Assembly: GCA_016870215.1 (NCBI GenBank)
Contig: VGCD01000019.1
Coordinates: forward strand, 1 to 32,380
Direction of reading: 5' to 3'
DNA length: 32,380 nucleotides
Origin: Actinomycetota bacterium
GTDB lineage: Bacteria > Actinomycetota > Acidimicrobiia > Acidimicrobiales > Ilumatobacteraceae
Numbering within the stretch: position 1 is the stretch's first letter; each line of letters opens with the position of its first letter. The notes under the pieces were generated by a model, which saw nothing but the letters and a program-made list of their open reading frames with translations, had not been told where the DNA came from and searched no databases. The position numbers and the translations under genes are program-made. This document shows positions 1-32,380 of the stretch, piece by piece.

Positions 1-147
1 TCAGCCATCGAATGTGACTCCCTTCAGTCCCCGCAGCACGACGGCGAACCTAGTCGGCAATTGACTGTCGCTAGTAGCCTTTCAACAGGTGACGCGGCAT
101 GCGGTATGAATTTCGCACCACATTTCGCACCATCCCCGCTCCCGTAG
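1..147 (+). other. Open frame entering from the left edge, possible 3' end of an upstream gene
   Basis: Frame 1 has no stop from base 1 until TAG at 145-147, giving 48 codons with no start inside the window. The frame ends inside the 5' end of the tRNA gene that begins at 138. Its last residues include NFAPHFAPSPLP, which is encoded by the direct-repeat sequence. It could be the C-terminus of a gene that ends against a tRNA, as integrase genes sometimes do. No integrase motif is visible, so this is speculative and it may be non-coding. Confidence 0.2.
108..138 (+). repeat. Direct-repeat copy A, possible attachment-site-like sequence upstream of the tRNA
   Basis: Bases 122-138 (ATTTCGCACCATCCCCG) recur exactly at 2638-2654. 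The shorter word GAATTTCGCACCA occurs at 108-120 and again at 2636-2648, so copy A holds the ATTTCGCACCA word twice in tandem. Both copies are also preceded about 40 bases upstream by CGCTAGTA (69-76 and 2596-2603), so the shared layout is longer than the core. The last repeat base is the first base of the tRNA. The repeats bracket an AT-richer segment, which suggests integration scars, but no recombinase is present in the window. Confidence 0.45.
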
Positions 148-214
148 CTCAGGTGGATAGAGCAACGGTTTCCAGAACCGCAGGGCGCAGGTTCGATCCC
201 TGCCGAGGGCGCCA
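138..214 (+). tRNA. tRNA with CCA anticodon (Trp by anticodon, Arg-like body)
   Basis: A full 77-base cloverleaf with encoded CCA (212-214) can be folded by hand. The acceptor strands are 138-144 and 204-210, the D stem is GCTC/GAGC, the T arm is GCAGG-TTCGATC-CCTGC, and the anticodon loop is TTCCAGA (170-176). The anticodon is CCA, which reads UGG. Two pairs are broken: C·A in the acceptor (position 5:68) and A·C at the bottom of the anticodon stem (27:43). G37 and the G18-G19-A20 D loop look like bacterial tRNA-Arg(CCG), and one base change (CCG to CCA) would convert one into the other. G73 fits Trp identity. It could be a genuine second tRNA-Trp, an anticodon-switched tRNA-Arg or a decaying copy. 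The cloverleaf is clear; the amino acid is not. Confidence 0.75.
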
Positions 215-330
215 GTGATAGCGACGCGTTCAAAGATTTAGTTTGCTTCTCACGTTAATGATTTGAGGAGCAGAGATTGTCTTGTCTCCCAAACGGGTTG
301 ATTCGCTGGCAACAGAGATAATGTTTTTTT

Positions 331-1869
331 ATGGTGTTAATGCACAAACCAGGCACAACCTGGGAGGACGTGTACCAAAAGGCACGTTTGATTGCGCCCG
401 AGGCTTTTGAAACTGATCGCATCGCAAACTTGTTAGGTGGCGAGTGGTCCTTTGTGGGTGAAACTCGGCCACATGCTGTGGCAGTTAATGCAACGTTCAT
501 TCCTGGCCCACCACGCGTCAATCGCGATACTGCCGTGAGGGCAGTCGAGCAAGCTAGCCAGCAACACTCCGCTTGGTCACAAGTTTCACTAAGTGAGCGG
601 CAACAACGGGTTCACAAAGCAGTGATGTTGTTGCGTGAGCATCGCGACACTATTGCGTTGCTATTGATGTGGGAGATTGGCAAGCCGTGGCGCATAGCGT
701 GCGCCGATGTCGATCGTTGTGTTGATGGCATTGATTGGTATCTTCAAGAGATTGAACGACAAATGCAGGGTCGGATGCCGCTGCATGGACCGGTTTCCAA
801 CATTGCCTCATGGAATTATCCGTTGAGTGTGCTCGTGCACGCCGAATTGGCGCAACTTCTTGCAGGGAATGCTGTTATTGCCAAAACACCATCACAAGGT
901 GGGTTTCACGCACTCACGCTGGCTCATGTGCTGATGGCACGTGCAGGTTTACCCGTCACATTGATCTCTGGAGTTGGCGGTGATTTGAGTGACGCACTTA
1001 TATCTTCATCGCAACTTGGTGCTCTTGCGTTCGTCGGTGGTCGTTCCAACGGACGCAAAGCAGCGAGTACATTGGCTGATTTACGTCGACGTCACGTTCT
1101 TGAGCAAGAAGGTCTCAATACTTGGGGAATTTGGAACTTTTCGCAATGGTCATTGCTTGCAGGTCATCTCAAAAAAGGTTTTGAATATGCCAAGCAGCGT
1201 TGCACCGCTTATCCGCGTTATGTGGTTCAGAGAAAGTTGCTACCGGATTTCCTTGCGGCTTATCACGAGGTGGTCGCATCGCTACAATTTGGTAATCCGT
1301 TCGCCGTTGCATCCGCCGATGATCCACTACCTAATTTTGACTTCGGTCCCTTAATTTCGCAGGCAAAAGCTGATGACTTGCGGGCACGTTACGAAGAGGC
1401 GATTGGCACCGGTGGCATTCCCCTTATTCGCGGTGAACTTAGCCTAGGAAATTTCATAGAGGGCCAAGATCGGTCGGCGTATATCGCGCCTGCTTGCGTG
1501 CTCAATCCGCCGACGGCTTGGTCTTTGCATCACAGTGAACCATTCGGTCCCGTTGACTCAATAGTTCTCGTTGACACTGAATCAGAACTTCTCGCCGCAA
1601 TGAACGTTTCGAACGGTTCATTGGTCGCGTCAATCGCCACCGACGACCAAGATTTTGCGGCACGTCTTCGACCAGATGTTCAATCTTTCAAGTTCGGAAT
1701 AAATGCACCGCGTAGCCGTGGAGATCGTGAAGAAGTCTTCGGTGGCAAAGGTGCGTCGTGGCGCGGTGCCTTCGTTGGAGGTGACTTGCTGATTGATGCT
1801 TTCACCGACGGTGACCGCCCGCTGTTCGGTAATTTTCCGAACGGTTCGCAGTATCCACCAAATACGTGA
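331..1869 (+). CDS. Aldehyde dehydrogenase superfamily protein (NAD(P)+-dependent)
   Basis: This 512-residue protein has the ALDH layout and length. It should oxidise an aldehyde to the acid in the cytoplasm; the substrate is not predictable. The Rossmann-region motif WNYPLSVLVH lies near residue 161 and GNAVIAKTPS near 179. The general-base Glu is in LEQEGLN (E258), the catalytic Cys is in AKQRC (C291), and SEPFGP is the usual cofactor-end motif. All key residues are present, so it is probably active. ATG 331 is the first start; ATG 340 is an alternative, and neither has a strong ribosome site. Base composition is AT-richer than later genes: I count 26 of 60 G+C in 1141-1200 against 33 of 60 in 20161-20220. 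It stands alone between a tRNA and a small membrane gene, inside a segment bounded by direct repeats, consistent with acquisition by transfer. Confidence 0.85.
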   Translation: MVLMHKPGTTWEDVYQKARLIAPEAFETDRIANLLGGEWSFVGETRPHAVAVNATFIPGPPRVNRDTAVRAVEQASQQHSAWSQVSLSERQQRVHKAVMLLREHRDTIALLLMWEIGKPWRIACADVDRCVDGIDWYLQEIERQMQGRMPLHGPVSNIASWNYPLSVLVHAELAQLLAGNAVIAKTPSQGGFHALTLAHVLMARAGLPVTLISGVGGDLSDALISSSQLGALAFVGGRSNGRKAASTLADLRRRHVLEQEGLNTWGIWNFSQWSLLAGHLKKGFEYAKQRCTAYPRYVVQRKLLPDFLAAYHEVVASLQFGNPFAVASADDPLPNFDFGPLISQAKADDLRARYEEAIGTGGIPLIRGELSLGNFIEGQDRSAYIAPACVLNPPTAWSLHHSEPFGPVDSIVLVDTESELLAAMNVSNGSLVASIATDDQDFAARLRPDVQSFKFGINAPRSRGDREEVFGGKGASWRGAFVGGDLLIDAFTDGDRPLFGNFPNGSQYPPNT

Positions 1870-2099
1870 ATAGCCGTACTGTGAGAGGCTGACAACGCTA
1901 ATCAAATTACTTGGCTGTTTGTGTCGCTGGCTTTCATTAAGAATCAGAAGTAGCCCCGGCCTTGGCGGCACTTAAACTCAAAAACGACGTATTATTGGCA
2001 TGTGAAACACGTCAAAAACCTAGTCGGACCTATCGTAGTCATCTCAGTTGCCATAGCGGTGTTCGTAGCCAGCGCAGCTCGGATTTGATCTGGAGAGAT

Positions 2100-2324
2100 T
2101 TACTTTTTCTCGTCCGGCAAATTGTCAATACCGTTACCGATTGCCATGAATGTTGGTGCCCAGAGGCCAACGAAAATTCCAAAACGCTCACCCGCTGCTT
2201 GGGCTTCACCGCCGTCTGTTCCACCTTGTGTGAACCATATAACGATGCTTGCAATAACAGACAGGAATCCGAGTGCATACGAAAGGTTTGCGCTATAGCC
2301 CAGTGATTTGAGTTTCCTCAACAT
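2100..2324 (-). CDS. Small two-helix membrane protein, function unknown
   Basis: The protein is 74 residues, starting at ATG 2324 behind a good ribosome site (CGGAGG, six bases upstream). A longer upstream reading frame exists but has no comparable site and is not membrane-like. Two hydrophobic segments (about residues 13-31 and 49-63) flank a Gly/Ala-rich polar loop with acidic residues, and the C-terminus is charged (DEKK). It resembles small uncharacterised inner-membrane proteins common in Actinobacteria, for which I know no function. It lies tail-to-tail with the aldehyde dehydrogenase, across about 230 bases in which I see no clear terminator. Existence as a gene is likely; the role is unknown. 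Confidence 0.65.
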   Translation of the reverse strand: MLRKLKSLGYSANLSYALGFLSVIASIVIWFTQGGTDGGEAQAAGERFGIFVGLWAPTFMAIGNGIDNLPDEKK

Positions 2325-2605
2325 AGATCCTCCGTTTAGGACAAAGTTTGCAGGAATGTTTGTTCCCTTCTCAATTATTGCACATCTTTGGTGTTTCTTG
2401 TGGAATACCGTGAGTCCCGAGGGGCACAACAGAGATATGCGTTCACGGTGCATGCCAGTTTCATAATCTCCCAATCGTGGATCTGTCTCTCGTACCCAAT
2501 TAACTGACACGAATTCACGCTTTATGGCACCAAAGTTCAGCAGGATCCGGCTGCCTGTGCGCAGTTTTCCTCGTTTTCTTTCGGCATTTGGCAGCCGCTA
2601 GTAAC

Positions 2606-2625
2606 CTTGACATTGATAGCCCAAG
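2606..2625 (+). promoter_or_regulatory. Imperfect inverted repeat, HAIR-like operator candidate for hsp20
   Basis: The half-sites are CTTGACA (2606-2612) and GCCCAAG (2619-2625), separated by six bases. Each matches five of seven positions of the known HspR/HAIR half-sites (CTTGAGT-N7-ACTCAAG), but the spacer is one base short. It lies about 90 bases before the hsp20 start. HspR controls hsp20 (acr2) in mycobacteria, so the position makes sense. The match is partial and could be chance. Confidence 0.25.
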
Positions 2626-2635
2626 GTGTGTGGGC

Positions 2636-2654
2636 GAATTTCGCACCATCCCCG
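2636..2654 (+). repeat. Direct-repeat copy B
   Basis: Bases 2638-2654 match 122-138 exactly over 17 bases, and the match extends left to GAATTTCG. It marks the right edge of the AT-richer tRNA/aldehyde dehydrogenase/membrane-protein segment, about 60 bases before the hsp20 start. Confidence 0.45.
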
Positions 2655-2714
2655 TTGGACCTACCGTCGCACGCAGCGAGACACACAATGTCTCTACAAC
2701 CGAAAGGAAGCGAC

Positions 2715-2801
2715 ATGACACTCACCCGCCGTTCGCTCGTTGACCTTGACTGGCCAAACTGGATGACCCAATGGGCTCCGTTCGAACGCTCAGATGCCTA
2801 G
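2715..2801 (+). pseudogene. N-terminal segment of hsp20, ended by an in-frame TAG
   Basis: ATG 2715 follows a good ribosome site (AAAGGAAG at 2703-2710). The encoded start MTLTRRSLVDLDWPNWM resembles the N-terminus of actinobacterial Hsp20 proteins. After 28 codons the frame meets TAG (2799-2801), and ATG 2802 follows directly in the same frame and opens the alpha-crystallin domain. Joined, the two parts make about 145 residues, the usual Hsp20 size. Either the stop is a real nonsense mutation with re-initiation at ATG 2802, or it is a base error in the assembly. Confidence 0.7.
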
Positions 2802-3152
2802 ATGGATCATTTCAATGAGGCGGCTGTCCGCGACGAAGAATATGAGTTCGACAAGAACTATGTCATTCGAGCTGAATTGCCCGGAATTGACCCCGCCAAA
2901 GATATCGAGCTCTCCGTCTCCGGAGGCGTATTACGCCTCATGGTGCAACGACAGAAGGAAAGTAGGACTTCAGATGCTCGTCACTATCGTTCAGAGTTTC
3001 GGTACGGATCCTTCACTCGTCTGGTTGCACTGCCTGTCGGAGCGTCAGACGATGATGTCAAAGCAACGTATGACGACGGCATTCTTGAAGTGCGGATTCC
3101 GATGAATGGCGCTCAAGCGCATGAACGTCGCATCGCAATCAGCAAGCATTAA
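2802..3152 (+). CDS. Hsp20/alpha-crystallin small heat-shock protein (downstream part after the stop)
   Basis: This 116-residue part carries the whole alpha-crystallin domain of an ATP-independent holdase chaperone. AELPGIDPAKDIELSV is the typical early strand motif, VSGGVLRLMV follows, then the FRYGSFTRLVALP segment, and GILEVRIP is the family's A-x-x-x-n-GvL-x-I/V-like signature. The usual N-terminal arm is encoded just upstream (2715-2801) in the same frame but is cut off by TAG. ATG 2802 overlaps no ribosome site of its own, so translation here would depend on termination-reinitiation at TAG-ATG. The N-terminal arm normally drives oligomer assembly, so the short form may behave differently. 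It ends tail-to-tail with the LLM gene, sharing four bases (TTAA). Confidence 0.85.
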   Translation: MDHFNEAAVRDEEYEFDKNYVIRAELPGIDPAKDIELSVSGGVLRLMVQRQKESRTSDARHYRSEFRYGSFTRLVALPVGASDDDVKATYDDGILEVRIPMNGAQAHERRIAISKH

Positions 3153-4090
3153 GACCATTCACGACGCATCTGTGGCACAACTTCTTCGAAGTATGCAGCA
3201 AGCAATTCTTGGTCCCAAGGTGGCCTGATGACGATATTGATGAGGTCGGCCCGGTTCTGCACGTAAGGAGCAATCTGTTCCATGACGTCACTGGGTCGGC
3301 CCATCAGTGAGCCACCGATGATGCGTTCAGCTCCTGGCCCCCACTGTGCGGTCAGTCGCTCACGTACAACTTGTGGATCGTCCCAACTCATGCTGAAAGT
3401 CAAGTTGATGCTTCTCTCGACATCACATGGGTGACGATCAGCCTTCTCGCACCAACCATCAAGTATCGAGTTCAACTCACCAAACTTGTCGGCGGTGATG
3501 TACGCGGCATTCCAACCTTGGGCATATTTGCCCGCCATGCGCAGCGTCTTGTTCGGCCCAACACCACCAATCCAAAGTGGAAGTTTTCCCATCGCCGAAG
3601 GAAGCATGCTTGCCTCTTCGAGCGTGACGTACTCGCCAGAAAAACTGACCCGCTCTTCTCCACGCTTCCATCGGTCAACGACTTCAATTTGTTCCTCGAG
3701 CATTCTAAAGCGCGCGCCCTGAGACGGAAAGTGAATGCCATAAGCACGTGCTTCACCATCGTGCCAACCGCTCCCGAGACCCGGTTCGAAACGACCACCC
3801 GACAAATGATCGAGGCTGACGAAACCCTTCATCAGTACTCCGATGTTTCGATATGCGGAACAAAACACGAGACAACCCAAGCGCGCACGCTTCGTGTCCA
3901 CCGCGAGTGCACCCAAGAGCGAGAACGCTTCGAAGTGAGGCTGTGTACCACCTTCGGGCGGCGCCTCGTACAAGTGATCCCACAGGGATATCCAGTCTGC
4001 ACCAGCTCTATCTGCGTAGGTCCACAAGTCACGAAGCTGTTGGACAGTTGCCTTTTGCTGACCGATGTGAATTCCGAACTTGACAGCCAT
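3149..4090 (-). CDS. LLM-class F420-dependent oxidoreductase
   Basis: This 313-residue protein has the luciferase-like TIM-barrel pattern: FGIHIGQQ at the start, DWISLWDHLYE (strand 2), LGALAVDTKRARLGCLV, LDHLSGGRFEPGLGSGW, and LPLWIGGVGP toward the end. The family uses F420 (or FMN) for hydride transfer or monooxygenation; the substrate is not predictable. The start at ATG 4090 is supported by GAGGGGG about seven bases upstream. It diverges from the amidohydrolase-like/SnoaL-like pair, an arrangement that suggests a shared catabolic route (inference). Its stop overlaps that of hsp20. Confidence 0.9.
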   Translation of the reverse strand: MAVKFGIHIGQQKATVQQLRDLWTYADRAGADWISLWDHLYEAPPEGGTQPHFEAFSLLGALAVDTKRARLGCLVFCSAYRNIGVLMKGFVSLDHLSGGRFEPGLGSGWHDGEARAYGIHFPSQGARFRMLEEQIEVVDRWKRGEERVSFSGEYVTLEEASMLPSAMGKLPLWIGGVGPNKTLRMAGKYAQGWNAAYITADKFGELNSILDGWCEKADRHPCDVERSINLTFSMSWDDPQVVRERLTAQWGPGAERIIGGSLMGRPSDVMEQIAPYVQNRADLINIVIRPPWDQELLAAYFEEVVPQMRREWS

Positions 4091-4200
4091 GGATCCCCCT
4101 CAGGATGTTTCCACGTCATCGTAATTCGGTCATGTCGAGCAACCGTCAGTCAGATGGGTCGGAGGACAGACGACCGCGTGCTGCTCGCTACTCTCAGTAC

Positions 4201-5076
4201 ATGGCTTTTCCACCTGGCATCGGCGTCATCGACCTCATGATTGGCCTGCCCAAGAAGAACGCATCTGATCACTACAAATTCATGGGAGACGCACTCAAAG
4301 ACGACGAGTCGAAGAACATGCGCATGCCAGCTCAGTACATGTTTAAAGATGTGCCACAGGATGTCGGTGATGAGGCCGACCCGGTGAAATTGCTCATTGC
4401 CGACATGGACCGCTGCGGTGTAGCCATGGGCATGCTGCATATGGGCTCGCCAGAGTCCGAGCGTGCACTCAAAGAGCACCCAGACCGCATCATCCCGTGC
4501 ATGGAAATTGACCCGAACGACATCATGGGATCAGTTCGCAAACTGCGCGAAGCCCATTCCAAATGGGGTATCAGGGCAGCGACTTCATTCCCGGCCGGAT
4601 ACATGCCACAAGTTCCAGTCAGTGACAGGCGCCATTATCCGTTGTACGCGGAGTGCATCAACCTTGACATTCCAATGATCATCAATGCCGGAGTGCCGGG
4701 CCCCCGAGTGCCGATGGCCTGTCAGCATGTCGACCACTTCGATGAAGTTTGTTATGACTTCCCTGAACTACGCATCGTCATGCGGCACGGTGCCGAACCT
4801 TGGGAAGCAACCGCAGTGAAGCTCATGTTGAAGTGGCCGGGTTTGTACTACATGACATCGGCATTTGCACCGAAGTATTACCCCAAGGCAATCATCGATT
4901 ACGCGAACACGCGGGGTTCATCGAAAATCATGTACGCCGGCTACTACCCCATGGGGTTGTCGCTCGACCGCATCGCAGAAGAAATGGGCTCAGTTCCCTT
5001 CAAAGCCGACACATGGCCAAAGTTCCTACGAAACAATGCCATCGACGTGTTCAAGCTTGACGTCCCGAAGATCTGA
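4201..5076 (+). CDS. Amidohydrolase-fold (PF04909-like) protein lacking most metal ligands
   Basis: The protein is 291 residues from ATG 4201; ATG 4132 and ATG 4105 in the same frame are alternatives. I chose 4201 because the core begins about ten residues later (GVIDLMIGLP), the extra N-terminus is low in complexity, and this leaves 110 bases for a divergent promoter. The fold resembles amidohydrolase family 2 enzymes related to ACMSD decarboxylase. The usual HxH is D11-x-M13, the mid-barrel His is N162 (INAGVPGP), H196 (MRHGAEPW) is kept, and the final Asp of GSDYP is Y248 (AGYYP). It is therefore probably not a classical metal hydrolase. It sits five bases before a SnoaL-like gene and divergent from an LLM oxidoreductase. 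Confidence 0.8.
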   Translation: MAFPPGIGVIDLMIGLPKKNASDHYKFMGDALKDDESKNMRMPAQYMFKDVPQDVGDEADPVKLLIADMDRCGVAMGMLHMGSPESERALKEHPDRIIPCMEIDPNDIMGSVRKLREAHSKWGIRAATSFPAGYMPQVPVSDRRHYPLYAECINLDIPMIINAGVPGPRVPMACQHVDHFDEVCYDFPELRIVMRHGAEPWEATAVKLMLKWPGLYYMTSAFAPKYYPKAIIDYANTRGSSKIMYAGYYPMGLSLDRIAEEMGSVPFKADTWPKFLRNNAIDVFKLDVPKI

Positions 5077-5081
5077 CCACC

Positions 5082-5576
5082 ATGGGGCGCAGTCCACTTG
5101 ACGAGACAATCGACTACATCGCGATCCAGCGGGTTCACGCGTCGTATGCCGACATCGTCACACGTCGAGCATGGACTGAACTGCACAACGTCATGTTGCC
5201 AAGTTGTTCACTGAACCTCAGTCTTGGTGACCGTGAGCTTTCGGTCGAAGGTCCGGCAGCTATCGGGGCATTTATCGGCGAGCAGTTACAGCAATTTTCA
5301 TTTTTCGAATTCATCATTCTGAACTCAGTGATCCACATTGACGACGATGGTTCACGCGCTGGGGCACGCATGTACATGCAGGAGGCTCGACAAAACGTGT
5401 CTGATGGCCGCCGCACAGATGCCTTCGGCGTGTATCACGACCGGCTCGAAAAACATGACGGCAAATGGTGGTTGGCCAAGCGCCTCTATGGGTCGTATTC
5501 TCGAACTATTGCAGAGCGACCTGAAAATGAACAGGTCGTTTTCCCACTACCTCAGCACGACCTCGGCTCACTATGA
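5082..5576 (+). CDS. SnoaL-like / NTF2-superfamily protein
   Basis: The protein is 164 residues with the cone-fold pattern of SnoaL-like polyketide-cyclase and dehydratase relatives. An N-terminal helix carries IQRVHASYADIVTRRAW, a GPAAIGAFI segment follows, then strands around HIDDDGSRAGARMYMQEAR and GVYHDRLEKHDGKWWLAKR, which is the common end motif of the fold. Such proteins are small isomerases, dehydratases or binding proteins. The start at ATG 5082 lies five bases after the amidohydrolase-like stop, so the two are one operon and probably act on the same compound. The stop lies nine bases from that of the convergent membrane gene. The specific reaction is unknown. Confidence 0.8.
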   Translation: MGRSPLDETIDYIAIQRVHASYADIVTRRAWTELHNVMLPSCSLNLSLGDRELSVEGPAAIGAFIGEQLQQFSFFEFIILNSVIHIDDDGSRAGARMYMQEARQNVSDGRRTDAFGVYHDRLEKHDGKWWLAKRLYGSYSRTIAERPENEQVVFPLPQHDLGSL

Positions 5577-5585
5577 CCAAGGCCG

Positions 5586-6350
5586 TCACTGGGCCAAAAA
5601 TGCCACTGCTCGCTCGATGGGGCTGATGTCAACATCGGCACCGCTTCCATCGCCATTGTTTTCGGCATGACCGAACGGATTGTCGACATCTTTTACCAGC
5701 AACAAAAGGTACGAATACGCGACTCCGAGCGCTGCGGGTGCAATCCACGACATGGCGGTCGACGGGAACTCAACCACCACCAGCAACGCCATCAGGATCG
5801 CCACGAGAAAGGTCATGAGCACATAACCAGACTGAATAAACGACGTCCCACGAATGACAGAGATTCGCCCGAGAGTCGCTTTCAACTCGCCGTGCACCAA
5901 CAACAAACGACTGAGGTAGTGAGACCCGACACCTTCGCGTTCAAGATCGATGATCATCTGCGAGATATCCGCATCGGCACGACGAAGATCCTCGTCTGAT
6001 GACTTCCCGACAAACCAACCGTGGACCACCTGAGCATTTCTGTACACGCGGGCGCGAACGTGCGATGACTCTTTGTCCTTGACCGTGAGCCCCGCCTCAG
6101 CCAGACCGGCCAAACCCCCCAGAGCGTTGCCAACCACAGCGGGCAATTTTTCAGCTTCCTTGTAGTCGGCGATTACCCCGGCGAGCATGAAACCGATGAT
6201 GAGCGTTGCGCCTGTGATGACGGCACCCACTTCACCAAAAGTGATGATGTCCTTCACCTCAAAGACATCTTGCACGACGTATCGAGCAACAAGTACCACA
6301 ATCGCCACTGGAACTGATCCCCGGAAAAGTCGCCAACGAGCACTGTTCAT
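5586..6350 (-). CDS. Bestrophin-like (DUF4239-type) membrane protein
   Basis: The protein is about 254 residues. Two hydrophobic helices near the N-terminus (about 12-30 and 40-62, with GFMLAGVIADYKEAEKLP) and two near the C-terminus (about 172-192 and 200-220, with SYLLLLVKDVDNPF) flank a soluble helical middle. This is the layout of the DUF4239 bestrophin-like family, which may be anion channels, though no function is proven. ATG 6350 is the better start, with AGGAG at good distance. The upstream gene's TGA and this ATG overlap as TGATG, so translation is coupled to the large secreted protein. That link suggests a joint envelope role. The C-terminal tail is Asp/Gly-rich. Confidence 0.7.
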   Translation of the reverse strand: MNSARWRLFRGSVPVAIVVLVARYVVQDVFEVKDIITFGEVGAVITGATLIIGFMLAGVIADYKEAEKLPAVVGNALGGLAGLAEAGLTVKDKESSHVRARVYRNAQVVHGWFVGKSSDEDLRRADADISQMIIDLEREGVGSHYLSRLLLVHGELKATLGRISVIRGTSFIQSGYVLMTFLVAILMALLVVVEFPSTAMSWIAPAALGVAYSYLLLLVKDVDNPFGHAENNGDGSGADVDISPIERAVAFLAQ

Positions 6351-8953
6351 CACACATCTCCTGTTGAATTTGAATGGATCATGAACATGTCAATTCCATT
6401 GTTTGTATAGGTCTGAGAACCGATTGTGATTGTGGGTGACCAGGAATCAAAAACAAGCACTGGGTATCCACGGCTGTCGATGGCACCACCATCACCACCC
6501 TGCATGTATTCGTTTCCACTGCCACCAAAACTCTTCGCCCATTCAACGGCACCTGCGCTGGAAAACTTAAAGACAAATAGGTCGGTGTTTGAGCCCGGAT
6601 TCGCGAGTGTGGTCGAACCAACCTGGAAGGTTGAATTCGAATAGGTGCCGGCAACATAGACATTTCCCGACCCATCTACGGCGAGTCCACCAACGCTCGC
6701 ACCAGACGGAACAGCAAACAACTTCTCACCTAAGAGGACGCCGGTTGTGTTGACGCGAAGAACGCCCAAGGTCTTCTGGCCCGCACCTATGGTGTTGATC
6801 AATTGCTGACCATCCCAGTCGATGGCCCCTGCGAGCGAACTGAATGCGATGTGCAGAACATCGGTCGCGTCAATGTCAAGATACCGAGGATTATCGACCA
6901 AGGAACTGCCGAAACGTTTCGCGTAACTCACCGAGCCGCTAGATGAGTACTTCACGACAACGGCATCCCAGGACCCGCTTCCAGACCCGGCATTCGTGAG
7001 CGTCGTGCTTCCGATGATGGCAGTCGCCGAGTCGAATTGGGCCAACACGTATCCATTTCCTCCAGAGTCAGCAACCGTGTCTAAATGCACTTGTGTGCCC
7101 CCAGAGCCGGTGATCGTTGTCACCCAGGTGACCACGCCCGTAGCCGGATTCACCCGTGCAACAACCACATCACGAGCACTAGTAGAAGTGACAGTGGTGG
7201 ATCCGATGTTCGCTGTTTTCGATGTTCCCACCAAGTCGAATGACACGAACACGTTCGCGTCGGCAGATATGTCGAGATTTCCGAGTGAACCATCGCTCGT
7301 GACACCCACACCCCAAACTGGCGTGCCGTTAGAAGAGAGTTTTCCGAACATCTGACCCCCTCCTGATGCAAAGGTGACGGTGGAGTTACCAAAAGTGTGC
7401 GTGGTCGAGAACTGCATTCCGAAATACACACCCCCCGAAGAATCAACTGCTACTGCCCACGGAAAATCCTGACCCGCAGCACCCAACTGCGTCACCCATT
7501 GCACATCACCGTTGGCATTGACCTTCTCTACAAAACCGTCACATGACGAGTTTACCGCCCCTCGGTTCGTCAGTGTTGTCGCACCGATGGTGATTGTTGC
7601 AGCACAGAAGTATCCGGTGGCGTAGATGTTCCCGTTTCGATCTGTCACGACAGTTTGATATTGCTCATTAGACAAAGCGGAAGTCTGACGGACCCACGGT
7701 GCTATCGGCGGAAGAGTCGTTGTGGTTGGCGCAATCGTTGTGGTCGTGGTGGTAGCAGTAGTGGTTGGTGCAACTGTTGTTGTCGTCGTCGTAGGCCGTG
7801 GACGAGTTGTGGTTGTCGGAGCAAGGGTGGTGCTGCTGGTCGAGGTTGAGGTACTTGTCGTGGCGGTTGTTGTGGATTCGACAATGACGTCACGAACCAC
7901 GGCATTTGGCAACAACGGGTTCTCAGCCGGCCCTTCGAGCGCGGCGGCGATACGCACCTGTGGAGTCGCAGCCGCAAGCACACCTTCGGTTTTGGTTTCA
8001 GTGACTATTCCTGACTCAGTCACTGTCTTGACGGTCACTTCGTTGGCTGCTGTCTGCTGAAGAATTTGGTATCCACCCGACGTTCCAAGTTCTGGGTTTC
8101 CCGCTGTGCGCACCTCAACTGCTGGCGCACTCGAATCAACCACTACCGAGACAGGCTGACCCGATGTCGTGGTGACGGCGACGGCGAGTGTTTCGCCCTT
8201 CACTTCGATCGTCGCCTGTGCACCATTGGCAGTTGCCACAAGATTTCCCTGTGCCAACGTCACGATTGTTCCTGCATCGTTGCTGGTGACCGATGATTCG
8301 GTGATTTCCACCTGGCCTGCTGCCTCACCTTGAGTCGAGAACTCCACAGAAGCACCACCGGTGAGACCCGAAGCCTGAATCGCAGTTCCCTTCGGAATTG
8401 ACACCGACACCGAACCGTCATCAGCTGCTGGCGGATTGACAAACATGAAGTCGCGCACATTTTCGGCAGCTGCTTTCAGAGGGTTGAGCCGCGCCTCTCC
8501 GGCTTCGCGAATCGCAGGACTGACTGTTCCTGTAGAAGTTCCGATCGACCAGTCAAGCGTTGACGCCCGAATGACGAACAACGAGGACTTCACTCGTCCG
8601 TCTTCTCCGCAAAATGGGCACCGACCATCGCTGCGAGCTGTCATTGACGTCAAGTCGAAGTCACCCTTTCCACCACTCCAAATCTTGGGGTCTGCGTCTG
8701 GGTTCGTGCCGGCAAAGGAAAACGACCATGAATCTTCTTTCATGTCGACAGTGATGAAGCGATCCTTACCTGGCCAATTCGAGTCGTACACATGAATCTT
8801 TGCGGTGTTTTCGTCGGGATATTCAATGGCATGTGGCAGCACGGCGTGACCGCCGACGTCCGAATACACACCAATCACATATTCCAGCTTCTTTTCTTTG
8901 AGCGCCGCATCGATTGCTGCAACCTTCTCGGTCATGGACTTCTTCGACCACAT
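6350..8953 (-). CDS. Large secreted protein: papain-like C-terminal half, Thr-rich linker, beta-propeller-like repeats (downstream part after the stop)
   Basis: The 867-residue part starts at ATG 8953, only four codons after an in-frame TAA (8966-8968) that ends the 160-residue lipoprotein-like part upstream. It opens with the second half of a papain-like peptidase: GGHAVLP (His36) and VYDSNWPG (Asp57/Asn59), the expected His and Asp/Asn of the active site. No catalytic Cys lies in this part; it is in the upstream one. A CPFC pair is at 112-115. A beta-rich region with a FecR-like feel spans about 175-300, followed by a Thr/Ser/Pro-rich linker (360-418). The remaining 440 residues are SBBP-like repeats of the form DGFVEKVNANGDVQWVTQLG. 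The whole would be an extracellular, surface-anchored peptidase or adhesin. It is coupled to the downstream bestrophin-like gene. Confidence 0.75.
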   Translation of the reverse strand: MWSKKSMTEKVAAIDAALKEKKLEYVIGVYSDVGGHAVLPHAIEYPDENTAKIHVYDSNWPGKDRFITVDMKEDSWSFSFAGTNPDADPKIWSGGKGDFDLTSMTARSDGRCPFCGEDGRVKSSLFVIRASTLDWSIGTSTGTVSPAIREAGEARLNPLKAAAENVRDFMFVNPPAADDGSVSVSIPKGTAIQASGLTGGASVEFSTQGEAAGQVEITESSVTSNDAGTIVTLAQGNLVATANGAQATIEVKGETLAVAVTTTSGQPVSVVVDSSAPAVEVRTAGNPELGTSGGYQILQQTAANEVTVKTVTESGIVTETKTEGVLAAATPQVRIAAALEGPAENPLLPNAVVRDVIVESTTTATTSTSTSTSSTTLAPTTTTRPRPTTTTTTVAPTTTATTTTTTIAPTTTTLPPIAPWVRQTSALSNEQYQTVVTDRNGNIYATGYFCAATITIGATTLTNRGAVNSSCDGFVEKVNANGDVQWVTQLGAAGQDFPWAVAVDSSGGVYFGMQFSTTHTFGNSTVTFASGGGQMFGKLSSNGTPVWGVGVTSDGSLGNLDISADANVFVSFDLVGTSKTANIGSTTVTSTSARDVVVARVNPATGVVTWVTTITGSGGTQVHLDTVADSGGNGYVLAQFDSATAIIGSTTLTNAGSGSGSWDAVVVKYSSSGSVSYAKRFGSSLVDNPRYLDIDATDVLHIAFSSLAGAIDWDGQQLINTIGAGQKTLGVLRVNTTGVLLGEKLFAVPSGASVGGLAVDGSGNVYVAGTYSNSTFQVGSTTLANPGSNTDLFVFKFSSAGAVEWAKSFGGSGNEYMQGGDGGAIDSRGYPVLVFDSWSPTITIGSQTYTNNGIDMFMIHSNSTGDV
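7700..7876 (-). repeat. Thr/Ser-rich low-complexity coding linker
   Basis: The stretch encodes residues 360-418 of the large secreted protein, almost all Thr with Ser, Pro, Ala and a few Arg. At DNA level it is a simple GTT/GTG/GTC-like repeat on the plus strand. Such linkers usually separate a membrane-proximal domain from an outer propeller and can be heavily O-glycosylated in actinobacteria. Copy number could vary between strains. Confidence 0.8.
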
Positions 8954-8965
8954 CGTTGCATCGTC

Positions 8966-9448
8966 TTACACCGACGGAATGAACTGTGTGGCGAATCCGC
9001 GCATGATTCCGTGCGTGACATCTCCTGAGTTCGCCAACTCCGCCGTGTACGGCGTTACGCCTTGCATGAAACGCGCAGCTGACATCACAGCAAAGCCCTC
9101 ACAGTGACCGGCCTGGCATGCCTGGTTCACCATGCGTGCCCACGCTGCTGCCTCTGCCACGAGTTTGCACGACTCTCCCGAGCCCGATGCGCACACATCT
9201 GGACCGTCTCCGAACATCGTCACCACATCAGCAGTGCCAAATTCCTCGGGTGTCTTCCGCGCGCCGAAGTTGGGAAATGCGAAGTTGTCGCGAGTGCTCT
9301 GAAGCCCGCTCTCGATTCGGGTTCCCGGGCTCACCTCGATGGATGGCGCGCTCGAACCACCTGAGCAGGCGGCAAGCACGAACGACGTGGCGGCAAGCAA
9401 TGCAACTCTCTTTGTTCCCCGCACAGGACTGATTCTAGTTTTGGACAT
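8966..9448 (-). CDS. Lipoprotein-like N-terminal half of a papain-like peptidase, ended by in-frame TAA
   Basis: The part is 160 residues from ATG 9448, with AGGGAAG upstream as the ribosome site. A lipoprotein signal ends in SFVLAAC with C28 as the lipid-bearing Cys. The mature part has NFAFPNFG and then CQAGHCEGFAVMSAARF, where C116 fits the catalytic Cys of papain-like and C39-like peptidases. The His and Asn partners are not here; they occur 36-59 residues into the next open frame, which is in the same phase (9448 minus 8953 is 495, a multiple of three) and separated only by TAA and four codons. The two are almost certainly one ancestral gene of about 1032 codons. The stop may be a true nonsense mutation or a sequence error. 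Alone, this half would be an inactive lipoprotein. Confidence 0.75.
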   Translation of the reverse strand: MSKTRISPVRGTKRVALLAATSFVLAACSGGSSAPSIEVSPGTRIESGLQSTRDNFAFPNFGARKTPEEFGTADVVTMFGDGPDVCASGSGESCKLVAEAAAWARMVNQACQAGHCEGFAVMSAARFMQGVTPYTAELANSGDVTHGIMRGFATQFIPSV

Positions 9449-9582
9449 AGGAAATCACTTCCCTGCCAATCGTAATGACATGCGGGTTGCCTGAAGAAAC
9501 CTAATGAGATTCCAATGGCATCGAATTCACGGTGCCCATCCTTGGAAATTCGACTACTCATCTGGTGCTACCGTCCCGTGAC

Positions 9583-10941
9583 ATGAAGACATTCGCCAAA
9601 ATGATGTTGTCGACTCTCACGGCAGGCTCAATGGTCTCGCTCGATGCGTCCTCTGCAAACGCAGCGACACTCACATATCCGGCCCTCAATGCAAGTTTTC
9701 CAAGTTGTACCACAACCGACCAGGAGTTCTGTGTTGAAAGTCTCTCCTTCACCCCCGATGGAGGCACGCCAACTCAAGTGACCGAACCAGCAACCTCATC
9801 ACAATCCGACACCAGCAAACCTTATCTCAATGCGGGTTTCTTTTTCTCTGCTTACACCGGTCCGTCGACGAATGCTGACGGAACAGGGCTTCTGCCAACG
9901 ATGAATGCAAATCTCTTTAACAATTCGGGTTTTCCGCGAAGTGCTGCAATTCGAGATGGTCTCGCAGAGGGAACCTATACCTACCGGCTGCGAACTGGAG
10001 ACTTTGATCCAACGTATGTCGTGATCCAAGGCGACTGGATCAATCACACCGTCGAGAAGGGCGCAGATGGCTACTTCACTCTGGAAGTGACTGCTCGGCC
10101 ACTGACATTTCTGAGTGTCTCGTCGAATATCGGAAAATGCCTTGCGAGCAATTGGAAGACCGACTGTGAGGGCGAAACGGCAACGCGCCGCTGGCTTGGT
10201 GGAGCTTTTGTGATGCACGGAAACGCACAGACACGGGACGTCTCGCGCGGCACTGCCATCTCCACGACGGCCTCCTACATCAGACCTTCAGCTCCTGCAG
10301 CTAACGGACCCGAAGCAAAACAGAGACTCACTGTTGCGGGACCACACTTTGTGCCGGACGGTTTTTTGACAAGCGGAAAAACAGAGAACGGTCGATATCT
10401 CAACCCAGCCGTGTACAAGATGTACCTTCCCTATGCAGCAACTGTTCGCTCTCTCGCTTTGGCAAACATCACTACGACTGAAGACGGAATCAAGAAGTAT
10501 CTCGCTGATCCGAAAAACTCGATTTACAGCGGAACCATCGTGAATGAGGCTGGAATTACTGTAAAGAAAGACCTCACTGTGACGGCTATGGAGAAAGGCG
10601 TGCTCGTCAACTTCAACCTTGACACCTTCTCTGCACCGAATCCGACTCTGTACATGAGCAATCCTGATCGCGTAAGAACCACTGCCACTTCCGGTGCTGC
10701 AATCAGCCCATTGCGTGCTGTGAAGAAAGGGCAGAAGGTAAGTCGCACCACTTTGCTAGGTGCGTCGCCTGGCACCAAGATCGGAACCACTACCTCAAAG
10801 TCGCCGAAAGTGTGTTCCATCGCCGGCTCTACGGTGAGGGCACTGAAGGCTGGAACTTGCAACCTGTCAGTCACGATTTCGACGATGTCTGGCGGCAAGG
10901 CCGTGTTGTCAAAAGTGAACGTGTCCGTCACTGTCAAATAG
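9583..10941 (+). CDS. Secreted protein of unknown function with a C-terminal beta-rich repeat domain
   Basis: The protein is 452 residues from ATG 9583, chosen because a signal peptide begins there (MKTFAKMMLSTLTAG, cleavage likely after ASSANA). The longer frame from 9532 only adds a non-signal leader. The mature part has paired cysteines (FPSCTTTDQEFC; GKCLASNWKTDC) that could form disulphides and no catalytic motif that I recognise. The last 70 residues (KSPKVCSIAGSTVRALKAG, then TCNLSVTISTM) look like the Ig-like or bacterial surface repeats in actinobacterial exoproteins. It is divergent from the papain-like lipoprotein gene, with 134 bases between the starts, so shared regulation is possible. 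The function is unknown. Confidence 0.75.
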   Translation: MKTFAKMMLSTLTAGSMVSLDASSANAATLTYPALNASFPSCTTTDQEFCVESLSFTPDGGTPTQVTEPATSSQSDTSKPYLNAGFFFSAYTGPSTNADGTGLLPTMNANLFNNSGFPRSAAIRDGLAEGTYTYRLRTGDFDPTYVVIQGDWINHTVEKGADGYFTLEVTARPLTFLSVSSNIGKCLASNWKTDCEGETATRRWLGGAFVMHGNAQTRDVSRGTAISTTASYIRPSAPAANGPEAKQRLTVAGPHFVPDGFLTSGKTENGRYLNPAVYKMYLPYAATVRSLALANITTTEDGIKKYLADPKNSIYSGTIVNEAGITVKKDLTVTAMEKGVLVNFNLDTFSAPNPTLYMSNPDRVRTTATSGAAISPLRAVKKGQKVSRTTLLGASPGTKIGTTTSKSPKVCSIAGSTVRALKAGTCNLSVTISTMSGGKAVLSKVNVSVTVK

Positions 10942-10949
10942 CCATTGAG

Positions 10950-11021
10950 AGGCGACGCCGAGAATCGAACTCGGATAAACGGCTTTGCAGGCCGCTGCGT
11001 AAGCCATTCCGCCACGTCGCC
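10950..11021 (-). tRNA. tRNA-Cys (GCA)
   Basis: The reverse strand folds into a 72-base cloverleaf. The acceptor is GGCGACG paired with CGTCGCC, the T arm holds GAG-TTCGATT-CTC, and the anticodon loop is CTGCAAA with anticodon GCA. The discriminator is U, as expected for bacterial tRNA-Cys, and CCA is not encoded. It sits nine bases past the secreted-protein stop on the opposite strand. Confidence 0.93.
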
Positions 11022-11138
11022 GAGTAGTCGCATAGCGACCACGCGCCATTGAATGTACCGCTTGACCGCTTGAATCCCAAGAATTCGACCTTTGCTTTGG
11101 GCACGATGACGAAGTTCGCAGCCACAAAGTGACAACCT

Positions 11139-12272
11139 ATGCCGATGCGCATACGACTCGTTCTGTTGTCCTTACTCGCCCTCTCCGTGGTCGGATGTTC
11201 GTCATCTGACTCAGGTGACAGCACGGAGGCAGGCACAACACCCGAAAATTCAGCAGAGGCGTACTTCGATCGAGGTCCATATCCGGTCGGAATCACCACG
11301 TTGACTCTTGAACGTGGACCAAAAGTTGAAGTGTGGTACCCAGCAGTTGAAGGAACAGTGGGAACAGACACGTACGACGTGCGCGATTACACGCCCGACG
11401 CGATCAAGAAGATTCTCACTGGCGATGTGCCGGCAACTTTTACGATTGATGCAGGTCGTGATGCCGACATTGCTGAAGGGAAACACCCTGTGGTGTTGTT
11501 CAGCCACGGATATTCCGGAATTCGCGTACAGAGCAGCTTCATCACGTCACATCTCGCAAGCTGGGGAATGGTCATCATTTCGCCTGACCACTGGTCACGA
11601 GACCTGAATCATGTGTTCGGCAACAATCCGGTCGGTGACCGCGAGTCCGCAGTTGCTGACCTCTTTGATTCTCTCGATCTTGTTGCAGCAGATTCGCGTT
11701 TTGCCGAATCGGTCGACGTGGAGCGCCTGATTGCCGTCGGACACAGTGCAGGTGGCGGAACAGTGGCACGCGCTGCACGTGACGAACGAATCGATGGCTT
11801 TGTATCAATGGCTTCCGGAGCTCTTGAGTCGAACGACCAACCGACCGCAGAAGAGGCTCCGCAAAAGCCGACGTTCTACATCGCAGGCCGCGCCGATCAG
11901 GTCACGCCTGTGGAGACAGTCACTCGACCTGCCTTCGATGCAGCTGCATCACCATCGCTTCTCTGGGTGATGGACAAGGTCGGCCACAATGGATTCGACG
12001 ATTTCTGCACTTTCGGTAATGGCAAAGGCATCATTGGCGTTGCCGAAGCATCAGGACTCGGAGCGCTGCTGTCCGCACAACCGCAATTCAAGTCCTTGGG
12101 CGAAGACGGCTGCGTAGGAGATGTGGCTCCGAGCACGGTGGCCTTCCCCATCATTCGACACGCAATCACCGCGTGGTCACGACATATTCTCGGACTTGAC
12201 AAGAACGCGGTCGACCTTGGCACGGCTGTTGCGACTAGCTACGCCCTACCGATTGAGATCGTCACTAAGTAG
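11139..12272 (+). CDS. Lipoprotein alpha/beta-hydrolase (PAF-acetylhydrolase / dienelactone-hydrolase-like esterase)
   Basis: The protein is 377 residues and surface-anchored. A lipoprotein signal ends in LSVVGC (C20), followed by a Ser/Asp/Thr-rich spacer. The hydrolase core starts with RGPYPVGITTLTLERG and VEVWYPA, as in platelet-activating-factor acetylhydrolase-type enzymes. SHGYSG marks the oxyanion strand, GHSAGG gives the nucleophile S203, GRADQVTP gives D253 and VGHNGF gives H283, so the triad is complete. It probably cleaves short acyl esters outside the membrane. ATG 11139 is used; ATG 11145 is also possible. It stands alone between tRNA-Cys and a convergent sulfatase-like gene, with 35 bases between stops and no clear terminator. 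Confidence 0.88.
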   Translation: MPMRIRLVLLSLLALSVVGCSSSDSGDSTEAGTTPENSAEAYFDRGPYPVGITTLTLERGPKVEVWYPAVEGTVGTDTYDVRDYTPDAIKKILTGDVPATFTIDAGRDADIAEGKHPVVLFSHGYSGIRVQSSFITSHLASWGMVIISPDHWSRDLNHVFGNNPVGDRESAVADLFDSLDLVAADSRFAESVDVERLIAVGHSAGGGTVARAARDERIDGFVSMASGALESNDQPTAEEAPQKPTFYIAGRADQVTPVETVTRPAFDAAASPSLLWVMDKVGHNGFDDFCTFGNGKGIIGVAEASGLGALLSAQPQFKSLGEDGCVGDVAPSTVAFPIIRHAITAWSRHILGLDKNAVDLGTAVATSYALPIEIVTK

Positions 12273-12307
12273 CACGCCGTAGGCGAGGCACCATCGGGTA
12301 CTCATCA

Positions 12308-14632
12308 TCACGGTCGACGGGGCGCGGGACCCTTCGTCAGTGTCGGATTTGCAGGATTGCCAACAGCGACAGCCAGTGCAATGGTGTGCGCACCTGGCGT
12401 CATCGATGACTGTGACAGAGTTGTTCGGAAATACAGATTGCTGCCTGCTCGTGCACCGCTCAACTCGCCGATGAATCCAGCAACCTTGCCATCAACGAGG
12501 AACAATCCGACTGCATTCTTCGGCAATGACTTCGCCACGCGAATGCGACCATCAACCTCCATCGGAATCATGGAAAACCGCTTCGAAGGAATGTTCTTGA
12601 AGACAGATTGCTGTGTGGGACTCCACGAAGCGATGTACTGCTCACCCGACGATGGTGTGACCGCCTTGCCCAGAAGCGGCGCATAGGGCGTAACAGCCGC
12701 AATCCCGTCCACTCCAAACGCACTTCCCACCCATTCGTTGTAGAACTTTGCGCGCGCAATCACAGCTTCGGGTCCACTTGTCATCGTTGTCTTGCCTTCA
12801 AGCCAAATCACCTCGCGGGTCGTACGCGGTGGACACTCCGCAGCAAGGTCGACCCCGTCAAAAGACCAACCGGCGTCGATGCCGGTAGCCGCCGCCACAG
12901 TTGGCAAAATGTCAATTCCCATCGCCGGACAATCATCAACTTTTGCGGTGGATTGGTCCGGATACTTGATGAACAACGGCGGGCGATAGATGTCTTCCAC
13001 CGAGCCAAGATTTTTTGGGTTCACCGTCTTGCGCTTCCACTCACCCAACTCGAAGGTCATTCCGTGATCAGATGTCACGATCAACATCGTGCGGTCCCAG
13101 TTCGCAGAGCGCTGCAACTTCGTGACGAGATTGTCGACCAGCGAGTCTGCAGCAGCAGCTTGCAACAAGAACTCCTGATATTCGTCTCGCGCAGTATCGA
13201 GCACGTCACCAGTCTTCTTGTCCGACCCCAGCCACTTGTGTTTACGCAGGTCCGGGGTTAGCTCCCATGGCCTGTGAGGAAGCAACGCATGGACGAAGTG
13301 CAATGTCGCACGCGAAGATTGCGCTGCTCGTTCAGCAACATCAAGAAGCGTCTGTACCTGGGTGACAGGGCCGCCCTCCTGCCAGTCCTTCACGCGCAAT
13401 TTCTTCGCGTCGAGCAACACCTCGGAGTCCTCCTCACCCGAAGTCGACAATGCGCTGCTTCCACTGCTGTCGCTGTCTTCAGTGCCGGCGTTCTCGCTCG
13501 TGCGATCTGAGGCAGAGTCGAGAAGGTCCTCTTCATTGAAGTCACCACCGCCTTGCCCAAAGCCACCCCAGTTCTCGTCGATTGCGGGCAAGCGATCTCG
13601 TAAACCCTTTGGCAGGATTTTGTGACCAAGCACCACGGCAGCGTCCCGAAGGAAGGGAACCATCTGCGGAGTTGCCTTGGCAACTGCGTCAACGACTTCC
13701 GGCGTACTAGTCGTTGTTGTTGCGGGGTTGGCGATGTCTTCGCCGCCAGACACCGACACTGTCTTGCACACTTCCTTCGGACACAACGCTGTCACGACTT
13801 CGTGTGCATCCATGCTGAGATGCCCATTCATGAGTGTGAATAAGTTCTTCGGATGCGACGCAAGCACTGGCGAACCACCTGATTTGGGCTTGAGCCCAGA
13901 CAACATCGCTGGCACGGCATCTGTTGTGGTTTGCGATGTTGCCAACACGTTTCGATACCACGTCGACGTATTGGCGAGCTTTCCGAATCCGGGGAAGCGT
14001 TCGGCATTGACCTTGCCGTTCTCGTCCAACAGTGAAAACAACGGGAACTCGTCAAGTATCAGCCACACGACACTGACATCAGACTTGGCGGTTCCACCCG
14101 TCACGACCGCTTCTCGGTTGGTGTTCTTTAGCTCCACCGCTTCCACCTTGGGTACCCACACCACATCACGTACGGCGAGCGTGAAAAGCACGCACACTGC
14201 AAGCGCCAGAGGTGACATCCACCTCAACCAACCACGCACTTGTGCACGTCGCGCATACAGCAGGGATAGTGCAGCAGCCGCGACACCCGTCACCAGCAAC
14301 GCCACAACCCATGAGCCAAATCCGACATCTCTCAGCAACAGATTGACAAATGCCCAGAACCCCACAAACACGAGCACGCAGTGAACAGATTCTTGCCATG
14401 TTGCTCGAATCGTCGACACCAGAAGTTCAACCGTCCACAAAACGAATGGCGGACCCAACACAACAACCGCCATGAACATGAGCACTCGCGCACCTTGCAT
14501 GTCGGCCGCGGCAAACATGGCCAAGTTGCTGCCGTACAACTGGAGCAACGGCTGAGCTATCGCTGCAGTGAGAATCGTGACATAGACGAATAGGTGCGAG
14601 ACGCTACGTCGAAGAACCGTCCCACGGTCCAT
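12308..14632 (-). CDS. Membrane-anchored sulfatase / alkaline-phosphatase-superfamily enzyme
   Basis: The protein is 774 residues from ATG 14632; a TTG at 14638 would overlap the upstream stop. Five hydrophobic helices fill the first 160 residues. The outer domain starts with VVWLILDEFPLFS (metal-binding D194), has ATSQTTTDAVPAMLSG (Thr nucleophile candidate near 235-237), an Asp/Ser-rich insert, HFVHALLPHRPW, and TSDHGMTFELGEW with the Asp-His metal pair. This is the layout of LTA-synthase-like and phosphoethanolamine-transferase-like enzymes, which move or remove phosphate- or sulphate-linked groups on envelope glycans. The start lies two bases after the methyltransferase stop, so the two are translated together. 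The substrate is unknown, and transferase rather than hydrolase activity is possible. Confidence 0.85.
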   Translation of the reverse strand: MDRGTVLRRSVSHLFVYVTILTAAIAQPLLQLYGSNLAMFAAADMQGARVLMFMAVVVLGPPFVLWTVELLVSTIRATWQESVHCVLVFVGFWAFVNLLLRDVGFGSWVVALLVTGVAAAALSLLYARRAQVRGWLRWMSPLALAVCVLFTLAVRDVVWVPKVEAVELKNTNREAVVTGGTAKSDVSVVWLILDEFPLFSLLDENGKVNAERFPGFGKLANTSTWYRNVLATSQTTTDAVPAMLSGLKPKSGGSPVLASHPKNLFTLMNGHLSMDAHEVVTALCPKEVCKTVSVSGGEDIANPATTTTSTPEVVDAVAKATPQMVPFLRDAAVVLGHKILPKGLRDRLPAIDENWGGFGQGGGDFNEEDLLDSASDRTSENAGTEDSDSSGSSALSTSGEEDSEVLLDAKKLRVKDWQEGGPVTQVQTLLDVAERAAQSSRATLHFVHALLPHRPWELTPDLRKHKWLGSDKKTGDVLDTARDEYQEFLLQAAAADSLVDNLVTKLQRSANWDRTMLIVTSDHGMTFELGEWKRKTVNPKNLGSVEDIYRPPLFIKYPDQSTAKVDDCPAMGIDILPTVAAATGIDAGWSFDGVDLAAECPPRTTREVIWLEGKTTMTSGPEAVIARAKFYNEWVGSAFGVDGIAAVTPYAPLLGKAVTPSSGEQYIASWSPTQQSVFKNIPSKRFSMIPMEVDGRIRVAKSLPKNAVGLFLVDGKVAGFIGELSGARAGSNLYFRTTLSQSSMTPGAHTIALAVAVGNPANPTLTKGPAPRRP

Positions 14633-14634
14633 GG

Positions 14635-16035
14635 TCAACTCTTTCGGGTTGCGTGGAAAATGGTTCGAGTACCACTTGACAGAAGCATCTTCGAACGGAC
14701 ATCGAAACGCTCGCCCAAAAGGCGCTCGAATTCGGCCAAGTTGAAATCTGAGTGGATGCCGTCACGCTTGTTCAGCAAGAGACGTTTCACCATTGGGTCG
14801 TCGGCATGTGGGAACTCGATAACGATCTCTGGGGTGAGATTACGCAACAAGTCGAGCTGAGCCGCCACCGGAATGTTGAAGGTGATGGCAACGTGGTGGA
14901 TGACAGCAAGGAACAACACCACATCTGGCTTGCCGCGGTCGAAGATGCCGGGTCGCTCGATTCCGCGCCAGCCGATTCCCCCACCAGAATCAGACAAGTC
15001 GACGTACAGCGGCAAGATTGACGTGTTCTTCTCATTTCGCAGTGACTGGTACAGACGATCGACTACGAGCGGGTCTGCGTCCATCGCAACAACGTGATCA
15101 GAGTGAGCAGAAGCAATACGGCTGAAGCGTCCGTCGTTGCAACCGATGTCCCACACCTGATGGCGATGGCTGGAGGCAACTGCATCACGTACGAATCGCT
15201 CTTTCTCATCAAGGCTGCTCTCGACATAGTGAGCACGTTCTGAATACTCAGACCATGTCGATTCTTTGTCATGCAGTGAAAGTTCGCCGACTAATTTCTC
15301 GAGTTTGCGCAAAGTCGCATCAAGTACCGCTGCGCTCATGCCCGCCTTCGCGCTTTGCTTTTTCACATCGACCTTGGTGTCTGCGAACTTGTTCTGTGCT
15401 GCTGCGTGCAACACAACGTGAATGAGGCGACCTTTGCGAGGGCGAAGAAGCTTCATGGGAAGCAACTTGCGCATGGTGTCGGGACTGACACCATTCACTG
15501 CACCTCGCATGAACGGCTGGAACTGAACACCGAGGTAGCTCTGCAGCATGAGCGGATACAAGAACATCTCACAGAACTGCTTGTAGCCGTACCAAGGATC
15601 AGTTGCTTTGCGCACTTCGAATGAACCTGCATCAATGAACACCGGCCGCGAACCCACGAATTGCACGTTGTATGGCGTTGCGTCCTTTACGCCCACCCCA
15701 TCTGCAAGCGCAGCACGCGTGAGGCGAAGCTGTGTGAGCGCAGCGTCCTTCAACATGTTGAAGGACCATTCATACGGGTAAGAAACAAACGGAAGCCGCG
15801 GATGACGCATTGCCGCAACCCATTCACTGTCGAGACCGACACTCGCCGAATCAACGAACTCAGACGCAATCAACTCGCCAGAGGCGAGGGCATCACTGAT
15901 GAACTTCTTTGACCACACCGCGTCGATATCCGACTTGCCCATTGCTGAGAAGCCGCGAATGACATCATCACCGGTGACGAATACCCGACTCAATGGGTCG
16001 CGAAACGACCCTTTATCGGCCGCGAGGTTCGACAT
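14635..16035 (-). CDS. Fusion of kinase-like N-terminal domain and class I SAM methyltransferase
   Basis: The protein is 466 residues from ATG 16035; the longer frame upstream only overlaps the small gene before it. The first half has YPYEWSFNMLKDAALTQL, then DATPYNVQF (118-126) and PVFIDAGSFE (131-140), which recall the catalytic loop and metal-binding Asp of small-molecule kinases. The second half is a Rossmann methyltransferase: VWDIGCNDGRFS (294-305) binds SAM, AMDADPLVV is the ribose-contact acidic loop, and LFLAVIHHV follows. The N-half assignment is a motif reading, not proof of kinase activity. It begins four bases after the mini-membrane gene and ends against the sulfatase-like gene, forming a tight three-gene operon. 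It probably modifies a lipid-linked or glycan intermediate at the membrane. Confidence 0.8.
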   Translation of the reverse strand: MSNLAADKGSFRDPLSRVFVTGDDVIRGFSAMGKSDIDAVWSKKFISDALASGELIASEFVDSASVGLDSEWVAAMRHPRLPFVSYPYEWSFNMLKDAALTQLRLTRAALADGVGVKDATPYNVQFVGSRPVFIDAGSFEVRKATDPWYGYKQFCEMFLYPLMLQSYLGVQFQPFMRGAVNGVSPDTMRKLLPMKLLRPRKGRLIHVVLHAAAQNKFADTKVDVKKQSAKAGMSAAVLDATLRKLEKLVGELSLHDKESTWSEYSERAHYVESSLDEKERFVRDAVASSHRHQVWDIGCNDGRFSRIASAHSDHVVAMDADPLVVDRLYQSLRNEKNTSILPLYVDLSDSGGGIGWRGIERPGIFDRGKPDVVLFLAVIHHVAITFNIPVAAQLDLLRNLTPEIVIEFPHADDPMVKRLLLNKRDGIHSDFNLAEFERLLGERFDVRSKMLLSSGTRTIFHATRKS

Positions 16036-16039
16036 TGAG

Positions 16040-16234
16040 TCAGTCGTGTGACGAGGAGTCGCCGTCAGATGATTCACCGGCGTCTGGCTCTTGACCACCC
16101 TTGCCAGTGAACTTCGACTTGAAGCGCTGCAGACCCATCTTGGCGGCAACACCGATTCCGGCAACGCCGCCGGCGATGGCGGTAACGATCATGCTGCCGG
16201 TACCGGCATCGAGGTAAGAGAACATGCTGGTCAC
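16040..16234 (-). CDS. YLDxGTGS mini-membrane protein
   Basis: This 64-residue protein starts at GTG 16234, with GGAG four bases upstream; ATG 16225 would give the shorter MFSYLDAGTGS start seen in relatives. YLDAGTGSM matches the YLDPGTGS N-terminus that I recall for small single-helix proteins beside sulfatase-like and methyltransferase genes; here Pro is Ala. One hydrophobic helix (about 15-33, rich in Gly/Ala) is followed by a basic patch (LQRFKSKFTGK) and an acidic Ser/Asp tail. It is first in the operon with the kinase/methyltransferase fusion and the membrane sulfatase. The likely role is a membrane scaffold or chaperone for those enzymes (inference). The function is undescribed as far as I know. 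Confidence 0.75.
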   Translation of the reverse strand: MTSMFSYLDAGTGSMIVTAIAGGVAGIGVAAKMGLQRFKSKFTGKGGQEPDAGESSDGDSSSHD

Positions 16235-16307
16235 GATACTCCGCCGAGGCGCGTCGGTAGGGGCAAACCAGCGGTGATTGCCGCAGAGGCATCGTTAGCA
16301 TCACGTC

Positions 16308-17462
16308 GTGACCAAACGCCCAGAAACTGACGCCGTCACGGCTGGACGGGAGAATCAGTGGCGCTCACTGTCGCCGGCGATGTGGCCTTCAACGGTGTGG
16401 TCATCAGAAGGCCTCGATGCCACCAATGCCCGTGCAACTGCACTTCGAAGTGACCAGTTCTACGGGCGTTATGCCAACCCAACTGTCAGCCAGTTCGAAT
16501 ATGCCGTTGCTGCACTCGAAGGCGCAGAAAGTGCAGTCGCGTTCGGCTCGGGCATGGGAGCTCTCGCATCGGTAGTACTCGCACTGTGCGGTTCTGGTTC
16601 ACATATCGTGGCGCAAGATTCCCTCTACGGCGGTACGTACTCCTTTCTCGAGGGACCCTGTCGGCGATTCGGAATAGACGTCACCTTCGTCGATGCAAAG
16701 GTTCCAGGTGCACTGACATCTGCAGTTGTACCTGGCAAGACGATGTTGGTGATCGCCGAAACGCCTTCCAATCCGTGTCTTGAACTTGTTGACCTTGAAG
16801 AACTTGGTGCCATCAGGGGGCCCTTCACTCTCGTCGACTCGACCCTCGGCACCCCGCTTGGTCAACAACCGTTGCGCCACGGTGTCGACTTGGTGCTGCA
16901 TTCAGCCACGAAAGGAATCGGCGGCCACAACGACGCGATGATCGGTGTGGTAGCCGGTGAGAAAGACCTCATTGATGCAGTGTGGCAATACGCGGTTCTT
17001 CATGGGGCCAGCGCATCGCCGTACGACGCACACAATGCGCTTCGCGGCATCAAGACACTTGATGTGCGCACCACTCGGCAAGCGGCATCAGCGTTGTCAT
17101 TGGCGACATCGCTCTCACGTCACCCTGCCGTGTCTGCAGTGCACTATCCATTTCTCGAATCGCACGCCCAACATGATCTCGCGCGAAAGCAAATGCGAAA
17201 CGGAGGTTCGGTTCTGTCATTTGACCTTCGCGGTGGCATCACCCACGCTCGTGCACTCATTGATTCACTCACGCTCGCCCGTCCTGCGACTTCTTTTGGC
17301 GGACCTGAGACATTGGTGTGTCACCCGGCAACCAGCACGCACGTCGGCATGCCACCTGATCTTCTCTCTCGCATCGGCATCACCAACGGACTTATTCGCG
17401 TGTCAGTTGGCCTCGAGCACTACGACGACATTCTGAACGACCTCGTCAAGACCCTCGGCTAA
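16308..17462 (+). CDS. Cys/Met-metabolism PLP enzyme (cystathionine gamma-synthase / lyase family)
   Basis: The protein is 384 residues from GTG 16308. Family signatures are present in order: YGRYANPT (PLP-phosphate Tyr/Arg), AFGSGMGAL, ETPSNP (residues 151-156), DSTLGTPLGQQPL with D177, and HSATKGIGGHND with PLP lysine K202. Members make or break cystathionine or use O-acyl-homoserine with sulphide or thiols. DST replaces the usual DNT, and the protein could be a gamma-synthase, gamma-lyase or sulfhydrylase. It diverges from the mini-membrane operon with 73 bases between starts and converges on the DUF1295 gene. No methionine genes are adjacent, so the exact reaction stays open. Confidence 0.88.
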   Translation: MTKRPETDAVTAGRENQWRSLSPAMWPSTVWSSEGLDATNARATALRSDQFYGRYANPTVSQFEYAVAALEGAESAVAFGSGMGALASVVLALCGSGSHIVAQDSLYGGTYSFLEGPCRRFGIDVTFVDAKVPGALTSAVVPGKTMLVIAETPSNPCLELVDLEELGAIRGPFTLVDSTLGTPLGQQPLRHGVDLVLHSATKGIGGHNDAMIGVVAGEKDLIDAVWQYAVLHGASASPYDAHNALRGIKTLDVRTTRQAASALSLATSLSRHPAVSAVHYPFLESHAQHDLARKQMRNGGSVLSFDLRGGITHARALIDSLTLARPATSFGGPETLVCHPATSTHVGMPPDLLSRIGITNGLIRVSVGLEHYDDILNDLVKTLG

Positions 17463-17486
17463 CCCTTCGCCCGACAGCGTCGCCGT

Positions 17487-18266
17487 TCAGACTTTTTTCG
17501 GTGGCCGCGGGAAGAATGCACTCGTTCGCGCCATGTACTCGGCGTAACCAGGCTTACGTTTCGCAAGTGACCGCTCGAGCATGGGCACGCCACTCACTTT
17601 TGTGAGAAACACAGTCATCACGACCGGTCCGATGAGGCCCCACGCCGCAGTGCCAGATTCGGCTGCGATGATTCCGATGCCCCACCACACGCAACTGTCT
17701 CCGAAATAGTTCGGGTGCCGAGTGAGGCTCCATAAGCCTTTGTCCATCACCAGCCCGGCATTCGACGCGTCAGCTTTGAAACGGCGTAACTGCAAGTCGC
17801 CCACGGCTTCGAACACGATGCCGACGACCCAGACCAAAAGCCCCATCACAGCTATCGGGCCGACGCTCGGTTCTGGGTCGGCATGTCCGAGCTGCACTGG
17901 CAATGACACGAGGAACATCACCACGCCTTGCAGGCCGAACACGGTTACCAAACTGACAAACGGAAATCTCCGGCCGTATCGCTTGCGCATGGCGACATAG
18001 CGCCAATCTTCACCGTGACCGATGTTGCGACGCGCGAGATATGAAGCAAGACGCACTCCCCATATTGACACAAGTGCAGTGATCATCCACTGGCGCGCGG
18101 AGTCTCCGTCAACAGTCAGTTGCATCACCCACGCGACCACCACGAAACCTGCGCCCCACACGATGTCGACAATCGAGGCATTCTTCAGCGCCACGCTCAC
18201 CAGCCATGTACCCACCATCACCACTGCAATGGCAAGTGCCGCATTCGTCATTGCGTCACCGAACAT
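17487..18266 (-). CDS. DUF1295 (steroid 5-alpha-reductase-like) membrane protein
   Basis: The protein is about 259 residues from ATG 18266, chosen because AGGAG lies at ideal distance; ATG 18272 touches that site and is unlikely. It has six or seven hydrophobic helices. NASIVDIVWGAGFVV and RRYGRRFP-like KRYGRRFPFVS lie early, and LWSLTRHPNYFGDSCVWWG lies in the C-terminal third, which is the DUF1295/isoprenylcysteine-methyltransferase-type signature for an NADPH- or SAM-using membrane enzyme. Its start overlaps the stop of the acyltransferase before it, so the two are co-translated. That pairing suggests a lipid-modifying role (inference). The substrate is unknown. Confidence 0.88.
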   Translation of the reverse strand: MFGDAMTNAALAIAVVMVGTWLVSVALKNASIVDIVWGAGFVVVAWVMQLTVDGDSARQWMITALVSIWGVRLASYLARRNIGHGEDWRYVAMRKRYGRRFPFVSLVTVFGLQGVVMFLVSLPVQLGHADPEPSVGPIAVMGLLVWVVGIVFEAVGDLQLRRFKADASNAGLVMDKGLWSLTRHPNYFGDSCVWWGIGIIAAESGTAAWGLIGPVVMTVFLTKVSGVPMLERSLAKRKPGYAEYMARTSAFFPRPPKKV

Positions 18267-18268
18267 AT

Positions 18269-19300
18269 TCATCTCCTGACCAGAAGGTCGTGAACCTTCG
18301 CATCGATATCCAACCACACCGAATCAATCCAGGTGGCAAGCGGCTGTCCCGCCAAGTTGTGACGCATGTGTGGCTCAATGGCGACGTGCACATCCACTGG
18401 TCTCTCGCTCAACTGTCGGATGATGCCACCGAATGTGTCCATACCTTCGAACCCCACATGCCAGACCACCACCACATTTCCTTCGGGCACCGCATCGAAC
18501 AGCGCGGCAGCACCGGCGACTTTCGGCGGCAACACATGCCGCAGTGCACGAAGTCGACTAGCGCGGTCACCGTCTCGCCTTTCCATCTTGTCGAGCAAGC
18601 GTTCGCGTTTTTCCGGATTGGCACGTGTGCCTTCCGGAAAGATGACAGCGACATCATTTGCACCCATCCCTCGGGCCATAGCTTTGATGCCATCAAGTTC
18701 CAAGTTCGTGTCGGGCGATGATCTGTCGATGAAATAATTCGGTATCCGCCGGCCGACAATGTCGAGACACGGATCAAAGGAAAGTTCTTTCTTCAACACG
18801 TATCGGGGCCGAAGACCAGCCTGAGAACCAAAGAGCCAAGCACTCACCAATGAATCAGCAAGGCTGGCATGTCGACACAATGCAATGACAGGACCAGGTG
18901 GAATGTCGTCAAGTCCACTGACGTTGATGCGCACACCACAGGTTGCTCGAAGCGAACCAATCAGTCGAGACGCCCACCATCGTTGTAGTGCGTAGTGAGC
19001 TTCCGTCGAAGACGATTGTCCGATGAGCCACAATCCCCCTGCGACGATCACTCCGATGCTTTCGAGCCAGGCCCAACACGTCGCGAAACTGAGAAGTCGA
19101 GCAACCGGACATCGGAATCGTCGGCGCACGATGTCGACCAACAACGACAGCGGCAACCAGAGTGGGCTCAATGCTGTCAACGCGATGGCACCCACAATGA
19201 CGGCCGGAACTGTCACCACACGGCGTTTGAATGTCGCCCCCACGAGGCGCAGATTATCCCTGTCGTCCTCATCGGGGTCCCCAAACCCCTTGATTTCCAA
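18269..19300 (-). CDS. PlsC-type 1-acylglycerol-3-phosphate acyltransferase-like protein
   Basis: The protein is about 343 residues. Two hydrophobic helices (roughly 30-55 and 80-105) precede the catalytic region. CRHASLADS carries the His-x4-Asp catalytic pair of acyltransferases (the usual first Asn is Arg), YVLKKELSFDP follows, then NYFIDR, and VAVIFPEGTR is the glycerol-phosphate-binding motif. It should transfer an acyl chain to a lyso-phospholipid or related acceptor at the membrane. The start is uncertain: TTG 19300 is used here, GTG 19243 and TTG 19351 are in frame, and the last would run into the divergent molybdenum hydroxylase. It is coupled to the DUF1295 gene by a stop-start overlap. 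Confidence 0.8.
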   Translation of the reverse strand: MEIKGFGDPDEDDRDNLRLVGATFKRRVVTVPAVIVGAIALTALSPLWLPLSLLVDIVRRRFRCPVARLLSFATCWAWLESIGVIVAGGLWLIGQSSSTEAHYALQRWWASRLIGSLRATCGVRINVSGLDDIPPGPVIALCRHASLADSLVSAWLFGSQAGLRPRYVLKKELSFDPCLDIVGRRIPNYFIDRSSPDTNLELDGIKAMARGMGANDVAVIFPEGTRANPEKRERLLDKMERRDGDRASRLRALRHVLPPKVAGAAALFDAVPEGNVVVVWHVGFEGMDTFGGIIRQLSERPVDVHVAIEPHMRHNLAGQPLATWIDSVWLDIDAKVHDLLVRR

Positions 19301-19321
19301 AGGTTTCCGCTTTACAAATCG

Positions 19322-19335
19322 TATAAAGTTCAACC
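19322..19335 (+). promoter_or_regulatory. Candidate -10 element for leaderless molybdenum hydroxylase transcript
   Basis: TATAAA at 19322-19327 ends eight bases before ATG 19336, so transcription would begin at or next to the start codon. Leaderless mRNAs are common in actinobacteria, and there is no ribosome site before this ATG. No good -35 is seen. The reverse strand reads TTTATA here and may serve the divergent acyltransferase gene. Confidence 0.35.
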
Positions 19336-21948
19336 ATGAGCATTGACGCAAGCTCCGTCACCGGCCAGGTCGCTGGCCCGGCAGTCGACCTCGTCGTCAA
19401 CGGCACTCCGGTCACGGTGTCGGGCTCTCACCCTCACCTGTTGTCAGCGTTGCGCGACGAACTGAACGTCACCTCTCCCAAAGACGGCTGCTCTCCCTCT
19501 GGCCAATGTGGTTGCTGCACCGTGATGATTGACGGCAAAGCACAGGTGTCATGTCAATACCCAATTGAAAAGACACGTGGCAAGAACATCACCACGCTTG
19601 AAGGCCTTCCGGATGACGAACGGGATACGTATGCCAACGCTTTCGCGGCATGCGGTGGATTGCAGTGTGGCTTCTGCATTCCCGGAATCGTGATGCGTGC
19701 CAAGTCGCAAGTCGACAAAAAGGGTGCCGAATTAAAGCGCGAGGACATGGCTCGACACCTCGGCGCCCATCTCTGTCGCTGCACCGGCTATGTGAAGGTG
19801 CTCGATGCGATCGATGCAGTAGCCAAAGGCGTGCCAGTGTCGCCCTCCCTTCCTGGTGGTGTCGGATCACGAGGCATCAAGTACGAAGCATCCGAGTTGG
19901 CACTCGGTGACCGCGGCTACGTCGACGACATTCGTGTCGACGGCATGTTGCATGCCGCACTTCATCTCACAGAACACGCACGCGCGGAAATTCTTGCAAT
20001 CGACACCAGCGAGGCCGAAGCAACCGAAGGTGTACACGCTGTCTACACAGCTGCCGATGTGCCCGGTGACCTTCGCGTTGGCCTCATACATAAAGACTGG
20101 CCGGTGTTCATACCAGTTGGAGGTCGTACTTCATTTGCCGGCGACGTTCTTGCCATTGTCGTCGCGGACAATCGCATGATTGCTCGAGCAGCTGCACAGA
20201 AAGTTCGCGTCACATACTCCCCGCTTCGCGCAATCGTCGATGCACACGCAGCAGTCGAAGACACGGAAATTGCCGTATGGGGCACAAACGACAATGTGTT
20301 GTCTCGCAGCGAATACATGCGTGGTGACGTCGATACAGCTTTGGCCTCCAGCGCGCATGTCGTCTCAGAGACTTTTCAGACGCAGCGCATCGAGCATGCG
20401 TTCCTCGAGCCAGAATCAACGCTTGCTGTTCCCGACACCACCAAGGGCGACATGCACGTGTACAGCGGTGGTCAGGGTGTGTGGGACGACCGAGACCAAA
20501 TCTGTGCAGTGCTCGCCGTTGACAAGTCCAAAGTCACCGTCGAGTTGGTGTCCAATGGCGGCGCTTTCGGTGGCAAAGAAGACATGTCGAACCAAGCCCA
20601 AACGGCACTTGCTGCGTGGAAGCTTCAACGTCCGGTGAAGTGCACACTGTCACGCGAAGAGAGCTTGCTGATTCACGCCAAGCGGCATCCCATTCACATG
20701 CAGTACACAGTCGGCTGCGACGCGAACGGAATGCTGACTGCTGTACGTGCGCGCATGGTTGGCGACTCTGGTGCGTATGCGAGTGTCGGCATGAAGGTGC
20801 TTGAGCGCGCAGCTGGGCACGCGACAGGTCCGTATCACACGCCAACTGTCGACGTTCAGGCGATCGCAGCGCGCACGAACAACCCCGTGTGTGGTGCGTT
20901 CCGTGGGTTCGGCGCCAACCAGGCACAGTTCGCCATGGAAGGCTGCCTCGACCGTCTCGCTGAAAAAGTCGGCATCGATGGATGGGACATTCGCAAGCGC
21001 AATGTCATCCGGCCCGGCATGGTGTGGGGCCCCGGTCAAATCATGGACGACGGTTGTCTTGGTGCAGAAACTTGCCTCGATGCGATCAAGCCACATTTCG
21101 ATGCAGCCGTTGCGCAAGGTCGCGCCGCCGGACTTGGTCTTGGTTTGAAGAACTCGGGCCTCGGCAATGGATTCCGCGAAGTGACACGCGCAGTCGTGCG
21201 CTTTTGCAGCGACGGAACAGTTGAGGTTCGCCACGGTTGGACCGAAATGGGCCAAGGCGTACACACGGTTGCACTGCAGGTGGCCGTGGAAGAGCTTGGC
21301 ATTGATGCATCTTCCATTCGCGTCATCGTCGACACCACACGAGAACTCGGATTCGGTCAAACCACCGGTAGCCGTGGAACTCTCATGGCAGCGGCAAGCG
21401 TGAAGCGAGCCTGCGAACTCGCCGATGCTGGCGGTCGCCAACTCGATGTCGACTACACCGGCGAATATGTCATTGACTGGACCCAACACCTTGGTGAACC
21501 AGGTGTCGACCACCCCACCATCCACTCGACCTTTGGCTATGCGGCACAACTTGTGGTGATGGACAAATCAACGCAAAACATCGACAAGGTTGTCGCCGTG
21601 CATGACGTCGGGCGTGCAGTCAACCCGACACTGTGTGAGGGCCAAGTTGAAGGGGCGGTACACATGGGCCTCGGATACGCACTCACCGAAGACTTCCCCA
21701 GCGACGAAAATGGGTTTCCCACCAACATGACATTGCGTTCGCTCGGCATTCTTCGTGCAAAAGATGTGCCGCAGATCGATGTCCAACTTGTCGAATGTCC
21801 GCAACCGAACAGCCCGTATGGCATCAAGGGGGTCGGCGAAATCGGCCTGGTTCCCACCGCCCCTGCAGTGGCTGAAGCACTTCGTCAAAGCGACGGACAA
21901 TGGCGCACCACATTGCCGATGAAGCCGAAGAATTCGAACGACGACTGA
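19336..21948 (+). CDS. Xanthine dehydrogenase-family molybdenum hydroxylase (fused 2Fe-2S and Mo domains, no FAD)
   Basis: The protein is 870 residues. The N-terminus binds two iron-sulphur clusters: [11 protein letters not shown] plus C73 for one, and C111/C114 with C147/C149 (CRCTGY) for the other. The rest is the molybdopterin region with [41 protein letters not shown] and GVGEIGL, whose E835 is the catalytic Glu. The order matches the D. gigas aldehyde oxidoreductase type and 'selenium-dependent' XDH relatives rather than three-subunit xanthine dehydrogenase. No FAD-domain gene is adjacent, so the electron acceptor must come from elsewhere. It hydroxylates an N-heterocycle or oxidises an aldehyde. 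An LLM F420 enzyme follows 16 bases later in the same operon. Confidence 0.92.
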
Positions 21949-21964
21949 CCGACACGGAGACACC

Positions 21965-22966
21965 ATGACATCACCTGCTGCCATTTATCTGCAAGACGCA
22001 CACCCCATCCGCGAGGGCATGGAGTACACCAAGTATGCAGAGGCAAAAGGCTTTGAAGCGGTGTGGCAGGCGGATAGTCGTCTCGTACGTGACGCAATCG
22101 TGCCGATGTCTGCATTTGCTTCCGTCACCGACACCATCAAGATCGGCTCTGGCGTGGTCGATTGTTGGACACGCAACCCTGCCCGTCTCGCCGCCACTTT
22201 CAGCACACTCGATGACCTCGCGCCTGGTCGTGTGATTCTCGGCATCGGCGCATGGTGGGATCCACTCGCAGAGAAAGTGGGCATCAGCCGCGCCAAACCA
22301 ATTCGTGCGATGCGTGAGATCATCACTGCTGTACGGGCGCTGCTTCACAACGAAACGGTCACCTTCCACGGTGAGTTCGTGCAGCTCGATGGAGTCGAGC
22401 TGGACTACGTGTACCAAGACCGACGTGCGAAAGATGTTCCCATCTACCTCGGCGCAACCGGCATGCAGATGATGGAGCTAGCCGGCGAAATCGCAGATGG
22501 AGTGGTTCTCAACTACCTCGTGTCGCCCGACTACAACAAGACCGCAATCGAGCACCTTGCAAAAGGTGCTGAGCGAGCAGAACGCAAGTGGGAAGACATC
22601 GACCGACCACAACTGGTGGTGTGCTCAGTGCACGAAGATCGAAAGACAGCGCTCGATATGGCGCGACTCATGGTCACCCAGTACCTCGGACAACAGCCCC
22701 ACATCATGAAGGCTTCTGGTGTTCCACAGTCCTTGCTCGACAAGGTCGGCGAAGTGCTCACCTGGCCTGCAACACATGAACAAGTGGAAGCTGCCTCAAA
22801 GTTGGTACCTGATGAAATCGTGCAAATGCTCACGGCATCTGGCACACCAGATGACGCTCGCGCCAAGGTTCGCGAATACATGCGCGACGGTGCAACGTGT
22901 CCGATTTTGTATCCGCTCGGAGACGTGAAGGCAATGATTGACGCCTTCTCTGGTTGGCAAGCCTGA
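21965..22966 (+). CDS. LLM-class F420-dependent oxidoreductase (Mer-like)
   Basis: The protein is 333 residues from ATG 21965, with GGAG eight bases upstream. It is a luciferase-like barrel with [60 protein letters not shown] and [20 protein letters not shown], close to methylenetetrahydromethanopterin-reductase-like members. It would use F420 for hydride transfer. The 16-base gap to the molybdenum hydroxylase makes one operon, so the two enzymes may act in sequence on the same ring compound (inference). The actual substrate is unknown. Confidence 0.9.
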
Positions 22967-22993
22967 TTCGACAGAACAAGTGACGTTCACGCG

Positions 22994-23773
22994 TCATGCA
23001 TCAGGAAGTGCAGGGGCCCACGGGTAACCGTTGATGTGAGACCCACCGTCGACGAACAAAGTGTTGCCAGTCACATAGCGGCAGTCATCGCTCGCCAAGA
23101 ACAACACCACGGGTGCGATGTCGTCGTACGGGTCTCCTATGCGACCCATGGGGTTACCTGCATCGGCCATCTTTTCCATCTCAGGGTTCTGCGCCATGAC
23201 GCGTCGGAAAGCCGCGCTCTTGGCACCGGGACACACGGCGTTGACTGTGACGCCAGTGGGAGCCCACTCGCGAGCCGCTGTACGCGTGAGCGTACGCAGT
23301 GCTTCTTTGCCGACGTTGTACTCGAGAGTGCCGATGTGAGCATTGACACCATTCAATGAACACATGTTGACGACGCGGCCCCATCCGTTCGCCTTCATGT
23401 GTGTGAACGCAGCGCGCATCGACCAATAGGCGGCATAAAACGTCATGTCGAAGCCGTGTTGCAAAGACTCTGGCGACTTCAACTCAACACGCGTCATCGT
23501 GCCACCACCCCACGCGTTATTCACCAGAATATCAATGGCACCGAACCGCTCGACGGCTCGTGCCACCATCGCCTCATTATCTTCACGTCGACACACGTCG
23601 ACACGCATGAATTCGACACCGGAAAGAGACGAAGCAAGTGCTTCACCCTGTTCAGCGTCGATGTCGGCAAGAAGGACGCGAGCACCCTCTTCTGCAAACC
23701 GGCGCGCGACTCCGGCACCAATGCCATCGGCTCCACCAGTGACGACCGCAACTTTTCCCTCAATTCGTCCCAC
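22994..23773 (-). CDS. Short-chain dehydrogenase/reductase (SDR)
   Basis: The protein is about 259 residues if it starts at GTG 23773 (MGRIEGKVAVVTGG); the frame extends to 23830 but that would overlap the divergent aminotransferase start. TGGADGIG is the cofactor loop, LLADIDAE ends the second strand (Asp favouring NAD), NNAWGGG is the NNAG-like motif, NMCSLNG carries the catalytic Ser, and YNVGKEA holds the Tyr-Lys pair. VTGNTLFVDGGSH is the usual C-terminal segment. A complete classical SDR, it reduces or oxidises an alcohol or ketone. It converges on the LLM gene with 27 bases between stops. Confidence 0.88.
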   Translation of the reverse strand: MGRIEGKVAVVTGGADGIGAGVARRFAEEGARVLLADIDAEQGEALASSLSGVEFMRVDVCRREDNEAMVARAVERFGAIDILVNNAWGGGTMTRVELKSPESLQHGFDMTFYAAYWSMRAAFTHMKANGWGRVVNMCSLNGVNAHIGTLEYNVGKEALRTLTRTAAREWAPTGVTVNAVCPGAKSAAFRRVMAQNPEMEKMADAGNPMGRIGDPYDDIAPVVLFLASDDCRYVTGNTLFVDGGSHINGYPWAPALPDA

Positions 23774-23817
23774 ATCGCGAACACTACTGAGCACTAACCG
23801 CCGAATACGCTTGAGAC

Positions 23818-25002
23818 GTGTCCGAGTCACCCCACACCGCTGACGTTCTCAAGGGGTTTGGCACCACAATCTTTTCCGAGATGTCCGCGCTAGCTGCGGC
23901 GACCGGTGCGATCAACCTCGGACAAGGTTTCCCCAACTACGACGGGCCGCGAGAAGTGCTCGACCGCGCCGTTGCGGAAATTCGCTCTGGGAACAACCAG
24001 TACCCACCTGGCATTGGCATGAGTGATCTGCGCGAAGCCATCGCTCAGCATCAGATGCGGTTCTGGAACCTCACCTACGACTCAGAAACCGAGGTACTCG
24101 TTACAGCAGGCGCAACAGAAGCGCTCGCGGGTGCTCTGCTCGGCCTTCTGAACGACGGCGACGAAGTGGTCGTGTTCGAACCGATGTACGACAGTTACAT
24201 GGCTTGCATTGCGATGGCTCGTGCTCGAGCGGTGCCTGTGTTGCTTCGCCCACAGAACGATGGTCGCTACGTCTTTGACGTGGGCAAACTTCGTAACGCC
24301 ATCAGTCCGCGAACCCGTGCGATCTTGCTGAACACACCGCACAACCCCACCGGAACAGTGTTCACTCGTGCGGAGTTGGAGACCATCGCGTCACTTGCAC
24401 GAGAACATGACTTGGTTGTCATCAGTGACGAGGTGTACGAACATCTCGTCTTCGACGATGCACATCACATTCCCATTGCCACACTCGACGGCATGCGAGA
24501 GCGAACCATCACTATCTCATCTGGTGGCAAGACCTTCAACACGACCGGGTGGAAGATCGGCTGGGCCTGCGCGCCGTCACCACTTCTCACCGCAGTACGC
24601 ACTGCAAAACAATTCCTTACCTACGTGAATGGCGCCCCGTTCCAACCCGCCATCGCAGTAGGCCTTTCACTTCCCGATTCCTACTTCACGGAGATCTCCG
24701 ACGACTTGAGACACAAGCGCGACGTGTTGCTGACTGGTCTTGAGAAGGCCGGCTTCACCACGTACAAGCCCGAAGGCACCTACTTCGTCACAGCAGACAT
24801 TCGACCGGTCGACCCAGACGGTGATGGCCTCGCCTTCTGTCGGCGTCTCCCACATACTCACGGAGTGGTCGCCATACCAAACGGGGTTTTCTACTCACCC
24901 GAACACGCCCATGAAGGTCACTACTTGGTGCGGTTTGCATTCTGTAAAACGTTTGATCTTCTCGAGCGTGCAGTCGAGCGCCTTTGTGTTGGTGTCGCAT
25001 GA
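23818..25002 (+). CDS. Class I/II aminotransferase (glutamine-transaminase K / methionine aminotransferase-like)
   Basis: The protein is 394 residues from GTG 23818. It has the fold type I signatures: LGQGFPNYDGP at 34-44, NNQYPPGIGM, NTPHNPTGTVF (N176), SDEVYEHLVFD (D204, Y207) and SSGGKTFNTTGWKIGW with PLP lysine K238. GQGFPN and NQYPPG are typical of the YbdL/CCBL group that moves the amino group of glutamine to 2-oxo acids such as 4-methylthio-2-oxobutanoate. Its TGA overlaps the next ATG (ATGA), coupling it to the amidase. That pairing supports a glutamine-transaminase role over aspartate or diaminopimelate transaminase. Confidence 0.88.
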   Translation: MSESPHTADVLKGFGTTIFSEMSALAAATGAINLGQGFPNYDGPREVLDRAVAEIRSGNNQYPPGIGMSDLREAIAQHQMRFWNLTYDSETEVLVTAGATEALAGALLGLLNDGDEVVVFEPMYDSYMACIAMARARAVPVLLRPQNDGRYVFDVGKLRNAISPRTRAILLNTPHNPTGTVFTRAELETIASLAREHDLVVISDEVYEHLVFDDAHHIPIATLDGMRERTITISSGGKTFNTTGWKIGWACAPSPLLTAVRTAKQFLTYVNGAPFQPAIAVGLSLPDSYFTEISDDLRHKRDVLLTGLEKAGFTTYKPEGTYFVTADIRPVDPDGDGLAFCRRLPHTHGVVAIPNGVFYSPEHAHEGHYLVRFAFCKTFDLLERAVERLCVGVA

Positions 25003-25769
25003 AGATCGCTGCAATTCAGTACGACATTGCATGGGCCGATCGTGAGGCAAACTTCGCACGCCTCGAGACACTCATTGCTCAAGCGGTGAGCGATGGAGCT
25101 ACCTTCATCGTGCTTCCTGAGATGTTCTCGACTGGCTTTGTCGTAGACGACCCAACAATCGGCGAGCCAACGGGTGGCTCCTCGAGTGCGTTCCTCACCG
25201 CTCAAGCAACACGTCATCGAGTGTGGATCGGCGGAAGTTGTCCGGAGCTTGCTGACGATGACCAGAGGCCCTACAACTCGTTTGTTGTTGCGGACCCAGA
25301 GGGAAGCCAGCACCGCTATCGCAAGATTCATCCGTTCACCTACGGAAATGAGCACCATCATTTTCGACCCGGCTCCACACACGTGACTGTGAGCGTGTCA
25401 GACCTTCGCGTCACGCTTTTTGTGTGTTACGACCTTCGATTTGCCGACGAGTTCTGGGGGCTCGCCCCACACACAGACGTATACGTGGTGCCTGCAAACT
25501 GGCCGCTCGTACGGCAAGAACATTGGTTGGCGTTACTGAAAGCCCGCGCAATAGAAAACCAGTCGTACGTGGTTGGTTGCAATCGCACTGGCGTGGGCGG
25601 AGGACTCACCTACGGTGGGGCCAGCCGAATCTTTTCTCCTCTCGGCGAGGAACTGGCAAGCGCCGACGAACACGAATGCATCATCAGTGCTGATGTCTCA
25701 GCAGACCGTGTGCGCGAGGTTCGGGCCAAGTACCCCTTCCTCAACGACCGTCGCCACGCAACGAACTAA
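24999..25769 (+). CDS. Carbon-nitrogen hydrolase, omega-amidase (YafV/Nit2-like)
   Basis: The protein is 256 residues from ATG 24999, which overlaps the aminotransferase stop; an upstream frame start at 24984 is inside that gene. The nitrilase Glu-Lys-Cys triad is present: E41 in VLPEMFSTGF, K109 in RYRKIHPF, and C143 in FVCYDLRF. The LPEMFSTGF and YDLRFAD motifs are those of the omega-amidase branch, which hydrolyses 2-oxoglutaramate and 2-oxosuccinamate to the 2-oxo acids. This completes the reaction begun by a glutamine transaminase. The enzyme is cytoplasmic and has no signal peptide. An AlkB gene follows five bases later. Confidence 0.9.
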   Translation: MKIAAIQYDIAWADREANFARLETLIAQAVSDGATFIVLPEMFSTGFVVDDPTIGEPTGGSSSAFLTAQATRHRVWIGGSCPELADDDQRPYNSFVVADPEGSQHRYRKIHPFTYGNEHHHFRPGSTHVTVSVSDLRVTLFVCYDLRFADEFWGLAPHTDVYVVPANWPLVRQEHWLALLKARAIENQSYVVGCNRTGVGGGLTYGGASRIFSPLGEELASADEHECIISADVSADRVREVRAKYPFLNDRRHATN

Positions 25770-25774
25770 TCACC

Positions 25775-26362
25775 GTGCTCTTCGAGTCTGGCGAACTACT
25801 CCCGTATGACGGAAGTGCTGTTTTCACACCCGACTTTCTCAATTCGACATCAGACATGCAGATGTTCTCCGACATCGAAACAACCACACCGTGGGAGTCA
25901 GTTGAGCTCACAGTCTTCGGACGCAAGGTGAATGAACCCCGGCTCTCTGCGTGGATGAACTCCGATGGTCGCCCCTACGTGTACTCAGGTACGTCCCGTA
26001 TTGCCCATCAGTTCACACCTGTGCTCGAGAATCTGCGCGTACTCGTGGAACAACACACTGGTCACCACTTCAACTCTGCATTGGTCAACCTGTATCGAAA
26101 CGGCGATGATGCACTCGGATGGCACGCCGATGACGAACCCGAGAATGGTCGTGAACCGGTGATTGCGTCAGTCAGCTTCGGTGCAGTTCGAAGGTTTGAT
26201 CTGCGCCATCGCGAGACCAAGGAAACAGTGAAAGTCGACTTAACAAGTGGTTCGCTACTGCTGATGAGTGGCGCCACCCAACACAAGTGGGTTCACCAGG
26301 TGCCTCGTCAGCGAAAAGTCCGCGCACCTCGCATCAACGTGACCTTTCGTCGCCTCGTGTGA
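25775..26362 (+). CDS. AlkB-type 2-oxoglutarate/Fe(II) dioxygenase
   Basis: The protein is 195 residues from GTG 25775. It matches the ALKBH2/3-like branch that repairs alkylated bases by oxidative demethylation. PRLSAWMNSDGRPYVYSG lies before the core, then NLYRNGDDALGWHADDEP with iron ligands H117 and D119, SFGAVRRFDLRH, KWVHQVPR with H174 as the third ligand, and RINVTFR with R186 and R192 for 2-oxoglutarate. All catalytic residues are kept. It is the last gene of the transaminase/amidase operon. Omega-amidase makes 2-oxoglutarate, which AlkB uses; this may be coincidence. Convergent DUF1214-like gene follows. Confidence 0.93.
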   Translation: MLFESGELLPYDGSAVFTPDFLNSTSDMQMFSDIETTTPWESVELTVFGRKVNEPRLSAWMNSDGRPYVYSGTSRIAHQFTPVLENLRVLVEQHTGHHFNSALVNLYRNGDDALGWHADDEPENGREPVIASVSFGAVRRFDLRHRETKETVKVDLTSGSLLLMSGATQHKWVHQVPRQRKVRAPRINVTFRRLV

Positions 26363-26391
26363 CCCAGCATCACAATTTCTCCGACCGGAAC

Positions 26392-27663
26392 TCAGACCCA
26401 ATCGGCACGACGAGCAGCGTGTTCTCGTTGTGCGAACGCCTTCACTCGGCTAGCCATATCGCGCCCGCTGAGGTCGCCGTCGGCACTTCCCACAGGCCCC
26501 CCACCAAGTTCGCGCTGCAATGACTGCCCAGCGGGAACCACCTCGATAGTGGGTTCGGACGGCTCGATGCCATCTGGCAGCCCTTGCCAACGCACGAAGA
26601 CATAGCCCTCACTCAAGCCACACGTATCGAGCCAGTTGTTGACACCTGGGTCAGCCTTGGAAATGACCACGGAGACCGAGCCATCAGGTGACATGCGATA
26701 TTGCGCTCCGTTCAAACTGCTCTGTCTGTGCACATAGGGCAACGACGTGAACCAGTAATCACCCAACTGAATGGCGTGATACGCAGCACCAGATGGCTGC
26801 ATGGTGATGACAACTTCCTCATCGTCGCGAACAGCAAATCGCGCTGACATCGAAAACTGGTCAGGAAAGCCACCTGGTGTTCGCCGAGGCAGTCGCACGG
26901 CGTTGTGCGGAAGCGACTTCGGCCCTGCTGCAGGTGCAACGAGCGCCTGAACACCCGGGCCGAACTGCAGCCACACAGACATGGTGTTCTCGAAGTACGT
27001 CGTCGCCCGCGACCAGAACGCCTCATCAATGTTGACATCGTCGGGCGAGGAATCCCCCACACGCGTGACTCGTACTGCACCTGCCGCCTCATGTGCCCAG
27101 TTGGCGTAGCTCTGCCGAACGATGATGGCGCGAGTGTCAGCAGGCATCGTGAGCACATCTGCAGACGACGATGCACGTCGGGTAAGAAGCACCTCGAATG
27201 TACCGTCTGACTTCACCGGCAAATTGCGCGACGGCAAGATGCCCTTGTTCATGGCGAAGGCATCCACCCGGTCGCTGTAGTTGCCGTCGAGCAATTGCAG
27301 ATTCAACTCGCACGTTGACCCACGCACACCCGACACCACGTAGTCATGATCAGCGTCAAGCGAGCAAATCAGATAGTCGTTGTCTGGGTTGTCGAGACCA
27401 TTTCGGCGAAACACTGCAGTAGGCGATGCAGGGTCGTCGTGCGAGACGACGCCGGATGTGCGCATGAGATGTGGCCGTGACGTGTCGTCGCTTGCAGCGA
27501 GGCGGATGCTGTAGTCAGCGATGCCGTGCGCATAGTCAATGCCCTTCTCCACTGTTGCCCCGTTGCCGATGAACGGAGCACGACGACACACTTCTTCGAA
27601 TCGCCGCACCACTTCCCGAAAGTCCCGAGGGGATTCGAACACAGTCGGAAGATGCCGTGTCAC
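26392..27663 (-). CDS. DUF1214-like protein of unknown function
   Basis: The protein is 423 residues starting at GTG 27663, which overlaps the stop of the gene before it (GTGA), so translation is coupled. No signal peptide or membrane helix is clear. The C-terminal part has YRMSPDGSVSVVISKADPG and NNWLDTCGLSEGYVFVRW, which fits the DUF1214 fold ('NWLDT...G...RW') reported in many actinobacterial proteins without known function. The N-terminal 150 residues are unassigned. It forms an operon with the lipocalin-fold-like protein and the FolP-like protein, hinting at a lipid or steroid-like substrate (inference only). Confidence 0.75.
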   Translation of the reverse strand: MTRHLPTVFESPRDFREVVRRFEEVCRRAPFIGNGATVEKGIDYAHGIADYSIRLAASDDTSRPHLMRTSGVVSHDDPASPTAVFRRNGLDNPDNDYLICSLDADHDYVVSGVRGSTCELNLQLLDGNYSDRVDAFAMNKGILPSRNLPVKSDGTFEVLLTRRASSSADVLTMPADTRAIIVRQSYANWAHEAAGAVRVTRVGDSSPDDVNIDEAFWSRATTYFENTMSVWLQFGPGVQALVAPAAGPKSLPHNAVRLPRRTPGGFPDQFSMSARFAVRDDEEVVITMQPSGAAYHAIQLGDYWFTSLPYVHRQSSLNGAQYRMSPDGSVSVVISKADPGVNNWLDTCGLSEGYVFVRWQGLPDGIEPSEPTIEVVPAGQSLQRELGGGPVGSADGDLSGRDMASRVKAFAQREHAARRADWV

Positions 27664-28778
27664 GCGCCAAACCCATCGACGAGGCCTGCAAGGCCAGTCG
27701 GTCGATGCTCACCGATGAACAGCTGCTCAAGCACTCCCATGCCCTCGCCCACATTCGACTTCAATCGGCTCAAGGTCTGCACGTGAATCATGGTGTAGTC
27801 ACGTGGGTCGAGAGTGTCTAGATGCAACTCTTCCCCGCCGACACGTAACTCACCGTGCACCGAGCCATGCCCAAACTCGGGATGGTGATACCCAATACCG
27901 CGCATACGAAATGAAAAGATTGGCTCGAATTCAACTTCTATGGGTGAGCCGTCGAGGCGATTCATGCTCAACCGTGCAGTGTTCATCTCACGTGTGCCAC
28001 GTTTCCAGGTGAGATCAAGGTCAAAACCGTTCAGATGCTCTGACGGATCTTCTCCCCACGTCGGAGCATCGGCTGTTGGCAAGTGAGGCACATAACGCGC
28101 AGCTTCCATCCATCTGTAACCGTCACCGCGTTCGAAGGCCATTGCGTGCAGACAGAACGACGAGAAGTGAAGGGGCGCCCACATGAATGCGATTTGCGGC
28201 ATCACCGGTGCGGCGTTCACCGGCGATAATCCGCTGACGGCTCGCTCTCCCCATGAACGATCCCGCGTTGCATATGTGGTGGACGGGTCAAGGTCGATAC
28301 GTCGACCATTCACCTTTAACCAACCAGACCATCGACCCCACTGGGTGAGTCGCGTCGAGTCCATCTGCACTCGACCTTCGCGTGAAGTCGTCTGCCGTGG
28401 TTCTTCAACCGCGAATGTCGACGCGTGGAAGGTGATGTCACCCGAAATTCCATGGTCATTTTCGTCGACGACAACGCGAATGGTGCGAAGTGGCTCGACC
28501 ACTTCAATGCGCATGGGTCCGACGCTCGTGGCACGATCAAGTGGCATTCGGCCCGACACGTACACCGAACGTTGCACGCCATCAACAACCACGGACAACG
28601 CACCGTCTATGACCCCACGGTTCGGATAATGACCCATGGCCACCGCAAAAAAGAAGGAACCGTCACTTGGATATCCGTTGAACCAATAACGGTCATAGTG
28701 GCTTTGGCTGCCCGACAAGGTGTGAGCAATCGGCAACGGAGTCTGATGAATTGGATAGTCGTCATGTGGTGTGAGCAT
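27660..28778 (-). CDS. Uncharacterised lipocalin-fold-like (AttH/Svf1/DUF7064-type) protein
   Basis: The protein is 372 residues from ATG 28778, which has GAGGGGGG upstream; the longer frame to 28925 lies inside the FolP-like gene. It is beta-rich with repeated strand patterns: HYDRYWFNGYPSDGSFFF at the start, GALSVVVDG, YATRDRSWGER, FMWAPLHFSSFCLHAM, and HPEFGHGSVHGELRVGG. The RDRSWG motif and two-barrel length recall AttH/CrtC/Svf1-like proteins that bind or hydrate hydrophobic molecules. This is a fold-level reading. It is coupled to the DUF1214-like gene and 23 bases downstream of the FolP-like gene. Confidence 0.7.
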   Translation of the reverse strand: MLTPHDDYPIHQTPLPIAHTLSGSQSHYDRYWFNGYPSDGSFFFAVAMGHYPNRGVIDGALSVVVDGVQRSVYVSGRMPLDRATSVGPMRIEVVEPLRTIRVVVDENDHGISGDITFHASTFAVEEPRQTTSREGRVQMDSTRLTQWGRWSGWLKVNGRRIDLDPSTTYATRDRSWGERAVSGLSPVNAAPVMPQIAFMWAPLHFSSFCLHAMAFERGDGYRWMEAARYVPHLPTADAPTWGEDPSEHLNGFDLDLTWKRGTREMNTARLSMNRLDGSPIEVEFEPIFSFRMRGIGYHHPEFGHGSVHGELRVGGEELHLDTLDPRDYTMIHVQTLSRLKSNVGEGMGVLEQLFIGEHRPTGLAGLVDGFGA

Positions 28779-28801
28779 GTGCCCCCCTCTTCGTGCGAAC
28801 G

Positions 28802-29551
28802 CTAGGCGCCAGTGACTGCTTGCTCGAACCGACGAACTTTGGCCGGGTAGTGAGCACGCCCAAACTCTGGCCCCTTGCGACAGATGATGTCCAACAGTTC
28901 GTCGTGCTGGGCCGTTTCCTTCCACGGCAACGCGATGTACAGCGGCAAGCCGAAGACACGCAACTCATCCATATTCGAATACACGTGCTTCTGATATTCG
29001 TAACGCTCTTCCCATGGCCAGTTAGACGGAGCGAAACCGGTACCGGGGTCGATGACACAATCATCACGTTTCCCAAATCGAGCTGCTTCAACTAGTCGCG
29101 CTTCAAAGAACGCAATCATCGTTCCGATGGGATCAGTTCGTACCATCTGCATCTCGCGTGGGTTCGGACCAGAAAGAAACGGAATCACCACTGGCACCTC
29201 AAAGTGAGCAGCTACTTCCCACATGTCATCAGATTGCATTCCATTGGCGGCGTTCAACACAGTTGCGCCAGCCTCGAATGCGCGCCTCGCCGTTTCTGGA
29301 CGCCAGGTGTCGACACTCACTGGCACATCGAAACTTGCGAGCACCGGAATGACATGTTCGAGGCGACTCCACTCTTCCTCCCAGGACACCACGTGAGCAG
29401 CATCGGTGGAGCCCTGCCCACCAACATCGAAGGCATCTGCACCGTCTGCCAGAAGTTGTTCGGCTCGACGACGCGCACTTGCCTCGTCCGACACAATGGA
29501 GTCGGTGTTCAGGGAATCTGGAGATGCATTGACTACGCCGTACAAGAACAC
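28802..29551 (-). CDS. FolP2-like pterin-binding-fold protein (DHPS homologue, probably not a true DHPS)
   Basis: The protein is 249 residues from GTG 29551. It has the dihydropteroate-synthase barrel pattern: GVVNASPDSLNTDS (for NxTPDSF), DVGGQGSTDAA (for DIGGESTRPGA), VSVDTWRPETARRAFEAGA, TVLNAANGM and DCVIDPGTGFA. The pterin-site and pABA-site residues differ: the STRPG loop has no Arg-Pro-Gly, and the usual SRK end is PWKET. Mycobacterial FolP2 likewise lacks DHPS activity and lies beside gpgS; here the two are divergent, 18 bases apart. The role is therefore probably not folate synthesis but something linked to glucosylglycerate or to the downstream genes. Confidence 0.75.
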   Translation of the reverse strand: MFLYGVVNASPDSLNTDSIVSDEASARRRAEQLLADGADAFDVGGQGSTDAAHVVSWEEEWSRLEHVIPVLASFDVPVSVDTWRPETARRAFEAGATVLNAANGMQSDDMWEVAAHFEVPVVIPFLSGPNPREMQMVRTDPIGTMIAFFEARLVEAARFGKRDDCVIDPGTGFAPSNWPWEERYEYQKHVYSNMDELRVFGLPLYIALPWKETAQHDELLDIICRKGPEFGRAHYPAKVRRFEQAVTGA

Positions 29552-29569
29552 GAACCGGTACCGTAGTGC

Positions 29570-30442
29570 GTGGTGACCAAGGAATTCCCCCTACGTGACT
29601 GGAGCCTGGATAAGGCCATCGCCAGCAAGCACGGGCGAACAATTGCTCTCTGCATTCCGTGCCGCGATGAAGCAATCACCGTCGGCACAATCGTCGCCCG
29701 CGCCAAGCATGCGTTATGCGGCGAATATGGGCTCGTCGATGAACTCATTGTTCTTGATGATCGTTCCACCGATGGTTCCGCCGATGTCGCTCGAGCCACT
29801 GGCGCAACAGTCATTCCCATTTCCCAGATACATGAAAAGCATGGCGATGGGCGTGGCAAAGGGAATGCCCTGTGGGCCACGTTGGTGGCAAGCTCTGCCG
29901 ACATCGTCGTGTGGTGCGATGCTGACGTCACCAGTTTCGAGCCAGATTGGGTGACCAGGCTCGTTGCACCGCTGCTACTTGATGACGACATCGCAATCGT
30001 GAAAGCCCACTACTACCGACCTACCGAAGCCGGCGGCGGCGGACGCACGACCGAACTTGTTGCTCGCCCACTTCTGTCGCTGTATTACCCAGAAATCGCC
30101 GACCTCCATCAACCGCTTGCAGGTGAGTACGCGGTGAGGCGATCTGCCATCGCAGACATTCCTTTTGTACAGGGATGGGGTGTCGAGATCGCGATGCTCA
30201 TCGACGTTACCGAGAAGTACGGTGCAAAGGCAATCACACAAGTCGACCTTGGTGTACGACATCATCGCAATCAGCCGTTGCAGTCGCTCGGCGTACAGGC
30301 TGCTGAAGTACTTGCAACTGTCCTCGATCGCGCTGGAGCAGGTTCCACCTTTGCCGAATCAATTCTCACGCTGCACCGGCCAAATGGTGTGAACCAGCCG
30401 CTCAACTTGAAAGAACGGCCTCCAATCAGTTCGCTGACTTAG
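29570..30442 (+). CDS. gpgS: Glucosyl-3-phosphoglycerate synthase (GT81 glycosyltransferase)
   Basis: The protein is 290 residues from GTG 29570. The order of motifs is that of GpgS: LRDWSLD near the start, CIPCRDEAITVGTIV, DDRSTDGSADVARATGA, GDGRGKGNALW, CDADVTSF with the metal-binding DAD at 117-119, AIVKAHYYRP, GGGGRTTELVARPLLSLYYP, QPLAGEYAVRR, GWGVEIAMLID and QVDLGVRHHRNQ. It moves glucose from UDP- or other NDP-glucose to 3-phosphoglycerate, the first step toward glucosylglycerate or mycobacterial methylglucose lipopolysaccharide. No phosphatase (GpgP) gene is adjacent. It diverges from a FolP2-like gene, as in mycobacteria the two are neighbours. Confidence 0.92.
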   Translation: MVTKEFPLRDWSLDKAIASKHGRTIALCIPCRDEAITVGTIVARAKHALCGEYGLVDELIVLDDRSTDGSADVARATGATVIPISQIHEKHGDGRGKGNALWATLVASSADIVVWCDADVTSFEPDWVTRLVAPLLLDDDIAIVKAHYYRPTEAGGGGRTTELVARPLLSLYYPEIADLHQPLAGEYAVRRSAIADIPFVQGWGVEIAMLIDVTEKYGAKAITQVDLGVRHHRNQPLQSLGVQAAEVLATVLDRAGAGSTFAESILTLHRPNGVNQPLNLKERPPISSLT

Positions 30443-30460
30443 TGGCTCGCTGAGAAACGG

Positions 30461-31210
30461 TCAGCGCGCTGCTAACGCTCGCTCAATGGACTCGAAGGTC
30501 CACGGAGCGCCCATCATCACGATGAGATGATCCGCGCCTGCCTCGGCATACGCCGACGCATTCACCAAATCATCTGGTTCAATTGCAACAGTGCGCTCGA
30601 TGTCAGCGGGGTTACGCCCGACCTTCGCACACCAGTTGTTCAGTACTTCATTCTTGTGACGGAACTCGTCAACGGGTCCGAAGGTGTTCAACAAGTCGGC
30701 GTGTTGGGCGACAAGTCGCAGCGTCACCTTCTCTCCGCTACCCCCAATCATGAGAGGAATATGACCGCTCACGGGCCCTGGGTTCAACTTCGACAGTCGC
30801 TCTTTGATGATCGGCAAACCTTGTTCGAGAATCTTGAGTCGTTCCGGCGCAGTACCAAAGTGAAAGTCATATTCGCTGTAATCACGTTCGAACCAACCTG
30901 ACCCAAGCCCGAGTATGAAGCGGCCATCACTGATGTGGTCAATGGTGCGTGACATGTCTGCGAGGAGATGCGGATTGCGATACGAGTAACACGTCACCAA
31001 TGCACCAATCTTGGAATGGTACGTGTCAGCAGCCATCGCGGCGAGCAACGTGTAGGCCTCGAAGTGAGTCGCCTCAGGGTCTCCGTACAACGGATAGAAG
31101 TGATCCCACACCCAGATGCTGTCGACGCCCATCGCGTCGAGGGCCCGCCAAGCGGTGCGCATCTCTTTGACGGATGTGGCTTGGGGGTGGAGTTGAACGC
31201 CAATTTTCAT
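30461..31210 (-). CDS. LLM-class F420-dependent oxidoreductase (short form)
   Basis: The protein is 249 residues from ATG 31210, preceded by GGTGGGGGA. It is shorter than the 300-plus residues of the other two LLM enzymes here. Luciferase-like motifs are clear: MKIGVQLHPQ, DSIWVWDHFYPLYGDP, AAMAADTYHSKIGALVT, IDHISDGRFILGLGSGWFE and IPLMIGGSGEKVTLRLVAQHAD. The missing length is in the middle, where the family's variable insert usually lies. It should bind F420; the substrate is unknown. It diverges from the SDR at 31257 across 46 bases. Confidence 0.88.
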   Translation of the reverse strand: MKIGVQLHPQATSVKEMRTAWRALDAMGVDSIWVWDHFYPLYGDPEATHFEAYTLLAAMAADTYHSKIGALVTCYSYRNPHLLADMSRTIDHISDGRFILGLGSGWFERDYSEYDFHFGTAPERLKILEQGLPIIKERLSKLNPGPVSGHIPLMIGGSGEKVTLRLVAQHADLLNTFGPVDEFRHKNEVLNNWCAKVGRNPADIERTVAIEPDDLVNASAYAEAGADHLIVMMGAPWTFESIERALAAR

Positions 31211-31256
31211 TCCCCCACCCTAGGAAGGCAGGCTGTGCCAGAGGAAAGGGGGCTCC

Positions 31257-32240
31257 ATGTTGCAGGGAGAAAAGATCCTCATCACCGGGCCAGCCGGCCA
31301 AATTGCATTTCCGATGACGCAGTACCTGGCGCAGAACAACGAGGTGTGGGGCGTCGCCCGCTTCTCAGAGCCTGGCTCGCGAGAAAAGGTCGATGCGCTC
31401 GGCGTCACCACACGTGTCATCGACCTTGCGATTGGTGACTACTCATCACTGCCCGATGACTTCACATACGTACTGCACCTAGCTGCGTTCAAAGTGGAAG
31501 GGCTTGACTACGACTGGGCGCTCACTGTGAACGCTGAAGGCACAGGTTTGTTGTTACAGCACTGCCGCAAAGCAAAAGCCGCGCTCATCATGTCGACACA
31601 ATCGGTGTACAAGCCGGTTGATGATCCGTGGCACGCATTCCGTGAAACCGACCCGTTGGGCGACGTCAACTACGTGATGTCCCCCACGTATTCCATCTCA
31701 AAGATTTCCGAAGAAGCGGTGGCTCGTTACTGCGCTCGTGCATTCAACCTGCCTGTGACCATTGCGCGCATGAACGCTTCATACGGCCCAAACGGCGGGT
31801 TGCCGACGTACCAGATGGATTGGATGGTGGCCGACCAACCGATCATCGCTCGCTGGGACCCAGCGCCCTACAGCATCATCCATCAAGATGACATCAACGA
31901 ACAGGTAGAGGCTTTGTTGAAGGCGGCCAGCGTTCCGGCAACGTTGGTGAACTGGGGAGGTGACGAAACACCGACCGTCGAAGAATGGTGCCGTTACATC
32001 GGTAAACTCACAGGCAAAACCCCGAACATGCAAGTGAAACCCATGCCAAACACACTGCGCGGGTCCGTTGCCGACAACACCAAGCGACTTAGCCTCACGG
32101 GGCCGTGCAAGGTGTCGTGGCACGATGGCATTCGACGAACGCTTGAGGATCGCTACCCCACAGGTGTTGCTGGCGCCGAAGTGCACGGACAAGCGTCGCG
32201 ACTATTGGGTCAATACAAGGCCGTTGTTGACAAGCTATAG
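31257..32240 (+). CDS. Extended SDR, NAD(P)-dependent epimerase/dehydratase family
   Basis: The protein is 327 residues from ATG 31257, with GAGGAAAGGGGG as the ribosome site. The Rossmann loop is ITGPAGQIAFPM (a variant of GxxGxxG), the second strand ends near VWGVARFSEPG, LHLAAFKV follows, the catalytic Ser is in MSTQSVYKP and the Tyr-Lys pair in YSISK. ARMNASYGPNGG and the NWGGDETPTVEEW segment in the C-terminal part fit sugar-nucleotide or lactone-type extended SDRs. No sugar-pathway genes are adjacent apart from gpgS about 0.8 kb away. The exact substrate is unknown. Confidence 0.88.
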   Translation: MLQGEKILITGPAGQIAFPMTQYLAQNNEVWGVARFSEPGSREKVDALGVTTRVIDLAIGDYSSLPDDFTYVLHLAAFKVEGLDYDWALTVNAEGTGLLLQHCRKAKAALIMSTQSVYKPVDDPWHAFRETDPLGDVNYVMSPTYSISKISEEAVARYCARAFNLPVTIARMNASYGPNGGLPTYQMDWMVADQPIIARWDPAPYSIIHQDDINEQVEALLKAASVPATLVNWGGDETPTVEEWCRYIGKLTGKTPNMQVKPMPNTLRGSVADNTKRLSLTGPCKVSWHDGIRRTLEDRYPTGVAGAEVHGQASRLLGQYKAVVDKL

Positions 32241-32380
32241 ACGTTGTCTTCTTGACCAAAGACCAATGCTCGATTCTATGCGGCGTGTTACTACAGACGA
32301 ACTCGAATGACAAATATCACCCGTTAACTGACAACACATCTTTCCGTTCTCGTAACCTTCACTCATAGGAGCACACACTT
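32241..32380 (+). promoter_or_regulatory. Leader of a gene beginning just beyond the right edge
   Basis: No gene lies here. AGGAG at 32367-32371 is a strong ribosome site, and the window stops nine bases later, so a start codon is expected at or just after base 32381. The AT-rich stretch before it (32301-32360) probably holds the promoter, but no clear -35/-10 pair can be chosen. Confidence 0.5.

What the first reader, a model, noticed from the sequence alone, without database searches (positions are those of the whole stretch)
12308..16234. Three-gene cassette: YLDxGTGS mini-membrane protein, kinase-like/methyltransferase fusion, membrane sulfatase-like enzyme
The three genes are packed with gaps of four and two bases and share one strand. 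The first encodes a 64-residue single-helix protein with YLDAGTGS, a motif I recall from other bacteria as YLDPGTGS beside sulfatase-like and methyltransferase genes. The second fuses a kinase-catalytic-loop-like half (DATPYNVQF, FIDAGSFE) to a SAM methyltransferase. The third is a five-helix alkaline-phosphatase-fold enzyme facing outward. Phosphorylation and methylation inside followed by transfer or trimming outside is a coherent envelope-modification route (inference). I know of no described system with these parts.
Basis: partly seen in the sequence, partly recalled or inferred. Interest (0 to 1): 0.75.

Follow-up and report, generated by a model that had tools for sequence, protein, structure and literature searches.

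The report
Tyrosine microprotein with kinase-methyltransferase and transferase
A three-gene unit found in several bacterial phyla, including the nodulation operon of a plant symbiont, pairs two likely surface-modifying enzymes with a tiny membrane protein, little noticed so far, that is nearly always present where they occur.

Summary
The cassette is real and the coordinates are right. Gene 2 is a full-length homologue of Sinorhizobium NoeA (33% identity over 98%). That kinase-methyltransferase family, its conserved neighbours and the NoeA-NoeB pair are in print (PMC9758233), so 'no described system' is wrong for two parts. Gene 3 is a phosphatase-fold membrane enzyme with a threonine nucleophile, not a formylglycine sulfatase. 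Gene 1 I did not find described: a microprotein with an invariant outer Tyr (107 of 107 readable loci), directly upstream of noeA in 108 of 112 loci (71 of 74 dereplicated). In 813 genomes, all 41 with a strong microprotein hit have NoeA. Of 46 genomes with a strong NoeA hit, 41 have it, 3 have a diverged form and 2 are contig-edge cases; one further, diverged NoeA relative (G035) lacks it. Six of seven copies unlinked from noeA adjoin a phosphatase-fold gene. It lies, as 'hypothetical protein', inside nodL-noeA-noeB. Best reading: an envelope phosphate-modification module coupled across the membrane by the microprotein; the chemistry is inferred. The kinase fold was not confirmed here: structure prediction was off and profile tests were not significant.

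The parts
16040..16234 (-). Microprotein (64 aa from GTG, 61 aa from ATG at 16225): short outer N-terminus with YLDAGTGS, one glycine-rich membrane helix, basic inner tail (topology inferred)
   Evidence: family profile hit 1.4e-15 at this place; no convincing Pfam or NCBIfam family
14635..16035 (-). NoeA-family kinase-like/methyltransferase fusion, 466 aa; R27, D118, N123, D135 kinase-core positions; SAM domain about residues 290-390
12308..14632 (-). NoeB-like alkaline-phosphatase-fold membrane enzyme, 774 aa; D194, T236 (nucleophile), H448, H453, D522, H523 invariant in 45 aligned partners; about five N-terminal membrane segments

Best explanation
A three-part cell-envelope modification module. 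Inside, the NoeA-like enzyme phosphorylates a membrane-associated glycan or lipid acceptor and methylates it or its new phosphate (WbdD-like chemistry; inferred). Outside, the phosphatase-fold enzyme uses Thr236 to transfer or remove a phosphate-linked group on the same surface product (active site shown by conservation, reaction inferred). The microprotein crosses the membrane once, motif outside and basic tail inside. It acts as the obligatory linking subunit between, or docking site for, the two enzymes (co-occurrence and topology supported by sequence; physical contact inferred).
For: Microprotein gene directly upstream of noeA in 108 of 112 loci (71 of 74 dereplicated) across several phyla, including S. 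meliloti pSymA. Of the other four, two genomes carry it elsewhere (L007's genome G218; L048's genome G314), one locus has it antiparallel downstream (L044) and one has no upstream sequence (L037). All 18 genomes of named NoeA loci searched have it (20 asked, 2 not held). In 296 Actinomycetota, 299 genomes of the phylum of G313 (Nitratireductor) and 218 of the phylum of G308 (Ignavibacteria), strong NoeA hits are in 33, 7 and 6 genomes and strong mini hits in 31, 6 and 4, all within the NoeA sets. Three NoeA genomes missed by the profile have diverged minis seen by eye (YVDPG, YNDPG, YTDPG). Two are contig-edge cases, one of which shows the tail of the mini (L027). Six minis unlinked from noeA (five genomes, four lineages) lie directly beside a phosphatase-fold gene; in three genomes the order is mini, phosphatase-fold gene, noeA (L303-L305). 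Kinase-core residues invariant; the methyltransferase half best matches WbdD in the PDB, E 0.0011. Thr nucleophile in 45 of 45. Topology: 31 of 100 minis flagged with a hydrophobic segment before the Tyr, -1 residue Ala in 77 of 100; net charge higher on the inner side in 99 of 100. One mini plus phosphatase-fold pair directly follows PEP mutase-cytidylyltransferase, a TPP enzyme, an iron alcohol dehydrogenase and a CDP-glycerol glycerophosphotransferase-like gene (L147), a phosphonate surface-polymer context.
Against: No structure or complex could be predicted. The kinase half is not confirmed by any profile here. 110 neighbour proteins of 46 named loci fall in 96 Pfam families, none in more than 3, so genome context does not name a substrate. 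In 13 of 92 loci with at least 1 kb on both sides no phosphatase-fold gene is near, so that enzyme may be optional or encoded elsewhere. G035 has a diverged NoeA relative (profile E 2.3e-45) with no mini within 6 kb nor in its genome. G314's unlinked mini is beside neither enzyme in the 6 kb read. The mini profile was trained partly on the Actinomycetota genomes in which it was then counted, the three phylum samples are centred on NoeA carriers, and the genome search scores only the best candidates of a first look, so absences are not absolute.
Confidence: 0.5

Rival explanations
1. The microprotein is a covalent shuttle, as DltX is for D-alanine: its invariant outer tyrosine accepts a phosphate-linked or methylphosphate-type group and hands it to the threonine of the phosphatase-fold enzyme, which transfers it to an envelope polymer.
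For: Tyr in 107 of 107 readable loci found by a profile built without the motif columns, Asp in 105 of 107, and both kept in the three most diverged minis. Mini genes adjoin the phosphatase-fold gene when unlinked from noeA. [quoted passage not shown]
Against: No membrane channel protein like DltB is among the three parts, so how a group made by cytoplasmic NoeA would reach an outer Tyr is unexplained. The motif is not DltX's FxYxxF and lies at the N-terminus. The training rows of the profile had been picked with a Tyr-containing pattern.
Confidence: 0.15
2. The module modifies a secreted small signal molecule, as is proposed for NoeA/NoeB and Nod factors.
For: Homology to NoeA and to the nodL-noeA-noeB operon; host-range role of noeA/noeB as cited in PMC9758233, PMC9048898, PMC10945364 and PMC4053727 (passages).
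Against: The genes examined beside the window cassette are not nodulation genes, and no neighbour family recurs across 46 named loci. Most carriers found here are Actinomycetota; a Nod-factor-specific role would be a late special use.
Confidence: 0.15
3. The microprotein is itself the product: a small secreted or membrane peptide that NoeA modifies before export and the outer enzyme trims.
For: It is conserved, short, usually encoded first, and in about 30 of 100 loci preceded by a signal-peptide-like segment ending at the motif.
Against: The membrane helix and basic inner tail are conserved too, which a released peptide would not need; copies beside the phosphatase-fold gene away from noeA fit a partner better than a NoeA substrate.
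Confidence: 0.1
4. The N-half is not an active kinase (pseudokinase or other fold) and the enzyme is only a methyltransferase.
For: No profile test here reaches significance; an Arg stands where PKA has Lys72 (PMC9758233).
Against: D118, N123 and D135 keep a D-x4-N-x11-D spacing and are invariant in 36 of 36; the published model of the family shows a kinase fold.
Confidence: 0.15

Closest known systems
NoeA and NoeB of Sinorhizobium meliloti, nodL-noeA-noeB operon (Ardourel et al. 1995, seen only as cited)
   Same: Full-length homologous kinase-like/methyltransferase; phosphatase-fold neighbour directly downstream; the microprotein lies between nodL and noeA
   Different: No nodulation genes beside the window cassette; NoeB is 553 aa against 774; the microprotein is annotated there only as 'hypothetical protein'
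Lani_1194/Lani_1195 kinase family of Legionella and 1201 further species (PMC9758233)
   Same: Same kinase-methyltransferase architecture; the paper calls NoeA a homologue of Lani_1194 and NoeB of Lani_1195, and reports conserved neighbours, most often on one strand
   Different: The passages and section read never say what neighbour Lani_1193 (65% of 816 neighbourhoods) is, so whether it equals the microprotein is open; no motif, topology or obligate co-occurrence is described there
WbdD of E. coli O9a
   Same: Kinase and methyltransferase in one protein that phosphorylates a glycan end and methylates the phosphate (abstract); its methyltransferase is the best PDB profile hit (E 0.0011)
   Different: Domain order reversed (methyltransferase first in WbdD); no microprotein is mentioned in the abstract
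Threonine-type phosphatase-fold envelope transferases (LtaS, LtaP, EptA and kin; nucleophile type recalled)
   Same: Lipoteichoic acid primase is the best PDB match of gene 3 (E 2e-5); several N-terminal membrane segments, Thr nucleophile and metal-ligand residues conserved
   Different: Sequence similarity weak (S. meliloti NoeB itself finds no such entry); tied to a microprotein and a kinase-methyltransferase
DltX of the teichoic-acid D-alanylation system
   Same: Membrane microprotein with one invariant Tyr in a short extracytoplasmic motif, working with an outer transferase (PMC12148441, passages)
   Different: Motif N-terminal and of other sequence; partners are of other families; shuttle role untested

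Membership tests
NoeA kinase-methyltransferase family | Full-length sequence homology to NoeA | tested here: met
   About 33% identity over 98% of the query to Sinorhizobium NoeA; 47% mean column identity in 36 aligned relatives
NoeA kinase-methyltransferase family | Conserved Arg, Asp, Asn, Asp of an atypical kinase active site | tested here: met
   R27, D118, N123, D135 invariant
NoeA kinase-methyltransferase family | Kinase fold of the N-half | tested here: inconclusive
   No PDB profile match; best hhalign to protein kinases covers the catalytic loop but E 0.12 against 0.21 for a control family, and a C-half comparison scored 0.016 by noise; structure prediction off
NoeA kinase-methyltransferase family | Class I SAM methyltransferase C-half | tested here: met
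   Methyltransf_12 E 1.1e-4, below its curated cut-off; 25 of 36 relatives match Methyltransf_23 at E up to 1; WbdD profile hit
WbdD-type O-antigen terminator | Methyltransferase followed by kinase in that order | tested here: not met
   Kinase-like part is N-terminal, methyltransferase C-terminal
Type I formylglycine sulfatase | Cys/Ser-x-Pro-x-Arg modification site as nucleophile (recalled) | tested here: not met
   Thr236 at the nucleophile place, Thr in 45 of 45
Threonine-type phosphatase-fold envelope phosphotransferase | Thr nucleophile, metal-ligand Asp/His set, N-terminal membrane domain | tested here: met
   D194, T236, H453, D522, H523 invariant; five hydrophobic segments
Threonine-type phosphatase-fold envelope phosphotransferase | Phosphotransferase activity | not testable with these tools
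   needs biochemistry
DltX-type acyl-shuttle microprotein | Single membrane helix with an invariant extracytoplasmic Tyr | tested here: met
   Tyr 107 of 107; charge bias and signal-peptide-like segments place the motif outside by inference
DltX-type acyl-shuttle microprotein | C-terminal FxYxxF motif beside an MBOAT and an SGNH protein | tested here: not met
   Motif is N-terminal Y-L-D-x-G-T/S-G-S; partners are NoeA- and phosphatase-fold proteins

The most novel reading that the evidence does not exclude
A new kind of trans-membrane group-transfer system: a DltX-like microprotein whose invariant outer tyrosine carries a phosphate-type group between a cytoplasmic kinase-methyltransferase and an outer threonine-type phosphatase-fold transferase. 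It would be spread over several phyla and would be the overlooked fourth gene of the nodL-noeA-noeB host-range operon.
Probability: 0.13. Interest if true: 0.9.

Novelty: new variant of a known kind. Interest (0 to 1): 0.6.

Why it matters
NoeA and NoeB have been host-range genes since 1995 (as cited), and the papers read here name no demonstrated reaction for them; a large kinase-methyltransferase family shares that gap. The sequences show a third, nearly invariable component with one invariant tyrosine, which gives a concrete, small target: delete it or mutate one residue in a laboratory Sinorhizobium and ask whether noeA/noeB function fails. If it does, the operon has a missing part and the wider family gets a testable mechanism.

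Tried and rejected
No fold searches were made.

Kinase test by profile: the N-half compared with aminoglycoside-phosphotransferase-like, protein-kinase, glycosyltransferase-2 (control) and phosphatase-fold (control) alignments gave E 0.61, 0.12, 0.21 and 0.43; the C-half against the first gave 0.016, which shows the noise. The PDB profile search of the N-half gave one unrelated entry at E 1.8.

Genome context as a guide to substrate: 110 neighbour proteins, no recurring family. Genes were called by length alone, so shadow frames may be among them; phosphatase-fold genes had been taken out beforehand.

Wide horizontal transfer: a quick tree of 81 NoeA proteins keeps Actinomycetota on one side of a branch (support 86) and needs 10 label changes for 8 phyla (least possible 7), with Acidobacteriota and Planctomycetota somewhat scattered (3 changes each for 4 rows), so I do not claim rampant transfer.

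'Sulfatase' was rejected for the third gene on its nucleophile. Pfam Vp25_capsid and beta-lactamase or sorting-signal NCBIfam matches of the mini are taken as weak chance hits.

Rows dropped: the mini profile A3 used 36 of 43 dereplicated cores (left out: L012, L050, L058, L060, L077, L086, L100). The neighbour tally used 110 of 115 selected of 263 pooled. The partner active-site count used 45 proteins, window included, that were complete and directly downstream; many are from Micromonospora. In the co-occurrence counts, NoeA hits in G006, G035 and G732 and weak mini hits in G012, G080, G091, G206, G271, G275 and G538 were not counted as present. G035 proved on a closer look to be a diverged NoeA relative without a mini.
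Full report
What is there. The three minus-strand genes are at 16040-16234, 14635-16035 and 12308-14632, with gaps of 4 and 2 bases. The genes examined beside them are an alpha/beta hydrolase, a protein without a Pfam match, a Cys/Met PLP enzyme, a DUF1295 protein and an acyltransferase. None is a nodulation gene or an evident glycan gene, so the cassette seems to stand alone. The window lies in a 2.0-Mb draft genome with one NoeA and one microprotein found. NoeA is in 25 of 32 genomes of the genus and in none of the 9 other sampled genomes of the family.

Gene 2. tblastn against plasmids found 65 records, 57 of them Sinorhizobium, at about 33% identity over 98% of the query for NoeA. In 36 aligned relatives R27, D118, N123 and D135 are invariant. 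The family was described in 2022 as Lani_1194, a predicted kinase-methyltransferase, homologous to NoeA, with conserved neighbours Lani_1193 (65%) and Lani_1195 (38% of 816 neighbourhoods); Lani_1195 and NoeB are given a phosphatase fold (PMC9758233, section 8 read in full; other passages). My own kinase tests were inconclusive. The methyltransferase half best matches WbdD among solved structures (E 0.0011). WbdD phosphorylates a glycan end and methylates the phosphate (abstract).

Gene 3. PF00884 at 59.7 bits; best PDB sequence match lipoteichoic acid primase, E 2e-5; S. meliloti NoeB itself finds no phosphatase-fold entry at E up to 1 but matches PF00884 at 40.9 bits. In 45 partners, window included and many from Micromonospora, D194, T236, H448, H453, D522 and H523 are invariant. 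The nucleophile is threonine, so this is not a formylglycine sulfatase; that threonine marks the phospho-transferase branch is recalled knowledge. A phosphatase-fold gene adjoins noeA in 77 of 92 loci with at least 1 kb on both sides (61 directly downstream on the same strand), is further off in 2 and not found in 13. Over all 112 loci, some cut short, 90 have a hit.

Gene 1. No Pfam or NCBIfam family matches it convincingly, and no paper in the held library contains the letters YLDPGTGS or YLDPG. Searches with noeA/noeB and with kinase-methyltransferase plus sulfatase plus small membrane protein did not bring up a description in what I saw (listings). This is a limited library, and Lani_1193 of the 2022 paper may be this protein; the text read does not say. 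A profile places the microprotein on the same strand, ending within 500 bases upstream of noeA, in 108 of 112 loci, 71 of 74 after dereplication. Three pairs of the 112 are one locus fetched twice. A profile built from the helix and tail alone finds 108 loci and shows Tyr in 107 of 107 readable motifs and Asp in 105 of 107 (its training rows had been chosen with a Tyr-containing pattern). The four other loci: L044 has it downstream, antiparallel; L037 has no upstream sequence; L007 and L048 have none adjacent, but their genomes G218 and G314 carry it elsewhere. The set includes the S. meliloti pSymA operon; in three annotated rhizobial records the gene between nodL and noeA is called 'hypothetical protein'.

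Co-occurrence. Over 296 Actinomycetota genomes NoeA has strong hits in 33 and the microprotein strong hits (E 5.9e-6 or better) in 31, all among the 33; the two others, G147 and G183, are cut at contig edges, and G147's locus L027 still shows the mini's tail. Of two weaker NoeA hits, G006 covers the methyltransferase part only; G035 is a diverged full relative (profile E 2.3e-45) with no mini within 6 kb or in its genome, the one case against strict co-occurrence. Over 299 genomes of the phylum of G313: NoeA 7, microprotein 6 of these; the seventh, G450, has a diverged YVDPG form. Over 218 genomes of the phylum of G308: NoeA 6 strong and 1 weak partial, microprotein 4 of the 6; the other two, G701 and G824, have diverged forms seen by eye. 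In total no strong microprotein hit lies outside the 46 NoeA genomes among 813. Weak hits (E 4e-4 to 9e-3) in seven other genomes are mostly partial or lie in long frames and were not counted. Limits: each sample is centred on a NoeA carrier, the mini profile was trained partly on minis of the Actinomycetota sample, and only the best candidates of a first look are scored.

Two-way tie. Six microprotein genes in five genomes (four lineages; G013 and G028 share a genus) are unlinked from noeA. Each lies directly beside a phosphatase-fold gene, while noeA lies elsewhere in the same genome. A seventh, in G314, is beside neither in the 6 kb read. In three further genomes the order is mini, phosphatase-fold gene, noeA. 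So the small protein belongs with both enzymes. In G177 one such pair follows PEP mutase fused to a cytidylyltransferase, a TPP enzyme, an iron alcohol dehydrogenase and a CDP-glycerol glycerophosphotransferase-like gene, which points to phosphate or phosphonate groups on a surface polymer.

Topology. A hydrophobic segment before the Tyr is flagged in 31 of 100 loci (one or two doubtful) and the preceding residue is Ala in 77 of 100; net charge is higher on the far side of the helix in 99 of 100. The motif therefore most likely faces outward and the basic tail inward (inference by the positive-inside rule).

How it may work. Shown: conservation, gene order, co-occurrence, intact active sites. 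Inferred: NoeA adds phosphate and methyl to a membrane-bound glycan or lipid inside; the outer enzyme transfers or removes a phosphate-linked group; the microprotein couples them. An invariant outer Tyr in a microprotein recalls DltX, which carries D-alanine on such a Tyr (PMC12148441, passages). I rate a true shuttle at about 0.13-0.15, because no channel protein is present and the motif differs. Another small membrane protein, MspA, is reported to interact with LtaS and limit its processing (PMC11323550, abstract and outline), so a plain regulatory role is also reasonable.

Verdict. The kinase-methyltransferase plus phosphatase-fold pair is known; I saw no demonstrated reaction for it. The small third part and its near-strict tie to both enzymes is what I add. 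A tree of 81 NoeA proteins follows phyla well enough that I do not claim frequent transfer.

Noticed in passing
window 11139-12272 +: Secreted, lipoprotein-like alpha/beta hydrolase related to PET/BHET hydrolases (PF12740 38 bits; NF051441 41 bits, far below its cut-off).
   Followed up: no
window 9532-10941 +: 469-aa protein with a possible signal segment and no Pfam or NCBIfam match.
   Followed up: no
L147 8523-15041 (genome G177): Phosphonate-type gene set (PEP mutase with cytidylyltransferase, TPP enzyme, Fe-ADH, CDP-glycerol glycerophosphotransferase-like) directly before a microprotein and phosphatase-fold pair.
   Followed up: partly
L034 and L042, downstream of noeA: Two phosphatase-fold genes in tandem after noeA in close relatives; the window has one.
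   Followed up: no
L044 9390-9596 -: The microprotein gene lies antiparallel downstream of noeA, with a phosphatase-fold gene upstream: the same parts in another arrangement.
   Followed up: no
L272 8037-10139 (genome G312): A second microprotein directly before a second NoeA-like frame, about 16 kb from the first, with no phosphatase-fold hit in the 19 kb read.
   Followed up: no
L302 2370-3986 - (genome G035): A diverged NoeA relative without a microprotein, beside a frame that by eye resembles a nucleotide-sugar dehydratase (not searched further).
   Followed up: partly
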